A DNA stretch of 64,000 bases from Aeromonas rivuli (GTDB taxonomy: Bacteria > Pseudomonadota > Gammaproteobacteria > Enterobacterales > Aeromonadaceae): positions 1-64,000 of the forward strand of contig NZ_CDBJ01000032.1 of assembly GCF_000820045.1 (NCBI RefSeq), given 5' to 3'. Shown one piece after another: positions 1 through 64,000 of the stretch. Numbering within the stretch: position 1 is the stretch's first letter; every line of letters begins with the position of its first letter. The translations under genes and the position numbers were made by a program. Under the pieces are notes generated by a model. It ran no database searches. It saw only the letters and a list, made by a program, of their open reading frames with translations, and was not told the origin of the DNA.

Positions 1-17
1 ATCAAACTCTTCAATTT
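1..17 (-). rRNA. 16S rRNA, 5' end only
   Basis: The first 17 bases are the reverse complement of the conserved 5' end of bacterial 16S rRNA (AAATTGAAGAGTTTGAT). The gene therefore runs leftwards out of the window and only its first bases are present. The leader, boxA and promoters to the right at 18-310 are in the expected order for an rrn operon, which supports the call. Confidence 0.9.
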
Positions 18-204
18 AAGTTTGTTTGCATCGCTACCGAAGTAGTTCAGCGGCTCAATGAATTGCTGAAATAAACTGTTCGGCTTGTTATTGCTAACAA
101 GTCGTTTTGGTCACTTCACCAGACATTGAAAATCAAAAATTAATTTTGATGCTCGATGCTGTGAGTGCCCACACAGATTGCTTGATTCAAATTGTTAAAG
201 AGCA
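18..204 (-). promoter_or_regulatory. rrn leader with boxA antiterminator
   Basis: This is the transcribed leader between the rrn promoters and mature 16S RNA. On the minus strand boxA reads TGCTCTTTAACAA (192-204). It is followed at 163-180 by CAATCTGTGTGGGCACTC, which is nearly identical to the E. coli rrn leader and belongs to the stem processed by RNase III. boxA recruits the Nus antitermination complex. The assignment rests on direct similarity to remembered E. coli leader sequence. Confidence 0.85.
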
Positions 205-213
205 GGGTCTGAA

Positions 214-242
214 ACTATAACCCTCACCGGATTGCTTTGCAA
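214..242 (-). promoter_or_regulatory. rrn promoter P2 (candidate)
   Basis: Minus-strand -35 TTGCAA (237-242) and -10 TATAGT (214-219) have a 17-base spacer and lie just upstream of boxA, where the second rrn promoter is expected. Confidence 0.6.
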
Positions 243-282
243 GCCGAACCAGCCGCGCACTGCGCCGTGCTGATGGGGTCGC

Positions 283-360
283 ATTATAGGGGGCAAGTCT
301 GTGATGACAAGCATAATTTACATGTTTTTTTGATAAAGCCTAAAATCGTTTAAATCATCA
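283..360 (-). promoter_or_regulatory. rrn promoter P1 with UP element
   Basis: Minus-strand -35 TTGTCA (305-310) and -10 TATAAT (283-288) are separated by 16 bases. A GC-rich discriminator starting GCGACC follows, typical of growth-rate and ppGpp-controlled rrn P1 promoters. The AT-rich stretch at 311-360 is a likely UP element. The -35 and -10 hexamers are those of E. coli rrnB P1. Confidence 0.8.
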
Positions 361-500
361 CCTACCAGTGTCTGCATTTACGCCACAGGGTGTCAATGGA
401 GCATCATTGTTGGGGCTGTGACCATCATTGTCGAGAGAGCGCTACAGCGCCACTCCTTCTTACTCCTCCTTAAGTTTCCCTCTATTGAAGAGCCGCAATA

Positions 501-523
501 GAAAAGGGCCCTTGAGGGCCCTT
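501..523 (-). terminator. Terminator of erpA
   Basis: Inverted repeat AAGGGCCC (504-511) and GGGCCCTT (516-523) with loop TTGA. On the minus strand a short T run follows, just downstream of the erpA stop. Confidence 0.8.
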
Positions 524-540
524 ATCATCATGCTTAATGC

Positions 541-891
541 TTATATAGAGAAACTGGAGCCGCAACCACAAGTGGTGGTGGCGTTAGGGTTGGTCACCAG
601 GAAGCGAGAACCTTCCAGACCTTCGCTGTAATCGACGCTGCCGCCGACCAGGTATTGCAGGCTCATGGGATCGATCACCATAGTGACACCGCTCTTCTCA
701 ACCACGGTATCGCCATCATTGATCTTCTCATCGAAGGTAAACCCATACTGGAAACCGGAGCAGCCACCGCCCGTGATATACACCCGCAGCTTGAGCTCGG
801 GATTCTCTTCTTCGGTGATCAGGGTCTTCACCTTGTTTGCTGCCGCATCCGTCATCTGGATTGGCAACTGGGCCTCTGCTACTGCACTCAT
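541..891 (-). CDS. erpA: ErpA, essential A-type Fe-S carrier
   Basis: ErpA carries Fe-S clusters from the Isc or Suf assembly machinery to apoproteins, including isoprenoid-synthesis enzymes. The 116-residue product matches the E. coli protein over its length. It has the three conserved cluster cysteines: Cys44 in GGGCSGF, and Cys108 and Cys110 in the C-terminal CGCGSSFSI. The ATG at 891 is chosen because AGG lies about 6 bases upstream and the protein then has the usual length; an ATG at 909 is also in frame. It follows the coiled-coil gene at 968-1669 on the same strand, but a good promoter with an IscR-like site sits between them (922-954), so it is probably transcribed on its own as well. 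Confidence 0.97.
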
Positions 892-921
892 CACTGACCT
901 CACAACCATTGGAACTGCGAA

Positions 922-954
922 ATTATCTAATACCCGACCATTTAGTTCAAGTAT
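922..954 (-). promoter_or_regulatory. erpA promoter with IscR type-1-like site
   Basis: On the minus strand, -35 TTGAAC (945-950) and -10 GATAAT (922-927) are spaced by 17 bases. Positions 930-954 form a 25-base imperfect palindrome beginning ATACTTGA and ending GTCGGGTAT. I count 21 of 25 positions agreeing with the IscR type-1 consensus (ATASYYGACT...AGTCRRSTAT). The site covers the -35 element, as expected for repression by [2Fe-2S]-IscR. E. coli erpA is a known IscR target. Confidence 0.7.
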
Positions 955-967
955 TCACCAAGCTAGG

Positions 968-1669
968 CTACCCGGATGTGGCGGACGGCGCCAGCTCAGT
1001 CGGAGGCGCCAACATGGGTTTCAGGACCTCGTTCCATTCAACCAGCAGCTCCTGTGCAGGCTGACGCCCCTCTTTGGAGATGGTGACCCGGATCCGGTCG
1101 GGCACAAACCCATCTGGCAGTTGCCAATCTCCCTCCAGAAGCTGGAAGTAGCGCAAGGAGTAGCGGCCCGCGCCGGCCTTCATCTGCAGATCCCGTCCGT
1201 TCAGGATCTTCGGTTTGTCATTCTGGCTTCCTTCAACCCGGATCTGTACCTGGCCGCGAAACAACTCGCGCTGTTTGGCTGGCTGAGTCAGCGCCAGTCG
1301 ATAGTGATAACGGTTTGGAACGCTGCTCCCCTGTACCGTAAGATTGTCGATGACCACACCACTCTGCTCCCCTTCAGGGCGCATGATCCGCTCAAAGAAG
1401 GCGAGCTGGCGTTTCAACTCCTGAGATTGTGCCTCCTGGGACTTGAGCTGTTGCTGCAACTGTTCAAAAGCCGCTTGCTGAGTGGCAATCTGGGTCTGCT
1501 TGACCCCAAGTTCAGATTCGAGTTTGCCAATGGCCTCGGCCTGACGTGCCAGGGTCTGTTGCTGTACCTCGAGCAAGCTGCCCTGAGCCAGCTCCTGACG
1601 ATTGCCAACAACGTATCCCGCCAGCGCTCCCAGAGCCAAGACGGCGAGCAGTATCCATTTCTGTTTCAT
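968..1669 (-). CDS. DUF6776-type membrane-anchored coiled-coil protein
   Basis: A 233-residue protein of unknown function. One N-terminal hydrophobic segment (about residues 5-22) serves as signal anchor. A Gln/Glu-rich coiled coil follows (about 35-95), then a beta-rich domain to about residue 215, and a Pro/Ser tail. The topology suggests a periplasmic domain held by one membrane helix. It lies between clcA and erpA on the same strand, 52 bases after clcA. Family membership is from memory of similar proteins next to erpA/hemL in Vibrio and is not certain. Confidence 0.75.
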   Translation of the reverse strand: MKQKWILLAVLALGALAGYVVGNRQELAQGSLLEVQQQTLARQAEAIGKLESELGVKQTQIATQQAAFEQLQQQLKSQEAQSQELKRQLAFFERIMRPEGEQSGVVIDNLTVQGSSVPNRYHYRLALTQPAKQRELFRGQVQIRVEGSQNDKPKILNGRDLQMKAGAGRYSLRYFQLLEGDWQLPDGFVPDRIRVTISKEGRQPAQELLVEWNEVLKPMLAPPTELAPSATSG

Positions 1670-1721
1670 GCGCGCACCACCTCGCCCAGTTGATTCATGT
1701 TCTGACTATATATAGAGATAT

Positions 1722-3128
1722 TCAGGCCGCCGCACTGTTTTCACCACGGCGTTGTCGTGCCGCCAGACGCAAGGTCCGCTCCAGAATTTGTGAATAGATG
1801 GGGCGGCCGCCCAACCACTGAGCCACTATCGTCGCCCCTATGGTGGTGATCATCATCGGCAGGATGAGCTGATAGTTGTCGGTCATCTCGGTAACCAACA
1901 CTATCCCCGTCACGGGGGCTCGCACCGTCGCGGCGAATAGTGCCCCCATGCCAGCGATGGCGAAGGCCCCTGGTTCTATGCCTAGCTCGGGGAAGGCGGC
2001 GTGGAAGATATAGCCAAATACCAGGCCAAAGAGAGTCCCCAGAGCCAGGGTCGGTGCAAACACCCCCCCAGGAGCCCCTGAGCAGAAGCAGATCAGGGTT
2101 GTCACCAATCGCACCGAGAAGATGAGAAACAGGGTGGCCATGGCATAGTCCCCTGACAGCAGATGAGGGATAAGCTCTGTGCCGCCCCCCGTGACCGATG
2201 GCACGAAAATCGCCAGCACCCCGAAGGTACCCGCTACCAGCATGCCGATCGCCACGAAACGATGGCGCTTGTTTTGATGCAGGGCCAGATAGCCATCCTG
2301 GCAGGCCAGTACCAGCTTGTTGAACACGAAACCCAACACCCCAAACGCCGCCCCCATGAAGAGAAACAACCAGAGTGCCTTCAGATCCGGCGCATCATAG
2401 TGCGGCAGGGCGATGACAGGGTGCTGCCCCTTCATGTTCTGCAGGGTCAGGGTCGCCATCACGGCCGAGATGCTGACCGCCTTGATGGCAAGAAAGGAGT
2501 AGCGAAACTGGGGGCGCATCTCTTCCATCACGAAGAGTATGCCGGCCAGCGGCGCATTGAAGGCGGCCGCCAGTCCACCTGCGGCACCTGCGGCCAGCAA
2601 GGCGTGACCATGCTCCTTGGGGAGGCGGAAGATGTCGGCCACCATCTTGCCGAGGTTTCCCCCGATCTGCACCGAGGGGCCTTCGCGGCCAAGCACCATG
2701 CCGGAACTCAGGGTACAGATACCGCCGAAGAACTTGACCGGCAGCACTCGCCACCAGCGCACAGGGCGCAGATCGTCCATGGCCCCCTCTATCTCGGGAA
2801 TGCCGGATCCGCCCGCTTCGGGGGCGAAGGCATGGGTCAGGAAGTAACCCACCATGCCAAGCAGCGCACTGATGCCAAACCCCATGAACAACAGTTGCCA
2901 CCAGGGGCGATCGGCCAGAAAGGTGCCGCGCTGCATGACCACCCAATTCACACCGCTTTCGAACAGGCCACACACCAATCCGGCCAATATGCCGACCACG
3001 GCCGCCAGCAAGAGTACCCAGAGCGGCATCTTGTCTTGTTGAATGAGTCGTCGCACCATCCAGCTATGGGAGGATGCCCCTGCCGAACCCGCCGCAGAAT
3101 GAGTGTCTTGTGCCATGAGAGAAACCAT
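1722..3128 (-). CDS. clcA: ClcA, H+/Cl- exchange transporter
   Basis: CLC-family antiporter that exchanges two chloride ions for one proton across the inner membrane and aids extreme acid resistance in enteric bacteria. The 468-residue sequence has the three chloride-filter motifs: GSGIPE (107-112), GREGP (147-151, with gating Glu149) and GGVFAP near residue 355. It also has the internal proton-glutamate region EEMRPQF (202-208). Length matches the roughly 470-residue E. coli and V. cholerae proteins. A second in-frame ATG lies four codons later; neither start has a strong Shine-Dalgarno. It is divergent from hemL. Confidence 0.95.
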   Translation of the reverse strand: MVSLMAQDTHSAAGSAGASSHSWMVRRLIQQDKMPLWVLLLAAVVGILAGLVCGLFESGVNWVVMQRGTFLADRPWWQLLFMGFGISALLGMVGYFLTHAFAPEAGGSGIPEIEGAMDDLRPVRWWRVLPVKFFGGICTLSSGMVLGREGPSVQIGGNLGKMVADIFRLPKEHGHALLAAGAAGGLAAAFNAPLAGILFVMEEMRPQFRYSFLAIKAVSISAVMATLTLQNMKGQHPVIALPHYDAPDLKALWLFLFMGAAFGVLGFVFNKLVLACQDGYLALHQNKRHRFVAIGMLVAGTFGVLAIFVPSVTGGGTELIPHLLSGDYAMATLFLIFSVRLVTTLICFCSGAPGGVFAPTLALGTLFGLVFGYIFHAAFPELGIEPGAFAIAGMGALFAATVRAPVTGIVLVTEMTDNYQLILPMMITTIGATIVAQWLGGRPIYSQILERTLRLAARQRRGENSAAA

Positions 3129-3325
3129 CGTCAGCCGTTAGATGAAACCCGGGGCTGCTGCCCACCAATGGGGCTTTCTGCTATAGTCGGCCCGTTTAAA
3201 TGTCACTGGGCCGCCAAGTGCGCCGGGTACGAGAGTCATGAGCATACCTTGCCAGGGGCAGACTGCCGAGTCTGGATCCGCCTCTCCCCCCTCAGTGACG
3301 GTCAAAATCCCATTAAGGATGATCC

Positions 3326-4615
3326 ATGTCAAAATCAGATCAGCTGTTTGAACAGGCCTGCCAAACCATCCCGGGCGGCGTCAATTCACCGGTGCGCGCC
3401 TTCAACGGCGTAGGCGGCACCCCCCGTTTTATCGAACGCGCCGACGGTGCCTATCTCTATGACGTGGATGGTCAATCCTATGTCGACTACATAGGTTCCT
3501 GGGGCCCCATGCTGCTCGGCCACAATCATCCGACCATCAAGGCTGCGGTCATCAAGGCCGTCGAGAAGGGTCTCAGCTACGGCGCGCCCACCGAGATTGA
3601 AGTGCTGATGGCCCAGAAGGTACGCGAGCTGGTGCCCTCCATGGAGCAGGTGCGCATGGTCAACTCCGGCACCGAAGCGACCATGAGCGCCATCCGTCTG
3701 GCCCGTGGCTATACCGGCCGCGACAAGATTGTGAAGTTTGAAGGTTGCTACCACGGGCACGCCGACTCTCTGCTGGTCAAGGCCGGTTCCGGCGCCCTCA
3801 CCCTGGGCCAACCCAACAGCCCGGGCGTCCCTGCGGATTTCGCCAAGCACACCCTCACCTGCGTGTTCAACGATCTGGACTCGGTTCGCGAAGCCTTCAA
3901 CCAGTACGGCAGCGAGATTGCCTGCATCATCGTGGAGCCAGTGGCGGGCAACATGAACTGCATTCCGCCCCTGCCCGGTTTCCTGCAGGGGCTGCGCGCC
4001 ATCTGCGACGAGTTTGGCGCCTTGCTGATCCTCGATGAGGTGATGACAGGGTTCCGTGTCGCCCTCGGCGGTGCCCAGGCCCACTACGGCATAGATCCGG
4101 ACCTGACCACCCTTGGCAAGATCATCGGTGCCGGTATGCCGGTGGGCGCCTTCGGTGGCAAGAAGAAGGTGATGCAGCACATAGCGCCGACCGGCCCTGT
4201 CTACCAGGCTGGCACCCTGTCTGGCAACCCGGTTGCCATGGCCGCCGGTCTCGCCATACTGGATCTGCTGCAAGCCCCTGGCCTGCATCAGCAGCTGGCA
4301 GAGAAGACAGCCGCCGTCGCCGAGGGCCTCAAAGCCGCAGCGGCCAAACACGGTATCCCCCTCGCCATCACCTATGTCGGCGGCATGTTCGGTTTCTTCT
4401 TCACCGAAGAGACCGAGATCAGCCGTTTTGAACAGGTGACCCGCTGCGACATGGCACGCTTCAAGCGCTTCTATCACCTCATGCTGGATGAGGGCGTCTA
4501 TCTGGCGCCCAGCGCCTATGAGGCTGGCTTCCTCTCCATGGCTCACGGTGAGCAGGAGATAGCACACACGTTGGCGGCGGCGGATCGCAGCTTCGCCAAG
4601 CTGGCGCAGGCATAA
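3326..4615 (+). CDS. hemL: HemL, glutamate-1-semialdehyde 2,1-aminomutase
   Basis: PLP enzyme that converts glutamate-1-semialdehyde into 5-aminolevulinate in the C5 route to haem, sirohaem and other tetrapyrroles. The 429-residue protein has the family N-terminus ([13 protein letters not shown]), the Asp of [11 protein letters not shown] (about 234-244) that contacts the cofactor, and the Schiff-base lysine Lys265 in [16 protein letters not shown] -10-like hexamer lies near 3183 in the gap to clcA, but I could not place a convincing -35. A strong terminator follows at 4633. Confidence 0.98.
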
Positions 4616-4632
4616 ATCCGGCCACATGATGC

Positions 4633-4660
4633 AAGGGGCCCACCGGGCCCCTTTCTCTTT
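4633..4660 (+). terminator. Terminator of hemL
   Basis: Perfect 9-base arms AAGGGGCCC (4633-4641) and GGGCCCCTT (4645-4653) with a 3-base loop, followed by a T-rich stretch, 18 bases after the hemL stop. Confidence 0.9.
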
Positions 4661-4873
4661 GATGGCCCAAGACCCAAGCAGCACATCCCCGGCCCTGCGC
4701 CTGCCCTCTTTGCACCAATCTGGTGCCAAAGCCGCCCCTTTCCCCAAGTTGCCTCACGATTTCATCATCAAACTGCCACCAGGGGGTCATTTCTACCCGT
4801 CAGTCTGGGCCCATAACTTGCAAGACTAGCTGGCAATATGCGCCATCCATTCGGCATCACCCTGGAGGTCCCC

Positions 4874-5689
4874 ATGGCTAACATGAGCCCTATCGATCTC
4901 ATCCGCCGCTATCAGGAGTACGAGCCCGAGCTGCGCCTGCTGTTGCTGGGCTTGATCCAGCATTCGGACAAGGCGTTGGCACGCTACCCCTTCGTGCTGA
5001 GCACCCGGCCGCAGAGCGGCCCCATTGCCATTTTCCCTCCCTACCCCACCGCACAGGGGGAGTTGCACCTGCACGTACAGGGGGAAGGCATCCTCATCAC
5101 CCTTAGCCTGCAGGAGCTGATCGCCTGGTTGATGGGGGACAAACAGCGCCGCAAACTCACGCCATGGTTCAAGGGGGTCTATGTACTGCTCAGCCTGGCG
5201 CTGTTTCTCATCGTTGCCAGCCTGATCTGGCATGGATTGCATGAGCTCTACCTGCTCGCCTGCGGCGAGAGCAGCAACCGGCTTGGGGCCTTCAGCGCCA
5301 TCATCTTCCTGACCCTGGCATTGGCGGTATTCGATCTGGGTAAAACCATCTTGGAGGAGGAGGTGCTGCTCCATAAGGACATCTTTCGCCACAGCGCCAT
5401 TCGCCGCACCATCACCCGCTTCATTGCCGCCATCTTGATCGCCGTCTCCATCGAGGGACTATTGCTGCTGTTCAAGGGATCCCTCGGCCAGACCGAACTG
5501 CTCTGGCCCGCGGTGGGCGTGATGGTCTGCGCGGTGGGGCTACTGGTGGGCCTTGGCTTATATGTCTTTCTCGGTGCTCGCGCCGAAGCGGCCCTGGTTC
5601 AGGCCAGCCAGCGTCCCTCTCCCCCCCATGAAACCTCTGACGGCAGGCGCTTTGTCCAACGCCATGACGCGCGCCGCCACGACCCCTAG
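4874..5689 (+). CDS. Conserved integral membrane protein, unknown function
   Basis: A 271-residue protein with a soluble N-terminal region of about 105 residues and four predicted membrane helices (about 112-135, 145-170, 190-210, 220-245). A charged, proline-rich C-terminus follows. I do not recognise a family with a known role. The ATG at 4874 is chosen over the one at 4838 because GGAGG lies 6 bases upstream. It stands alone between two terminators (4633 and 5843). Confidence 0.75.
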   Translation: MANMSPIDLIRRYQEYEPELRLLLLGLIQHSDKALARYPFVLSTRPQSGPIAIFPPYPTAQGELHLHVQGEGILITLSLQELIAWLMGDKQRRKLTPWFKGVYVLLSLALFLIVASLIWHGLHELYLLACGESSNRLGAFSAIIFLTLALAVFDLGKTILEEEVLLHKDIFRHSAIRRTITRFIAAILIAVSIEGLLLLFKGSLGQTELLWPAVGVMVCAVGLLVGLGLYVFLGARAEAALVQASQRPSPPHETSDGRRFVQRHDARRHDP

Positions 5690-5723
5690 CAGAGAGGCCA
5701 CTCATCCTTCCTTGGGGAACATA

Positions 5724-5795
5724 ATGCAGAGAAGAATCCGAACGGCTCTGCTATTACTTGTTGTCGGGGGCCCGTCCCTCGTCTCATCGGCTTAG
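5724..5795 (+). CDS. Possible 23-residue hydrophobic peptide
   Basis: Very short ORF with GGGG at 5714-5717, six bases before the ATG. The product looks like a bare signal peptide: RRIR at the N-terminus, then a Leu/Val core ending in SSA. It sits between the membrane protein gene and a strong terminator. It could be a real microprotein, the truncated start of a lost secreted protein, or chance. Confidence 0.25.
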   Translation: MQRRIRTALLLLVVGGPSLVSSA

Positions 5796-5842
5796 CCCTG
5801 GTCATTTCGCGACGACCAATGTCACCGATGAGCGCTAAACCC

Positions 5843-5875
5843 AAAGCGAGTCGGTCTATGCCGACTCGCTTTTTA
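5843..5875 (+). terminator. Strong intrinsic terminator
   Basis: 12-base arms (5843-5854 and 5861-5872) around loop TCTATG, running into five Ts on the plus strand. It ends the transcription unit that begins at 4874. Confidence 0.9.
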
Positions 5876-5926
5876 TCACAGCCCCAGGCGACAGAATAAA
5901 TAGCAGGGTGGGGATCCTGTTGCACA

Positions 5927-5952
5927 GAAAAAGCCCCGGCATGAGCCGAGGC
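5927..5952 (-). terminator. Terminator of the DUF11 protein gene
   Basis: Arms GCCCCGGC (5933-5940) and GCCGAGGC (5945-5952) with loop ATGA. The minus strand continues into TTTTT. It lies 28 bases after the stop of the gene at 5980-8394. Confidence 0.85.
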
Positions 5953-5979
5953 AAAGGATATGAATGGGCTAGCAACAGA

Positions 5980-8394
5980 TCACTCTGTGGTGATCTGGAC
6001 TGTCGCATCCGCACTGACGGTACTGCCCTCCTCATCGGCAAATTCAATGATCACCGCATCACCACTGGTGATGTCAGCCGTAAAGGCATTGAACTGCTCA
6101 GGGGTATAGATCGGTGCGAATTCGACGCTGAACGCGCAGCTAAACTCAGCATCCGGCGCCAGAGTCAGGCTATAGGCAGGTTCCGGGCAAGCCCCCGGAA
6201 CGAAGACTCCAAACTCTCCACCAGCATTTCTGATGAGGAAGCCGGTCGCCCCGATGAGGGTACCATCCTCCACCGTCATTCCCAGCAGTTTGAGGGAGGT
6301 CAGGTGAATGTCTTCGAAGGTAGTATTTTTCACCTTGATGAAGACTGTGGCCTTCAGGGCAAAGTTGGCTGCCATGGCTGGCGGCACGTTGAGGAAGTTG
6401 ACCGTGGCCATATCCTCGTTGGAAGCTACCTCCTTGTCATTGGGGGCCTTGGCCTTGACTTGCGCCGTATTGATCAAGGTTGCCTCACCCGTGGCATTGC
6501 CGGTGACATCCGCCACCAGGGTACATGAGTAGGGTGCACCATATGCCACCACAGTCGTGAAGTCGCACTCGTCACTGCGCTGGGTCGCCGATTTACTGGC
6601 GCGAGCACTGGCAAAGAGCACGTCATCGCTGAAGTCGCTGAGCGTCAGCGCCTCCTGAGTCACGTTATTGGTGTTGGTAATGGTGAAGCGATAAACCACC
6701 TTGGCACCGGGTTCGTTGACATTGGCCTCCTCTGCAAATCCCGCCACCGCATTGAGATCATTGCCTGTGACAGCCGCCACCTCTTTGACCAGCACGATGG
6801 ATGGTGTTGCCAGAGTGATCGCCGCCATGGCGCTGTCTCCAGCCGGCCGCTCCTCGTTATCCTTGCCTGCCACCGTCACAGTGTTGGCATAGGTATCCCC
6901 CTGTCCAATCGAGACATTGGTGACGTATTGGCAAGTGAAGCTATCCCCTTTTGCAAGGGTCTTGCCGCTCCCATCGCTACAGGCAGGGTTGCCCGAGTTG
7001 TCAGACAGCAGGTCCGCAATGGCAGTGTCTACTAGCGAACTCAACAAGACGGCATCGACCGGGCTGTTGTTGGTGATGACGACCTCATAGGTCACATTCC
7101 CCGATTCATCAATGAACCAGGCCCCTCCTACTTTATGCAGACCTGGACCCGACATCGGGACCTTGGTGATCTTCAAGACCGGGTCTACGTTGAGCATCTT
7201 GACAGTGACGACACCGGAGCAGTTACCGCTGTCATTGCTCGGGTCAGCATCCGTCATATCACACAGACTGTTACCTATGGGCGTACCCTGGATATCCTGA
7301 GTATTGGCACGGATAAAGTCCTGGTAGAGCTCGGGTGAGCCATCGTCTGGCAAATCTTCATCTGCCACCTTCATGACCAGCACACAGGATAAACTGGGTG
7401 AGGCCGTGGTCAGGGTTCGAGGTAGCGCCAGATCGTCACAGGTGTTGTCTGCATCGGTGCCCAGCAGGGTCAGAGTATCGACAGTGACATCCGTGGTACT
7501 GCTCAGATTGAAGTCGGCAAAAATCGCTGCGTCCGTGCTGGAGCGCACGATGTCATGCAGGCTAGTCACCACCAAATCCGCCGGCCCCGAGTCCTTGGTC
7601 ATGGTCAGCTCGTATTTGAAGGTGCCTTCCGGCTCACTCCCCTGATCCGACCCTAGCAGTGTCTTGCTGAGGGTAGGAGGCTTGGGTTTGATGAAGACCG
7701 CTATGTTGAAGGAGTCACAATTACACTTGGATTTGTTGTTGGGCACCTGGCCCACCACAGGATCCGCCGCCAAGGTACAGTTATTGCGGGAGATGTTGTC
7801 CCAGGCCGCGCAGTAACTGAAGTCGGCTCGGTTATCACCATCCGCATCCGCGCACTGCATAGTGATCGGCTCGTTTTGCAGGACATATTTACCATTGACC
7901 AGCCCCGCCTTCTTGATGTCGCCACACTGGTCGCCATCGAGCTGGGACGCTCCCTCTTCACCGGGTTTAGGGATAACCAGACTGCAATTCTGTGCACCGG
8001 CCCCCTGCACCAACTGCGGGCTAGTGTTATTGAGCGGCAGATAGAAGGTGGTGTCCCAACGCTCGGAGGCATTGGCACTGACAGTCACATTCGCATTGAA
8101 GGTAAACACCTCACCCAGGGTACATTCCTGAGCAGGATTGACAGGCACCACCTGCGTGATAACCACATCGTTTGCCGTACAGTTGAGAGATTCGCCCAAC
8201 GCATTGGACAATCCCTTTCCACCTGCCTTGATATAGGCATCGGCCATACACACCTGTTTATTGAGATTAACCCCTGCGGCTGTCACCTCGGCATCACTGT
8301 TGGTCCAGATATTGGCAGTGACGGGATAGCACATCAGCAGGGCTGCGGCACAGGTGGTCCGCAGTAGGGTGAACGATTGGGTTAAACCCTTCAT
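5980..8394 (-). CDS. Large exported protein with DUF11-type repeats
   Basis: A secreted or surface protein of 804 residues. A signal peptide (about residues 1-27, ending PVTA) is followed by a Cys- and Asn-rich N-terminal domain (about 28-235). Three to four DUF11-like, immunoglobulin-fold repeats then span about 240-690, each with the pattern YE(V/L)x(I/M)TNxS...L. A beta-rich C-terminal domain follows. There is no sortase signal, autotransporter barrel or obvious lipobox, so the anchoring route is unknown. The ATG at 8394 is chosen for its AAGGA 7 bases upstream and for the signal peptide. DUF11 repeats are usually structural or adhesive modules; the role here is not known. Confidence 0.8.
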   Translation of the reverse strand: MKGLTQSFTLLRTTCAAALLMCYPVTANIWTNSDAEVTAAGVNLNKQVCMADAYIKAGGKGLSNALGESLNCTANDVVITQVVPVNPAQECTLGEVFTFNANVTVSANASERWDTTFYLPLNNTSPQLVQGAGAQNCSLVIPKPGEEGASQLDGDQCGDIKKAGLVNGKYVLQNEPITMQCADADGDNRADFSYCAAWDNISRNNCTLAADPVVGQVPNNKSKCNCDSFNIAVFIKPKPPTLSKTLLGSDQGSEPEGTFKYELTMTKDSGPADLVVTSLHDIVRSSTDAAIFADFNLSSTTDVTVDTLTLLGTDADNTCDDLALPRTLTTASPSLSCVLVMKVADEDLPDDGSPELYQDFIRANTQDIQGTPIGNSLCDMTDADPSNDSGNCSGVVTVKMLNVDPVLKITKVPMSGPGLHKVGGAWFIDESGNVTYEVVITNNSPVDAVLLSSLVDTAIADLLSDNSGNPACSDGSGKTLAKGDSFTCQYVTNVSIGQGDTYANTVTVAGKDNEERPAGDSAMAAITLATPSIVLVKEVAAVTGNDLNAVAGFAEEANVNEPGAKVVYRFTITNTNNVTQEALTLSDFSDDVLFASARASKSATQRSDECDFTTVVAYGAPYSCTLVADVTGNATGEATLINTAQVKAKAPNDKEVASNEDMATVNFLNVPPAMAANFALKATVFIKVKNTTFEDIHLTSLKLLGMTVEDGTLIGATGFLIRNAGGEFGVFVPGACPEPAYSLTLAPDAEFSCAFSVEFAPIYTPEQFNAFTADITSGDAVIIEFADEEGSTVSADATVQITTE

Positions 8395-8769
8395 AACTAG
8401 GTCCTTGACGACTGTCTGTACCAAGCGCAGGAGAGTACATAGACAATAGGCCCCCCCGACCGTGATCGGGGAAACAACGTTATGACAGGCGATCTTCACT
8501 GGCCGCCTTGCGACCCGACTTGCATCAGGCCAAGGAGGAGAGGTGACTGACCATAGCGGTACAACCAAGACTCCTCCATGCCGGGACTTGCCCGAGCATG
8601 GTAAGCACTCTAGGTCAGAATCGCAGGAGGGTGAGTCAGCTCGCTAATCTCTTTGAGTCTTATTCTGAATAAATGACTTAGGATTCAATTTATTAACATG
8701 GATGCAATATTATTGCATCAGTGGTTAGCTTTTTATATTCAAACGAATTAAGTGATAAAAACCACATCA
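8395..8769. other. Non-coding gap upstream of the DUF11 protein
   Basis: No convincing gene is seen. The part near 8394 holds a 7-base C run (8451-8457) and a CCCCGA...TCGGGG hairpin in the presumed 5' leader. The part from 8640 to 8769 is strongly AT-rich and holds a perfect 19-base palindrome (8701-8719), so the promoter is probably there. Confidence 0.6.
8701..8719. promoter_or_regulatory. Perfect 19-base palindrome, operator candidate
   Basis: GATGCAATATTATTGCATC has 9-base perfect arms about one central base. It lies in the AT-rich region upstream of the DUF11 protein gene and 51 bases after the START-domain gene stop. It has no T run, so it is not a terminator. It does not match CRP, Fur or Zur consensus sites known to me. 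Confidence 0.5.
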
Positions 8770-9435
8770 TCATTGATAGTCAGCACAATAAGCTTCAATT
8801 GCATTCATCTGTGACTTTTTGGACCGCTCCATGAGCCCCTTGATCGCCGTGAAACTGTCAAAGGCGGCCTGGGCGGCAACCCGGTTGACCACCCAGCCCG
8901 GCAAATTGCCACCGGGATGGGTGTAAGTTTCGAGGCTAATTCGACTCTCTCCCTGCTTGAGCGATTCGGCCCGCCACACCCCATGGCTGGCGCGGATCCG
9001 CATCAGCCCCTTGTTCGGCGGCAGAGCATCGGGTTCGGCCCATACCCGCAGGGTGAAGCCGCACCCGGACAACCAGCTCAGTCGGGAACGGGTGATGAGC
9101 TCTCTGTCCTCGGCAGGCCAGGGCGCCGCCAATCGGGTGTAGACCAGATCCTCCTCCGGACTGGGGCGAGCAAGCAGCCGCACCTCGCGACTGCCCGGCA
9201 ACCAGAGTGTGTGACGCGCCGTGTCACGTAGCACCGCCAGCAACGCCACGGGTCTGGCTTGAACCTGCATGTCCAGCTTGAATGCCTGGAAGGGGCCCGG
9301 TGGATTGGGGCGGCTCCAGAGCGTGACGCCCCCCTGCTCCCGCTGTAGCGCCCAGTCAGGCTCGGCGCAGGCAGCGCCGCTCAGCAGAAGCAGCAACAAG
9401 GCACCCACTCCATCTCTTGATGTCCATCTCATCAT
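8770..9435 (-). CDS. Exported START-domain (SRPBCC) protein
   Basis: A 221-residue protein with a signal peptide (about 1-24, leucine-rich core, ending SGAACA) and a START/Bet v 1-like helix-grip domain covering most of the rest. The family binds lipids or other hydrophobic ligands, but the bacterial periplasmic members have no defined ligand. The tandem ATG ATG at 9435/9432 is preceded by GGAGGA, which decides the start against the longer frame from 9513. Confidence 0.8.
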   Translation of the reverse strand: MMRWTSRDGVGALLLLLLSGAACAEPDWALQREQGGVTLWSRPNPPGPFQAFKLDMQVQARPVALLAVLRDTARHTLWLPGSREVRLLARPSPEEDLVYTRLAAPWPAEDRELITRSRLSWLSGCGFTLRVWAEPDALPPNKGLMRIRASHGVWRAESLKQGESRISLETYTHPGGNLPGWVVNRVAAQAAFDSFTAIKGLMERSKKSQMNAIEAYCADYQ

Positions 9436-9527
9436 CCGCTCCTCCCGAGCTACGGCACTGTTGTTACTCCAGTGTGGGGGTCCCTCGCCCATTCGCCCCA
9501 AGCATTGGCTCAAGGCTCATTGCATTG

Positions 9528-9926
9528 TCAGCCCGGTTCAACCAGTTCGAGGGGCAGGCCATCGGGGTCTGCGAAGAAGGTGAAGCGACTGCCGGTCAGC
9601 TCGTCCACCCGCACCGGCTCCACGGCCACCCCGTGCAGCTCCAGATGGGCGATGACGGGATCGAGCGCCGCCACCCTGAACGCCAGGTGGCGCAGGCCGC
9701 ATGCCTCGGGGCGGTTCGGTCTGGCTGGCGGCGCCGGGAAACTGAACAGCTCAATCTGGCTGCCGTCCGGCAATGCCAGATCCAGCTTCCAGGATTGGCG
9801 CGCCTCCCGCAGGGTCTCCGCGATGATGGGCAGCCCCAGGATCTCATGATAGAAACGCCGGGAAACCTGATAGTCGCTGGCGATGATGGCCAGATGATGG
9901 ATACCGCCAAGCAGGGCAGATGTCAT
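9528..9926 (-). CDS. yaeR: YaeR, VOC-family glyoxalase-like metalloprotein
   Basis: A 132-residue vicinal-oxygen-chelate protein close to E. coli YaeR (shared blocks HHLAIIASDY, REARQSWK, FSFPxPPxRPxRPEACGLRHLAF and DPDGLPLEL). It has two beta-alpha-beta-beta-beta modules with metal-ligand candidates at the N-terminal HH, the RHLAF His and a Glu near the C-terminus. The substrate is not established. The ATG at 9926 has GGAG six bases upstream. The mrcB terminator occupies the 44-base gap before it, so it is probably transcribed from a start overlapping that hairpin or by readthrough. Confidence 0.9.
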   Translation of the reverse strand: MTSALLGGIHHLAIIASDYQVSRRFYHEILGLPIIAETLREARQSWKLDLALPDGSQIELFSFPAPPARPNRPEACGLRHLAFRVAALDPVIAHLELHGVAVEPVRVDELTGSRFTFFADPDGLPLELVEPG

Positions 9927-9936
9927 GAGCACTCCG

Positions 9937-9964
9937 AAAAAAATGGGCTGCCATTGCAGCCCAT
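9937..9964 (-). terminator. Terminator of mrcB
   Basis: Perfect 9-base arms ATGGGCTGC (9943-9951) and GCAGCCCAT (9956-9964) with loop CATT. Seven Ts follow on the minus strand, six bases after the mrcB stop. The T run almost touches the yaeR ribosome-binding site. Confidence 0.92.
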
Positions 9965-9970
9965 CACAGG

Positions 9971-12286
9971 TTAGTTGAAGAAACCGCTGAACCACTGATC
10001 CAGGGCATTGGCCGGGTTGCCGCCGCCACAGCTGGCGGGGGGAGGCAGGCCAGCCGTTTTAGCTGGCACCTGCAAGCTGCCGGGACAGTTGGCAGATACC
10101 CGGGTGCCGCTGGTACGTGCGAAGCTGGCCCAGCTCACCCCTTTGGGCATGTTGAGGGTCAGGCTGTTGACACCACGCTGGTTCAGATAACCGCTGAACA
10201 GCTGGAGTGCGCCGCTCGAACCGGTCAGGCCAGCCGAGGTGTTGTCATCGCGACCGACCCAGATGCTGACCAGTTCACTGTTGTCCATGCCGGCAAACCA
10301 GGAGTCGCGCAGCTCGTTGGTGGTCCCCGTCTTGCCCGCCATGACGATACCCGGGAAACGCGCGCTCAGGGAGCGCGCCGTACCCTCGCTGACCGTCTTG
10401 GTCATGGCGAACAGCGTCAGCCAGCTGGCATCCTGATCCGCAACCCGTTTGGCGCTCTGGCCATGCTGATAGATCAGTTTGCCATCGCCCCCGACCACGG
10501 CCCGGATAGCCGATAGCGGCTGGGTCATGCCCTGGTTGGCGATCGGCAGATACATCTGGTTCACCTCCAGAGGGGAGAGTGCCACCGCCCCCAGCACCAG
10601 GGAGGGATAGGGCTGGATCTCCTGCTCGACGCCAAGCTTGTGCAAGGTGTCGACCACCTTGTCCAGCCCCACCTGCAACCCCAGATTGACGGTCGGGACG
10701 TTGAGGGAGTGGGCCAGCGCCTCCATCAGCGGCACGCTCTGGCGGAATTTGCGGTCATAGTTTTGCGGCGTCCACAGTTGGCCATCCTGGCCACGAATGC
10801 GGATAGGCTGATCCTTGAGCGGCGTACCCAGGGTCAGGCCATTGGAGAGACCGGTGAGGTAGACCGCTGGCTTGACCAGGGATCCTATCTGGCGACGGGC
10901 ATCGATCGCCCGGTTGAAGCCGGCAAAACGGGGATCCCGCCCGCCCACCAGGGCAACCACTTCGCCCTTGTGCCAGTCGGAAACCACCATGGCGGCCTCC
11001 AGCCGCTTCTTGCCACGCTGCTTCTCTATCTGGGTCAGACCAGACTCCACCGACTGCTCGGCGGCGTGCTGGGCGATAGGATCCAGGCTGGTGAAGATCT
11101 TGAGACCGGACTGGCTGAGCAAATCGGCACCAAAGCGGGTCTGCACCTCGCGCTTGAGCAGATTCATGAAGGCCGGGGTACGGCCATAACTCATCTTGCC
11201 CCGGGTGATGATGCCGAGCGGCTGCTTACTGGCCAGCTCGAATTCCGCCTGGGTCAGGCTGCCGTGCTCGCTGAGCAGCTTGAGCACCAGATCCCGGCGC
11301 GTCTTGGCCCGCTCCGGGTAACGCCAGGGATCATAATAGGAGGGCCCTTTCACCAGACCGACCAGCAGGGCAACCTGATCTATCTCCAGCTCGTTGACCG
11401 GCACGCCAAAGTAGAAATAGGAGGCGAGCCCGAAGCCATAGACCCCTTGCGAGAAGTTCTGACCGAGATAGACCTCGTTGAGATAGGCCTCCAGGATCTC
11501 ATCCTTGCTGTAGCGATAGTCGATGAGCACCGCCATGTAAGCCTCTTGCAACTTACGCCACAGGCTGCGCTCCCGGGTCAGGAAGAAGTTCTTGGCGAGC
11601 TGCTGGGTGAGGGTACTGCCCCCCTGCACAGTGCGCCCGGCCAGCACGTTCGCCGCCATGGCGCGCATGATGGCCACCGGGCTGACGCCGCCGTGCTGAT
11701 AGAAGTCGCGATCCTCTGTGGTCAGCAGCGTCACCAGCAGGCTGTCCGGCACCTCGGCAATCCGCACCAGCAGGCGATCCTCGCGCCCCTCGGGATTGAG
11801 TCTGTCCAGCAATACGGGGTCCATCTGGGCATAACCTAGCTGGCGCTGATTCTCCATGGACTGGATCTTGTCCAGGCGCGGTCCGTTGAAGGTGAGCCGC
11901 ATGGCCCGGGCCTTGTCGGCACCGTCATAGAAGTCAAACGGACGACGCACCAGCTCTATGCTGCTGCCATCCACCCGATATTCACCAGGGGAGTGAGGTT
12001 GGCGCACCGGCTTGTAGCTCAACATCTTGAGCTCGCGCATCATCTGATCACGGGAGAGTCGCTGCCCCGGGTAGAGCTCCAGGGGACGGCTATAGACCAT
12101 GACCGGCAGTTGCCACTTCTCGCCATCGAAGCGATCGCGCACCTTGGTGTCCAGATAGATGCCAAACACCACCAGGAAGGCGGCGGCCACCAGCGAGAGT
12201 TTGACTCCCAGCCAGAACAGGGTGCGCCACAGGGTGCTTTTGGGCGCAGCCTTCTTCGGGCTACGCTTGCGTTTTTGGGTTGCCAT
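9971..12286 (-). CDS. mrcB: MrcB, penicillin-binding protein 1b
   Basis: Bifunctional class A peptidoglycan synthase of 771 residues, held by one membrane helix (about 22-44) after a basic cytoplasmic tail. A UB2H-like region follows. The glycosyltransferase domain contains catalytic Glu191 in EDRDFYQHGG and the GGSTLTQQLAKN motif (222-233). The transpeptidase domain has nucleophile Ser469 in SLVK, a later SLN and GKTGTT. It polymerises glycan strands and cross-links stem peptides, and is a beta-lactam target. A possible weak hairpin separates it from hrpB upstream. The start has GAGGA about 6 bases before the ATG. Confidence 0.97.
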   Translation of the reverse strand: MATQKRKRSPKKAAPKSTLWRTLFWLGVKLSLVAAAFLVVFGIYLDTKVRDRFDGEKWQLPVMVYSRPLELYPGQRLSRDQMMRELKMLSYKPVRQPHSPGEYRVDGSSIELVRRPFDFYDGADKARAMRLTFNGPRLDKIQSMENQRQLGYAQMDPVLLDRLNPEGREDRLLVRIAEVPDSLLVTLLTTEDRDFYQHGGVSPVAIMRAMAANVLAGRTVQGGSTLTQQLAKNFFLTRERSLWRKLQEAYMAVLIDYRYSKDEILEAYLNEVYLGQNFSQGVYGFGLASYFYFGVPVNELEIDQVALLVGLVKGPSYYDPWRYPERAKTRRDLVLKLLSEHGSLTQAEFELASKQPLGIITRGKMSYGRTPAFMNLLKREVQTRFGADLLSQSGLKIFTSLDPIAQHAAEQSVESGLTQIEKQRGKKRLEAAMVVSDWHKGEVVALVGGRDPRFAGFNRAIDARRQIGSLVKPAVYLTGLSNGLTLGTPLKDQPIRIRGQDGQLWTPQNYDRKFRQSVPLMEALAHSLNVPTVNLGLQVGLDKVVDTLHKLGVEQEIQPYPSLVLGAVALSPLEVNQMYLPIANQGMTQPLSAIRAVVGGDGKLIYQHGQSAKRVADQDASWLTLFAMTKTVSEGTARSLSARFPGIVMAGKTGTTNELRDSWFAGMDNSELVSIWVGRDDNTSAGLTGSSGALQLFSGYLNQRGVNSLTLNMPKGVSWASFARTSGTRVSANCPGSLQVPAKTAGLPPPASCGGGNPANALDQWFSGFFN

Positions 12287-12346
12287 GAATCCTCATTCTT
12301 CTTATCACCAGCCCTCACATCCGGGGTATGGCGCCTGTCTGTCACA

Positions 12347-12363
12347 GGCCCGCTGGGCGGGCC
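12347..12363. repeat. Hairpin between hrpB and mrcB
   Basis: Arms GGCCCGC (12347-12353) and GCGGGCC (12357-12363) with a 3-base loop. Neither strand shows a T run, so termination would be weak; it may only mark the boundary of two transcription units. Confidence 0.4.
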
Positions 12364-12405
12364 CCGTTGAGATTATGTTACCAGCCTCCTCTCTCATCGG
12401 AGGGG

Positions 12406-14850
12406 CTACTGCTGCATTCGCTTCTTGGTGACGCTGGTCGGCATCGCCTCCAGCGGGTTATCCGGCCAGTAATGGCGCGGGTAACGGCCCTTCATCTCTT
12501 TCTTCACCTCCCCATAGGAACCCACCCAGAACGCCGCCAGATCGGCGGTGATCTGCAGCGGGCGACGCGCCGGGGAGAGCAGTTCCACCACCAGGGCCAC
12601 CCGCCCCTCGGCGACCCGGGGCGTGCTGGCCTGGCCAAACATCTCCTGGATCCGCACCGGTATGACGGGCGCCTGACCCGGCTCATAGCGAATGCGCACC
12701 CGGCTGCCGGTCGGGGCGGTGAAGTGGCTGGGTAGCGCATCATCCAATCGCTTGGGCAGGGGCCAGGGCAGAGCCTGACGTAAAATATCGTTCAAATCCA
12801 ATTTCTTGAGTTGCTCAAGCCGCGTCATACCATTGAGGGCTGGCAGCAACCACAGCTCCAGCCCGGCCAGCAAACTGGCCTCGTCCATCGCGGGCCAACC
12901 CGCTTCGGGCAACCAGTCGGCGGCGCAGCGCAGCCGGGCCAGCAGGCCTTCACTCGCCTCATTCCAGGGCAATACATGCAGCCCCTTGCGCCGGATCCCC
13001 TGCAGCAGGCAGCGCCCCTTCTGCTCATCGGACAGCTCGGTCAGCGGTCGCTGGCCGAGTACCAGCTCCCCGATCACCTGTTGCCGTTCGGCTCGCACCC
13101 GCTCCTCACGCTCATCCCAGTCGAACCAGTCCCGGGTCGAGACCAGCTCGGGCAGTTGGCGCGCCAGCTCATCCAGATTGACCGGCTCGGCAATGAAAAT
13201 ACGACTGCCCCGCTCGTTCTGACCCAGCTCGACGGCAACGAGCGCCGCTTGCCCCTGGCAGGAGTGTCCCTCGACCAGATCGCAGCTCAGGCCACCACTT
13301 AATTGATAGCGACTGCCGGATCGCAATTTACCGATGCGATCCGGCCAGGCCAGGGCGCAGAGCAGACCCAGCCATTGGCCCTGGGCGCTGGCGGGCCGCA
13401 GCTCCAGTCGCTTGAACCAGCGCTCGGCCTGGGATCTCAGTCCCCCCTGGCGGCGCGCGAACAGTACGGACAGGCGTTCGGATCCTCGCAGATCTTCCTC
13501 CAGCAGCGCTACCAGATATACCGCATCGGCGACAATCCCTGACAGACCATCCGCCGCCAGTGCCTTGGCGGCGAGCAGCATCCGAGCCAGACGAGGATGG
13601 CAGCCCAGGGCGGCCATGGCGCGCCCTGCCGGGGTGAGCTGTTGCTCACCCGGTTTGAGTGCGCCCAGGGTCTCCAGCAACCGCTGGGCTGCCGCCAGTG
13701 CCGAAGGCGGCGGCACATCCAGCAGCGGCAGGGCTTCGACCCTGGCTCCCCACTGGGCCGCATCCAGCAGCAAACCGGTCAGCTCCTGGGTCAAGATGTC
13801 CGGGGGGCTCTGCTCGGGGAGACGCTCCTGCCCTTCGCTGCTCCACAGTCGGTAGCAGATCCCGGGACCGAGCCGGCCGGCCCGGCCCGCCCGCTGGGTG
13901 GCCGATGCCTTGGCTATCTGCCGGGTCTCGAGGCGGGTGACGCCACTTCTCAGGTCGAAGGAGGCGCGCCGCTCCAGTCCGCTGTCGATGACCATCTGGA
14001 TACCCTCTATGGTCAGGGAGGTCTCGGCCACATTGGTGGTGAGCACCAGCTTGCGCTGACCGGCCGGGGCCGGGGCAATCGCCGCCTGCTGCTGCGCCAT
14101 ATCGAGCCGACCATAGAGGGGGGCAAGACGCACTCCATCTGGCACCCTCTCGGCGAGCCAGAGCGCCAGTCGCTCTATCTCCCCCTGTCCCGGCAGGAAC
14201 ACCAGGGCGCTGCCCGGATGGGTCGCCAGGGCTTCCAGCACCACGGTGCCAACCTGGGGTTCCAGCCACTGCTGACGGCTGATGGGTCGGTAGTGATACT
14301 CGATGGGAAAACCCCGTCCCTCAGAGCGAATGACAGGGGCATCCGGCAGCAGGGTCTCCAGTGCCAACCCGTCCAGAGTGGCCGACATCACCAGCAGCTT
14401 GAGATCCTCCCTGAGCCCCTGCTGACTCTCGATGGCAAACGCCAGGGCGGTGTCGGCATGCAGACTGCGCTCGTGGAACTCATCGAAGATGACCAGCGAG
14501 ATCCCCGTCAGCTCGGGATCCTGCTGCAACATGCGCGTCAATACCCCCTCGGTCACTATCTCCAGCCGGGTCTGCTTGCTGACCCGGCTCTCTCCCCGCA
14601 CCCGCAGGCCGATACGCTCACCGACCTGCTCGCCGAGCTGGGCGGCGAGGAAACTGGCGATGTTGCGCGCAGCCAGGCGCCTGGGTTCGAGCATGATGAT
14701 GCGCCCGGACAGCCGATCCTGGCGCACCAGCTCCAGTGGCAACAGGGTCGACTTGCCCGCACCGGGAGGGGCCTGCAGTATCACGCTGTTGTGCTCGCCA
14801 AGGGCGGCAAAGAGCGCGGGCAACACTGAAACGATGGGGAGTTGAGACAA
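12406..14850 (-). CDS. hrpB: HrpB, DEAH-box ATP-dependent helicase
   Basis: A DExH-box RNA helicase-like protein of 814 residues. It has Walker A APPGAGKST (27-35), DEFH (123-126), SAT, the RAGRAGR motif VI and the HrpB-specific C-terminal domain ending near KEMKGRYPRHYWPD. It aligns with E. coli HrpB from its first residue. The start is TTG at 14850: no ATG lies between it and the Walker A motif, and the E. coli protein begins at the same place (MSxLP). GAAGG sits about 10 bases upstream. Its cellular role is poorly defined in any species. It is divergent from thpR. Confidence 0.95.
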   Translation of the reverse strand: MSQLPIVSVLPALFAALGEHNSVILQAPPGAGKSTLLPLELVRQDRLSGRIIMLEPRRLAARNIASFLAAQLGEQVGERIGLRVRGESRVSKQTRLEIVTEGVLTRMLQQDPELTGISLVIFDEFHERSLHADTALAFAIESQQGLREDLKLLVMSATLDGLALETLLPDAPVIRSEGRGFPIEYHYRPISRQQWLEPQVGTVVLEALATHPGSALVFLPGQGEIERLALWLAERVPDGVRLAPLYGRLDMAQQQAAIAPAPAGQRKLVLTTNVAETSLTIEGIQMVIDSGLERRASFDLRSGVTRLETRQIAKASATQRAGRAGRLGPGICYRLWSSEGQERLPEQSPPDILTQELTGLLLDAAQWGARVEALPLLDVPPPSALAAAQRLLETLGALKPGEQQLTPAGRAMAALGCHPRLARMLLAAKALAADGLSGIVADAVYLVALLEEDLRGSERLSVLFARRQGGLRSQAERWFKRLELRPASAQGQWLGLLCALAWPDRIGKLRSGSRYQLSGGLSCDLVEGHSCQGQAALVAVELGQNERGSRIFIAEPVNLDELARQLPELVSTRDWFDWDEREERVRAERQQVIGELVLGQRPLTELSDEQKGRCLLQGIRRKGLHVLPWNEASEGLLARLRCAADWLPEAGWPAMDEASLLAGLELWLLPALNGMTRLEQLKKLDLNDILRQALPWPLPKRLDDALPSHFTAPTGSRVRIRYEPGQAPVIPVRIQEMFGQASTPRVAEGRVALVVELLSPARRPLQITADLAAFWVGSYGEVKKEMKGRYPRHYWPDNPLEAMPTSVTKKRMQQ

Positions 14851-14938
14851 AGCGACGAAAACCTTCTGTAACTGGCTTAAAAACGCCGCCTATTCTGCCA
14901 TAGAATGGGGCCCTGGCATCAGCGTGAAACCCAAATGC

Positions 14939-15472
14939 ATGTCCCGACTCTTCTTTGCCCTGCCCCTGGATGAACTGGCACCCCGGCTCATCACCTGGCG
15001 TGACGGGCGTCCCTGGCCCGGCCAGGCCGTGCCACAGGCCAATCTGCACCTGACCCTGGCCTTCCTCGGCGAGGCCGATGAGCAGCAATGCGCCCACTTG
15101 CTGGCCATGGCCGAACGTCAACACTGCCCGCCACTGAGCATCACCCTGGATCGTACCGGCTGGTTCGGGCGCGCCAAGGCCGCCTGGGTCGGCCCTGACG
15201 CCTGGCCCAACGAACTGACCGTGCTGGCACGGGCGCTGCGTCGCCATGGTGAACGTATCGGTCTGGGTAATGGTGAACAGGGGTATACCCCCCATATCAC
15301 GCTGTCGCGCAAGGCGAGCGAGGCACCTGCCGCCACCCCGGCCCCCGCCTTCCTCTTGCAGGCCACAAGGTTCTGCCTCTATCAATCGGTCAGCACTGAG
15401 CAAGGGGTTAGCTACCAACCCCTGGCCTGCTGGCCCCTGACACCGAGAGTGAAAACCACTGATGGAATTTAA
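14939..15472 (+). CDS. thpR: ThpR, RNA 2',3'-cyclic phosphodiesterase
   Basis: A 2H phosphoesterase-superfamily protein of 177 residues that opens 2',3'-cyclic phosphates to 2'-phosphates and shows RNA ligase activity in vitro. The two catalytic HxT motifs are HLTL (37-40) and HITL (119-122). The start could also be GTG at 14924; the ATG is chosen because family members begin MSRLFFAL. Its 3' end overlaps sfsA by 11 bases, indicating one operon. Confidence 0.93.
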
Positions 15473-16220
15473 TCCGCCCCTGCAATCGGGCCTGCTGCTG
15501 CGCCGCTACAAGCGCTTTCTCACCGACATCCAGCTCGATGATGGCAGCGAACTCACCATCCACTGCGCCAATACCGGCGCCATGACCGGCTGCGCCGATC
15601 CCGGCACCCGGGTCTGGTACTCCACCTCGGACAACCCCAAACGCAAGCTCCCCCACAGCTGGGAAATCGCCCAGAGTCCGGCGGGTCACTTCATCTGCGT
15701 CAACACGGCGCGGGCTAACCAGATAGCGCGGGAGCTGATCGAAGGGGGCGCCATTTCTCCCCTCTCGGGCTATGACACCCTCAGACCCGAGGTGAAATAT
15801 GGCGAAGAGAACAGCCGGATCGATTTCTTGCTGCAAGATGCCGCCAAGGCAGATTGTTACGTCGAGGTAAAATCGGTCACCCTGCTCGATGAGCGAGCGG
15901 GTGCTGGCATGGGGTATTTTCCCGATGCGGTCACGGCGCGCGGCGCCAAGCATTTGCGTGAATTAATCGCCATGAGGGCGGCAGGACATAGGGCAGTGCT
16001 GCTATTTATGGTGTTGCACTCCGGTATTGCCAGCGTTGCAGCAGCAGCCCACATAGATCCGCACTATAGTCAGCTTATTGAACAGGCACAGCTGGCAGGG
16101 GTTGAAATATTATGCTATCGCCCCCATCTTGGGGTGCAGCGCATGGAGCCACAAGGATTCATCCCGTTTGAATCCTGCTCATGCGACCCGACTGCGGCTG
16201 ATAAAAGTGGGATTGGATAA
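15462..16220 (+). CDS. sfsA: SfsA family protein
   Basis: A 252-residue protein of the SfsA (sugar fermentation stimulation) family. It has an N-terminal OB-like region and a C-terminal PD-(D/E)xK nuclease-like core (RIDFLL...[10 protein letters not shown], about residues 119-142). The family binds DNA and affects maltose metabolism in E. coli; its enzymatic activity is not settled. It overlaps thpR and precedes dksA, a conserved gene order in gammaproteobacteria. Confidence 0.95.
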
Positions 16221-16239
16221 CATATTTGGCACTGCTTGT

Positions 16240-16268
16240 TTGCCTAGCCGTTACCCTTCTGCTATAGA
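16240..16268 (+). promoter_or_regulatory. dksA promoter (candidate)
   Basis: -35 TTGCCT (16240-16245) and -10 TATAGA (16263-16268) with a 17-base spacer, about 54 bases before the dksA start. Confidence 0.55.
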
Positions 16269-16321
16269 TGTCGCCCTCAATTTATGGATGGCACCATTAG
16301 GTGCTAAATAGGAGACAGGGC

Positions 16322-16771
16322 ATGCCAACAGGCGAAATCAGGAAATCTCTGGGCCCCCTGGCCGTTGCGGGAGTTGCGCCTTACCAGGAAAAACCCGGTG
16401 AGGAGTACATGAATGACCAACAAAAGGCTCATTTCCGCAAAATCCTGGGAGCCTGGCGCAATCAATTGATGCAGGAAGTCGACCGCACAGTTGATCACAT
16501 GAAGGACGAGGCAGCCAACTTCCCGGATCCCGTGGACCGCGCAGCACAGGAAGAGGAATTTGCCCTCGAACTGCGTACTCGCGACCGTGAGCGCAAGCTG
16601 ATCAAGAAGATCGAGAAGACCTTGCTGCTGCTGGACGACGATGACTTCGGTTATTGCGAACATTGCGGCATCGAGATCGGCATCCGCCGCCTCGAAGCAC
16701 GTCCCACCGCCGATCTTTGTGTGGACTGCAAGACGCTGGCCGAGATCAAAGAGAAACAGATGGCCGGTTAA
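16322..16771 (+). CDS. dksA: DksA, RNA polymerase-binding transcription factor
   Basis: DksA binds the RNA polymerase secondary channel and, with ppGpp, represses rRNA promoters such as the one at the left edge of this window. It also activates amino-acid promoters. The 149-residue protein has the coiled-coil domain with the tip sequence FPDPVDRA (67-74; Asp69, Asp72, Ala74) and a four-cysteine zinc finger (Cys112, 115, 133, 136). It is nearly identical to E. coli DksA in the second half. The start has AGGAG about 8 bases upstream. Confidence 0.98.
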
Positions 16772-16814
16772 TCCGCCATTTGAACCACTCGGGGCCATTC
16801 CCCCGAATTGGTAG

Positions 16815-16842
16815 AAAAGGGAGCACTCAGCTCCCTTTTTTA
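16815..16842 (+). terminator. Terminator of dksA
   Basis: Arms AAAAGGGAGC (16815-16824) and GCTCCCTTTT (16830-16839), followed by further Ts. Confidence 0.9.
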
Positions 16843-16903
16843 TTGAGCTTTGGCGGGCCCAGGGCGAGAATGGCGCTTCCATGTCCATCTCGTCTCTGCC
16901 GTC

Positions 16904-17800
16904 ATGCCCCTGAACAGCCCTACGCCCTCCCCTTATGTGGGACGTTTTGCCCCCTCCCCGTCCGGTCCGCTGCACTTTGGCTCCCTGATTGCGGCCCTGG
17001 GCAGCGTGCTGCAGGCTCGTTCCCGGGGGGGACGCTGGCTGCTGCGCATCGAAGACATCGATCCACCGCGGGAGATGGCCGGGGCAACGAGCCTGATCCT
17101 GCACGCCCTGGAGGCCTATGGCCTGCACTGGGATGGGGAAGTGGTATATCAGAGTCGGCGTCATGCTCGCTATGATGAGGTCATCGCCGCGCTCTACCAG
17201 GCGGGAGATCTCTACTGGTGCCGCTGCACCCGACGCGAGATAGCAGCGTGCGGCGGCCTCTATAATGGCCACTGCCGCACATTGGGGCTGACCCCTGCGG
17301 GCTGCGCCGCCCGGCTCCGCCAGCGTCATCCGGTATACGGCTTTGAGGATGGCCTGCTCGGCGCCATCACAGTGACCCCGGCCCTGGCGGAGGAGGATTT
17401 CATCATCCACCGCCGCGATGGTCTCTATGCCTACAATCTGGCGGTGGTGGTCGATGACATGGATGCGGGTATTACCGAGATAGTGCGTGGGGCCGACTTG
17501 CTCGAGCCAACGGTGCGCCAGGTGGCCCTCCACAGAGCGCTGGGCAGTGAGCCTCCCGCCTGGGTTCATCTGCCCCTGGCGGTGTTGGCCGATGGCAACA
17601 AGCTCTCCAAGCAGAACCATGCGCCAGCCCTGAGCCTGACCGAGGTACGCCCCACTCTGCTGCAGGCCTTGCACTTTCTCGGCCAAGGGCCACCAGATGA
17701 GCTGGCAGCCTGTTCCATCACTGAGATAATCCAGTGGGCCATCGCTCACTGGCGGCTGGACAGGGTGCCCAAACAGCCGCAACCGGCACCGGGCTGCTAG
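16904..17800 (+). CDS. gluQ: GluQ, glutamyl-Q tRNA(Asp) synthetase
   Basis: A truncated glutamyl-tRNA synthetase paralogue that attaches glutamate to queuosine at the wobble base of tRNA-Asp. It has no anticodon-binding domain, so it is only 298 residues. The HIGH-like motif is [10 protein letters not shown] (18-27), the KMSKS-like motif is KLSKQ, and a Cys-rich segment with CRC...C...GHC suits the zinc site. It follows dksA, as in E. coli. The ATG at 16904 gives the usual N-terminus ([11 protein letters not shown]) but has no clear Shine-Dalgarno; the frame is open to 16850. Confidence 0.93.
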
Positions 17801-17897
17801 CCCCCGACCACATGGTTTTTCATTTGGTCAAGGCTGAGCTATGATAGGCCGCTATTTTTTGGCCTCCCGTCAATTTGAAGTCATGAAGAGGTGTACC

Positions 17898-19361
17898 ATT
17901 TTTTCCCAGATCGCAAACTTTTGCCGCAAGGTGCTCGGCAAGGAAGAAGGCGACGAGTCGATGACGACTCAAGAGCCTGTCCACACTGCCACCCAGCGGA
18001 GTGCCGGACCAAGACGCACGCTGAGCCGTGACCAGCACCCCATCTCGCGCAAAGAGATCAGTGAGAATGCCCTCAAGGTTCTCTATCGCCTGAACAAGGG
18101 CGGCTATGACGCCTACCTGGTCGGCGGGGGTGTCCGGGATATTCTGCTTGGGAGGACGCCAAAGGATTTCGACATCGCCACCAACGCGACCCCGGAACAG
18201 ATCAAGGCGCTGTTTAGCAACTGCCGCCTGATCGGCCGCCGCTTCCGTCTGGCCCACATCGTCTTCGGACGCGACGTGATCGAGGTCGCCACCTTCCGTG
18301 GCCATCACCATCAGGTCAACAACAGTCGCCATGTCTCCGCCCAGAGCGATGAAGGCATGCTGCTGCGCGACAACGTCTACGGCACCATTGAAGAAGATGC
18401 CGAGCGCCGTGACTTTACCGTCAACGCCCTCTATTACAGTGCCAAGGATTTCACCCTGCACGACTTCGAGGGCGGTATCGATGATCTCGCCGAGCGCAAG
18501 CTGGAGCTGATCGGCGACCCCGAGACCCGCTACCGGGAAGATCCGGTGCGCATGCTGCGCGCCGTGCGTTTCGCCGCCAAGCTGGATATGCACATCAGCC
18601 CGCGCAGTGCCGCCCCCATCAAAGAGCTGGCCTCGCTGCTGCAAGATATCCCGGCCGCCCGGCTGTTTGAGGAGACCCTCAAGCTGTTCCTGGCAGGCGA
18701 CGGCCTGGCGACCTACAAGCTGCTCCGTGAATACGGCCTGTTCCAGCAGCTGTTCCCCCAGGTCGCCACCCTGTTCACCCCGCACGGCAACTCGCCGTTC
18801 GAGCAGTTCATCGAGCATGCCCTGACTGACACCGACACCCGGGTGCGCGAAGAGAAGCGGGTCACTCCCGCCTTCCTGTACGCCGCCCTGCTGTGGGGCA
18901 GTGTCGAGGCCCGTGCCCGCGTGCTGGAAAACGAGAGCGGCCTGCCCTGGCATGACGCCTTCATGCTGGCCATCAACGAGGTGCTGGATGCCCAGGTGCG
19001 GATCATCGCCGTGCCCCGTCGCTTCACCACGGATGTGCGCGACATCTGGGCCCTGCAGCAGCGCCTGACCCGCCGTCAGGGCCGCCACCCCGAGCGCGCC
19101 ATGGAGCATCCCAAATTCCGTGCCGCCTTCGACTTCCTGTTGCTGCGCAACCGGGTTGAGCGTGGCCTGGGCGAGCTCGCCGGCTGGTGGGAGCGCTATG
19201 TGGAGTCCAATCCGGATGTGCGCCCGCAGCTGCAACGGGAAGCGACCCGTGGCGGTGACAGGCCGCAAGCGGACAAACCTCAGGGTGAAGGCGAGAAACG
19301 CAGCAGCAACAGCCGTAACCGCCGTCGCCCCCGTCGTCGCAAGCCCAAAGCGGCCGAATGA
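17898..19361 (+). CDS. pcnB: PcnB, poly(A) polymerase I (AUU start proposed)
   Basis: PcnB adds poly(A) tails to RNA 3' ends and so promotes decay of mRNA fragments and antisense RNAs. The nucleotidyltransferase core has LVGGGVRD (74-81) and the catalytic DFD (90-92); the C-terminus is very basic (residues about 455-487). I place the start at ATT (17898): the codons that follow read FSQIANFCRKV, which matches the E. coli protein from its first residue. E. coli pcnB is known to start at AUU. AGAGGT lies 5 bases before the ATT. Automatic calls would use the ATG at 17883, five codons upstream, which has no good Shine-Dalgarno. The stop overlaps folK. Confidence 0.92.
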   Translation: MFSQIANFCRKVLGKEEGDESMTTQEPVHTATQRSAGPRRTLSRDQHPISRKEISENALKVLYRLNKGGYDAYLVGGGVRDILLGRTPKDFDIATNATPEQIKALFSNCRLIGRRFRLAHIVFGRDVIEVATFRGHHHQVNNSRHVSAQSDEGMLLRDNVYGTIEEDAERRDFTVNALYYSAKDFTLHDFEGGIDDLAERKLELIGDPETRYREDPVRMLRAVRFAAKLDMHISPRSAAPIKELASLLQDIPAARLFEETLKLFLAGDGLATYKLLREYGLFQQLFPQVATLFTPHGNSPFEQFIEHALTDTDTRVREEKRVTPAFLYAALLWGSVEARARVLENESGLPWHDAFMLAINEVLDAQVRIIAVPRRFTTDVRDIWALQQRLTRRQGRHPERAMEHPKFRAAFDFLLLRNRVERGLGELAGWWERYVESNPDVRPQLQREATRGGDRPQADKPQGEGEKRSSNSRNRRRPRRRKPKAAE

Positions 19362-19861
19362 TGACCCAGGAGGTCTTCGTTGCCATCGGATCCAATCTGG
19401 CCGACCCGCTAGGCCAGGCTCGCCGCGCCGTGGTGGCGCTGGCGGCCTTGCCTGGATCTGCGCTGCAACAAGCCTCCTCTTTTTACAGCAGCCGCCCCAT
19501 GGGCCCTGCGGATCAGCCTGACTACGTCAATGCCGTGGTCAGACTGACGACCCGGCTCGCGCCCCTGGCCTTGCTGGATCAGTTGCAAAGAATCGAGTTG
19601 GAACAAGGACGTGTGCGCAAAGACGAGAGATGGGGGCCCAGAAGTCTGGATCTGGACCTGCTGCTCTATGGGGCAGAGTGCCTGCAGAGCGAGCGCCTGA
19701 CCGTCCCCCACTACGGCATGAAGGAGCGGGAGTTCGTGCTGCTGCCCCTGTTCGAGATTGCGCCCGCTCTGGTGCTGCCTTGCGGCACCCCGCTCAACGA
19801 TCTGGTTGCCCGCTGCCCCCGCAATGATCTCGCCATCATAGCGTCGGCCGCGAGCCTGTAG
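19358..19861 (+). CDS. folK: FolK, hydroxymethyldihydropterin pyrophosphokinase
   Basis: FolK transfers pyrophosphate from ATP to 6-hydroxymethyl-7,8-dihydropterin in folate synthesis. The 167-residue sequence shows the family landmarks VAIGSNL near the start, [15 protein letters not shown] in the middle with the metal-binding Asp pair, and VPH immediately after. The first ATG of ATGATG overlaps the pcnB stop by four bases, so translation is probably coupled. The same order is found in E. coli. Confidence 0.96.
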
Positions 19862-19872
19862 GAGCCATCCAA

Positions 19873-20667
19873 GTGAGCAATATCACCACCGCCAGCCTGC
19901 TGAAGATGAAGCAGGACGGCCAGAAATTTACCGCCATCACCGCCTATGATGCCAGTTTCGCCAAGTTGTTCGACGACGAGGGCGCCCATGTGCTGCTCAT
20001 CGGTGACTCCCTTGGCATGGTACTGCAAGGGGGCACTGACACCCTGGGCGTGACCATGGATGACATGGTCTATCACACCCGCAGTGTCGCCCGCGGCACC
20101 GAGAAGGCGCTGGTGGTGGCCGACATGCCATTCATGAGTTATGCCACCCCGGAACAGACCTATGCCAACGCCGCCCGGCTGATGGCCGCCGGTGCACGCA
20201 TGGTCAAAATGGAAGGGGGCGACTGGTTGTGTGACAGCATCCGCCACCTGACCCGCAATGGCGTGCCTGTGTGCGGACACCTCGGCCTCACCCCCCAGTC
20301 GGTGCATGTGTTTGGTGGCTTCAAGGTGCAGGGGCGCGATGAGTTCCATGCCCAGGAGATCTATCGCCAGGCACTCGAACTGCAAGCGGCGGGCATCCAG
20401 TTGCTGGTACTGGAGTGCGTTCCTGTTGCCCTGGCAGAGCGCATCACCAAGGCGTTGCGCATCCCGGTGATCGGCATAGGGGCTGGCCCCTCGACCGATG
20501 GCCAGATCCTGGTGATGCACGATGCCTTTGGCATCACCTCCGGCTATGTGCCCAAGTTCACCAAGAACTTCCTGGCCGAGACCGGCGATTTGCACGCCGC
20601 CGTGCGCCTCTACATCCAGCAGGTCAGCGACGGCAGCTTCCCCGGTCCCGAGCACTGCTTCAACTGA
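19873..20667 (+). CDS. panB: PanB, ketopantoate hydroxymethyltransferase
   Basis: PanB makes ketopantoate from 2-oxoisovalerate and methylenetetrahydrofolate, the first committed step to pantothenate and coenzyme A. The 264-residue TIM-barrel protein has the conserved [21 protein letters not shown] and GHLGLTPQS blocks with the metal-binding Asp pair and catalytic Glu. The start is GTG with AGGAG 8 bases upstream. It follows folK by 11 bases; linking folate and pantothenate genes is common in gammaproteobacteria. Confidence 0.97.
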
Positions 20668-20770
20668 TCCGGGTCGCATGATGACAACGGGGGCCCTGGC
20701 CTCCGTTTCCGCATCCATGCCTAACTGATTTAGCATCTATCTCTTTGATTCATCTGAGGGTAAACCGTCG

Positions 20771-21628
20771 ATGTTGGTTGTTAACAATCCCGCCATTCTC
20801 CGTGACCAGATAAGCCAGTGGCGCCGCGAAGGGTTGGCCATTGCATTCGTCCCCACCATGGGCAACCTGCACCAGGGTCATCTCACCCTGGTCGATAAGG
20901 CCCGCAACCATGGCGAAAAAGTCGTGGTCAGCATCTTCGTCAACCCCATGCAGTTCGACAAGGCCGAGGATCTCGCCAACTATCCCCGCACCCTGGAGCA
21001 GGACTGCGCCGCGCTGGAAACTGCCGGTGTGGACATGGTGTTCACGCCGACGCCGGAGATCATGTACCCCCAGGGGCTCGCCAGCCAGACCTTCGTCGAG
21101 GTGCCCGGCATCTCTTCCCTGCTGGAAGGGGCGCTGCGCCCGGGTCATTTTCGCGGGGTCAGCACTGTGGTGACCAAGCTGTTCAATCTGGTTCAGCCGG
21201 ACGTGGCCTGTTTCGGCCAGAAGGATTACCAGCAACTGGCGCTCATTCGCAAGATGGTGAGCGACATGGCCATGCCCATCGAGATAATCGGGGTACCGAC
21301 GGTACGGGCCGAGGATGGCCTGGCTCTCTCATCGCGCAACGGCTATCTCAATGCCGAGCAGCGCGCTCTGGCCCCCGAGCTTGCATGCACCATGCACTGG
21401 ATAGCCGAGCAGATTGCCCAGGGAAACCGGGATCTGGCCGCCCTCATCGCCACCGCCAGTGCCCGCCTCGACGCAGCCGGTTTTCGTACCGATGCCATCG
21501 ACATCGTCGATGCCGATACCCTCGAGCCTGCGACCGACACCAGCCAGCAGCTGGTGATCCTGATGGCTGCGTATCTGGGCAAGGCTCGCCTCATCGACAA
21601 CTGCGTCGTCCCTCTCACTCACCCCTGA
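20771..21628 (+). CDS. panC: PanC, pantothenate synthetase
   Basis: PanC joins pantoate and beta-alanine using ATP. The 285-residue protein has the HxGH nucleotide motif at His34-His37 (in [12 protein letters not shown]), FVNPMQF and the KMSKS-like LALSSRN. It follows panB after a 103-base gap containing a weak GC hairpin. panD, which supplies beta-alanine, is not in this window. Confidence 0.97.
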
Positions 21629-21641
21629 TCAGGAGAACCCC

Positions 21642-21995
21642 ATGTCCAAGAAGGTCTATTGCATCGCCCAGTTCCTGCCCAAGCCCGGCCAGGAGCAGGC
21701 GCTGTTTGCGGTGTTGCAGGGGCTCGAACCCAATACCCTGCGCGAAGATGGCTGCCTGCAATACATTGTCACCCGCCAGCTGGCCAGCCCCTTCGCCGAG
21801 GGGGAGAGCTTTCCCATCGCCTTCAACGAGATCTGGCGCGACAACGCCAGCTTCGAGGCCCACTGCCAGCGCGCCGAGATCAAGGCCTTCTTCGAGCGCT
21901 ACTGCCTCGCCGAGGATGGCCTGGCGGCCAAGTGGAATGTCTGCATCTACAGTGACGAGCCGGCGGACTATGACGCCCCAGCCCTCCGAGGCTGA
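21642..21995 (+). CDS. ABM-domain protein, putative quinol monooxygenase
   Basis: A 117-residue ferredoxin-like alpha/beta protein of the antibiotic-biosynthesis-monooxygenase (ABM) superfamily, which includes YgiN. Visible landmarks are the N-terminal strand with FxPKPG, LREDGCLQY, the FNEIWRDNASFEAH block and a C-terminal strand. AGGAG lies 6 bases before the ATG, and it follows panC by 13 bases, probably as the last gene of that operon. The substrate cannot be inferred. Confidence 0.8.
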   Translation: MSKKVYCIAQFLPKPGQEQALFAVLQGLEPNTLREDGCLQYIVTRQLASPFAEGESFPIAFNEIWRDNASFEAHCQRAEIKAFFERYCLAEDGLAAKWNVCIYSDEPADYDAPALRG

Positions 21996-22009
21996 ACGCT
22001 CGCACATGA

Positions 22010-22034
22010 AAAAGGCGCCCGAGGGCGCCTTTTT
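22010..22034. terminator. Bidirectional terminator between panC operon and yadH
   Basis: AAAGGCGCC (22011-22019) and GGCGCCTTT (22024-22032) with A and T runs outside the stem, so it works in both directions between convergent units. Confidence 0.9.
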
Positions 22035-22052
22035 GTTGCCAGGAACTGCGCC

Positions 22053-22826
22053 TCAGTGGCGCAGACCCGTACCGCGGGAGATGAGCCACCAGGCCAGCCC
22101 GTAGAGGGCGACAATGAAGGCGATAATGATGAGATAGGCGGTGCCGAGCGGCACGTCGGAGATGCCGAGGAAGCCGTAACGGAAGGCGTTCACCATGTAG
22201 ATGATCGGGTTTACCTGGGAGACCCCCTGCCAGAAGGGCGGCAGCAGGCTGATGGAGTAGAAAACGCCCCCCAGATAGGTGAGCGGCGTCAGGATGAAGG
22301 TCGGGATGATGCTGATGTCATCGAACGACTTCGCGAACACGGCGTTGATCAGCCCCCCCAGGGAGAACAGGATCGAGGTCAGCAGCACGGTGAAGCAGAC
22401 GCTGAACAGGTGGTGGACCTGCAGCGGCACGAAGAACAGGGAGACCAGGGTGACGATGAGACCGACACAGAGACCGCGGGCCACACCGCCGCCCACATAG
22501 CCGGCGATGATGATGTAGTTCGGCACCGGCGCCACCAGCAACTCTTCCACGTTGCGCTGGAACTTGGCGCTGTAGAAGGAGGAGGCGACGTTGGAGTAGG
22601 AGTTGGTGATGACCGACATCATGATGAGGCCGGGCACGATGAACTCCATGTAGCTGAAGCCCCCCATGTCGCCGATCCGCGAGCCGATCAGATTGCCAAA
22701 GATGACAAAATAGAGGCTCATGGTGATGGCTGGCGGCACCAGGGTCTGGATCCAGATCCGGGTAAAACGGCTCACTTCCTTGGCCAGGATGCTCTTGAAG
22801 GCGATGTAATAGGTCATGGGATTCAT
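22053..22826 (-). CDS. yadH: YadH, ABC-2 type transporter permease
   Basis: A 257-residue integral membrane protein with six predicted helices and the ABC-2 signature region (PLTYLGGVFYSISLLPPFWQ, then NPIIYMVNAFRYGFLG). It pairs with the ATPase YadG; the substrate of YadGH is unknown. Unlike a simple ATGA-coupled pair, yadG and yadH are separated here by a 35-codon ORF that overlaps both. Confidence 0.93.
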   Translation of the reverse strand: MNPMTYYIAFKSILAKEVSRFTRIWIQTLVPPAITMSLYFVIFGNLIGSRIGDMGGFSYMEFIVPGLIMMSVITNSYSNVASSFYSAKFQRNVEELLVAPVPNYIIIAGYVGGGVARGLCVGLIVTLVSLFFVPLQVHHLFSVCFTVLLTSILFSLGGLINAVFAKSFDDISIIPTFILTPLTYLGGVFYSISLLPPFWQGVSQVNPIIYMVNAFRYGFLGISDVPLGTAYLIIIAFIVALYGLAWWLISRGTGLRH

Positions 22827-22930
22827 GCTCTACGACCCTCTTCTACGATCAAGGCGATATGATTGTTCTTGCAAGTCATGCTCTTATAACCCTCTGCAAC
22901 CAAGGGAATGCAATCGTTCTTGAAACTCAT
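22823..22930 (-). CDS. 35-residue ORF coupled between yadG and yadH
   Basis: This ORF begins at an ATG overlapping the yadG stop (ATGA) and ends with a TGA overlapping the yadH ATG (ATGA). Its product is two tandem 17-18 residue repeats, beginning MSFKND and MTCKNN. The repeats end in AEGYKS and EEGRRA; the latter resembles the YadG C-terminus EEGRKA. At DNA level the units 22823-22875, 22876-22926 and the yadG 3' end starting at 22927 are related. It therefore looks like repeated duplication of the yadG/yadH junction that stayed open. A functional peptide is not proven. Confidence 0.5.
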   Translation of the reverse strand: MSFKNDCIPLVAEGYKSMTCKNNHIALIVEEGRRA

Positions 22931-23844
22931 GCTTTGCGGCCCTCTTCTACCAAATTGACGAACAGCTCTTCCAGCCGGTTTGCCTTGTTGCGCATGCTCA
23001 GCACCTCTACTCCTTGGGCGGAGAGCTGACTGAACAGACTGTTGAGGGACTGGCTCTTCTCCAGCTCCACCTCCAGGGTGTGCTCATCCTGCATGCGGCC
23101 ATTGAACTCGGGTAAGTCCGGTACCTGGCTGCCTGGCACCAGATCCAGCAGGAAGGTCTCCCGTCCCAGCTTGCCGAGCAGGTTTTTCATGCTGGTATTT
23201 TCGATGAGGCGGCCCTTGTCGATGATGCCGATATTGCGGCACAGCATCTCGGCCTCTTCCAGATAGTGAGTCGTGAGAATGATGGTGACGCCCTGCTCGT
23301 TGAGCTGCTTGAGGAACTGCCACATGGAGCGGCGGATCTCGATATCCACCCCGGCGGTCGGCTCATCCAGGATCAGCAGCTTGGGCTCATGCATCAGGGC
23401 GCGGGCTATCATCAACCGGCGCTTCATGCCGCCGGAGAGGGTACGGGCGGCCATGTCACGCTTGTCCCACAAGTCGAGCTGGCGCAGGTATTTCTCGGCG
23501 CGCACCTTGGCTTCGGCCCTGGGCACCCCGTAGAAACCGGCCTGGTGGGTGACAATCTGGCTCACCTTCTCGAACTGGCTGAAGTTGAACTCCTGGGGCA
23601 CCAGGCCGAGCTGAGCCTTGGCCATCTCCAGACTGCTGTCTATGTCGTGGCCAAATACCTTCACCTTGCCGGCGCTCTTGTTGACCAGGGAGCTGATCAC
23701 GCCGATGGTAGTGGACTTGCCCGCCCCGTTCGGGCCGAGCAGTGCGAAGAAGTCCCCCTGTTTGACGGTCAGATCGATGCCTTTAAGGGCTTCGACGCCC
23801 CCCTGATAGGTCTTTTTCAGTCCGCTGATTTCCAGTGCGTTCAT
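22927..23844 (-). CDS. yadG: YadG, ABC transporter ATP-binding protein
   Basis: A 305-residue ATPase of the ABC-2 type. Walker A is GPNGAGKST (37-45), the signature LSGGMKRRL, and Walker B LLILDEPTAGVD, followed by a switch His in LTTHYLEEAE. A C-terminal regulatory region of about 80 residues follows. AGGGG lies before the ATG. It is the upstream gene of the yadGH exporter; the substrate is unknown. Confidence 0.95.
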   Translation of the reverse strand: MNALEISGLKKTYQGGVEALKGIDLTVKQGDFFALLGPNGAGKSTTIGVISSLVNKSAGKVKVFGHDIDSSLEMAKAQLGLVPQEFNFSQFEKVSQIVTHQAGFYGVPRAEAKVRAEKYLRQLDLWDKRDMAARTLSGGMKRRLMIARALMHEPKLLILDEPTAGVDIEIRRSMWQFLKQLNEQGVTIILTTHYLEEAEMLCRNIGIIDKGRLIENTSMKNLLGKLGRETFLLDLVPGSQVPDLPEFNGRMQDEHTLEVELEKSQSLNSLFSQLSAQGVEVLSMRNKANRLEELFVNLVEEGRKA

Positions 23845-23886
23845 GACAACCCCTGATGGCCCATCGCCACCTCGAATCTATGAGAC

Positions 23887-23909
23887 AGAAAAGGCGGCCG
23901 AGGCCGCCT
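23887..23909 (-). terminator. Terminator of hpt
   Basis: GGCGGC (23893-23898) and GCCGCC (23903-23908) with a 4-base loop; the minus strand continues TTTTC. Confidence 0.8.
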
Positions 23910-23933
23910 GCTGGCATGAGCAATGTAGCTACA

Positions 23934-24464
23934 TCACTCCTGCGGTACCACCTTGCCGATGAAAGGCAAGTTACGATACTTCTGGGCGTAATCGATGCCG
24001 CAGCCTACCACGAATTCGTCAGGAATAGAGAAGCCGATCCAGTCTACCGGTACGTGCACCTCACGGCGGGACGGTTTGTCCAGCAGGGTGCAGATGGCCA
24101 GGGACTTGGGCTCGCGCAGGGAGAGAATTTCGCGCACCTTGTTCAGGGTGTAGCCGGTATCGATGATGTCTTCGACGATGACGATGTCCTTGCCCTTGAT
24201 GTCATCATCCAGGTCTTTGAGGATACGCACGTCACGGGTGCTGTGCATGCCGGAGCCGTAGCTGGATGCGGTCATGAAATCCAGGGTGATGGGCAGTTCG
24301 CACTGACGGCAGAGATCCGCCAAGAAGACGCAGGAACCACGCAGCAGGCCAATCATGACCACCTCATCCGAACCTTGATAACGGGCGGTGATCTCTTCAC
24401 CCAGCTTGGCAATCCGGGCGGCCACTTCGGCCTCGGAAATCATCACCTCGACGTTGTGTTTCAT
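23934..24464 (-). CDS. hpt: Hpt, hypoxanthine phosphoribosyltransferase
   Basis: Purine salvage enzyme that makes IMP from hypoxanthine and PRPP. The 176-residue protein has the PRPP-binding loop IVEDIIDTG and the [10 protein letters not shown] flexible-loop segment. It is close to E. coli Hpt along its length. The ATG at 24464 (MKHNVEVM) is chosen by this alignment and GGAG seven bases upstream; the frame is open to 24503. It is divergent from litR, the same pairing as hpt/hapR in Vibrio. Confidence 0.97.
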
Positions 24465-24627
24465 CACATACTCCATAGTGGTCAGCCATGGCTGACCATT
24501 CATTGATTACAAAACCCTTGATTCTACCACCCAGGGCGGGAGGCGTCAGGCATACGTGATGCTTTTATCGGCTTATTTTAATTGTTAGAGTTAGCAGGCC
24601 CTCGGGCATTATCGGTGACCATACTAT

Positions 24628-24650
24628 AAACACCATAATCAATAACTATT
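24628..24650 (-). promoter_or_regulatory. Possible LitR/HapR-type half-site upstream of litR
   Basis: On the minus strand this region contains TTATTGAT, which is identical to the left half of the LuxR/HapR-family consensus (TTATTGATAAATTTATCAATAA). The right half is poor. It lies within 40 bases of the litR start, where HapR/LuxR autorepression sites occur in Vibrio. Confidence 0.35.
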
Positions 24651-24663
24651 AGATGAAAAAATC

Positions 24664-25275
24664 ATGGAACCACGCGCAGAAATCAGACGGAGAACCCGGC
24701 TTTCACCGGAGGCCCGTCGTACTCAACTCATGGAATGTGCCATTGAGGTATTCTCCCGTCGCGGCATTGGCCGTGCGGGTCATGCCGAGATAGCAGAACA
24801 AGCCAAGGTGTCAGTTGCCACCGTTTTCAACTATTTCAACACCCGTGAAGAACTCGTGGATGAGGTGCTCACCGAGATAGAGCAGTTCGTGCACCAGATG
24901 CTGGAACAGGCCTATGCGGGCAATCGCCCGGTGCGTGACTGCATTCACAGTCATGTGCAGCTGTTCGTGGATGCGGCCTATGACAGGCCGGATCACGCCA
25001 ACATCTGGCTGGAGTGGAGCTCCTCGGTACGGGAAGAAGTCTGGCCCCGTTATGCCCTGCTGCTCGACAAGGCACTGGAGCGTATCACCCCTGTGCTGCA
25101 GACCGCCATGGACAAAGGGGAAATCCAGAGCGTGCTGAGCGCCCAGGATCTGGCCCGCTCCCTGACCGGTTTTGGTTACGTCATGATGCAGATGATCAAC
25201 TCGCCCCAACGCCCGGTGCGCGACGAGGTGACTGAGTTTCTGTTCAAGTACGTGACGGCGCCCCTTCAGCCCTGA
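24664..25275 (+). CDS. litR: LitR, LuxR/HapR-type quorum-sensing master regulator
   Basis: A TetR-fold regulator of 203 residues in the LuxR/HapR/SmcR/LitR group, which controls quorum-sensing, biofilm and virulence genes. The N-terminal helix-turn-helix domain (about 12-65) has RTRLSPEARRTQLMECAI, then GHAEIAEQAKVSVATVFNYF, then TREELVDEVL, almost residue for residue as in V. cholerae HapR. The ligand domain carries the WLEWSSSVREEVWP block. Adjacency to hpt is conserved with Vibrio. It stands alone and ends at a bidirectional terminator. I found no clear Qrr-type pairing sequence in the 5' region by eye. Confidence 0.93.
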   Translation: MEPRAEIRRRTRLSPEARRTQLMECAIEVFSRRGIGRAGHAEIAEQAKVSVATVFNYFNTREELVDEVLTEIEQFVHQMLEQAYAGNRPVRDCIHSHVQLFVDAAYDRPDHANIWLEWSSSVREEVWPRYALLLDKALERITPVLQTAMDKGEIQSVLSAQDLARSLTGFGYVMMQMINSPQRPVRDEVTEFLFKYVTAPLQP

Positions 25276-25290
25276 GCACAACTCACTACG

Positions 25291-25318
25291 AAAAAACGGC
25301 GCCCTGGGCGCCGTTTTG
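25291..25318. terminator. Bidirectional terminator between litR and ubiX
   Basis: AAAACGGCGCC (25293-25303) and GGCGCCGTTTT (25307-25317) with loop CTG, flanked by A and T runs, between convergent genes. Confidence 0.9.
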
Positions 25319-25374
25319 TTGTGGTGAACATTCAGATCATCGAGGGGCAAGCCGCAGCGCCTCTCATCGGATAT

Positions 25375-25983
25375 TCACGGATTACCGTAACCCCAGCGGG
25401 CGGTCAGGGTATGTTCAATGGCCAGATGGTCCAAAATGCGCGCCACCATGAAGTCCACCAGATCCTCGATGCTTTTCGGCTCATGATAGAACCCCGGTGC
25501 GGCGGGCATTATGGTCACGCCGAGGCGGGCAAGGCTCAACATGTTCTCCAGATGGATGGCGGAGAAAGGGGTCTCGCGGGGCACCAGTATCAGCTGGCCC
25601 CGCTCCTTGATCACCACGTCCGCCGCCCGCTCCAGCAGGCTGTCGGACGCCCCATGGGCAATGGCCGAGACGGTGCCCATGGAGCAGGGACAGACCACCA
25701 TCTGCTTGGGGGCCGCCGAACCGGATGCCACAGGAGAGAACCACTCATCCTTGCCGCAGGCGACAATCTGCCCCTCTTTGGCACCGAAGTCGCTGCACAG
25801 CTTGAGGGAGAGTGCCTGGGGAGAGGCGGGCCAATCGGTGCCCTGCTCCGTCTTGAGCACCACCCGCGCCGCCGAGGACGCCAGCACAAACACCTGATAG
25901 TCAGCCTGCACCAGACACTCGAGCAGGCGCAAAGCATAAGGGGCACCGGAGGCACCGGTCAGGGCCAGGGTGATGCGCTTCAT
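25375..25983 (-). CDS. ubiX: UbiX, flavin prenyltransferase
   Basis: UbiX prenylates FMN to make the cofactor of the decarboxylase UbiD in ubiquinone synthesis. The 202-residue flavoprotein has the N-terminal [15 protein letters not shown], the [11 protein letters not shown] segment, and [16 protein letters not shown], all family hallmarks. Its start overlaps the mpl stop by four bases (ATGA), so the two are co-translated. Confidence 0.96.
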
Positions 25984-27350
25984 GCTTGAGCCTGCCGCGC
26001 ATGGAGACGGGCCAGCAACTTGTCGTGAATGCCGCCGAATCCGCCGTTGCTCATGATGAGGATATGGTCACCGCTCTGGCTCATGTCCAGCAAGGCATCG
26101 AGCAGTGTATCGATCTGGTCAAACACCCGGGCCGGCACCTGCATGTGGGCCGTCACCTCCCCCAGATCCCAGCCGATATTGGCTGGCTGGAAGAAGAGCA
26201 CCTCATCCGCCCCCTCGAAACAGGCCGCCAGCTCCTGCTTGTGGACACCGAGTTTCATGGTATTGGATCGCGGCTCCAGCACCGCCAGGATGCGCGCCTT
26301 GCCTACCTTGGCGCGCAGCCCCCCCAGGGTAGTGGCGATCGCGGTCGGGTGATGGGCGAAGTCATCATAGACGCTGATACCCGCGACCATGCCCTTCAAC
26401 TCCATCCGCCGCTTGGGGGATTTGAACTGGCAGAGGGCGGCAATGCCGTGCTCGACCACGACCCCCGCATGGCGGGCGGCGGCGATGGCCATCAGGCCGT
26501 TGTTGACGTTGTGATCACCGATGCACTCCCAGTGCACTTCGCCCTGCTTGACGCCATCGAGCCAGACCTCGAACACGGAACCATCTGCCGCCAGTTTGAC
26601 CGCTCGCCACTTGGCGTCGTCCTGACCCACCAGCTCCACTTCGCTCCAGCAGCCCATGTCGCGTACCGCCGTCAGGTTGGCATCGGCCTGGGGGAAGAGG
26701 ACGCGGCCGTTACAGGGCACCATGCGCATCAAGTGATGGAACTGGCGCTGGATCGCGGCAAGATCCGCAAAGATGTCGGCGTGGTCAAACTCCAGGTTGT
26801 TCATGATCAGGGTACGCGGCCGGTAGTGAACAAACTTGGAGCGCTTGTCGAAGAAGGCACTGTCGTACTCGTCCGCCTCGATGACGAAGAAGGGAGCCGA
26901 GCCCAGACGAGCCGAGACCGGGAAGTTACCGGGCACACCGCCGATGAGAAAGCCGGGCTCGAGCTTGGCATATTCCAGCACCCAGGCCAGCATGCTGGCG
27001 GTGGTGGTCTTGCCATGGGTACCAGCGACGGCCAGTACCCAGCGGTCCTGCAACACATGCTCCAGCAACCACTGGGGGCCTGAGATATAGGGCAGATTGC
27101 GGTTGAGCACATACTCCACGCAAGGGTTGCCGCGGCTCATGGCGTTGCCTATCACCACCAGATCCGGGGCGGGTTCGAGCTGGGACGGATCATAGCCCTC
27201 GGTCAGCTCTATGCCCTGCTGCTCGAGCTGGGTGCTCATGGGGGGATAGACGTTCGCATCGGAACCCGTGACCCTATAACCCAGCTGCTTGGCCAGTACA
27301 GCCACGCCACCCATGAAGGTGCCGCAGATACCGAGGATGTGAATGTGCAT
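25980..27350 (-). CDS. mpl: Mpl, murein tripeptide ligase
   Basis: Mpl joins recycled L-Ala-gamma-D-Glu-meso-DAP tripeptide to UDP-MurNAc in peptidoglycan recycling. The 456-residue Mur-ligase-family protein has [12 protein letters not shown] at the N-terminus, the ATP loop [26 protein letters not shown] and [10 protein letters not shown]. The ATG at 27350 is chosen to match the E. coli start ([15 protein letters not shown]); the frame is open to 27434. Confidence 0.97.
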
Positions 27351-27564
27351 ACCGCTTCCCGTTCCAGTAGAGAGAGCGAGCATTCTAGCAAGATGACGCC
27401 AATTTGGCAGAGGCAGGCGCAGATAGTGCGACAAGCCCGAGCACCCAAGGTGAAAAATGGCGATTCTGGCTGCGAAATGTGCGCTCAGTGGTCCCCTGCC
27501 GGGGATGTATGAGTGGGGAATCGGGTCCCCAACCGGTCAAACTGGCCGCAATGGCGCGCATATA

Positions 27565-27592
27565 TGGTCATTTGACGGGACATCGCTATAAT
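27565..27592 (+). promoter_or_regulatory. ppa promoter (candidate)
   Basis: A consensus -10 TATAAT (27587-27592) has a modest -35 TGGTCA (27565-27570) 16 bases upstream, 44 bases before the ppa start. Confidence 0.5.
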
Positions 27593-27635
27593 ATCGGCCT
27601 GCAAACTTGACTCGAATATCATTGAAGGAACCCTC

Positions 27636-28166
27636 ATGAGCCTGAACCTGGTACCGGCCGGCAAGAGCCTGCCCGAAGATATCTATGTTGTCATCGAGAT
27701 CCCCCAGAACGCCGATCCGATCAAATACGAAGTCGACAAGGACAGCGGTGCCATCTTCGTTGACCGCTTCATGTCCACCCCCATGTTCTACCCGTGCAAC
27801 TACGGTTACGTGAATGCGACCCTGTCCCTGGATGGGGATCCGGTCGATGTGCTGGTTCCGACTCCTTACCCGCTGCTGGCTGGCTCCGTGATCCGTTGCC
27901 GCCCGGTTGGCGTGCTGAAGATGACCGACGAGTCTGGCGAAGATGCCAAGATTGTTGCCGTACCGCACTCCAAGCTGACCAAGCAGTACGATCACATCAA
28001 GGATGTGAACGACCTGCCCGAGCTGCTGAAAGCCCAGATCCAGCACTTCTTCGAGCGCTACAAAGAGCTGGAAGCCGGTAAATGGGTCAAGGTTGAAGGT
28101 TGGGGCGACAAAGCCGCCGCCGAAGCCGAGATCGTCACCTCTGCCGAGCGTTACGCCGCTCAATAA
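27636..28166 (+). CDS. ppa: Ppa, inorganic pyrophosphatase
   Basis: Family I soluble pyrophosphatase that hydrolyses PPi and drives biosynthetic reactions forward. The 176-residue protein contains the signature DGDPVDVLV (three metal-binding Asp) and the KYE...D substrate-site residues. AAGGA precedes the ATG by 7 bases. It is monocistronic with its own promoter and terminator. Confidence 0.98.
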
Positions 28167-28192
28167 GTCGCGAATCACGCAGCTTATGCACG

Positions 28193-28220
28193 AAAAAGGC
28201 GCCCAGCGGGCGCCTTTTTG
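28193..28220 (+). terminator. Terminator of ppa
   Basis: AAAAAGGCGCCC (28193-28204) and GGGCGCCTTTTT (28208-28219) with loop AGC. It is symmetrical and could also act on the minus strand. Confidence 0.92.
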
Positions 28221-28316
28221 TTTAGTGATATCCGTTCAGCACAACACTGGTGCTATCCGCCTTCATGACGGGGATTGCTCTGGCTGGTCAGTGACCCATC
28301 CCTGTGGCTTGTCGAC

Positions 28317-28652
28317 TCAGGGGGTCTTGCCCCTCTGGCCAGCACCAGCCCCCCTATCTTGAGGATCGCCCTTGATATAGATATCACGCCCGTTCTGGTG
28401 ATAGGCGCGATAGTAGTCATCCCCACAACGATAACCGCCCCCATGCTGGCGAGAGAGTTCACAGTTGACCGGTAACACCTCCAGCCATTTCAGCGCCTCC
28501 TGATAGCGCAACCACTCCTGCCACTCGTGCTCCCGAGCCAGCTGATCGCGCAGAGCAAACGCATCTATCTTCTCATCGCCCTTGGTGATGATTATCTGAC
28601 CGGCCCAGAGCGGCAGGCTGCACAACCATAACAATCCCCATAATCGGCTCAT
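28317..28652 (-). CDS. Small exported protein, unknown function
   Basis: A 111-residue protein with a signal peptide (about 1-17, ending LWA). The mature part is charged, with a helical middle (about 30-60), two cysteines (NCEL and YRCGDD) that could form a disulfide, and a Gly-rich tail. I do not recognise a family. It is divergent from the gene at 28802, with an AT-rich 149-base gap between them. Confidence 0.6.
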   Translation of the reverse strand: MSRLWGLLWLCSLPLWAGQIIITKGDEKIDAFALRDQLAREHEWQEWLRYQEALKWLEVLPVNCELSRQHGGGYRCGDDYYRAYHQNGRDIYIKGDPQDRGAGAGQRGKTP

Positions 28653-28801
28653 GACAGTTTCCCTTGTGACTTATTTTCGCAATTAAATTTAAAACTCAAT
28701 CAAACTGTTAGCAAAAGTTCATCTTAAAACTTCCCCGAACATAGCTCAAAAACGTATCAAGTCACCTAGTTGTTAATCAGGGTCAACCGACGGGGTGCAT
28801 C

Positions 28802-29683
28802 ATGATGAAATCCATACCAAAGCTGGTACCTTGCATGATGCTGGCTGGCTCCTTGCACGCGGGAGAGGTCAAACTCGACTGGCAGTGGCAATCCGCCGAC
28901 GGCAAGCAGCAACATTTCCAGCTGCAAACCGATGACAAGGCCCTGGCAAAGAGCCAGCACGAGATGGTGCTGCTCGATGCTTCCCTCAATCATCCGATAG
29001 AGACGCTGTACGCCTATATCAGCCCCAGGCTCTACAACAGCCTCAGCCAGATCAACCAAAATAGCCCCGACACGGCCACCAAGTTCCTCAGCCTGGAACA
29101 GGCCTTCACAACCCGGGATAACAGCCCTGAATCGCGGGAATTCTGGCAAGCTTATGAACAATATCAGGAAGATGCCTTCGAGAAGATGATGGTGCTGCCC
29201 TGTGTCCATCCCGCCAACATCAAACTGCCCTGTGTGAGGCCCAATTACTCCCAGCTGTTTTACCATTTCAAGGATTCGCTCAAGCCCCTGGCGAATCAGT
29301 TTGCCGCACCGGAACTTGCCGCCTCAGTCAGACTCATTCAGGAGTGGCTCAACGTTATCCCCAGCCCATCAGAGCAGATGGATCACTTCAATCCTCCCCT
29401 GCAGGCACTCAAGGGCAACCAGGCCGACAGCGATGAGAAGGCGCTGTTGATGGCCAGCCTGCTCACCGAGTTGGCCCCTCAATTCATGCTCAGCATCATC
29501 TATCCCGATACCAGCATCGGCAGCGTCTCCCCCGCGTGGCTCGCCATCACGGCAGACAGTGGCCTGCCGGGGGATGTGGTGGTCATCAACAACCAGAAAC
29601 ATGTGCTGCTCACCGGCTCCCCCATGATGGTGCAGCAGATGGCGATGGCACGTATTCCACTCGTCAGCGAACCACTCTACTGA
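28802..29683 (+). CDS. Exported protein, unknown function
   Basis: A 293-residue protein with a short signal peptide (about 1-20, ending LHA). No domain is recognised. Two cysteines in LPCVHPANIKLPCVRPNY are close together and may be disulfide-bonded. The C-terminal third has hydrophobic strands ending in MMVQQMAMARIPL. ATG ATG occurs at the start with GGGG 6 bases before the first. Base composition is like the neighbours. There is no evidence that it belongs to the zinc operon downstream. Confidence 0.65.
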   Translation: MMKSIPKLVPCMMLAGSLHAGEVKLDWQWQSADGKQQHFQLQTDDKALAKSQHEMVLLDASLNHPIETLYAYISPRLYNSLSQINQNSPDTATKFLSLEQAFTTRDNSPESREFWQAYEQYQEDAFEKMMVLPCVHPANIKLPCVRPNYSQLFYHFKDSLKPLANQFAAPELAASVRLIQEWLNVIPSPSEQMDHFNPPLQALKGNQADSDEKALLMASLLTELAPQFMLSIIYPDTSIGSVSPAWLAITADSGLPGDVVVINNQKHVLLTGSPMMVQQMAMARIPLVSEPLY

Positions 29684-29837
29684 GCAAGAGATCCAACCAG
29701 TCTGGATGAATCCCGCCGCTATCATGACTCTGGTGCGTCCTAAGGGCTCACAGCGCTAACTCTTCGATTATTTAACACTTTTTAAACAGATCCGATCAGT
29801 TTAGGATGAGGAGAACCCATTTCCTCAGCCATAAAAT

Positions 29838-29852
29838 CGTTATAACATAACA
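29838..29852. promoter_or_regulatory. Zur-like box upstream of ytfJ
   Basis: CGTTATAACATAACA is a near-palindrome that differs by two bases from the core of the gammaproteobacterial Zur box (TGTTATAATATAACA). It lies 16 bases before the ytfJ start and just before its AAAGGAG, at the head of a gene set containing a His-rich DUF2796 protein. Zinc-dependent repression is the natural reading. Confidence 0.6.
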
Positions 29853-29868
29853 AAGGAGTGTCATCCGG

Positions 29869-30411
29869 ATGAAACATCTCGTGCTTACTCTGGCGCTGCT
29901 GCCGACCCTGGCCCTGGCTCATAACCTCAAAGAGGCGACCCCAGTCCCTCTGGTGCAGATCGCCGAGCAGGGTGAACTGCTGGTCAGCGGCCAGGACATC
30001 GTCTATCGGCCCTGGCAGAGCAAACAGCTGGCCGGCAAGGTGTTCCTGATCCAGCACATCGCGGGTCGTTCCAGCGCCAAGGAGCTGAACGCCCCCATGA
30101 TAGAGGCAATCAAGAAGGCCAGACTGCCCCATGACAGCTACCAGACAGTGACCATCATCAATAGCAATGATGCCATCTGGGGCACCTCCGGCTTTGTGAA
30201 GAGCAGTGCCGAGGATAGCAAGAAGGAGTTCCCCTGGTCAGCCATGGTGCTGGACAGCAAGGGCATGGCTCGCAACGCCTGGGAGCTGACACCGGAGAGC
30301 TCAGCCATCGTGCTGCTGGATAAAGAGGGCAAGGTGCTGTTTGCCAAAGATGGCCAGCTCACTGCTAATGAGATCACCACAGTGATGGAGCTTATCAAGT
30401 CCCATCTCTGA
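29869..30411 (+). CDS. ytfJ: YtfJ family periplasmic thioredoxin-fold protein
   Basis: A 180-residue protein with a signal peptide (about 1-17, ending LALA). The mature part matches E. coli YtfJ (LIQHIAGRSSAKELN, IEAIKKAKLPHDxYQT-like and DAIWGTSGFVKSS). The fold is thioredoxin-like but there is no CxxC. Its biochemical role is unknown. The Zur-like box just upstream suggests zinc-responsive expression together with the genes that follow. Confidence 0.9.
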   Translation: MKHLVLTLALLPTLALAHNLKEATPVPLVQIAEQGELLVSGQDIVYRPWQSKQLAGKVFLIQHIAGRSSAKELNAPMIEAIKKARLPHDSYQTVTIINSNDAIWGTSGFVKSSAEDSKKEFPWSAMVLDSKGMARNAWELTPESSAIVLLDKEGKVLFAKDGQLTANEITTVMELIKSHL

Positions 30412-30418
30412 ATCAGAC

Positions 30419-30437
30419 GGGGCCCCTTGGGCCCCTT
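30419..30437 (+). terminator. Weak or partial terminator after ytfJ
   Basis: GGGGCCC (30419-30425) and GGGCCCC (30429-30435) with loop CTT, followed only by TTAT. It may attenuate rather than stop transcription into the downstream zinc genes. Confidence 0.5.
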
Positions 30438-30448
30438 ATCAAGGGTTT

Positions 30449-30733
30449 ATGGGTCGCGTTACCATTAGAGTCTGGATACTGCTGTTTAGCTGGTTGTGGC
30501 TACAACCCGCCCTCGCCCAGCACCCGCTCGAAGCCGACCTGCCGAATCACAGTCACCACTGCCTGATCTGCGCCCTGCACCTGGATGGCAAACTTGCCAT
30601 ACCCGCCAGCCCGCTCGCACTCATCCCATCGCCCCCTGGCACCGAGTACACTCCCCTTCCCATCCTCAACCCCAGCCTGCCATCGGCACCAACCCAGCCC
30701 ATTCGCGGCCCACCCTCATCCTTTTTCTGTTAA
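30449..30733 (+). CDS. Small exported His/Cys protein of the zinc operon
   Basis: A 94-residue protein with a signal peptide (about 1-23, ending ALA). A short potential metal-binding cluster HSHHCLICALH follows, then a long proline-rich tail. AAGGG lies 4 bases before the ATG. The position between ytfJ and the zrgA-like gene, together with the His/Cys cluster, suggests a zinc-related role, but no characterised homologue is recognised. Confidence 0.6.
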   Translation: MGRVTIRVWILLFSWLWLQPALAQHPLEADLPNHSHHCLICALHLDGKLAIPASPLALIPSPPGTEYTPLPILNPSLPSAPTQPIRGPPSSFFC

Positions 30734-30772
30734 GCCATAACCCTCTTATCTTATTGTTTTAAAGGATGAATA

Positions 30773-31399
30773 ATGAAAGCTGTAACTTTGTTGCTGGCGC
30801 TGGCCACCTTTGGCGCCCAGGCCAATCACGAACATGAAGAGAGCCACAGCCATGGCGCCCATGAACATGGCCATGGCCTGCTCAATTTTGTCGTCGATGG
30901 CAATCAGCTGATGATTGAGCTGCAAGCCCCGGCCGCCGACCTGGTCGGTTTTGAGCACGCCGCCACCACGGCCGAGGAGAAGGCGCAATATGCCAAGGCC
31001 CTCGCCCAGCTCAAGCAGCCGGAGACCCTGTTTGGCATAGCCCCGGCCGCCGCGTGCCAGTTGGCGCATCAGGAGATCAAGGCCCCCCAACCGGAAGAGG
31101 ATCATGAAGGGCATGACCATGACGCCGCCCACGACGAGGATCATGCAAACCACGACCATGATGCAGACCACGAAGAGCATGAAGGTCACGACCATGACGC
31201 CGCTCATAAGCACGATGGCCATGCCGATCTCGGCGCCATCTATACCTACAACTGCACGGCCCCGGCTCGACTCAATGGCCTGACTGCCAAGCTGTTCTCG
31301 GTATATCCCAGCCTCAGCAAGCTGACGGTGCAGGGCATCTTGCCCAGCGGCCAGACCGCCGCCGAGCTGACTCCTACCGCCAACACAGTGAACTGGTGA
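30773..31399 (+). CDS. zrgA: ZrgA-like His-rich periplasmic protein (DUF2796)
   Basis: A 208-residue exported protein of the DUF2796 family. A signal peptide (about 1-17) is followed by a His-rich stretch (HEHEESHSHGAHEHGHG, 19-35). After a beta-rich domain comes a second long His/Asp/Glu stretch at about 107-150, and a C-terminal domain. In V. cholerae the DUF2796 protein ZrgA belongs to a zinc-regulated, zinc-uptake ABC system; the gene order here fits. The His clusters should bind zinc in the periplasm. AGGA lies 7 bases upstream of the ATG. Confidence 0.82.
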   Translation: MKAVTLLLALATFGAQANHEHEESHSHGAHEHGHGLLNFVVDGNQLMIELQAPAADLVGFEHAATTAEEKAQYAKALAQLKQPETLFGIAPAAACQLAHQEIKAPQPEEDHEGHDHDAAHDEDHANHDHDADHEEHEGHDHDAAHKHDGHADLGAIYTYNCTAPARLNGLTAKLFSVYPSLSKLTVQGILPSGQTAAELTPTANTVNW

Positions 31400-31403
31400 T
31401 CCC

Positions 31404-32093
31404 ATGACGACTGCCGTGGTTGAGATCAAAGATCTCGCATTCGCCTGGCCGGGTCAGGATGCCGTACTCGAACTGCCCTCTCTACGGATAGAACAGGGGG
31501 AGCGTGTCTTCATCAAGGGCCCCTCAGGTTCGGGAAAATCGACCCTGCTTGGCCTGCTGGCGGGGATCCAGATAGCCAACCAGGGCAGACTCGAGGTGCT
31601 GGGCCAGCCATTGGCCCAGCTCTCAGGTCGGGCGCGGGATCGCTTCCGCGCCGACCATTTGGGTTATATCTTCCAACAATTCAATTTGTTGCCTTTTTTG
31701 AGCGTGCTGGACAATGTCACCACAGCACTCACTTTCTCGCCACAGAAGCGCGCCAGACTCCAGGGTTCGCCCGAACAAGAGGCGCGTCGCCTGCTCGGTG
31801 AACTGCAACTGCCCGGCGATGCCCTGACGCGACCTGTCCATGCCCTGAGCATCGGCCAGCAGCAGCGGGTTGCCGCCGCTCGCGCCCTGATCGGCTCACC
31901 CCAGCTGGTGATCGCCGACGAACCCACCTCGGCGCTCGATACCGACAACAGGGCCGCCTTCATCCGCCTGTTATTCGAGGAGTGCGACAAGCAGGGCAGC
32001 ACCCTCATCTTCGTCAGTCACGATCCCCATCTCGAACCCCTGTTTCCCCGAGTGGAAGATCTGCATCAGCTCAATCGGAGGGCCTCATGCTAA
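31404..32093 (+). CDS. ABC transporter ATPase of the zinc operon
   Basis: A 229-residue ATPase of the LolD/MacB type: Walker A GPSGSGKST (about 39-47), a Q-loop in IFQQFNLLPF, signature LSIGQQQRV (Ile replaces the usual Gly), Walker B LVIADEPTSALD, and switch His in FVSHD. It follows the zrgA-like gene by four bases and overlaps the permease gene by seven, so the three are one translational unit. The zinc role is inferred from V. cholerae Zrg genes. Confidence 0.88.
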   Translation: MTTAVVEIKDLAFAWPGQDAVLELPSLRIEQGERVFIKGPSGSGKSTLLGLLAGIQIANQGRLEVLGQPLAQLSGRARDRFRADHLGYIFQQFNLLPFLSVLDNVTTALTFSPQKRARLQGSPEQEARRLLGELQLPGDALTRPVHALSIGQQQRVAAARALIGSPQLVIADEPTSALDTDNRAAFIRLLFEECDKQGSTLIFVSHDPHLEPLFPRVEDLHQLNRRASC

Positions 32094-33334
32094 AACTTGC
32101 CCTGCAAAGTCTCTGGGCCCGGCGGCTGACTGCCGGTCTCACCCTGCTGGCGGTCGCCATCAGCGTCACCCTGCTGCTTGGCGTGGAACGGGTGCGGATG
32201 CAGGCTCGCGAGAGCTTCGCCAATACCGTTTCGGGCACGGATCTCATCGTCGGCGCCCGCTCCGGCCAGGTTAACCTGCTGCTCTACTCGGTATTTCGGA
32301 TCGGCAATCCCACCAATAATGTCGGCTGGGACTCCTACCAGGCCATCAAGGACAGGCCCGGCATCGCCTGGACCATCCCCCTCTCCCTCGGCGACTCCCA
32401 CAAGGGGTTCCGGGTATTGGGCACCAATGGCGACTACTTTAAGCACCTCAAATACGGTCGCCAGCAAGCCCTGGTGATGCGGGAGGGGCGCCCCTTCCAG
32501 ACTCCGTTCGAGGCCGTGCTCGGCGCCCAGGTGGCGGCCAAACTCGGCTACCACCTGGGCCAGTCCATCGTCATCGCCCATGGCGCCGGCAATACCTCGT
32601 TCAGCCAGCATGACAACCTGCCCTTCACCGTCGTGGGCATACTGGCGCCGACGGGTACCCCCATCGATCGCACCGTGCATGTGCCGCTGGCGGGCATAGA
32701 GGCGATCCATCTGGGCTGGGACACGGGTCGTCACAGCAAGAATGTCACCGCCGATCAGGCGCTGGAGCAGGATCTCACCCCCAAGACCATCACCGCCTTC
32801 ATGGTGGGGCTGAGCAACCGCATCCTGGCATTCCAGCTGCAGCGCGCCATCAACACCTACCCGAGCGAGCCGCTGATGGCGATCCTGCCTGGGGCAGCCC
32901 TGCAGGAGCTGTGGGCCATGATGAGCGTGGCCGAGACGGCGCTCTCCGTCATCGCCGCCTTCGTGGTGGTTGCCGGGCTCATCGGCATGCTCACTACCTT
33001 GCTGGCCGGGCTCAACGAACGGCGCCGCGAGCTCGCCATACTGAGATCCCTTGGCGCAGGCCCGGGGCACCTGTTTACCCTGCTGACCATGGAGGCCATG
33101 GCCCTGACCAGCTTAGGGATAGTGCTTGGCGTCGCCGCCCTCTATCTGGGCCAGGGGCTTGCCTCGCCCTGGCTGCTCAGCCACTATGGCCTGCAACTTG
33201 GCCTGGCACTGCCAAGCGCCTATGAGTGGCAACTACTGGGGCTGGTCTGGCTGGCGGGGGTGGTCATAGGCCTGCTGCCTGCCGCCCGTGCCTATCGCTA
33301 CAGCCTGAGCGACGGCATGAGCATCCGCGTGTGA
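32087..33334 (+). CDS. FtsX-type ABC permease of the zinc operon
   Basis: A 415-residue protein of the FtsX/MacB/LolC fold: one helix at about 18-36, a periplasmic MacB-PCD-like domain (about 40-270), then three helices (about 285-310, 335-360, 375-400). The ATG at 32087 has GGAGGG 5 bases upstream and overlaps the ATPase stop; the frame itself is open to 31982. FtsX-type permeases more often drive export or mechanotransmission than uptake, so its mode in zinc metabolism is uncertain. Confidence 0.88.
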   Translation: MLKLALQSLWARRLTAGLTLLAVAISVTLLLGVERVRMQARESFANTVSGTDLIVGARSGQVNLLLYSVFRIGNPTNNVGWDSYQAIKDRPGIAWTIPLSLGDSHKGFRVLGTNGDYFKHLKYGRQQALVMREGRPFQTPFEAVLGAQVAAKLGYHLGQSIVIAHGAGNTSFSQHDNLPFTVVGILAPTGTPIDRTVHVPLAGIEAIHLGWDTGRHSKNVTADQALEQDLTPKTITAFMVGLSNRILAFQLQRAINTYPSEPLMAILPGAALQELWAMMSVAETALSVIAAFVVVAGLIGMLTTLLAGLNERRRELAILRSLGAGPGHLFTLLTMEAMALTSLGIVLGVAALYLGQGLASPWLLSHYGLQLGLALPSAYEWQLLGLVWLAGVVIGLLPAARAYRYSLSDGMSIRV

Positions 33335-33354
33335 AGAATCGAGAAGGACAGAAG

Positions 33355-33831
33355 ATGATGTTGAGACTCATGGTCATGTTGGCAAGCCTGCTGGTGTTGC
33401 CAGCCCAGGCCGCCGAACCATTCAAGACCCTGGATTGGGATGCCCTGCTGCCGCCGGGCCAAAGCGTGCTGCCGCCCCCGCCAGTGCCTCACGATGGCGA
33501 CATGAGCTCGGTGCCGCAGCCTGTCGGGGAGGTCAACCAGGCACTGGACGGCCAGGAGATCCGCCTGCCCGGCTTCGTGGTGCCACTGGAAGGGGATGCC
33601 AAGAAGGTCACCGCCTTCCTGCTGGTGCCCTATTTTGGCGCCTGTATTCATGTGCCGCCCCCGCCCACCAACCAGGTGGTCTATGTCAGCTATCCCAAAG
33701 GCGCCCCCGTGGATGACCTCTGGGATGCAATCTGGGTCAAGGGCAAGATCAAGACGGTGAGCACCAGCCAGGATATGGCCAACACCGGCTACAGCATGGA
33801 GGCGGTCGAGGTTGCCGTCTACGAGGAGTAA
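33355..33831 (+). CDS. DUF3299 periplasmic protein
   Basis: A 158-residue exported protein (signal peptide about 1-20, ending AQA) of the DUF3299 family. The conserved core is EIRLPGFVVPLEGD, then FLLVPYFGACIHVPPPPTNQVVYV, with a single Cys-Ile-His unit that could bind metal. It follows the permease by 20 bases with AAGGA before the ATG. It is the last gene of the putative zinc operon, as in Vibrio. Function is unknown. Confidence 0.85.
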   Translation: MMLRLMVMLASLLVLPAQAAEPFKTLDWDALLPPGQSVLPPPPVPHDGDMSSVPQPVGEVNQALDGQEIRLPGFVVPLEGDAKKVTAFLLVPYFGACIHVPPPPTNQVVYVSYPKGAPVDDLWDAIWVKGKIKTVSTSQDMANTGYSMEAVEVAVYEE

Positions 33832-33899
33832 TCCAGGGAATATGCTGTCGAGACGGATCTGAATCCTCGACCATCACCATCAACCAATAGTCACCAACG

Positions 33900-33921
33900 C
33901 GGCCCCTCCGGGGCCGTTTTG
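33900..33921 (+). terminator. Terminator of the zinc operon
   Basis: CGGCCCC (33900-33906) and GGGGCCG (33910-33916), loop TCC, then TTTT. Confidence 0.85.
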
Positions 33922-34013
33922 CTAACTGAGTCCCAACCTGTCGCACGGGGGTATTACCGGTCGGGGCAACTAGAGTAACATCTGACCCCAGTCCCCCTGT
34001 GCATGGAGCCGCC

Positions 34014-34865
34014 ATGGCCGATCTGCCCCCACCCAAGAAAGAGAGTGCCATCCTCAGCAGCCAGGAGCAGACCCTGCGCCTGGCCCGCAGCCGGGGCATA
34101 GACGGCATGCTGACCCGCAACACAGACAGCACCTTCGAGCAGAGGGCCAGTTTTCGCCAACTCGCGGATCAGGCGGCTCGCCAGCGCAATCTGGAAGCCA
34201 TCATGGTGATGGCGTCACGCCACTGCGAAGAAACCGCCGCCGGCGGCGAGATGGACAGCGACTGGCTGACCCGTTTCCTGCAACTGGCCGAGGACATCAG
34301 CATGGTGCCCATGCAGCAGTTGTGGGGCCGCATCTTCGCCATCGAGGTCGCCACACCGGGCCGCTTTTCAATACGTGCCCTGGCCACCCTCAAGGAGATG
34401 ACCCAGCGCGAGGCCATGCTGTTTCAGCGAGTCTGCGCGCTCTCCTGCCACTATGCGGGCAGCGATGAGCAGCGTCTGCTGCTGGGCCTTCACAAGGGCG
34501 CCAGCCTGCTCACCCGCGCCAAGGTGACCCGCCTTGGCCTTGGCAAATACCGGCTCCCCTATGGCGCCCTGTTGCAGCTCTTTGAACTCGGCCTGTTGCA
34601 CAGGGGGGAGCTGGAATCCGGCCCCCTGCCCGCCGACGGGGTGGAACTGGCGTTTGGCAACCAGCAGTGGCGCCTGCAACGTAAGCAGGCCAACATCACC
34701 CTGCTCTACTACCGCCTGACGCCTGTGGGCAATGAACTGGCCCAGCTGCTGACGGAAGCGCCGCTTGAGGAGTACCTGCAAGATCTGAAAACCGTGCTCG
34801 GTCAGGGGCTCACCATGGAGGTGAGCGTCACCACAGCCCCGACCCAGGAAAACGAAGGGGTCTGA
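34014..34865 (+). CDS. TIGR03899 family protein
   Basis: A 283-residue cytoplasmic protein of the TIGR03899/DUF2806 type, mostly helical, with a central conserved block WLTRFLQLAEDIS...LWGRIFAIEVATPGRFS (about 81-118). No biochemical role is known to me. The ATG at 34014 has GGAG six bases upstream; the frame is open to 33999. It stands alone between the zinc operon terminator and the repeat-flanked island. Confidence 0.75.
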   Translation: MADLPPPKKESAILSSQEQTLRLARSRGIDGMLTRNTDSTFEQRASFRQLADQAARQRNLEAIMVMASRHCEETAAGGEMDSDWLTRFLQLAEDISMVPMQQLWGRIFAIEVATPGRFSIRALATLKEMTQREAMLFQRVCALSCHYAGSDEQRLLLGLHKGASLLTRAKVTRLGLGKYRLPYGALLQLFELGLLHRGELESGPLPADGVELAFGNQQWRLQRKQANITLLYYRLTPVGNELAQLLTEAPLEEYLQDLKTVLGQGLTMEVSVTTAPTQENEGV

Positions 34866-35020
34866 TGGCCCCTTCTTAAGAGCTCGACCAAGCGCCTCGC
34901 CGCTTGCTGTGGCTGCGCTCAACATGGCGACGGCCCCGATGTCACCTCCCTGATTTCCCCCTGCTCTGATGCACGTTCAGTGTTGAGATGCCCCATCACC
35001 ACCCCGTTATGGATTACTTT
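34866..35020. other. Intergenic stretch before repeat A
   Basis: GC-rich, no ORF with a ribosome-binding site and no strong hairpin. It leads directly into repeat A copy 1 at 35021. Confidence 0.5.
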
Positions 35021-35184
35021 CTTGATCTTGCTCAGAAAGCTATCACCTCCTGCTTCCCTAACCAGCTCCGTTCGGTAACATGACCATCAGAGCCCCCTCT
35101 CGTCGGAGTCAACCATGAACCAGACCAGAGCCACACCACAGGGAAAGAGCAGCAAACTGGAGGCTGGAATTCAGGGGCGGTAGC
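35021..35184 (+). repeat. Dispersed repeat A, copy 1
   Basis: About 164 bases related to 50747-50913. Shared blocks are TTGATCxxGCxCAGAAA, ATCACC, CGTCGGAGTCAxCCATGA, and a well conserved 3' end (AGCAGC, CTGGA, GCTG, ATTCAGGGGCGGTAGC). Similarity stops after GGCGGTAGC. It sits on the left of the NACHT gene. Terminal inverted repeats and target-site duplications are not visible, so its type is unknown. Confidence 0.75.
35115..35183 (+). CDS. 22-codon ORF within repeat A copy 1
   Basis: ATG with GGAG six bases upstream and stop TAG at the repeat end. The product ends SSKLEAGIQGR. Copy 2 (50844-50912) has an ORF of the same length ending SSTLEADIQGR. The first eleven codons differ strongly while the last eleven are conserved, so the conserved part may be a DNA or RNA signal rather than a peptide. 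Confidence 0.35.
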   Translation: MNQTRATPQGKSSKLEAGIQGR

Positions 35185-35505
35185 GTGTTTCTTGCCGGTT
35201 GGTTCACAGCGCAGCGACGCCCAACAGACGAGCATGATCACGTCAACCAGAGCAGGATAAAGATGGATTGGGCCGAGCGATAAACACATTTTCCCATACA
35301 TTTCGCGGTAAACCTTGGACTTCACTTCGTTCAGCACCGACCTACGATGTTTAGCCCAACATACGAGATAAATTTTCTTATATGGAGTACGGTATTAACT
35401 ACTTAGCACACCCTCCATATGATGACTTAAATAGAAAACATTATTTTTCATTACATCACATATCATATTTATCTGAATTTTATCCTTAGCAACCCTTGGG
35501 GTACC
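35185..35505. other. Gap between repeat A and the NACHT gene
   Basis: The first half is GC-balanced, the second strongly AT-rich, so the composition boundary of the island lies near 35340. It holds two direct 14-base copies of GCCCAACAxACGAG (35219-35232, 35354-35367) and an inverted repeat ATATGGAG (35380-35387) / CTCCATAT (35413-35420). No gene is recognised. Confidence 0.5.
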
Positions 35506-37581
35506 ATGGAAACAACTAGCTTTATTTCTACAAAAGTGGCGACTAAATTATTAAAGGCTTTAACTAGCGTATTAAAAAACAACATTGACAATAGAAACAG
35601 CGAATTAATTAGAATTAATGATATTTTTGGCGATTGTCAAGAACTTGCTAAGTTTTATATTCAACCTGACTGTCAACAGGTTAACCCTGCAGATGAGCTT
35701 GAGGATGAAACCATATCATCAATAAGAGCTGGCATTTTTGAAACTATAAACAAATTTTTTAATCGAGATATATTAACTAGAGATGGCGCTAGTCAGATGT
35801 TTATCCTCGCTGATGCTGGTATGGGGAAAACGTCCTTGTTGATGATGATCAAGCTTAGCCATTTAATGGCTTTCTGGCCAAAAAGTTACCAATGTAAACT
35901 GCTTAAATTAGGAAGCACAACCTTAAGTGACATTAGTCAAATAGAAAACAAAACTCAAACTGTTCTCTTATTGGATTCGTTGGATGAAGATACTCAGTGC
36001 AAGCAAGGTGGTACAATTAATCGATTAACTAGGATACTTGAAGCAACTAGTTGTTTTTACCGTGTTATAATTACTTGCCGCACACAGTTTTTTCCTGAAA
36101 CGGCAGAATCTGCATTCAATACTATGGGTAAGATATCTTTCAATAATTATGATTGCCCGTTAGTTTATCTTTCTTTATTTACAGATGAACAGGTGGATGC
36201 ATATTTGGAAAAGCGTTACCCCAGAAATTTTAAATTCATATTTAATAAATTTAAAAACCCAAAATTACATGACGCCAAACAATCGATAAAAAATATAGGC
36301 TCACTTCAATTCAGACCTTTTTTATTGTCACATATAGAAACCTTGTTGGAAAGTCACCGACAGGGAGCAACCGAGTATGAATTATATAAAGGTTTAGTAG
36401 ACACATGGTTAAATCGTGAAGTCATCAAGTTAAGAACACATCACAATAAACGCCTTAATAAGGAGGACTTGCTTAAAGCTTGTGTCTGGTTAGCTGAAAC
36501 GATGCAGCGACAAGGCACTCATACCGTAGCTTTAAAGCATATCCAGCAATTATGTCATCGTGAATCTCATATTATTTTATTAAATGATCCAGCTGAGCGA
36601 GTCATTGAGGGGATCGACCATATAGATATTGGTACAAACTCACTACTAAATAGAAACTCATACGGTGAATTTAGATTTTCGCATTTAAGCATTAGAGAGT
36701 TTCTGATCGTTTATGGCGTTGAACTTGGTGTTCTTACCGATAAAGGAGACCCATTTAATAAGACTGACAATATTCTTAAATTCATTAAGACTGTAAATCA
36801 ATACAAAGTAGGATTATTCTTCAATGAAAAAAATGGATATTTATTAACAGGATTAAAGCTTTTAGATAACAATCAACTAACAAGCTTAAATTTAAAACAT
36901 GCATCTTTAGAATACAGTGATTTAAAGAAAGCATCATTTAATCATTTAAATTTGGAAGGAGCTAACCTTCAAGGGGCAAACTTGGATGAAGCCAACTTAA
37001 AAGGAGCAAATCTAAAAAGAGCTAATCTTCAAGGGGCAAGTTTGCGAGGGGCCAACTTGCAAGGTGCAAACTTAGATAAGGCAAATTTACAAGGTGCTTG
37101 TTTTAATGGCGCAATTCTTGATGATGCAAGTTTTAATAACGCTATCCTCATTGATGCACAATTAACAACCTTAACTCCAGCTATACATAACCAGAATAAT
37201 ACCAGCCTAAGGAATGTGAACTTCCAAATGGCAGACTTAAGTAAAGCAAACTTAGAGGGCTCCGATTTAACTGAAGCACATTTAACAGATGCCAAGCTTC
37301 ATAATTCACTACTTTCTCGAGCAAATTTAAGAAATGCTCGACTTAATGGCGCTGACTTTAAGGGCTCATTTTTCATTGAAGCCAACCTTGAGAATGCCGA
37401 CCTTACCCAATCAGATCTTGGGGGGGTTGATTTTACAAATGCAAATTTACAAGATGCCAAACTGACTGGTAGCGATCTAACTCAAGCTCGCTTGACTGGC
37501 TCTAATATAACTGATGGTCAACGAAATTCGGCAATTTTTAGAAAATATGAAAATGAAAAGAAACATGAAATAACGCTGTGA
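35506..37581 (+). CDS. NACHT-like STAND NTPase with pentapeptide repeats
   Basis: A 691-residue protein of strikingly low GC. Residues 1-98 are a helical N-terminal region with the linker YIQPDCQQVNPADE. The NTPase has Walker A ADAGMGKTSL (102-111), Walker B VLLLDSLDED (153-162) with the NACHT-type acidic ending, and an Arg-containing CRTQF (191-195). A winged-helix segment FRFSHLSIREFL (389-400) is typical of NACHT proteins. Residues about 460-668 are A(N/D)LxG pentapeptide repeats in two tracts, broken at about 553-570, which should form a right-handed beta-helix. Bacterial NACHT proteins of this layout (bNACHT) include antiphage defence proteins. No toxic N-terminal effector is recognisable. 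It is a single-gene cargo between repeats A and B. Confidence 0.88.
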   Translation: METTSFISTKVATKLLKALTSVLKNNIDNRNSELIRINDIFGDCQELAKFYIQPDCQQVNPADELEDETISSIRAGIFETINKFFNRDILTRDGASQMFILADAGMGKTSLLMMIKLSHLMAFWPKSYQCKLLKLGSTTLSDISQIENKTQTVLLLDSLDEDTQCKQGGTINRLTRILEATSCFYRVIITCRTQFFPETAESAFNTMGKISFNNYDCPLVYLSLFTDEQVDAYLEKRYPRNFKFIFNKFKNPKLHDAKQSIKNIGSLQFRPFLLSHIETLLESHRQGATEYELYKGLVDTWLNREVIKLRTHHNKRLNKEDLLKACVWLAETMQRQGTHTVALKHIQQLCHRESHIILLNDPAERVIEGIDHIDIGTNSLLNRNSYGEFRFSHLSIREFLIVYGVELGVLTDKGDPFNKTDNILKFIKTVNQYKVGLFFNEKNGYLLTGLKLLDNNQLTSLNLKHASLEYSDLKKASFNHLNLEGANLQGANLDEANLKGANLKRANLQGASLRGANLQGANLDKANLQGACFNGAILDDASFNNAILIDAQLTTLTPAIHNQNNTSLRNVNFQMADLSKANLEGSDLTEAHLTDAKLHNSLLSRANLRNARLNGADFKGSFFIEANLENADLTQSDLGGVDFTNANLQDAKLTGSDLTQARLTGSNITDGQRNSAIFRKYENEKKHEITL

Positions 37582-37869
37582 CAACTTTTTCTTTTTATTT
37601 TTCAGCCCGAAGGTTCGAATAGCACAGCGTATTCGGAAAATCGCGAATAACCCAGCCACAGCATAAGCAAGGATCGGAAGATCCCTTGCGGGGTTATATC
37701 GGCAGCCTCGAGATAGATCAAGACTCGCAGGCGGAGCGGGCAAAGATGGCCTGTGCCCTTGCTACCCACGCCTGCACTCTATTTGCTACTTACGGCTTGC
37801 TGCCAGAGTGATTACCCGGTTGCCGGGATAACAATCCGGCAGCATTTGTAAGACGGCGCAACTCCACAA
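37582..37869. other. Right flank of island 1
   Basis: Contains a T-rich tract after the NACHT gene (37586-37602), repeat B (37611-37688), then GC-rich DNA with a TGCCGG (37821-37826) / CCGGCA (37836-37841) hairpin beside the cysC stop. No gene is recognised. Confidence 0.5.
37611..37688 (+). repeat. Dispersed repeat B, copy 1
   Basis: About 78 bases, roughly 80 percent identical by eye to 53139-53217. Shared blocks include TCGAATAGC, CAGCGTATTC, ATAACCCAGCCAC and CATAAGCAAGGATCGG. It lies 29 bases after the NACHT gene stop. The GGTTCGAAT at its left end recalls a tRNA T-arm, but no tRNA can be folded around it. Confidence 0.75.
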
Positions 37870-38460
37870 CTACAGGTAGTTCCCCTGCCGCAGGGCGGTC
37901 AGCAACTCCTCCACCAGCACTTCCACCGGCTTGCCGGCGTTCAGTAGATGGATCTCCGGCTGCTCCGGTGCCTCGTAGGCGGAGTCGATACCGGTGAAAT
38001 TGCGAATTTCCCCGGCACGCGCCTTCTTGTAGAGCCCCTTGGGGTCGCGCTCTTCACACACACTAAGCGGCGCATCGACAAATACCTCGACAAACTCGTC
38101 GGCGCCGAGCAGATTGCGCACCAGCGCCCGCTCGGCCCGGAACGGTGAGATAAAGGCGGTGAGCACGATGAGGCCCGCATCCACCATGAGTTTCGCCACC
38201 TCGCCGACCCGGCGGATATTCTCCTGACGGGCGGCATCATCGAAACCAAGATCCCCACACAGGCCGTGGCGCACATTGTCCCCATCCAGCAGATAGGTGT
38301 GCTTGCCATCGGCGGCCAGCGCCTGTTCCAGGGCCCCCGCCAGGGTGGATTTTCCCGCCCCGGACAGGCCGGTAAACCAGATGACTTGCGGCTTTTGCCC
38401 CTTCAATTCAGAGCGGCTCTGCTTGCTGACGGCATGGTCGTGCCACACGATATTGCTCAT
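37870..38460 (-). CDS. cysC: CysC, adenylylsulfate kinase
   Basis: CysC phosphorylates APS to PAPS, the second activation step of sulfate assimilation. The 196-residue P-loop kinase has GLSGAGKST (about 31-39), DGDNVRHGL and the [10 protein letters not shown] and [14 protein letters not shown] blocks. AAGGAG precedes the ATG. It is the last gene of the cysG-cysD-cysN-permease-cysC set. Confidence 0.97.
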
Positions 38461-38621
38461 CTAAAACTCCTTGTTTGGCATTGACGCTGCCACGCTGAAA
38501 CTCTTCTGACTTCCCGCAACCAAGCCTCTGCCCATCAATGGGCGGCTTGCCGCTGCCCACTGCTGCGCATCTCAATGCCTTGCATCGCTTCCCATGATCC
38601 TGCCGGTATCACCCGCCCCCA

Positions 38622-40346
38622 TCAAAACGGAAACAGCAGGGGCACCATGATGATCACCCCGATGCTGTAGGCCAGGGAGACCGGCAGGGCCAGCTTGAGG
38701 TAGTCCGGCATCTTGTAGTTGCCCGCCGCATAGACCATCAGATTGGTCTGATAGCCATAGGGCAATATAAAGCTGGAACTGGCACCAAACAGCACCGCCA
38801 GGATGAACGGCATGGTGGAAACATCCATGCTGAGCGCCAGCTGATAGCCCATGGGGAAGGCCAGGGCAGCGGCGGCGTTGTTGCTCATCAACTCGGTCAG
38901 CACCAGAGTGAAGAAGTAGATGCCGATAAAGGCGATGATGGGGCTGACACCATTGAACTCCCCCATCAAGGCGTCGGCAATCAACTTGGCCAGACCACTG
39001 CTCTCCAGCTGATCGGCGATGGCGAGCGCGCCCCCCACCACCAGCCAGATATCCAGCGGAAAGCGGCGGCGGATCTCGTCCAGGGTCAGGATACGGGTGA
39101 ACAGCAGCGCCACCAGCATCAGCAACAGTCCCTTGAACAGGGGCACTAGATCCAGCACCGACAGCGCCAGCACTCCGAGAAAGCCCAGCACCACGGCGGC
39201 GCTGCGCTTGCCATCGAGCCGGGTGGAGGCTTCCAGTCCGCTCACCACCACAAACTCCCGGGAGAGGGACTTGTTGCTGGCAAACTTGGGGCCGGGGGCC
39301 AACAGCAGGGTATCGCCGGCATGCAATTCAATCTGGCCCAGACCGCCGGTGAGCTGAGTCTCGCCCCGGCGTACCGCCAGCACCACCGCATCGAAGTGGG
39401 TGCGAAACTCCGCATCCTTGATGGACTGCCCCACCAGCCGCGAGCTGTGGCTGACGATCACCTCCACCAGATGCTGGCCGTTGAGCCGGTGCTGGCCATA
39501 GAGTTCCAGCCCCTTGAGCTCTTGCAACACGCCGACGCTCTCCACGTCGCCGCAAAACAGCAACATGTCCCCCTCGTGCAGCTCGTGCTCCGGCTGCACC
39601 GGGCAGATCACCTGATCCCCGCGAATGATTTCGGCCAGATAGAGGCTCTTGAGGCTGCGCAGCCCATTCTCCTTGACGCTGCGCCCGGCCAGGGGCGAGC
39701 CTGCGCCCACCTTGGCCTCGAGAAAATAGCCAGATTCCCGGCTCATCTCGGTATCCTGCTCCGGCAGATAGCGGGCAAACAGCAGCACGGCGATAAGGCC
39801 GGTCAGCAGGGTCCCCGCTCCCACCATAAAGAAGTCGAACATGCCAAGGGGCTCGGCCCCCATCTTGATGAGGAAGCTGTTGACGATGAGGTTAGTGGAG
39901 GTGCCGATCAGGGTCAGTACGCCACCGAAGGTCGCCGCGAAGCACATCGGCAGCAGCAAGCGGGAGGGTGCATGGTTGGGATTGCGTTTGACCGCCCCCA
40001 GCATGGAGGCCACCACCGCCGTGTTGTTGACGAAGGCCGACAGGAAAGCCGTGGAGAACCACAGCTTCACCAGCACCTTGTTGAACGACCCCGTGCCCAC
40101 CAGATTGGCGAACCAGCTCATGACCCGGGTCTTCTCCACCGCGAGCGACACCAGCAGCAGCAACACCAGGGTCAGCAAGGCACTGTTGGTGTAACCCGCC
40201 ACCACGGCGTTGATGTCCGCCAGCCCGCTCAGATAGGTGATGAGCACGGCGCCCGAGAAGAGCAGCGCCGGGCGGAGTTTACCCTGGATCAACAGGACAA
40301 TGAGGGCAGCCAGCAGACCCAGCACCAGGGATTGTTGCCAGGTCAT
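38622..40346 (-). CDS. SLC13/DASS-type permease with TrkA-C domains, putative sulfate transporter
   Basis: A 574-residue protein with about ten or more membrane helices. Two RCK_C/TrkA-C regulatory domains lie in the middle (about 205-290 and 295-375), between two DASS halves carrying FVNNTAVVA, GTSTNLIVN and LMSNNAAAALAFP. This domain order is typical of bacterial sulfate or thiosulfate carriers of the SLC13 group. Its place between cysN and cysC suggests that it imports sulfate; no CysPTWA system is seen nearby. AAGGAG lies inside the end of cysN, four bases separating the genes. Confidence 0.9.
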   Translation of the reverse strand: MTWQQSLVLGLLAALIVLLIQGKLRPALLFSGAVLITYLSGLADINAVVAGYTNSALLTLVLLLLVSLAVEKTRVMSWFANLVGTGSFNKVLVKLWFSTAFLSAFVNNTAVVASMLGAVKRNPNHAPSRLLLPMCFAATFGGVLTLIGTSTNLIVNSFLIKMGAEPLGMFDFFMVGAGTLLTGLIAVLLFARYLPEQDTEMSRESGYFLEAKVGAGSPLAGRSVKENGLRSLKSLYLAEIIRGDQVICPVQPEHELHEGDMLLFCGDVESVGVLQELKGLELYGQHRLNGQHLVEVIVSHSSRLVGQSIKDAEFRTHFDAVVLAVRRGETQLTGGLGQIELHAGDTLLLAPGPKFASNKSLSREFVVVSGLEASTRLDGKRSAAVVLGFLGVLALSVLDLVPLFKGLLLMLVALLFTRILTLDEIRRRFPLDIWLVVGGALAIADQLESSGLAKLIADALMGEFNGVSPIIAFIGIYFFTLVLTELMSNNAAAALAFPMGYQLALSMDVSTMPFILAVLFGASSSFILPYGYQTNLMVYAAGNYKMPDYLKLALPVSLAYSIGVIIMVPLLFPF

Positions 40347-40350
40347 GGAC

Positions 40351-41772
40351 TTACTCCTTGCCGTTGGCGATGGTCAGCGCCTGCCAGTGCGGGAAGTGCT
40401 TGCGTACCAGGGCATTGAATTCAACTTCAAACTCGCTGTACTGGCCTGCCACCGCTTTTGCGGCCAGTCCTTCCACTATCATGCCTGCGCCGACGGTGAC
40501 GTTGGTCAACCGGTCAATGAGGATGAAGCTGCCGGTGTCGCGGATATCCGTGTAGGGGTCGAACGCCACCGGGTCGGTCAGGCTCAGCTCGCACAGGCCG
40601 ATCTCATTGAGCTTGAGCTCGGAAGCCGCCAGCTCGTCGAGCTTGTTGATCTCGATGCGGTGGCGCACGACCTCGACCTGACCCCGAGTCTTCTTGGTGG
40701 CCAGCTTGATGTCGTAGACCCGGCCCGGCTGCAGGGACTCCTCCCCCATCCAGACGATGTGGGCCAGCACGTTCTGGGTCACCCGGGGCTGCCTCGCGGC
40801 ATCCACCAGCAGGTCGCCGCGACTGATGTCTATTTCATCGGCAAAGGTGACTGTGATGGCCTGACCCGGCAGGGCATATTCCAGATCGCCGTCGAAGGTG
40901 ACGATGCGCTTCACAGTGCTCTGCTTGCCGGATGGCAACACCGCCAAGGTGTCGCCGACTCGCAGGATGCCGGAGGCCAGGGTACCCGCGAAGCCGCGAA
41001 AATCGAGGTTGGGACGGCTGACATACTGCACCGGCAGGCGCACCGGGTGGCGTTCCAGCTCGCGCTCCACCTCGGCGCTCTCCAGCAAGGAGAGCAGGGT
41101 CTCGCCCTGATACCAGGCCAGCTTGTCGCTCGCATTGACCACGTTGTCCCCGTCCAGGGCGGAGACCGGCACTAGCTGAATAGAATCCACAGCGAGCTTC
41201 TTGGCGAATTCGCGGTAATCGCTACTGATGCGATCGAACACCTCCTGGCTGAACTCCACCAGATCCATCTTGTTGACCGCCACCACGAACTGCTTGATGC
41301 CGAGCAGGCTGGCGATAAAGCTGTGGCGACGGGTCTGATCCAGCACCCCCTTGCGGGCGTCGATCAGGATGATGGCCAGATCGCAGGTGGAGGCACCGGT
41401 CGCCATGTTGCGGGTGTACTGCTCGTGGCCCGGGGTATCCGAGATGATGAACTTGCGCTTGGCGGTGGAGAAATAGCGATAGGCGACGTCTATGGTGATG
41501 CCCTGCTCGCGCTCCGCCTGCAAACCATCCACCAGCAGCGCCAGATCGAGTTTCTCGCCTGTGGTGCCGAGCTTCTGGCTGTCGGACTCCAGGGCTTTGA
41601 GCTGATCTTCATAGATCTGCTGGGAGTCATGCAGCAGGCGACCGATGAGGGTGCTCTTGCCGTCGTCCACGCTGCCGCAGGTGAGAAAGCGCAGCAGGCT
41701 CTTGTGTTGCTGGGCGTGCAAGTAGGCTTCAATGCCCTGTTCGCTGATGGCGGTCTGAATATGGTTGTTCAT
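40351..41772 (-). CDS. cysN: CysN, ATP sulfurylase GTPase subunit
   Basis: CysN is the regulatory GTPase that drives APS formation by CysD. The 473-residue elongation-factor-like protein has the P-loop [17 protein letters not shown] (about 34-50), the switch [18 protein letters not shown] and NKMDLV, followed by EF-Tu-like beta-barrel domains. No fused CysC kinase is present, in agreement with the separate cysC gene. It follows cysD by 11 bases. Confidence 0.97.
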
Positions 41773-41783
41773 GATGCGATTCC

Positions 41784-42692
41784 TTAGAAATATCCCTGAC
41801 GCTTCTTCTGCTCCATGGAGCCGGCCTGATCGTGGTCAATCAATCGTCCCTGCCGCTCGCTCGAGGTGGTGAGCAGCATCTCCTCGATGATCTCCGGCAA
41901 GGTGGTGGCATCGGACTCGATGGCACCGGTCAGCGGGTAGCAACCCAGGGTGCGGAAGCGCACCAGCTCCTGCTTCACCTCGTCATCCGGGCCTATGGGC
42001 ATGCGCTCGTCATCCACCATGATCTTGATGCCACTGCGCTCCACCACGGGGCGCATGGCGGCAAAGTAGAGCGGCACTATGTCGATGTTCTCGAGATAGA
42101 TGTATTGCCAGATGTCCAGCTCGGTCCAGTTGGAGAGCGGGAAGACCCGGATGCTCTCCCCCTTGTTGACCTGGCTGTTGTAGACCCGCCACAGCTCCGG
42201 CCGCTGGTTTTTCGGATCCCAGCGGTGGGACTTGTCACGGAAGGAGTAGACCCGCTCCTTGGCCCGGGATTTCTCTTCGTCCCGGCGCGCACCACCGAAG
42301 GCGGCATCGAAACCGTACTTGTTGAGCGCCTGCTTGAGCCCCTCGGTCTTCATGATGTCGGTGTGCTTGCCGCTGCCGTGCACGAAGGGGTTGATGTCCA
42401 TGGCCAGGCCATCCGGGTTCTTGTGGACGATGAGATCCAGCCCGTACTTCTTGGCGGTCTCGTCCCGGAACTTGATCATCTCCTTGAACTTCCAGTTGGT
42501 GTCCACGTGCAGCAAGGGGAAGGGGATCTTGCCCGGATAGAAGGCCTTGCGGGCCAGGTGCAGCATGACGGAGGAGTCCTTGCCGATGGAGTACATCATC
42601 ACCGGGTTTTCAAATTCGGCAGCCACCTCGCGGATGATATGGATGCTCTCGGCTTCCAGTTGCTGCAAATGAGTCAATCTTTCACGGTCCAT
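41784..42692 (-). CDS. cysD: CysD, ATP sulfurylase catalytic subunit
   Basis: CysD adenylates sulfate to APS. The 302-residue PP-loop ATPase shows [17 protein letters not shown] (about 36-52), the conserved [23 protein letters not shown] and [15 protein letters not shown] blocks. AGAGGA precedes the ATG. It starts the cysDN pair, 103 bases after cysG. Confidence 0.97.
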
Positions 42693-42795
42693 GTCGGGTC
42701 CTCTGGTCTGGCTAACGCGCTTGGTCAGAGCGCGGTTCGGGTTCAGTTCGATAAGGCTCGCGCCTCACCGGCAAATCAAATCGGGTCTGTCAGGG

Positions 42796-44235
42796 TCAGG
42801 CCAGGCTGACCAGTTTCAGATCGTTGCCACTTGGCTCATCGTTTGTCTCTGCACTTTTCTCACCACTTTTCTCGCCAAACCAGGCGAGTCGGTCGCGCAG
42901 TGACACCACCTCGCCGATGACGATGAGGGAGGGGCTTGCCGCCCGCTGAGCCAAGCAGGCCAACTCCCCCAGGGTGCCGGTCAACACCTTCTGCCGGGCC
43001 TGGGTGCCGCGCTCTATGATGGCGATCGGCGTCTGAGCCTTGCGGCCATGGTCAATCAGCTGCTGCTGAATGTGTTCGGAGCGCATCAGCCCCATGTAAA
43101 TCACCAGGGTCTGGTTGGTGGCCGCGAGCTGCTGCCAGTCGGGCTCCTGGCCCGCTTTCTGGCAGTGACCGGTGATGAAGACGGCGCTCTGGGCATGGTC
43201 GCGGTGAGTGAGCGGTATGCCCGCATAGGCGGTGGCGCCGGCGGCTGCCGTGATGCCGGGCACCACGGAGAAAGGGATCCCCTCGTCTGCCAGCACTTCC
43301 AGCTCCTCGCCGCCGCGACCGAACATGAAGGGATCGCCACCCTTGAGCCGCACCACCCGGTTGCCCGCCTTGGCGTATTGCACCAGCAGGCGATTGGTCT
43401 CCTCCTGGGGCACGCTGTGATCGCCCGCCTTCTTGCCCACCGAGATCAGGGTGGCATCACGGCGCACCAGATCCAGGATCTCGGGGGAGACCAGCTGGTC
43501 GTAGAGCACCACTTCCGCCTGCTGGATCTGCTGCAAGCCCTTGAGGGTGAGCAGGCCAGGATCGCCGGGGCCGGCACCGACCAGCACCACCTCGCCCAGC
43601 TCCCGCTGCGCCTTGTCCAGCCCCTCATTGAGCCAAGCCTCGGCACTTTGCCAATCCTGCTTCTCGATAAGCCCCGCCAGGGCATTGGAGGCGAAGGCCC
43701 GCTCCCAGAAGCGGCGGCGATCCGAGAGTGACCCAAGCAGCTGCTTGGCACGCTCACGCACTCGGCCAGAGAGCTCGGCCAAGCCACCCAGATGGCGGGG
43801 CAGCAGGCTCTCGAGCCGCTCGCGCAACAGACGCACCAGCACCGGGGCCTTGCCGCCGCTGGAGACGGCCACCATGATGGGAGACCTGTCTATGATGGAG
43901 GGGAAGATGAAGCTGGAGCGGGCGGGGTCATCGACCACATTGACGAACAGACCCAGCTCGGTGGCGCTCTCATAGACGAGGACGTTGACCTCGTTATCGT
44001 CGGTGGCGGCCACCACCAGCAGTTGCCCCGCAAGATGGGCGGGCTCAAACCGCACTGGCAGATGGTTGAAACGGCCCGCCAGTTCATCAAATTCAGTGGC
44101 GAGAAGAGGGGAAACCAGCGTCACTCTGGCACCCGCGGCCAGCAGCAGGCGCGCCTTGCGCAGGGCAACCTCGCCCCCACCCACCAGCAGTACCGGGCGG
44201 CCTTCCAACTTGGCAAACATAGGTAAGTAATCCAT
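42796..44235 (-). CDS. cysG: CysG, sirohaem synthase
   Basis: Trifunctional enzyme that methylates uroporphyrinogen III, oxidises precorrin-2 and inserts iron to give sirohaem, the cofactor of sulfite and nitrite reductases. The 479-residue protein has an N-terminal NAD-binding Met8p-like domain (VLLVGGGEVALRKARLLL, about 14-31). A C-terminal SAM methyltransferase follows (VLVGAGPGDPGLLTLKG, then VRLKGGDPFMFGRGGEE). It heads the sulfate-assimilation operon, which also uses the product of the haem pathway begun by HemL. Confidence 0.97.
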   Translation of the reverse strand: MDYLPMFAKLEGRPVLLVGGGEVALRKARLLLAAGARVTLVSPLLATEFDELAGRFNHLPVRFEPAHLAGQLLVVAATDDNEVNVLVYESATELGLFVNVVDDPARSSFIFPSIIDRSPIMVAVSSGGKAPVLVRLLRERLESLLPRHLGGLAELSGRVRERAKQLLGSLSDRRRFWERAFASNALAGLIEKQDWQSAEAWLNEGLDKAQRELGEVVLVGAGPGDPGLLTLKGLQQIQQAEVVLYDQLVSPEILDLVRRDATLISVGKKAGDHSVPQEETNRLLVQYAKAGNRVVRLKGGDPFMFGRGGEELEVLADEGIPFSVVPGITAAAGATAYAGIPLTHRDHAQSAVFITGHCQKAGQEPDWQQLAATNQTLVIYMGLMRSEHIQQQLIDHGRKAQTPIAIIERGTQARQKVLTGTLGELACLAQRAASPSLIVIGEVVSLRDRLAWFGEKSGEKSAETNDEPSGNDLKLVSLA

Positions 44236-44270
44236 CTCGACGCATCCCTCAATACTGCTTAACTCAGGGG

Positions 44271-44298
44271 ACTATAGGCAGGCTTACTTATCCCTCAA
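44271..44298 (-). promoter_or_regulatory. cysG operon promoter (candidate)
   Basis: Minus-strand -35 TTGAGG (44293-44298) and -10 TATAGT (44271-44276), spacer 16, 36 bases before cysG, with AT-rich DNA upstream. CysB control is likely from the pathway but no site was identified. Confidence 0.5.
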
Positions 44299-44429
44299 AA
44301 TAATAAAAAATGCTTTTTAAGACGTTTTGGTAATTAAAACGACAGCTGGGCGAGTCAGAATAAACCTAAGCTTGTGGTGTTTCAGGCGAAGGCATAGGCT
44401 AGCGCACTGTGTTTCATAAGGAGCTGATA

Positions 44430-45344
44430 ATGAATGAGTCACTGATAGTCCTAGGGATTTTTGTCTTCTTGGTGATAGCGACCCTGGGGGCTGGCATCAA
44501 GATAGTGCCCCAAGGCTTCAACTGGACCGTGGAACGCTTCGGCCGTTACACCCGCACCCTCTCCCCCGGCCTCAATCTGCTGATCCCCTATGTGGACCGC
44601 GTCGGCCACAAGATCATCATGATGGAACAGGTGCTCGACATCGCCGCCCAGGAGGTGATCTCCCGGGATAACGCCAACGTCACCATAGACGCCATCAGCT
44701 TCGTGCAGGTCGTCGATGCCCGTAAGGCGGCCTATGAGGTCAACGATCTCACCAGCGCCATCCGCAATCTCACCATGACCAATATGCGGACCGTGCTCGG
44801 TGCCATGGAGCTGGACGAGATGCTCTCCCAGCGCGACACCATCAACGAGAAGCTGCTGCGCACCATGGATGCCGCCACCGCCCCCTGGGGCATCAAGGTG
44901 ACCCGGATAGAGATCAAGGATGTGCGTCCCCCCATGGCTCTGGTCGAAGCCATGAATGCCCAGATGAAGGCAGAACGCCAGAAACGGGCCGAGGTGCTTG
45001 AAGCCGAAGGGGTGCGTCAGTCCAAGATCCTGAAAGCGGAAGGGGAGAAGCAGTCCCAGATCCTCAAGGCCGAGGGGGAACGCCAGGCCGCCTTCCTCGC
45101 CGCCGAGGCGCGGGAACGGGCCGCCGAGGCGGAAGCCAAGGCAACCCAGATGGTCTCCCGGGCTATCGCCGAGGGGGACATGCAGGCGGTCAACTACTTC
45201 GTCGCCCAGAAATATACCGAGGCCCTGGCCCGGATCGGTGAAGGCCCCAACAGCAAGATCATCATGATGCCGCTGGAAGCGGGCAGCCTGATAGGCTCGA
45301 TAGCCGGCATGGCAGAGCTGTTCAACAAGGGCGAGAAAAAATGA
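44430..45344 (+). CDS. qmcA: QmcA, SPFH/band-7 membrane protein
   Basis: A 304-residue SPFH (stomatin/prohibitin/flotillin) protein with an N-terminal membrane helix (about 5-25), the band-7 domain (about 25-190), and a long Ala/Glu coiled coil with repeated [11 protein letters not shown]-type units. It matches E. coli QmcA almost throughout. Such proteins form membrane-associated rings that influence FtsH and membrane organisation. The ATG at 44430 has AAGGAG seven bases upstream. Its stop overlaps ybbK (ATGA), the usual NfeD/stomatin pairing. Confidence 0.95.
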
Positions 45345-45796
45345 TCGAACTGCTGGCAGGCCTGACCCATTGGCACTGGCTGGGGCTTGGCTTCGCGCTG
45401 CTCGCCATCGAGGTGCTGGGTTCGGTCGGCTTCCTGCTCTGGACAGGCATAGCCGCGCTTGAGGTGGGGATCTTGTTGCTGCTCTGGCCCTTCGGCTGGC
45501 AATGGCAACTGCTGCTGTTCGCCCTGCAATCCCTGATCACCACCTGGGCCTGGTGGCGCTGGCAGCACAAGCGCGACCGCTCGAGCCGCGATGCGGCCGC
45601 CCCCATCAACGAACGGATGCAGAGCTACATGGGGCGGGAGCTGACGCTGCTCGATGATGTCAGCCAGGGGATGAGCCGGGTGCATCTGGATGACACCGTC
45701 TGGACGGTGCGCTGCGCCAGCAACCTGGCCGCGGGTAGCCGGGTCAAGGTGGTGGGCACAGACTCCCACATCTTGCTGGTCGAGCCCCTGCCCTGA
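45341..45796 (+). CDS. ybbK: YbbK, NfeD-family membrane protein
   Basis: A 151-residue inner-membrane protein with two to three helices in the first 80 residues and a C-terminal OB-fold NfeD domain (about 90-150; [17 protein letters not shown]...WTVRC). NfeD proteins partner with SPFH proteins, here QmcA, with which it is translationally coupled. The precise role is unknown. Confidence 0.92.
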
Positions 45797-45821
45797 TCGC
45801 CGGGATAAATGACAAGACAAT

Positions 45822-45846
45822 AAAAAGGGCTCCACGGAGCCCTTTG
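45822..45846. terminator. Bidirectional terminator after ybbK
   Basis: AAAGGGCTCC (45824-45833) and GGAGCCCTTT (45836-45845). The minus strand continues into more Ts, so it also serves the convergent CBS-domain gene. Confidence 0.88.
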
Positions 45847-45893
45847 TCATGCTGACTGTTGAGCCAGTGCCCAGTTGGCCAGTGGCGACAGCG

Positions 45894-46304
45894 CTAGAGG
45901 CTGCCACCCTCGAGCGCGGCCTTGAGCAGATCCTTCCAGCTCAGCACCCCGACCAGTTGCCCCTGATCCAGCACCGGCAGGCAGGAGACCTTCTTGTCCA
46001 GCATCAGCCGGGCCGCATAGGCCAGGGTCTGGTGGGAGGAGACAGTGACCGGATCCCGGGTCATGATCTGGTGGGCGCGGCGATTGAGGGTCTCGGTATC
46101 GCGGCTCTGCTCCGCGGCAGAGTCCAGATAGGGGCTCAGTGCCTGAAGCAGATCCCGATCGGAGATGATGCCGATCATCTGTCCCTCTTCGATGACCAAC
46201 AAATGGCGAAAATTGGCCTGCTCGAAGATCTCCTTGATGACGCTCAGGCGGTCGTCCATCTCAACGGTCACGACCCGGGTCGTCATTATGGTTTCAACCT
46301 GCAT
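45894..46304 (-). CDS. CBS-domain pair protein
   Basis: A 136-residue protein made only of two CBS motifs (about 5-60 and 80-135), a Bateman module that usually binds adenosyl ligands such as AMP, ATP or SAM. It has no attached enzyme or channel domain, so it may sense energy state or act on a partner in trans. AGGAG lies before the ATG. Confidence 0.9.
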   Translation of the reverse strand: MQVETIMTTRVVTVEMDDRLSVIKEIFEQANFRHLLVIEEGQMIGIISDRDLLQALSPYLDSAAEQSRDTETLNRRAHQIMTRDPVTVSSHQTLAYAARLMLDKKVSCLPVLDQGQLVGVLSWKDLLKAALEGGSL

Positions 46305-46544
46305 GGCAGACTCCTTATCCTGGGCCGGGATACCTGTCCCGACAGCGGGGCCAGGGGCAAGGCTGCCCAGGCTCCCCTTTTATGACATCTTTATCGGCTG
46401 CGCACCAGTCGGCTCAAGTGCAAATCCCCCTCATTTCACGTAACATCCCGTCAGTTTTATCCCGGTTCCCGCACGCGCAGATCCCTGTCATGGTAATATC
46501 TGCACCGGTTTTATTCTTCATTCTCGAGCAAGCAGATCCCACCC

Positions 46545-48458
46545 ATGATAGTTGCCAGTCAAATCGAACTGATCCGCGGCGGCCGCAAGCTGCTGGACAA
46601 CGCCTCCGCCACCATACATCCGGGCCACAAAGTGGGCCTGGTGGGCAAGAACGGCTGTGGCAAATCCACCTTCTTCGCCCTGATCCGCGGTGAACTCACC
46701 ATAGACAGCGGCAGCTTCTCGCTGCCGGTCGGCTGGCAGATAGCCGGTGTCGCCCAGGAGACCCCGGCGCTGGACTGCTCGGCCCTCGACTATGTGATCG
46801 ACGGCGACAAAGAGTTTCGCGCCCTCGAAGCCCAGCTCGCCAAGGCCGAGCAGGATGACGACGGTCTGCTGGTGGCCGAGCTGCACGGCAGGCTCGACAC
46901 CATAGGCGCCTACAGCATCCGCGCCCGCGCCGCCGAGTTGCTGCACGGCCTGGGCTTTAGCGATGAACAGCTCGGCTCGCCGGTGCGCAGCTTCTCCGGT
47001 GGCTGGCGCATGCGCCTGAACCTCGCCCAGGCCCTGCTGTGCCGCTCGGATCTGCTCTTGCTCGATGAACCGACCAACCACCTGGACTTGGATGCCGTCA
47101 TCTGGCTGGAGAAGTGGCTCAAGGGCTATCAGGGCACGCTGGTGCTCATTTCCCACGACCGGGATTTTCTCGATTCGGTCATCAATCGCATCATCCACAT
47201 CGAGAATGGTCGCCTGAACGAATACACCGGCGGCTACTCCGACTTCGAGTTGCAGCGCGCCGAGCAGCTGGCCCAGCAGCAATCCATGTATGAGAAGCAG
47301 CAGCGGGAGATGTCCCACATGCAGGAGTATGTGGACAGATTCCGCTACAAGGCCTCCAAGGCCCGCCAGGCCCAGAGTCGCCTCAAGGCCATGGAGCGGA
47401 TGGAGAAGATCCTGCCTGCCCACGCCGATTCCGAATTCAGCTTCGAATTTCGCGAGCCCTCGGCCCTGCCGACTCCGCTCATCGTCATGGAGAACCTCAG
47501 CGCCGGTTATGGCGACAAGGTGATCCTCGAGAAAATCAAACTCAACCTGGTACCCGGCTCGCGCATCGGCCTGCTGGGGCGCAACGGCGCCGGTAAATCG
47601 ACCTTCATCAAGATGCTGTCGGGCTCCAATCCGCCACTGTCCGGCAAGCTCGAAGTGAGCGCCGGGGTCAGCATCGGCTACTTCGCCCAGCATCAGCTCG
47701 AGACCCTGCGTCTGGACGACACCCCCCTCGATCACCTGGTTCGCCTCGCCCCGGACAAGACAGAGCAGGAGCTGCGCAACTATCTGGGCAGCTTCGGCTT
47801 CCATGGCGACAAGGCCCTGGACAAGGTGGCCCCCTTCTCCGGTGGCGAGAAGGCCCGACTGGTGCTGGCCCTGGTCACCTGGCAAAAGCCGAACCTGCTG
47901 CTGCTCGATGAACCGACCAACCACCTGGACTTGGAGATGCGCCACGCCCTGACCATGGCGCTGCAAGGCTTCGAAGGCGCCATGGTGGTGGTTTCCCACG
48001 ACCGTCACCTGCTGCGTACCACCACCGATGACTTCTATCTGGTGCACGGCGGCCGGGTCGAAGCGTTCGACGGCGATCTCGACGACTACCACAAGTGGCT
48101 CGGCGAACAGGAAAAAGAGGCCAATGCCAAGCCCGGCGATGGGGTGGTGACCGCCAACTCGGCCCTGGGTCGCAAGGATCAGAAACGGCGTGAGGCGGAG
48201 TTCCGGCAAGCGACCCGCCCCCTGCGCCAGAAGCTGGAAAAGCTCGAGGCGAGCATGGAGAAACTGCAGAACAAGCTGGCCGCCGTGGAGGAGCAACTCG
48301 CCGATCCCGCCATCTACGAAGAGAGTGCCAAGGCACGGCTCTCCGAGCTGCTCAAATCCCAGGGCCCCATCAAGGAGGAGCTGGAAGAGGTGGAGATGGC
48401 CTGGATGGCGCTCAGCGAAGAGCTGGAAACCATGGAGTCAGCCTTCCTTGAGCAATGA
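46545..48458 (+). CDS. yheS: YheS, ABC-F ATPase
   Basis: An ABC-F family protein of 637 residues, the same length as E. coli YheS. It has two ATPase domains without membrane segments: Walker A GKNGCGKST and GRNGAGKST, signatures FSGGWRMRL and FSGGEKARL, and two LLLLDEPTNHLDL Walker B motifs. A helical linker lies between them and a coiled-coil C-terminus follows. ABC-F proteins act on the ribosome, and YheS is linked to relief of translation arrest. The downstream gene order (TIGR02444, rlmJ) follows closely. Confidence 0.96.
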   Translation: MIVASQIELIRGGRKLLDNASATIHPGHKVGLVGKNGCGKSTFFALIRGELTIDSGSFSLPVGWQIAGVAQETPALDCSALDYVIDGDKEFRALEAQLAKAEQDDDGLLVAELHGRLDTIGAYSIRARAAELLHGLGFSDEQLGSPVRSFSGGWRMRLNLAQALLCRSDLLLLDEPTNHLDLDAVIWLEKWLKGYQGTLVLISHDRDFLDSVINRIIHIENGRLNEYTGGYSDFELQRAEQLAQQQSMYEKQQREMSHMQEYVDRFRYKASKARQAQSRLKAMERMEKILPAHADSEFSFEFREPSALPTPLIVMENLSAGYGDKVILEKIKLNLVPGSRIGLLGRNGAGKSTFIKMLSGSNPPLSGKLEVSAGVSIGYFAQHQLETLRLDDTPLDHLVRLAPDKTEQELRNYLGSFGFHGDKALDKVAPFSGGEKARLVLALVTWQKPNLLLLDEPTNHLDLEMRHALTMALQGFEGAMVVVSHDRHLLRTTTDDFYLVHGGRVEAFDGDLDDYHKWLGEQEKEANAKPGDGVVTANSALGRKDQKRREAEFRQATRPLRQKLEKLEASMEKLQNKLAAVEEQLADPAIYEESAKARLSELLKSQGPIKEELEEVEMAWMALSEELETMESAFLEQ

Positions 48459-48462
48459 TCTG

Positions 48463-48894
48463 ATGAGCGACGGCAGCGGCCTGCCCAGTCCGCTGCGCTT
48501 CTGGCACTGGAGCGGCAAAGTCTATGGCCAGCGCAGCCAGGACTGGCTCACCGTGCAGAACCAGGGGGGCAACGTCAACCTGGCCCTGCTGCTGCACTGG
48601 CTGGATCTTGCCGAGCTCAGCGTGGATCTCACCGATCTGCAACCGGCGCTGATGCAGACCGAGGCCGTGCTCGCCCCCTGGCGCGCCCTGCGCCAAAGCG
48701 CCAAGGCGCGGCTGGATGAGGATGAGTATCAGGCCATGCTGGCCCATGAACTGGAGCTGGAACAGTTGCAGCAGGGTGTGCTGCTGCAATGCCTGCGCGC
48801 CTCGCCCCCACGCCGGGAGCCTGGCCACAATTTGATGAACTACCTGACTTTATTGGGCGCCGAACAGGGGCCATTGAGAGATCTAATATGCTGA
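48463..48894 (+). CDS. TIGR02444 family protein
   Basis: A 143-residue protein of the TIGR02444 family, which often follows yheS in gammaproteobacteria. It is Leu/Gln-rich and mostly helical, with an LPSPLRFWHWSGKVYG start. No function is known. A TTG at 48448 is an alternative start; neither has a clear ribosome-binding site. Its stop overlaps the rlmJ start by seven bases. Confidence 0.85.
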   Translation: MSDGSGLPSPLRFWHWSGKVYGQRSQDWLTVQNQGGNVNLALLLHWLDLAELSVDLTDLQPALMQTEAVLAPWRALRQSAKARLDEDEYQAMLAHELELEQLQQGVLLQCLRASPPRREPGHNLMNYLTLLGAEQGPLRDLIC

Positions 48895-49757
48895 GCTATC
48901 GCCACGCCTTCCACGCAGGCAATCATGCCGACGTCCTTAAACATGCCGTACAGGCCCTGATCATCGAGTCTCTCAAGAAGAAGGACAAACCCTTCATCGT
49001 GCTCGATACCCATGCCGGTGGTGGCCTGTACGATCTGCGCGGCGACTGGTCCCAGAAGAAGGCCGAGTATGCCGACGGCATAGGGCGGCTGTGGGCAGAG
49101 CGAAGCGACTGGGCGGCCATGGCCCCCTATCTTGGCGTCATCGAAGAGATGAACCCCGCTCAAGAAGGAAACAGCGGCGAGCTGCACTACTATCCGGGTT
49201 CCCCCGAGCTGTCGCGCCGCCTTATCCGCGAGCAGGACAAGCTGGCCCTGATGGAGCTGCACAACAACGAGGTGGAGGATCTTCGCGCCAACATGGGCTA
49301 TGACCCTCGCGTCGCCGTCCACCATCGCGACGGCTTCGAGGGACTGGTCGCCCTGCTGCCGCCGACTCCGCGCCGAGGCCTGGTGCTGATCGATCCCCCC
49401 TATGAGCTGAAAGAAGACTACTTCGCCGTGGTCGAGACCCTGAAAAAGGCCCAGAAGCGCTGGGCCACCGGCATCTATGCCCTCTGGTATCCCATCCTGG
49501 GGCAGGAGGCGGACAAGTCCCGCGACATGCTCAGGGCCATCAAACGGGAGAACTTCGGTAACGTCCTGGTCGCCGAGCTGGAAGTGGCCGGTCAGACCAG
49601 CGACTGGGGCATGAATGGCTCAGGGATGCTGATCGTCAGCCCCCCCTGGATGCTGGCCGAGCAGATAGAAGCCTTCTTGAAACCCTTGTGCGCCAAGCTG
49701 GCCCAGGGCGCCGGCGCCCAGTACAAGGTGGAGTGGCTCAACAAGGCCGAGGATTGA
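48888..49757 (+). CDS. rlmJ: RlmJ, 23S rRNA m6A2030 methyltransferase
   Basis: RlmJ methylates N6 of A2030 in 23S rRNA. The 289-residue Rossmann methyltransferase begins MLSYRHAFHAGNHADVLKH as in E. coli and has the SAM-binding LDTHAGGGLYDL and the catalytic DPPY motif (LIDPPYELKEDY). The ATG at 48888 overlaps the preceding gene; the longer frame from 48789 is rejected by this alignment. Confidence 0.96.
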   Translation: MLSYRHAFHAGNHADVLKHAVQALIIESLKKKDKPFIVLDTHAGGGLYDLRGDWSQKKAEYADGIGRLWAERSDWAAMAPYLGVIEEMNPAQEGNSGELHYYPGSPELSRRLIREQDKLALMELHNNEVEDLRANMGYDPRVAVHHRDGFEGLVALLPPTPRRGLVLIDPPYELKEDYFAVVETLKKAQKRWATGIYALWYPILGQEADKSRDMLRAIKRENFGNVLVAELEVAGQTSDWGMNGSGMLIVSPPWMLAEQIEAFLKPLCAKLAQGAGAQYKVEWLNKAED

Positions 49758-49781
49758 GTCCTCACCGATCGCAAGCATGAC

Positions 49782-49805
49782 AAAGCCCCGAAAGGGGCTT
49801 TTCTC
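49782..49805. terminator. Terminator of rlmJ
   Basis: AAAGCCCC (49782-49789) and GGGGCTTT (49794-49801) with loop GAAA, then TTCTCT; it may also stop the convergent small membrane gene. Confidence 0.85.
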
Positions 49806-49830
49806 TGTCTGCCGTTGCAGGGATGACGAC

Positions 49831-50037
49831 TCAGGCCCGGACCGGCATATCTCGCCAGAGCGCCAAAATGAGCAGCGCCAGCAGGGCGAAGGGTGGTGCA
49901 AGGCAGAGCAGCACGCACAGGAAGGTGATAAGCACAGGATGGCGACTCTTGCGCCGCGCCAGTCGCCAGGCCACGACGCCGACGACGATCATCAGCAGCA
50001 AGATGAACAGCACATAAATGTTGGCATTGATGGTCAT
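49831..50037 (-). CDS. Small two-helix membrane protein
   Basis: A 68-residue protein with two predicted membrane helices (about 6-25 and 36-60) separated by a basic loop RLARRKSRH. AAAGGAG lies 5 bases before the ATG at 50037. No family is recognised. Confidence 0.6.
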   Translation of the reverse strand: MTINANIYVLFILLLMIVVGVVAWRLARRKSRHPVLITFLCVLLCLAPPFALLALLILALWRDMPVRA

Positions 50038-50217
50038 GAAAGCTCCTTTTTCATGGCAAAGGCACACTCTATCGTCGCCGTAGCCCCAGGCAAGTCCCCA
50101 ATCTGGTGGTCTCGACCTCGGTCGATAGGCTTTTTCTATCCAGTTGATAGATGAGAATAGTTTTCATTTGATGTGATTGTGGTGGATACTGCACTCATCG
50201 CCAGAGGAGACACCATC

Positions 50218-50580
50218 ATGAAAAAAACCATCAGCTTTGCCATCCTGCACTTCGGTGTCGCCTTCACCGTGGCTTACCTGCTGACCGGTGAGCTGCTCAC
50301 CGCCAGCCTGATCGCCCTGATCGAGCCTGCCGTCAACACGGTCGCCTTCTACTTCCACGATCTGGCCTGGAACAAATTCAAACCGGGCCACAGCCTGAAT
50401 GCCAAGACCAGCAGCTTCGCATTGGTGCACTTCTCGGTGGCCTTCGCCGTCGCCTACCTGCTGAGCGGCGAGTTGCTCACCGGCGGCGTGATGGCGCTGA
50501 TAGAGCCCGCCATCAACACCGTCGTCTTCTTCTTCCACGAGCGGCTGTGGCGCGCCCGCCAGCAACTGGCACTGGCGTAA
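50218..50580 (+). CDS. DUF2061 protein with internal duplication
   Basis: A 120-residue membrane protein made of two DUF2061 repeats. Residues about 5-55 and 64-114 share SFAxxHFxVAFxVAYLL(T/S)GELLT...ALIEPAxNTVxFxFH. Each half predicts two helices. The role is unknown. The ATG at 50218 has AGGAG nine bases upstream; the frame is open to 50173. Confidence 0.85.
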   Translation: MKKTISFAILHFGVAFTVAYLLTGELLTASLIALIEPAVNTVAFYFHDLAWNKFKPGHSLNAKTSSFALVHFSVAFAVAYLLSGELLTGGVMALIEPAINTVVFFFHERLWRARQQLALA

Positions 50581-50680
50581 GGGAGGGCGACCAGCCCTTC
50601 CCCCTCACGAGCGGCTATAGCTGCCGCCAACCCCTGCTGCTGGCTAAAGGAGGTCAGCAAAACCGCCCCATGAGCCCAAT

Positions 50681-50699
50681 GAGGGGGCATAGCCCCCTC
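50681..50699 (+). terminator. Hairpin after the DUF2061 gene
   Basis: Perfect GAGGGGGC (50681-50688) and GCCCCCTC (50692-50699) with loop ATA but no T run; weak or factor-assisted termination at best. Confidence 0.45.
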
Positions 50700-50746
50700 T
50701 CACAGACTCGCTACGCCGACACATCCCTTGCCATAGCGACTCATTC

Positions 50747-50913
50747 TTTGATCCCGCCCAGAAATCCATCACCCTGCCCTTCCCCTCAGCGCCATACCCG
50801 CTAACATATCCGATTGGCAACATACGCCTCGTCGGAGTCACCCATGAGCCATGCCATCCCTCAAGCGCAGCCAAATAGCAGCACACTGGAAGCTGACATT
50901 CAGGGGCGGTAGC
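50747..50913 (+). repeat. Dispersed repeat A, copy 2
   Basis: About 167 bases related to 35021-35184 and in the same orientation. The most conserved part is the last ~40 bases, ending CAGGGGCGGTAGC. It lies left of the VOC gene and the second AT-rich island. Confidence 0.75.
50844..50912 (+). CDS. 22-codon ORF within repeat A copy 2
   Basis: ATG with GGAG six bases upstream; same length and same C-terminal pattern (SSTLEADIQGR) as the ORF at 35115-35183. Whether it is translated is unknown; only the 3' half is conserved between the copies. Confidence 0.35.
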   Translation: MSHAIPQAQPNSSTLEADIQGR

Positions 50914-50981
50914 TTGCCCAAAAGCGATAACCAGCAATCAAACCGGTTTCTTGTCCAAGAATTTCTGAGTGGAGGCTGTGC

Positions 50982-51410
50982 ATGGAAACGCAAACACTGC
51001 ATCGGGGTCGACTGATCGACCATCTCCAGCTGGTGGTGAAGGACCTGGCTGCCAGCCAGCGCTTTTACAGCGCCACGCTGGCCGCCCTCGATATTCCCAT
51101 AGGCGGCGCGGGTGAGGGCTATTTCTGGGCTGACGAGCTCTTTGTCACCTCAATCGACAGCCCGGCGGCGCTGGGGACACTGACCGGTCGCCATCATCTC
51201 GCCTTCCAGGCGCAAGACAGGGCCATGGTGGATCGCTTCTATCAGGCGGCCCTCGCCCACGGCGGCCAGGACAACGGCGCCCCCGGTGAGCGGGTCTATC
51301 ACCCCGGCTACTACGCCGCCTTTGTCCTCGATCCGGACGGCAATAATATCGAAGCCGTGTATCACGGCGAGGCAAAGCGCAGTGCGGAGTCGGTGGAAAT
51401 TCGGTTTTAG
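50982..51410 (+). CDS. VOC-family (glyoxalase/dioxygenase-like) protein
   Basis: A 142-residue vicinal-oxygen-chelate protein with IDHLQLVVKDLAASQRFY at the N-terminus and YYAAFVLDPDGNNIEAVYHG at the C-terminus, including His and Glu metal-ligand candidates. GGAGG precedes the ATG. It has the GC content of the core genome although it lies between repeat A and the AT-rich genes. The substrate is unknown. Confidence 0.88.
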   Translation: METQTLHRGRLIDHLQLVVKDLAASQRFYSATLAALDIPIGGAGEGYFWADELFVTSIDSPAALGTLTGRHHLAFQAQDRAMVDRFYQAALAHGGQDNGAPGERVYHPGYYAAFVLDPDGNNIEAVYHGEAKRSAESVEIRF

Positions 51411-51685
51411 AAATAAGGTGGAGCCCCGCAATGCACCTCGAGATGACTGCTTTTTGTTCAAAATGATAGCGTCGTAATTTTCTTATTAAATTTTGTACAG
51501 CGCTAAAATTTGAGCACGATACTGCAGCGAATACAGAAAGACTCCAGAGTCAAACCGGTAATATTATGATTATAAATAAGCTTCCCATAACACTGATAAG
51601 GTGGGCGGTGTTATATGGAAGACCAGATTGTCCGATTAGTACCTTTTATATCTAGTCAATATTATGCATACAATGAGGAATATTC
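51411..51685. other. AT-rich gap at the left edge of island 2
   Basis: Composition drops sharply after about 51470. It holds an inverted repeat ATAACAC (51587-51593) / GTGTTAT (51608-51614) that may be an operator or small hairpin. No gene is seen. Confidence 0.45.
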
Positions 51686-52024
51686 ATGACAAAGAAAAAC
51701 GTAAAAAAAGAATTAGAAATCCTAAAGAGCGATTTTTCTGAACTAATGGATTTATTTGATAACTCACATGAAAATTTATCTTTGATATCTAAAAGGTATT
51801 CTGAGATCAAAGTACAGGTAAATGAGAGACTGAATTTTCTGGAAAAAGAATATAAAGCTAATAAATTAAATGAAATTGAGCTCTGTTTTTTACTGCCAGC
51901 TATCAGAGAGGTCAGTCTGCACTGTACAGCTAAAATTGACTCAAAAAACATTGAACAGTTGAGCGCTTCTATTTATGACGGTGAAGACTATTCTTCTTAC
52001 TGGCTGACTGCGCTAGATGCATAA
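51686..52024 (+). CDS. Island 2 small protein, unknown
   Basis: A 112-residue, AT-rich-coded protein that is mainly helical, probably a coiled coil in its first 70 residues (Lys/Glu/Leu heptads), with a single Cys near residue 91. GAGGAA lies seven bases before the ATG. No family is recognised. Confidence 0.55.
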   Translation: MTKKNVKKELEILKSDFSELMDLFDNSHENLSLISKRYSEIKVQVNERLNFLEKEYKANKLNEIELCFLLPAIREVSLHCTAKIDSKNIEQLSASIYDGEDYSSYWLTALDA

Positions 52025-52174
52025 AAAATATGAAAAACTATCAACATTCTGCACTTATAGGCCCTTTGAACCACAATGGTTACGACAGTTGTATTTAGTG
52101 TCAGTGCGTTATCAGTCACTTAAGCGGGCATTATTTTAAATACAAGTAACAAATAATTAGTATGGAGACATGCA

Positions 52175-52522
52175 ATGAAATATGAGGAAATTGCTAAAAA
52201 ATGCGAAGGACTTAGCTACCGAGATAAATTTAGGCTTGCCCAACTTCTAATTCAACTAGCAAGAAAGCAAGAAGAAGAGGAGTATCCTGTACAAAGGAAG
52301 CATGAAGAACCAGGCAACGATGTAAACAACATAACCTATGTCGCTGAACGTCTGCTGAAGCTAAAGCCGGCAAAGAAAAGCACCCTCCTCAACTCCATCG
52401 GCGCAATGTTTCAATTCCAAGGAGGAATCTCTGATGCAGATAAAGAGAAAATTGCTATAGAACTCCAAAATAAAAATATAATTAGTATCACCGAAACAGG
52501 CAGGGTTTCGTACCCAGATTAA
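52175..52522 (+). CDS. Island 2 small protein, unknown
   Basis: A 115-residue protein with an N-terminal helical motif LSYRDKFRLAQLLIQLARKQEEEE and a C-terminal domain (about 60-115) with a pattern VAERLLKLKPAKKSTLLNSI...GGISDADKEKI, possibly a small winged-helix fold. GGAG precedes the ATG. I recall similar N-termini in accessory regions of Vibrio but cannot name a family. Confidence 0.6.
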   Translation: MKYEEIAKKCEGLSYRDKFRLAQLLIQLARKQEEEEYPVQRKHEEPGNDVNNITYVAERLLKLKPAKKSTLLNSIGAMFQFQGGISDADKEKIAIELQNKNIISITETGRVSYPD

Positions 52523-52625
52523 TGTACAAAAATCACCCTAACAATTGGTTCAAACCATTTCAGTGCTCACTGTGACATTGAAATTGCGGCTAGTTCTCTA
52601 TCTAATTAACGCAATATTATTCATA

Positions 52626-53150
52626 ATGAAGGAATTTGAACCTGTGCCAAAAATCACCGAAATGAAAGAAGCCGCGCGAGAATTTAGAAATTTACTTGAT
52701 AGGTGTGACAAGAGAAGTACGAAGCTGCTAATTGAGTGTTTTCCAATTATGAGTTGTAAGTTATCTTCTATGCTTTTGTCCTATCACTTTCTTATGTTAT
52801 GGCCAGACCTTGAGATAAAAGGTATAAGTGCAGCTACAGGGAGAAAAAACGATATAACTCATTACTGGCTAGAGATCAATGATATTGCAATTGACATAAC
52901 TGGAGACCAATACAACATTATTAGTGACATCGAATTAAATGAAAAAATTATAATGAACCGACCATTTGAGGCTGTTCACGTTTCAAATAAAAACAAAAGC
53001 TACCTATACAAACTATTCAAGGTCATAGAAAGTGAACCTCTCATATATGGATTTCCTACAATTGCGGAAGATTTTATTGAAGACATGGAACTGAGTTACA
53101 GTCAGATCACTCACAAATCTGGGTACTACGTAACTCGTAGGCTCGAATAG
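52626..53150 (+). CDS. Papain/transglutaminase-fold-like protein of island 2
   Basis: A 174-residue protein, low GC. The order Cys44 (IMSCKLSS, start of a helix), His79 (ITHYWLEIND) and Asp90/Asp94 (IAIDITGDQY) with the HxWLE...DIT pattern resembles papain-like or transglutaminase-like cysteine proteins, but this is by pattern only. The ATG at 52626 has no clear ribosome-binding site; the frame extends upstream to a TTG at 52545. Its stop codon TAG is supplied by repeat B. Confidence 0.6.
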   Translation: MKEFEPVPKITEMKEAAREFRNLLDRCDKRSTKLLIECFPIMSCKLSSMLLSYHFLMLWPDLEIKGISAATGRKNDITHYWLEINDIAIDITGDQYNIISDIELNEKIIMNRPFEAVHVSNKNKSYLYKLFKVIESEPLIYGFPTIAEDFIEDMELSYSQITHKSGYYVTRRLE

Positions 53151-53217
53151 CTCAGCGTATTCAAACCATCGTCTATAACCCAGCCACGACATAAGCAAGG
53201 ATCGGGAAATCCCCTTG
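53139..53217 (+). repeat. Dispersed repeat B, copy 2
   Basis: About 78 bases matching 37611-37688 in the same orientation (GCTCGAATAGC, CAGCGTATTC, ATAACCCAGCCAC, CATAAGCAAGGATCGG). It overlaps the last codons of the preceding gene and marks the right edge of the AT-rich island; GC-rich DNA resumes at once. Confidence 0.75.
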
Positions 53218-53376
53218 GAGTGCTTTTTTCGGCCACCTAGTGGCCCTGTCTGGCTCGCCGGAGCCACTATAAGCTGAATTTATGGGTTTTCCGATAATGA
53301 CCCAATATTTGCTTATAATGGCGATCACCAGTCCACCAGCGCCTGTTGCGGGCCCATAACGGATCCACTCAGCCAT
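53173..53376 (-). CDS. Possible 67-residue membrane peptide ending in repeat B
   Basis: Minus-strand ORF with GCAGGAG seven bases before the ATG. The first 30 residues contain one hydrophobic segment (GGLVIAIISKYWVIIG). The last about 14 residues (FPILAYVVAGL) are read from repeat B, so the original gene was probably cut by the repeat. Evidence is the ribosome-binding site and the helix only. Confidence 0.3.
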   Translation of the reverse strand: MAEWIRYGPATGAGGLVIAIISKYWVIIGKPINSAYSGSGEPDRATRWPKKALQGDFPILAYVVAGL

Positions 53377-53542
53377 ATCCCACTCCTGCGGCATGCCAGG
53401 GACGCGGCTATGCAGCCACAGAACCACACAGCTATCCTCTCTGCACTGCGCCAGCGGTGCGCCCCTCCCCTGTGGGGATTTAATCCCCCCAGCCACTGAC
53501 CTATAGTGAGCCCCTACTCGAACAACCTTTGCGAGCAGCACC

Positions 53543-53974
53543 ATGTATATCGGCGAATTTGCCCGGCTGGCGGGCACCACTCCCAAGGCAGTCCGTCTCT
53601 ACGAGCAGCTCGGGTTGCTGCCCGAGCCCAGGCGGCGCGGCAAATATCGCGTCTACCGGGCCGAGGATCTGGAGTGGGTCGGCTTTATTCGCCAGGCTCA
53701 GCAGCTCGGCTGCAAGCTGAGCGAGCTGGTTCCCTTGCTGGCGGGCCTCACCAGTCTCGCCGAGTTTCCCTGGCAGAAGGTGGAGCAGCTTATCGCGGGC
53801 AAGCTGGCGCAGATAGAGGCAGAGATGGCCAGGCTGCGAGGGCAACACCAATCCCTGACCCAGTGCGCCGCGCTGCTGGCGCAGCACCCCTGCCGCTATG
53901 GCGCCCCCGGCCAGAGCGAGCCGCTCCCACAGGTTGAGCAAGGGCTTGCAGGACGGGCGCACAAGGTGGCTTGA
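53543..53974 (+). CDS. MerR-family transcriptional regulator
   Basis: A 143-residue regulator with the MerR winged helix (YIGEFARLAGTTPKAVRLYEQLGLL, residues 2-26, then RxxGKYRVY). A dimerisation coiled coil follows (about 75-110) and a short C-terminal part with only one Cys after it (HPCRYG). The sensed signal is not obvious. Its stop codon lies inside the -35 element of a MerR-type promoter that drives the next gene. Confidence 0.88.
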   Translation: MYIGEFARLAGTTPKAVRLYEQLGLLPEPRRRGKYRVYRAEDLEWVGFIRQAQQLGCKLSELVPLLAGLTSLAEFPWQKVEQLIAGKLAQIEAEMARLRGQHQSLTQCAALLAQHPCRYGAPGQSEPLPQVEQGLAGRAHKVA

Positions 53975-54002
53975 CTCTGTCCCATGGGACAAGGGGTGTA
54001 AT
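53971..54002 (+). promoter_or_regulatory. MerR-type promoter with palindrome
   Basis: -35 TTGACT (53971-53976) and -10 TGTAAT (53997-54002) are separated by 20 bases, longer than the usual 17. The spacer holds the perfect palindrome TGTCCCATGGGACA (53978-53991). Long spacers with a central palindrome are the hallmark of MerR-activated promoters. Confidence 0.65.
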
Positions 54003-54028
54003 GGGGGCTCACTTCAAGGAGCCACGCC

Positions 54029-54634
54029 ATGACACCCAAACTGCTTATCATCAACGGCAACCCCAAACCCGACAGTCTCTGCCATGCCTTGGCCCGGGAG
54101 TATGCCCGCAGCGCCGAGGAGGGCGGCGCAGAGGTCACCCTGCATCACGTGGGGGAGCTCGCCTTCGAGCCGGATCTGCACCATGGCTATGACGAGGCGC
54201 AGCCCCTCGAGCCCGATCTGCTGGCATTGCAACAGAGCCTGAAGCAGGCCCACCATCTGGTGATCGTCGCCCCCCTCTGGTGGGGCCACCTGCCGGCCCG
54301 GCTCAAGGGCTTGCTGGACAGAACGCTGCTCTCGGGCTTCGCCTTTCGCTATCAGGAGGGCAAGGTGCACCCGGATCGCCTGCTGGCGGGCAAGACGGCG
54401 CGCCTGCTGCTCACCATGGACAGCCCGCTCTGGTACTACCGCTGGTGGCTGGGTTCCCCGGTCGAGCGCACCCTCGACAAGCCCGTGCTGGGGCTGTGCG
54501 GCATCAAGCTGACTCATCGCCAGCATCTGGGGCCTGTCCATACCGCCAGCGAGCGGGAGCGACAGCGCTGGTTGGGCCGGGCGGCGGCCGCGGCCCGCCA
54601 GGATGCGCAGCGGCTGGCGCGGCGGCGCACATAA
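54029..54634 (+). CDS. NAD(P)H-dependent oxidoreductase (flavodoxin fold)
   Basis: A 201-residue protein of the NQO1/MdaB-like flavodoxin-fold oxidoreductase family: N-terminal LLIINGNPKPDSLCHALA (flavin phosphate loop), then APLWWGHLPARLKGLLDR and the LTMDSPLWYY block. It would use FMN or FAD to reduce quinones or similar compounds with NAD(P)H. It sits directly downstream of the MerR gene and its presumed target promoter, suggesting induction by an electrophile, quinone or oxidant. Confidence 0.88.
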   Translation: MTPKLLIINGNPKPDSLCHALAREYARSAEEGGAEVTLHHVGELAFEPDLHHGYDEAQPLEPDLLALQQSLKQAHHLVIVAPLWWGHLPARLKGLLDRTLLSGFAFRYQEGKVHPDRLLAGKTARLLLTMDSPLWYYRWWLGSPVERTLDKPVLGLCGIKLTHRQHLGPVHTASERERQRWLGRAAAAARQDAQRLARRRT

Positions 54635-54803
54635 GCGCAGACGAAGGCCACGGCAGCCTGCCTGTTGTGGGCCCTGGTGACTAGGGTTGTCGGAAGCGGG
54701 GCCCAGAGAGACGGGCAAGGGAGCCTGGGGTAAAAAAGTCCTCGGCGGCCCGGCGCCCTTGTGCTGTAGTAAGTGGGAATCCCCTCTTGCTGGAGCCTTT
54801 TCG

Positions 54804-55394
54804 ATGAACAAGATGTTGCTTGGCACCCTCGCCTTGATGCCGCTGCTGGCCAGTGCCGCTACCCCTTCCTTTGACTGCGCCAAGGCCCACGGCACCACCG
54901 AGCAGCTTGTCTGCCAGGATGCCGGGCTGGCGGCGCTGGATAACGAACTCGCCGCCCTCTATCCCAAGGCGCTGGCCAAGCTGTCGGCCGAGCAGCAGAA
55001 GACCGAGAAGGCGATGCAGCGCGGCTGGATCAAGGGGCGCAACGAGTGCTGGAAAGAGAACGACTCGCGCCAATGCGTGGAGGAGAGCTACCAGTTGCGC
55101 ATCACAGAGCTGCAGATAAAAGGCGGCCAGCTGATGGTGCCGACGCCGGTTGACTACCAGTGCGACGGCGAGATCCGGCTCTCGACCTACTTCTACAACG
55201 AGGCCAAGCGGCCCGCCGTCGTGATCAACCTGAGCGAGGGGGCGCAGCAGTCGCAGGTGCTCGCCTTTGAAGCCCCCAGCGCCAGCGGCGCCCGTTACGA
55301 GGGGCAGAATCTCACGCTGCTGACCAAGGGAAACGAAGCCAGGCTGGAGCGCTATGACCAACCCGCCCGCCAGTGCCGGCTCAGCGGCCAATAG
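54804..55394 (+). CDS. LprI/DUF1311-MliC-type lysozyme inhibitor-like protein
   Basis: A 196-residue exported protein. A signal peptide (about 1-18, ending ASA) is followed by an LprI-type N-terminal domain (about 24-100) with Cys pairs at FDCAKA, LVCQD, NECW and QCVEE. A MliC-like beta-domain follows (about 112-192; YQCDGEIRLSTYFYN...ARYEGQNLTLLTKGNEARLE). MliC proteins inhibit c-type lysozyme, so a defensive role in the periplasm is likely but inferred. Confidence 0.85.
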   Translation: MNKMLLGTLALMPLLASAATPSFDCAKAHGTTEQLVCQDAGLAALDNELAALYPKALAKLSAEQQKTEKAMQRGWIKGRNECWKENDSRQCVEESYQLRITELQIKGGQLMVPTPVDYQCDGEIRLSTYFYNEAKRPAVVINLSEGAQQSQVLAFEAPSASGARYEGQNLTLLTKGNEARLERYDQPARQCRLSGQ

Positions 55395-55410
55395 GCCCGC
55401 GCCGCCATGA

Positions 55411-55437
55411 AAAAGCCCCGCAGTTGCGGGGCTTTTT
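55411..55437. terminator. Bidirectional terminator between lysozyme-inhibitor gene and putP
   Basis: AAAAGCCCCGCA (55411-55422) and TGCGGGGCTTTT (55425-55436), with A and T runs outside, between convergent genes. Confidence 0.92.
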
Positions 55438-55454
55438 GTTGGCTGTCACTGAGG

Positions 55455-56963
55455 TCATTTCACCGGGATGGCATCAGGCATGGGGGCCTGGAACTCCCGC
55501 TCGGCCTCATCGAAGCGCTCCACCATGGCCTTGGAGGGCGCCTTGCCCAGCAGACTGAACAGCACGATGGCGATGCTGGCAAAGACGAAGCCCGGGATGA
55601 TTTCGTACAGACCCAGCCAGCCGAACTGTTTCCAGACGATGACGGTGATGGCACCGACCAGCATGCCCGCCAGGGCACCGTTGCGGGTCATGCGCGCCCA
55701 GAGCACGGAGAAGAGCACCAGCGGGCCGAAGGCGGCACCAAAGCCTGCCCAGGCGTAGCTGACCAGCCCCAGCACCCGGTTTTCCGGGTTGCGGGCCACC
55801 ATGATGGCGATGACGGCGATGAGCAGCACCATGCAACGACCGACCCAGACCAGCTCAGCCTGAGTGGCATTCTTGCGCAGGAAGGGCTTGTAGAGATCTT
55901 CGGTGATGGCGCTGGAGCAGACCAGCAGCTGGCAGCTCAGGGTACTCATCACCGCCGCCAATATGGCGGAGAGCAGGATACCGGCAATCCAGGGGTTGAA
56001 CAGTATCTTGGAGAGCTCGATGAAGACCCGCTCCGGGTTGGCACTCACTCCGGCTGCCTGCTCGGGGAAGCTGGCGAAGTAGGAGAGGCCGAAGAAGCCG
56101 ACACCGACCGCGCCGCCGAGGCAGAGCACCATCCAGGTCATGCTGATGCGACGGGCATTGACCATGGTCTGATGGGAACCGGCCGCCATGAAGCGGGCCA
56201 GAATGTGGGGCTGACCGAAGTAACCCAGGCCCCAGGCCATGAGGGAAATAATGGCGATCACATCCAGGTTCTTGAACATGTCGAGATGGCTGGCATTGTT
56301 GGCCGCGATCTCCACCATGGCGGTATCGACACCGCCCACCGCGATCAGCACGAACACCGGGGTCAGGATCAGGGCGAAGATCATCAGGGTCGCCTGGACG
56401 GTATCGGTCCAGCTCACCGCCAGGAAGCCACCGAAGAAGGTGTAGGTGATGGTGGCAGCGGCGCCAATCCAGAGCGCGGTATCGTAATCAATGCCGAAGG
56501 TGCTCTCGAACAGGCGGGCACCGGCGACCACACCGGAGGCGCAGTAGATGGTGAAGAACAGCAGGATCACCACGGCGGAGAGGATGCGCAGCACCCGGCT
56601 CTTGTCTTCGAAGCGGTAGGTGAAGTAGTCAGGCAGGGTCAGGGCGTTGTTGTTCTTCTCGGTGTGGACTCGCAAACGGCCCGCTACCAGACGCCAGTTG
56701 AAGTAAGCCCCTATGATGAGGCCGATGGCAATCCAGCCCTCGGAGATGCCGCCAAGGTAGACGGCACCCGGCAGGCCCATCAGGAGCCAGCCACTCATGT
56801 CGGAGGCGCCGGCGGAGAGCGCGGTCACCCAGCTCCCCATACGACGGCCACCGAGGATGTAGTCATCGAAGTTTTTGGTGGCGCGATAGGCGATAAAACC
56901 TATCAGCACCATCCCCAATATGTACACCAAAAAGGTGATTAACATAGGTGTGCTAGCTGTCAT
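55455..56963 (-). CDS. putP: PutP, sodium/proline symporter
   Basis: A 502-residue sodium:solute symporter (SSS family) with about thirteen helices. The hallmark segments are GRRMGSWVTALSAGASDMSGWLLMGLPGAVY near the N-terminus (sodium and proline site) and the WIGAAATITYTFFGGFLAVSWTDTVQ block. It imports proline as nutrient or osmoprotectant. AAGGGAG precedes the ATG by 7 bases. putA is not adjacent. A CRP-like site and a long hairpin lie in the upstream gap. Confidence 0.96.
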   Translation of the reverse strand: MTASTPMLITFLVYILGMVLIGFIAYRATKNFDDYILGGRRMGSWVTALSAGASDMSGWLLMGLPGAVYLGGISEGWIAIGLIIGAYFNWRLVAGRLRVHTEKNNNALTLPDYFTYRFEDKSRVLRILSAVVILLFFTIYCASGVVAGARLFESTFGIDYDTALWIGAAATITYTFFGGFLAVSWTDTVQATLMIFALILTPVFVLIAVGGVDTAMVEIAANNASHLDMFKNLDVIAIISLMAWGLGYFGQPHILARFMAAGSHQTMVNARRISMTWMVLCLGGAVGVGFFGLSYFASFPEQAAGVSANPERVFIELSKILFNPWIAGILLSAILAAVMSTLSCQLLVCSSAITEDLYKPFLRKNATQAELVWVGRCMVLLIAVIAIMVARNPENRVLGLVSYAWAGFGAAFGPLVLFSVLWARMTRNGALAGMLVGAITVIVWKQFGWLGLYEIIPGFVFASIAIVLFSLLGKAPSKAMVERFDEAEREFQAPMPDAIPVK

Positions 56964-57054
56964 GCAATACTCCCTTGTGTGACTCCGGGGTGCGTTCTAT
57001 GGACGAACCCTCCTTTAAAAAACGCCCTAGCTTAATCAGCCGATCCTCTCTTCT

Positions 57055-57084
57055 CAACTGTTTTTAACAAATAAAAAACAGTTG
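57055..57084. promoter_or_regulatory. 11-base-arm inverted repeat upstream of putP
   Basis: CAACTGTTTTT (57055-57065) and AAAAACAGTTG (57074-57084) with an 8-base AT spacer. It is about 90 bases before the putP start, in the region where the promoter should be; an operator or a leader hairpin are both possible. Confidence 0.5.
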
Positions 57085-57137
57085 TAAAACGTTTTTCATC
57101 TAATTAACTGCCTAATCAGCGGTTTAAAATCCGGATA

Positions 57138-57155
57138 TTGTGCTGATCATCACAA
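57138..57155. promoter_or_regulatory. CRP-like site upstream of putP
   Basis: TTGTGCTGATCATCACAA matches the CRP consensus TGTGA-N6-TCACA except for one base in the left half. It lies 175 bases from putP and directly next to the L,D-transpeptidase terminator. putP in E. coli is CRP-activated. Confidence 0.5.
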
Positions 57156-57182
57156 CAAAAAGCCCCTGCATTGGCAGGGGCT
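57155..57182 (-). terminator. Terminator of the L,D-transpeptidase gene
   Basis: AGCCCCTGC (57161-57169) and GCAGGGGCT (57174-57182), loop ATTG, T run on the minus strand. Confidence 0.9.
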
Positions 57183-57238
57183 AGGGTCATCGGGATCCTC
57201 GGCAGCACTGTCTGCCAGGGATCCTGCTTGGCAACGCC

Positions 57239-58159
57239 TTAGAGGCTGATGGCCTGCGGCATGCCGCTACGCTGTTCCAGCGCCTGTTTGACGCGCTGGG
57301 AATCGCTGTCGGCATTGGCCAGGAAGCGGGTAATCGTCGGGGTCATCGGCAAGGGTGCCGGTGCCTTGGACGCCATCTCTTCCTCGGTGCGTGACAGGGG
57401 CTGATGCACTTCCAGATAGCGGGTGCCATCGGGCTCGACACTGGCCTTGACCGGCTGGTTGACGAACTGGACCCGCGTGCCGACCGGGATCTTCTTGAAC
57501 AGATACTCGATATCATCATTGCGCAGTCGCACGCAGCCGTGGCTGACCCGCAGCCCTATGCCGAAGTTGGCGTTGGTACCATGAATGGCATAGAGGTTGC
57601 CGATATAGAGTGCGTAGAGTCCCATGGGGTTGTCCGGGCCAGCTGGCCAGACCGCAGGCAGGGTTTCACCCCGCTCGGCATACTCCTTGTGCACCTTGGC
57701 GGTGGGAGTCCAGGTCGGATTGGCCCGCTTGCGCTGTATGCTGGTCACCCAGTTTTCCGGGGTATCGGTGCCGAGCTGGCCGATGCCGATCGGCAGCACT
57801 TCCACCACCTTCTGGCCTTTGGGGTAGTAGTAGAGACGCATCTCGGCCACGTTGATGACGATCCCCTCGCGGGGCGCATCGGGCAGGATCAGTTGATGGG
57901 GAATGGTCAGTGTGCTACCCGGCAGTGGCAGGAAGGGATCCACACCGGGGTTGGCTTCCATCAGGTTGGTCAGGCCAAGCTGATACTTGGCGGCGATGTC
58001 TTCCAGGGTTCCCTTGCCTTCTGGCACCACATATTGCTCATTCTCACCGACCAGACGGCTGTTGGCCGCCGGCAGCGGGTACTCGAGGGCCCAGGCCGGC
58101 AGGCTGGTCACGGCCAGGCCAAGCAGCAGGCTGGTCAGGGTAAAGCGAAGGCTGTTCAT
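57239..58159 (-). CDS. L,D-transpeptidase (ErfK/YbiS family)
   Basis: A 306-residue periplasmic enzyme with a signal peptide (about 1-24), a LysM-like segment (about 42-92), and a YkuD catalytic domain with His193 in HGTNANFG and the nucleophile Cys209 in SHGCVRL. Homologues attach Braun-type lipoprotein to peptidoglycan or make 3-3 cross-links. Which reaction this one catalyses cannot be told. The ATG at 58159 has AGGA six bases upstream. Confidence 0.92.
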
Positions 58160-58275
58160 AATTGTCCTGTAATGATGACTGGCTCCGGCGGGCTCCGGCC
58201 GCACCGACCGCCTAAAAACGGCCCGCTATTCTTCTCCGGTCCGGCTAAAAATTCAACTGGCAAATGGCAGGATAA

Positions 58276-59550
58276 TCAGGCGCTCTGACCGAGTCTGCTT
58301 CTGCCCACGCCCGATCCCTGCAATGACCTCAGATCATGACCGGTCGGCGTCTGGTGCAGGCGCAGATAAAACTCCCCTATCACCGCAAACAGATGATCGA
58401 AGATGTCGGCCTGGATCCCCTCATATTCGGCCCATGCCGTGGTCGAGGTGAAGCAGTAGATCTCGAGCGGCACCCCATCGGGAGTGGGTGCCAACTGACG
58501 CACCATCAACGTCATGTCCTTGCGGATGGAGGCGTGAGCCTGGAGATAAGCCTGCAAATAGGCGCGGAAGGTGCCCAGATTGGTCAGATGACGGCCATTG
58601 ATCGGAGTAGCCAGTTCGCCGGCCAGCTGCTGGTTGTAGCGGGACAGCTCCTGCTCCTTGCGGCTGAGATAGGGGGCAAGCAACTTGGCATGACTGAGTT
58701 TGAGCAACTCGTCGTGCTCGAGGAAACGCACGCTGGTGATGTCGATATTGACGCAGCGTTTGATGCGACGTCCGCCAGCTTCCGTCATCCCTTGCCAGTT
58801 TTTGAACGAGTCGGAGATGAGCGCATAGGTCGGGATCGTGGTGATGGTTTTGTCCCAGTTGGAGACCTTGACCGTGGTGAGCCCGATGTCGATCACCTCG
58901 CCATCGGCGCCGTATTTGTCCATCTGCAACCAGTCGCCGACATTGAGCATGCTGTTGGCCGACAGCTGGATCCCGGCCACCAGGCCGAGGATGGGGTCCT
59001 TGAACACCAGCATCAGCACGGCGGTCATGGCGCCCAGGCCACTGAACAAGATAACCGGCGATTTCCCCATCAGCAGGGCCAGCATCACTATGCCGACCAG
59101 GATGCTGCCCATCAGCTTGACCCCCTGGAAGATGCCGCGCAGGGGCAGCGTCTTGCCGACCGGGGCGCGGCGGCTGATAAACAAAATGCAGTCGAGCACC
59201 GAGAAGCTGCCTAGCAACAGGAATAACAGGATCCAGATCTGGGCGATCGTCTCCATCAGGTGCAGGCTCTCGATATAACCCGCCAGCCAGATCTCGGCCT
59301 GGGCCAGCAGCACGGCGCCCTGCAAGGCAAACGCGAAGCGATCGAACATCTTCTGCTGCAACTGGGGCGGCAGCCAGACTTGCAGCCAGCGGCCGAGCTG
59401 CTTGGTCAGGACCACCAGCACATAACGGTGCAACACCAGGTGCAGCAGCAGAGAGGTCAGCAGAATAAAACCAACCGTCAGCGCCAGTGCCATGGGCCCG
59501 GTGGTCGTGATGCCTTGTGAGTTTAACCAGGCAAATAGTGACTCTCTCAT
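58276..59550 (-). CDS. ybdG: YbdG/MscM-type mechanosensitive channel
   Basis: A 424-residue MscS-family channel with five membrane helices. The pore helix region is GLGAMTAVLMLVFKDPILGLVAGIQLSANSMLNVGDWLQM (in the 170s to 210s). The long cytoplasmic domain, with the insertion after the beta domain, is typical of the YbdG branch. It releases solutes on hypo-osmotic shock; YbdG channels have small conductance. Confidence 0.9.
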   Translation of the reverse strand: MRESLFAWLNSQGITTTGPMALALTVGFILLTSLLLHLVLHRYVLVVLTKQLGRWLQVWLPPQLQQKMFDRFAFALQGAVLLAQAEIWLAGYIESLHLMETIAQIWILLFLLLGSFSVLDCILFISRRAPVGKTLPLRGIFQGVKLMGSILVGIVMLALLMGKSPVILFSGLGAMTAVLMLVFKDPILGLVAGIQLSANSMLNVGDWLQMDKYGADGEVIDIGLTTVKVSNWDKTITTIPTYALISDSFKNWQGMTEAGGRRIKRCVNIDITSVRFLEHDELLKLSHAKLLAPYLSRKEQELSRYNQQLAGELATPINGRHLTNLGTFRAYLQAYLQAHASIRKDMTLMVRQLAPTPDGVPLEIYCFTSTTAWAEYEGIQADIFDHLFAVIGEFYLRLHQTPTGHDLRSLQGSGVGRSRLGQSA

Positions 59551-59639
59551 GCCTTCATATCCTCTCTATGCTGCGGGGAGGGTTGCTGTGAATCGGTCAG
59601 ACTACGGATCTGGCGACATATGTCAAATCGGCTGACAAA

Positions 59640-59676
59640 TTAAACAGCAACGCCGGCTCATGGCCGGCGTTGCTGT
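59640..59676 (-). terminator. Terminator of ackA
   Basis: Perfect 14-base arms (59644-59657 and 59663-59676) with a 5-base loop; T-rich continuation on the minus strand, 16 bases after the ackA stop. Confidence 0.9.
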
Positions 59677-59691
59677 CGGAAAGAGAGAGTC

Positions 59692-60891
59692 TCAGCCAAC
59701 CAGCGCCAGGGCGTCACGGGCAATCACCAGCTCTTCATTGGTAGGCATCACCAGCGCCAGACGGCTGCCTTCGGCCGTGATGGGACCCTCGCCACCGAGC
59801 ACGGCGGCATTGTTCGCTTCTTTATCTACCTTGAAGCCGAACAGGGCCAAGCGGTCCAGCACCATCTCACGCACCATGGCGGCGTTCTCGCCGATACCAC
59901 CGGTGAACACCAGGGCATCGAGGCGACCGTCCATGGCGGCGGCATAGGCGCCGACATACTTGGCCACCCGGTAGGTGAACACATCCAGCGCCCGCTTGGC
60001 GCCGGCGTCGGTGGCATAGTTGCTGGTGACATAGCGGCAGTCGCTGCTCGCTTCGGTCAGGCCCAGCAGGCCGGACTCGCGGGTCAGCACATGGTTGATC
60101 TCGTCCACGCTGTAACCGAGCTGATCGTGCATGAAGAAGACCACCGCGGGATCGATGTCACCAGAGCGAGTCCCCATCGCCAGCCCTTCCAGCGGCGTCA
60201 GCCCCATGGAGGTATCAACCGACTCACCGTTGCGTACCGCACAGACGGAGGCGCCGTTACCGAGGTGGCAGTTGATGATGTTGAGCTCGGACAGCGGCTT
60301 GCCCAGTGCCTTGGCACTCTCTTCGGCAATGAAGCGGTGAGAGGTGCCGTGGGCGCCGTAGCGGCGGATGCCGTGCTCGCGATAGAGGTGATGGGGCAGC
60401 GCGTAGAGGTAGGCCTCTTGCGGCAGCGTCTGGTGGAAGGCGGTGTCGAACACGGCCACGTTCTTCTCGGCCAGCGCCGGGAACACCTTCAATGCGGCGC
60501 GAATGCCGATCAGGTGGGCCGGGTTGTGCAGGGGCGCGAACGGAATGGCGGCTTCGATACCGGCGATGACGGCATCATCGATGCGCACCGAGCGGGAGAA
60601 CTGCTCGCCACCGTGCACGATGCGATGGCCGATGGCCACCAACTGCTCGGCCAGAGAGGGATCCTGGGGCAGGATCTGGTCCACTATGTGGTCGAGGGCC
60701 GCCTGGTGAGCGGCACCCGCCCCCAGCATGGCTTCACCCTTGACTCCGTGGAGTTTCCATTTGATACGGGCATCATCCAGATTGAAGCATTCGGCCAGGC
60801 CGGACAGCATGTCCTCGCCTGTTGTGGCATCCATGACGGCAAATTTCAGGGAAGAGCTACCGCAGTTAAGGATCAGTACCAACTTGCTCAT
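59692..60891 (-). CDS. ackA: AckA, acetate kinase
   Basis: Acetate kinase of 399 residues that interconverts acetyl phosphate and acetate with ADP/ATP. The N-terminal [16 protein letters not shown] and the GHRIVHGGE and [11 protein letters not shown] blocks are family signatures. Unlike the usual ackA-pta operon, no pta follows: a strong terminator and then an unrelated channel gene come next. This may therefore be a second, solitary acetate kinase, as in Vibrio. The 219-base upstream gap to 61111 shows no recognised riboswitch or operator. Confidence 0.95.
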
Positions 60892-61110
60892 CGTCTACAT
60901 CTTCCTGTGAGCCGGCGTTACGCCGACAGTGTCGTGTCATCCGCGAGGGATGGGATTTCCCCTGCCGGGGGCTTATGGCCGCAGGAAAGTGCGCCCAATT
61001 TTTCAATGCAGTGAGTGCCTGGCGCACTCATCGACTCTTCAAGGGGGACAAGCCACCGTTCTTCGGAACCGGCCTCGTCGTGGGCGGGAGCCTGGCCCCC
61101 GCACTGCTGA

Positions 61111-61581
61111 CTAGCACGCTGTCAGCAGATCCTTGTGAACCTTGACCACCAACTTTTTCACCTTGGCGGGGGTGGTCAGGGTACAGAGAGGGCGATGCAG
61201 TTCTCCCGGCCAGAAGATGGCAAAGTCGCCGGGCTGCAACGCCAGATAACTGGTCTGTTCGTCATCGACGAACCAGAGATCGGGATGGGGGTGATCGGCG
61301 CCGTCATTGACGTAGGCATGAGGCCCGACGCCGATCCACTCCTCACCACGCAGCAGCAGCTGGATATCCAGATACTGTTCATGAAACTCACCTCGGCGCG
61401 CGGCGACGGGCTCCGTCAGCTCCTCGCTCACCAGGCAAAACAGCCGCAATCCATCGATTTCGGTCTTGCCAAGGGGCGCATTCAGCCAGTGCGCGACCTC
61501 TTTCACCACCTCGGCCATGATGCGGGCCAGCGGGGTGGGCAAGGGGGTGCGTTGTAAGGTTTCCAGACTGCCGGTGATCAT
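61111..61581 (-). CDS. YhcH/YjgK/YiaL family (DUF386) protein
   Basis: A 156-residue cupin-like protein of the YhcH family, with EFHEQYLDIQLLLRGEEWIG and the FAIFWPGELHRPLC metal-binding region (His and Glu residues). The family is associated with sialic acid and other sugar catabolism, perhaps as an anomerase or isomerase. No sugar operon is adjacent here, so the role is open. Confidence 0.9.
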   Translation of the reverse strand: MITGSLETLQRTPLPTPLARIMAEVVKEVAHWLNAPLGKTEIDGLRLFCLVSEELTEPVAARRGEFHEQYLDIQLLLRGEEWIGVGPHAYVNDGADHPHPDLWFVDDEQTSYLALQPGDFAIFWPGELHRPLCTLTTPAKVKKLVVKVHKDLLTAC

Positions 61582-61630
61582 GAGATGCGCATCCTTAGGT
61601 GTATTCGCCTTCTATCTTTGCCTGCCAATG

Positions 61631-61654
61631 AAAAAGGACCCGTTAAAGGTCCTT
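61631..61654 (-). terminator. Terminator of the 41-codon ORF
   Basis: AAGGACC (61634-61640) and GGTCCTT (61648-61654) around a 7-base loop that contains the ORF stop codon; TTTTT follows on the minus strand. Confidence 0.75.
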
Positions 61655-61768
61655 GTCTAGCGCCGTCTGCCATCCATGCAGACCGAGAGGAGTCAGGGTC
61701 ATCCGGTTGGTGCCGAACCACTGTTGCACAGTCGCCCGTGACTTGCCAAGGGATACCCGCTCACTCAC
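61643..61768 (-). CDS. 41-codon ORF with HTH-like sequence
   Basis: Minus-strand ORF beginning with GTG (61768); the frame is open a further 11 codons upstream without an ATG. The product begins SERVSLGKSRATVQQWFG and ends TPLGLHGWQTALDKDL, resembling a short helix-turn-helix. A possible promoter (-35 TTGCTG and -10 TAATAT, spacer 16, near 61790-61815) precedes it and a terminator follows, giving a transcript of about 150-165 bases. It has no good ribosome-binding site, so a small RNA or a leaderless mRNA are alternatives. Confidence 0.4.
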   Translation of the reverse strand: MSERVSLGKSRATVQQWFGTNRMTLTPLGLHGWQTALDKDL

Positions 61769-61834
61769 CCGATGATCGTACCAGCTGAAACAATATTATT
61801 CACTACTCGATTGCCAGCAACTTTGACCAGGCGC

Positions 61835-61864
61835 AAAAACGGGAGCCTAAGCTCCCGTTTTTTT
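61835..61864. terminator. Bidirectional terminator after the acyltransferase gene
   Basis: AAAAACGGGAGC (61835-61846) and GCTCCCGTTTTT (61851-61862) with loop CTAA; it ends the minus-strand gene at 61880. Confidence 0.92.
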
Positions 61865-61879
61865 AGTGTGCCGCCTGAT

Positions 61880-62989
61880 TCATTGCACCTTGCTGGCATT
61901 CTCGACCGGCTTGGCGTACATGGCGCGCCAGATGGCCTTGTGCTCCTCGGGCACCTCGGACTGGCGGGTCAAGAATGCCGCCTGCTCCAGGGTGTTGGCC
62001 TTGTTGGGCACATCTGCCGCCAGGTAATTGCCGGGGAAGAGGCGATAGTTGCCCCAGATGGCCTTGTCGATCAGCGCCGCCAGCTGATCCGGGTCCTCGA
62101 AGCCCTCGGTGATGGGCGCACCAAAGGCGACATGGACCCGCCCCTTCTGGCCGACGATACCGGCCACTATGCTCTCGATATCCTCAAACTCGCCCTTCTC
62201 GTAGCTGCCGTTGACGGACTTCTCGTAGAGCTCGCGCGCCTTGGCCTTGTCGGTGGGATCCAGCTCGTAGCTGATGCTGACCGGCACTATGTTGAGGCTG
62301 CGCATGTAGTCGGCGAACGGGATCTTCTGCTTCTTGCCATCGACGTAGAACATCTTGAGGATGGCCGGATCCGTCTTGTCATCCCCATTCTTGGCGCGCC
62401 CTTCCCGCTGGGCTATCCAGATGGAGTGCCCCTCGTGCACCGACTGACCGATGTAAGCCGACAGCTCGCCCAGCACCTTCATCATCTCTCGCGGCCCCTT
62501 GGCGGAGCGCTTGACGATGAAGCTCTTGTTGAGCTTCATCAGCTCGGTGGCGCAGGGTTTGCGCAGCAGGTTGTCACCGATGGCGATGCGCACCGTCTCG
62601 AAGCCATGGGTATGCAGCCCCCAGTTGACGAAGGCGGGATCCATGGCGATGTCCCTGTGGTTGGAGACAAACAGATAGCCCTGCCCCTGCTTGAGGTGCT
62701 CGATGCCGGAGAAGGTCACCCCCTTGGTGGAGCTGCCTATCATGCGGTTCATGTAGCGAGTCACCCCCATCTGCACCTGGTGCACTGTGGTGACATGGCG
62801 CCACTTGCTGCGCAGGAAGTAACGGATCAGCGGGCGCAGCGCCCAGCCGAACCAGTTCATCAGCGCGCCGAAACGGTACTTGGCGATGGCACCGATGAAC
62901 TCATCGTCCTGGATGAGACGCTCAATGGCCGCGGGAACTTCGTCATCATGATAGGGGCGAATGTCTGCGAATCTGTCTACTTCTGTCAC
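61880..62989 (-). CDS. PlsC-like acyltransferase family protein
   Basis: A 369-residue glycerophosphate acyltransferase-like protein. The catalytic block is FVSNHRDIAMDPAF (107-120), with His111 and an Asp (spacing slightly unlike the classic NHx4D). A later block is IWIAQREGRAKNG, in place of the usual FPEGTR-type motif. It has few hydrophobic segments. Likely role is acyl transfer in lipid metabolism, but the acceptor is unknown. The start is set at GTG 62989 (AAGG 8 bases upstream); the only upstream candidate is a TTG at 63049. Confidence 0.85.
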   Translation of the reverse strand: MTEVDRFADIRPYHDDEVPAAIERLIQDDEFIGAIAKYRFGALMNWFGWALRPLIRYFLRSKWRHVTTVHQVQMGVTRYMNRMIGSSTKGVTFSGIEHLKQGQGYLFVSNHRDIAMDPAFVNWGLHTHGFETVRIAIGDNLLRKPCATELMKLNKSFIVKRSAKGPREMMKVLGELSAYIGQSVHEGHSIWIAQREGRAKNGDDKTDPAILKMFYVDGKKQKIPFADYMRSLNIVPVSISYELDPTDKAKARELYEKSVNGSYEKGEFEDIESIVAGIVGQKGRVHVAFGAPITEGFEDPDQLAALIDKAIWGNYRLFPGNYLAADVPNKANTLEQAAFLTRQSEVPEEHKAIWRAMYAKPVENASKVQ

Positions 62990-63200
62990 CGGTTCCGCCT
63001 TACTTGAGAGGGAGGCTGGCCAAAGAGTCGGCCAAAATTCAGGGCGCAATTTTACACACTTTTACCCCGAGGACTATGCCACAAAGAGTGATATGCGATC
63101 TGACCGGCATCAAGACAAGGGCAAGGAGGCTAACAAGAGAGTCAATTGATAACAGTTTTCATCGAAATGTCGGTGGGCAGCCAACCCACCGCCGCCAACG

Positions 63201-63902
63201 TCAGGAGGATGAGTCCAGCGCCCAGGCCACCGCGGCCTCGGCGTGAAGAGCCGCCGTGTCGTAGAGCGGCACTCTGGTGTGCTCCGGGCCGACCAGCAGG
63301 GCTATCTCGGTACACCCCAGGATCACCGCCTCGGCCCCCGCCGCCGCCAGCTCCCCGATGATGGCCAGATAGTCAGCCCTGGATGCCTCTTTTATCTCAC
63401 CCAGACAGAGCTCCTCATAGATGATGCGGTGCACCCTCGCCTGGGCCGCCGCCGTTGGCACCAGCACCTTGAGTCCAAACTTGTCCCGAAGGCGCCCCTT
63501 GTAGAAATCCTGCTCCATGGTGAAGCGGGTGCCAAGCAGTCCCACTGTGCCGATGCCATCTTCAATCAGCCGCAGGGCGGTGGCATCGGCGATATGCAGC
63601 AGAGGAATATCCACGGAGGCTGCTATCTCGTCGGCCACCTTGTGCATGGTATTGGTGGCGATCAGCAGGCAGTCGGCCCCGCCCGCTTGCAGACTCTGGG
63701 CCGCCTTGCCGAGCAGCCGGGCGGTGGCGGGCCAGTCTCCGGCGTGCTGCAACCGCTCTATCTCGGCAAAGTCGACGCTGTTGAGCAGCACCCGCGCCGA
63801 ATGCAGGCCCCCGAGCCGCCCCCTGACGCCGCGATTGAGCGCCTGATAATAGCTGAGGCTCGACTCCCAGCTCATGCCCCCTAACACACCTATGCATTTC
63901 AT
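63201..63902 (-). CDS. ygeA: YgeA-type aspartate/glutamate racemase
   Basis: A 233-residue cofactor-independent amino-acid racemase close to E. coli YgeA: GVLGGMSWESSLSYY at the start, ATNTMHKVADEI (82-93) and ILGCTEIALLV (around Cys197). The first active-site position is Thr83, not Cys, with Cys197 as the second, the same Thr/Cys arrangement as the E. coli L-aspartate/glutamate racemase. It stands alone, with no further gene visible to 64000. Confidence 0.93.
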   Translation of the reverse strand: MKCIGVLGGMSWESSLSYYQALNRGVRGRLGGLHSARVLLNSVDFAEIERLQHAGDWPATARLLGKAAQSLQAGGADCLLIATNTMHKVADEIAASVDIPLLHIADATALRLIEDGIGTVGLLGTRFTMEQDFYKGRLRDKFGLKVLVPTAAAQARVHRIIYEELCLGEIKEASRADYLAIIGELAAAGAEAVILGCTEIALLVGPEHTRVPLYDTAALHAEAAVAWALDSSS

Positions 63903-63960
63903 TCGCTCGCCTCTCCTCTCGCGCCGCCTCGCCCTCTGGGTTGCGGTGCGTTATACGGAC

Positions 63961-63980
63961 AAAAAAGGCCCCGCAGGGCC
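63961..63980 (-). terminator. Terminator of a gene beyond the right edge
   Basis: GGCCC (63967-63971) and GGGCC (63976-63980) with a T run on the minus strand; it would end a minus-strand gene starting beyond 64000. Confidence 0.7.
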
Positions 63981-64000
63981 AGCAACAAAACAGATTGCTT

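Follow-up and report, generated by a model that had tools for sequence, protein, structure and literature searches.

The window analysed here is a stretch of 64,000 nucleotides from Aeromonas rivuli, whose assembly comprises 4.53 Mb in 102 contigs. Between a DUF2806 gene and the adenylylsulfate kinase gene cysC it carries an ATG-initiated and intact open reading frame with a GC content of 33-37%, against about 60% in the surroundings, an AT-richness that an earlier sequence-only reading of this DNA had correctly noticed. The features of the locus are the following:

33999-34865, + strand: conserved left flanking gene (DUF2806), found in 37 of 37 genus genomes
35018-35187, + strand: 5' leader including the JUMPstart element, recurrent in genus genomes
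35150-35187, + strand: JUMPstart RNA element (Rfam RF01707, 53.4 bits, cut-off 35), with the ops core GGCGGTAGCGT at 35176-35186
35296-35369, no strand assigned: REP-like palindromic repeat, left slot edge, kept in 10 of an initial set of 20 slots
35506-37581, + strand: STAND NTPase-pentapeptide gene, 691 aa (from the open reading frame, families, orthologues and dN/dS)
35506-35790, + strand: conserved N-terminal segment, residues 1-95, putative effector (from dN/dS and helix prediction)
35809-35832, + strand: Walker A, residues 102-109, including Lys108 (from the sequence and relatives)
35965-35991, + strand: Walker B LLLDSLDED, residues 154-162 (from the alignment of relatives)
36670-36705, + strand: winged-helix-type motif FRFSHLSIREFL, residues 389-400 (at motif level, from relatives)
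36886-37545, + strand: pentapeptide right-handed beta-helix, residues 461-680, putative sensor (from PF00805, fold and Foldseek)
37602-37735, no strand assigned: right slot module, a dispersed repeat with a CGAATA...TATTCG palindrome, in 13 of the same initial 20 slots
37870-38460, - strand: conserved right flanking gene cysC, named by reading and from its neighbours
50879-53213, + strand: second JUMPstart-led AT-rich slot, with the right module again at 53136-53213

The open reading frame is a real gene, beyond chance, since three orthologues have nearly equal sizes (691, 691 and 689 aa, with whole-protein identities of 74, 81 and 80%) and dN/dS is low in the NTPase half. Its start codon lies 318 nt from the end of the JUMPstart element, with no + strand open reading frame of 60 aa in between. 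By its family membership, 35150-35187 would be a recruitment site for RfaH. No promoter is claimed, because the sigma-70 scan gave 10 sites where 7.7 would be expected by chance, and it revealed no terminator. Insertion at a tRNA gene was also considered, and the 64-kb window contains none. On the right, cysC adjoins cysN/cysD/cysG-type genes; it is matched at length in every genus genome but G005 (36 of 37), where the matches are short. Both sides recur in an A. caviae record, where the DUF2806 gene has 84.5% identity and 38000-44000 of the window is matched over 98% at 89%. The JUMPstart leader and the slot hot spot are absent from the sequence-only reading.

The NTPase half and the pentapeptide helix

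The Walker A, the LLLDSLDED segment and FRFSHLSIREFL stand where the sequence-only reading had placed them. In the Walker A (A102-D-A-G-M-G-K108-T109), residues A102, D103, G105, M106, G107, K108 and T109 are invariant in five of five relatives, as is every residue of the Walker B save 158 (the relative L010 reads LLLDALDED), and in the winged-helix-type motif the same holds for F391, H393, S395, I396, E398, F399 and L400. The STAND motifs are thus kept in all five, including one relative at only about 31% identity. A P-loop and a STAND-type Walker B within one domain, as expected of the STAND superfamily, are both present, and the layout may also be that of such proteins, the putative winged-helix motif (389-400) being followed by the beta-helix (461-680). 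In a NACHT-type Walker B the Asp is followed by a small residue, and on direct reading LLLDSLDED obeys this rule. The profiles are less generous. The best STAND profile, nSTAND3 from Pfam, reaches 24.1 bits against a cut-off of 27.2 (E = 3.3e-5), NACHT (PF05729) in the Pfam profile search 14.0 against 26.7 (E = 0.046), and the NCBIfam equivalog of the antiphage NACHT protein EruA (NF058535) 28.3 against 1000 (E = 4.7e-7, residues 98-249 only); no PADLOC family matches the protein at E<=1. It is therefore filed as a STAND-type NTPase, which by profile it only just is, and not as a NACHT protein, a name that is valid at motif level only. The earlier designation of a NACHT-pentapeptide STAND NTPase consequently keeps its STAND-type NTPase and its beta-helix and loses NACHT by profile; that reading had made itself depend on a NACHT hit in profile search, and the outcome comes close to none, because the NACHT and EruA scores lie below their cut-offs.

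A fold built from the single sequence had a mean pLDDT of 40 and was discarded; the one built from three orthologous sequences, in which the NTPase half has pLDDT below 50, was used for the beta-helix only. A profile of the NTPase half found no significant solved relative in the PDB (best E = 0.084). At the N-terminus, residues 1-95 have no family match in Pfam. A cationic amphipathic helix is predicted at residues about 8-25 (charge +4, moment 0.56), the third-ranked moment window within residues 1-450; the best N-terminal windows of the orthologues have moments of 0.60-0.62. Since L010, when its frame is read from an upstream ATG, has a predicted transmembrane helix near the same end, an N-terminal effector acting on the membrane may be put forward, as a tentative guess.

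The C-terminal part is much better defined. PF00805 matches it with E = 9.5e-54 (178.9 bits against a cut-off of 20.2) in seven stretches over about 461-680, which bears out the roughly 200 residues of pentapeptide repeats reported earlier, and the fold model shows a beta-helix, with 10-residue mean pLDDT of 71-95 across 481-670, falling to 57-66 at the loop region 551-570. Ordered by E-value, the Foldseek matches are headed by designed pentapeptide solenoids, with HetL (3du1) in fourth place; among the matches listed, HetL gives the best fit, with a TM-score by target of 0.81 and an rmsd of 1.2. The C-terminus is a HetL-like pentapeptide beta-helix joined to a STAND-type NTPase. The likeness to HetL concerns this part (PF00805, and the fit to 3du1); HetL is a lone beta-helix, with 237 residues in the structure, whereas the present protein joins its helix to an NTPase. 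Pentapeptide repeats are already known as modules of predicted bacterial conflict systems, according to the available text of PMC7159879 and PMC10853773.

Selection differs along the protein. In NG86 estimates from four sequences, with dS estimable in 4 of 6 pairs per region and several dS values near or beyond saturation, dN/dS is lowest in residues 96-450 (0.02-0.05), a little higher in 1-95 (0.06-0.07) and highest in 451-680 (0.11-0.22), and exceeds 1 in none of the regions. The NTPase half is under purifying selection. Within the first half of the helix, 27 of 33 inward positions are invariant against 13 of 48 outward ones; the contrast is weaker in the second half (24 of 39 inward, 21 of 60 outward). 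This quicker and surface-biased divergence is consistent with a conserved scaffold with a changing face, which fits a sensor role, but the divergence of the surface may reflect relaxed constraint rather than an arms race.

Distribution and mobility of the gene

The gene is rare. Among 100 related genomes it occurs in its own genome only, and within Aeromonas in 1 of 37, so that the wide core presence that would have spoken against the sequence-only reading is excluded. At the order level (394 genomes) there is one further close copy, in G392, at 89%; two other candidates, L007 and L008, were dropped (29% and 28%, residues 33-126, internal stops). A pattern-seeded scan of 84,980 species, with one genome per species and detecting close relatives only, gave one locus, in Paraglaciecola chathamensis, at 83%. 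When 369 genomes of the class were scanned with a profile, 7 gave matches, one of them the gene's own genome; the others are weak and are excluded from the family. IMG/VR returned one match (88%), phage records none, E. coli genomes none at the DNA level, and the plasmid search one distant relative (L010, about 31% identity).

The surroundings of these copies differ. In Paraglaciecola the gene sits exactly between two attC-type hairpins (L004, 7839-7910 and 10134-10225) and so has attC on both sides, as an integron cassette does; an integron integrase scores above its cut-off on a different contig from the gene. In G392, which appears Vibrio-like from its two replicons and its VCR-like repeats, a full-length VCR-like attC ends 57 bases 5' of the start codon, and on the 3' side of the gene there is a partial copy; the repeat has 17 matches in the genome, some of them partial, and an intI gene (449 bits) lies about 380 kb off. 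The folding test of the four candidate attC sites is mixed (z of -3.49, -1.49, -0.11 and 0.44), the first two values belonging to the downstream and upstream Paraglaciecola sites (0 and 13 of 200 shuffles as good, respectively); the two Vibrio-like sites are supported by repeat identity rather than by folding, the downstream copy being partial. An attC scan found three sites in 7 kb of L004 and four in 10.9 kb of L009, and one weaker site in each of three shuffled versions of L004. Because shuffled controls also give sites, only the two strong Paraglaciecola sites are relied on. The interval 34851-37900 of the window holds no attC-like site, and the idea of slot edges formed by attC sites finds no support there.

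On the IMG/VR contig, a tyrosine integrase lies on one side of the gene and an FtsZ-like gene on the other, and genes of HipA/HipB-like and RloAB-like type are at most 6 kb away (all names by reading). The plasmid relative L010 follows a BREX-1 operon (DUF1819, DUF1788, brxC, pglX, pglZ, brxL), with one small gene between, and its C-terminal part is not pentapeptide; a constant NTPase with another sensor is the STAND pattern. The gene is thus foreign, mobile and rare, and able to move between unrelated elements: an integron, an integrase-bearing element and a slot.

A genus-wide slot behind JUMPstart leaders

The place occupied by the gene in the window was compared in 27 other genomes of the genus in which both flanks lie on one contig; of the remaining nine, eight have the flanks on separate contigs and G005 has no cysC match. 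In all 27 intervals the STAND gene is absent and other open reading frames of GC 0.50 or less are present. This cargo is mostly AT-rich (mildly so in L072, 0.47-0.50), and some is common to L073 and L077, and likewise to L087 and L089. With an upper GC limit of 0.50 and a minimum length of 110 aa, 70 open reading frames are obtained, of which 64 are on the DUF2806-to-cysC strand. They include matches to HamB, PtuA/PtuB, DRT, viperin, SIR2, AIPR and DUF4062 (PADLOC, NCBIfam, Pfam). Searched together with the window protein (71 proteins), the cargo has matches at E<=1e-4 to 345 PADLOC families (1e-186 for the best among the 25 listed), against 16 families for 51 control proteins of the window, mostly housekeeping by reading (best 5.5e-45, led by mad3, mad8 and AriA); these counts are of families, not of proteins, and include cross-hits between related models. 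One protein from each of 13 slots, a choice biased to likely positives, was also searched singly, six against PADLOC at 1e-10 and seven against Pfam at 1e-5. Clear or suggestive matches were obtained in ten of the 13:

slot L093: Hachiman HamB
slot L085: UG17 defence reverse transcriptase
slot L088: viperin
slot L092: SIR2/ThsA-like
slot L083: AriA/PtuA-type ATPase
slot L079: AIPR
slot L086: FRG
slot L090: DUF4062
slot L094: AlbA/Schlafen
slot L096: AAA_15

The proteins from L077, L080 and L087 were unmatched at these limits, as were 8 of the 20 examined singly when the further JUMPstart loci described below are included. AAA_15, FRG and AlbA are defence-associated, though this is no proof of defence. 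DUF4062 is an antiphage NADase, Swarozyc, according to the available text of PMC13174449. Cargo of a non-defence kind is also present: 5 of the 70 open reading frames are EstD-like hydrolases and slot L096 has a PAAR gene (by reading). With fixed flanks, differing cargo and an enrichment in defence genes, the place is a genus-wide slot with interchangeable lower-GC, often defence-type cargo.

A REP-associated transposase (named by reading) occurs in L075 and in L087, and together with the REP elements it is an unproven candidate for mobilisation. The right module is no general feature: among 21 other JUMPstart loci, the window's second slot included, it lies downstream of JUMPstart in two (L122 and W50) and upstream of it in one (L114).

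JUMPstart is found at gathering score in 25 of the 27 slots (27 elements, all on the DUF2806-to-cysC strand), the exceptions being L075 and L096; the corresponding interval of the A. caviae record contains two, likewise on this strand. The exact ops 11-mer is present on the + strand in 24 of 27 slots (that of L096 late in the interval) and on the - strand in none of the 27; as a control, 200 shuffled 8-mers hit a mean of 0.68 loci, with a maximum of 16. Nor is JUMPstart restricted to this slot, as each of the 37 genus genomes has 3-14 matches at E<=0.001, counted with stricter filters. Twenty further loci were drawn from the matches listed in eight genomes; two listed matches were omitted, one in G033 that passes the cut-off and one in the window's own genome that falls short of it. 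Eighteen lead lower-GC stretches and two (L105 and L111, by reading) O-antigen-type genes. Cargo chosen by the limits of GC and length used above, both strands being permitted, is on the JUMPstart strand in 33 of 33 cases. Locus L116 contributes a type II-A retron reverse transcriptase and L121 a Hachiman helicase, and the cargo as a pool has matches to SIR2, OLD-like TOPRIM, Fic, a STAND-type ATPase, RelA/SpoT and MerR; taken singly, two of four proteins match PADLOC at 1e-10 and none of three Pfam at 1e-5. MerR-type regulators are non-defence cargo behind another JUMPstart.

RfaH itself (TIGR01955) scores above its cut-off in 36 of the 37 genomes, the exception being 80% complete. The arrangement of an RfaH regulon, namely JUMPstart with ops 5' of the gene and on its strand and an RfaH gene in the genome, is therefore present in the sequence. 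In E. coli, RfaH loads at ops and takes RNA polymerase through H-NS-bound acquired operons, as the available text of PMC9765446 describes, and by analogy RfaH would control the Aeromonas slots.

A probable antiphage receptor and its alternatives

Several scenarios may explain these observations. We consider it probable that the gene is a horizontally acquired, single-gene NLR-like (STAND) antiphage receptor in an RfaH-controlled slot. The antiphage role, which the sequence-only reading had also proposed, is judged likely by association, because the slots carry defence cargo, a relative neighbours BREX-1 and an orthologue is an integron cassette. RNA polymerase would pause at ops, where RfaH would load and carry transcription across the AT-rich and probably H-NS-silenced gene. 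The receptor would wait in an ADP-bound state until a phage component or a disturbed host process bound the variable face of the beta-helix; the NTPase would then swap its nucleotide and oligomerise, and the clustered N-terminal helices would act, most likely on the membrane, arresting the infected cell.

STAND proteins include non-immune regulators such as MalT, and the gene could accordingly encode a STAND-type protein that regulates some host process, be it stress signalling, transcription or the control of the envelope, and that has no antiphage role and is carried by mobile elements. The EstD-like hydrolases and other non-defence genes of the slots agree with this, as does the absence of any match between the protein and the PADLOC defence profiles. 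We regard it as unlikely: a host regulator accords poorly with presence in one genome of 37, the neighbours read around the window copy and the three orthologues include no common partner gene, a relative lies beside BREX-1 and defence genes are frequent in the recognisable cargo. It is less probable still that integrons and islands carry the gene as a selfish or decaying passenger, for which this host has no selected use. Such a passenger might well be spread over an integron, an integrase-bearing element and a slot and be represented by one copy in one genus genome, but the frames are intact at 689-691 aa, dN/dS is 0.02-0.07 for residues 1-450 where dS can be estimated, and the gene is positioned behind a JUMPstart leader. 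That the protein is a nucleotide-gated DNA mimic, whose beta-helix acts on gyrase like Qnr and MfpA and whose release is governed by the NTPase, is hardly credible, for although the fold is common to both proteins and partial NCBIfam Qnr matches cover the repeats, the scores are far too low (Qnr 59.8 against 240 bits, MfpA 62.7 against 360), the helix is nearly neutral (24 D/E against 21 K/R) rather than acidic, and HetL, not Qnr, is its best structural match among natural proteins.

The antiphage receptor would resemble several known systems and differ from each. The bNACHT and NLR-related antiphage proteins (bNACHT25, PMC12169576; EruA) are, in the available text, likewise single genes with a central STAND P-loop, a D-x-x-DE Walker B, a C-terminal sensor and a mobile distribution; in contrast to them, the present protein does not reach the family cut-offs, has a pentapeptide beta-helix as putative sensor and no recognised N-terminal enzyme. 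Defence cassettes are already known from Vibrio and mobile integrons (Darracq 2025 and Kieffer 2025, as reported in the available text of PMC12409362); the orthologues at attC are alike, whereas the window copy stands behind a JUMPstart leader without attC. The E. coli RfaH/ops regulon, as far as the available part of PMC9765446 presents it, similarly has ops in the 5' leaders of genes that H-NS binds and that are often acquired, but that of strain CFT073 comprises eight operons (cell envelope, T6SS, haemolysin, capsule), while Aeromonas has slots of one to few genes with much defence-type cargo. In Pseudomonas aeruginosa and E. coli, the core defence hotspots (PMC10250203, PMC10121019) are also conserved sites with interchangeable defence cargo, and the available portions of these accounts make no mention of a common RfaH leader at dispersed sites. 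Among the titles and opening lines of abstracts listed in a literature search, with subscription papers largely outside it, none concerns defence slots led by RfaH or JUMPstart, or a STAND-pentapeptide gene whose defence role had been tested; because of that coverage, this is not proof of novelty.

We lean, if only slightly, towards a broader reading, in which Aeromonas would keep a dispersed defence repertoire in JUMPstart sockets of one to few genes, RfaH would be the common on-switch for silenced AT-rich immune genes, and the STAND-pentapeptide receptor would be one insert, moving between integron cassettes and RfaH sockets. In that case, RfaH would tie immunity to the expression of surface polysaccharides.

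The part that specialists would not expect is the genus-wide presence of RfaH-type leaders ahead of interchangeable, often defence-type cargo. If the proposal is true, the pentapeptide beta-helix would be added to the known sensors of STAND immunity, the NTPase of the relative bearing a different C-terminus, and RfaH, a specialised transcription factor so far associated with operons for the envelope and for virulence, would in addition act as a master switch of scattered antiphage genes. Since several slots hold open reading frames without a family match, JUMPstart would then be a practical marker with which to find new defence genes in Aeromonas, a genus important in aquaculture and waterborne infection.

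The second JUMPstart-led slot

The window holds a second slot that is led by the JUMPstart RNA element:
50879-53213, cargo run on the + strand: JUMPstart, then a gene named glyoxalase-like by reading, then an AT-rich series of short + strand ORFs
Its right end is a copy of the right module (53136-53213), the dispersed palindromic repeat, as at the slot of the STAND gene, and the attC scan returned a single, weak attC-like hairpin within this second slot.

A STAND relative and a possible NLR-like protein

A distant relative of the STAND protein lies on a Paraburkholderia plasmid:
L010, 7776-9812: STAND relative, 3' of BREX-1
Its annotated start may miss a predicted N-terminal transmembrane helix. 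At L104, a further JUMPstart locus of the window's own genome, residues 330-467 of a 489-aa ORF weakly match an AAA/STAND-type ATPase profile (26.2 bits, under its cut-off of 33.2), and this ORF perhaps encodes another NLR-like protein within a JUMPstart slot.

Non-defence cargo and possible mobile-element traces

EstD-like hydrolases (five of the 71 proteins scanned; by reading, in the cysC slots L078, L082, L083 and L098, and in one further slot) and two SnoaL-like ORFs are, by family match, putative repeated non-defence cargo. The cysC slot L094 contains a TwoAYGGAY RNA match (1113-1194; 47.3 bits against a cut-off of 43).

The A. caviae record NZ_AP026896.1 is listed as a plasmid in PLSDB; since it measures 4.94 Mb and matches the cys region of the window, it is evidently a chromosome of this species. 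Several genes of its slot were read as transposase-like. Two other cysC slots encode almost identical 316-aa proteins, named by reading:
L075, 1134-2084 (oriented): putative REP-associated (Y1-type) transposase
L087, 2837-3787 (oriented): putative REP-associated (Y1-type) transposase
The two proteins may be connected with the REP-like slot edges. Finally, a sequence read as a VCR-like attC (about 2930-2990 in the cysC slot L074) lies immediately 5' of a copy of the right module, a position which suggests that integron-derived cargo entered this slot.
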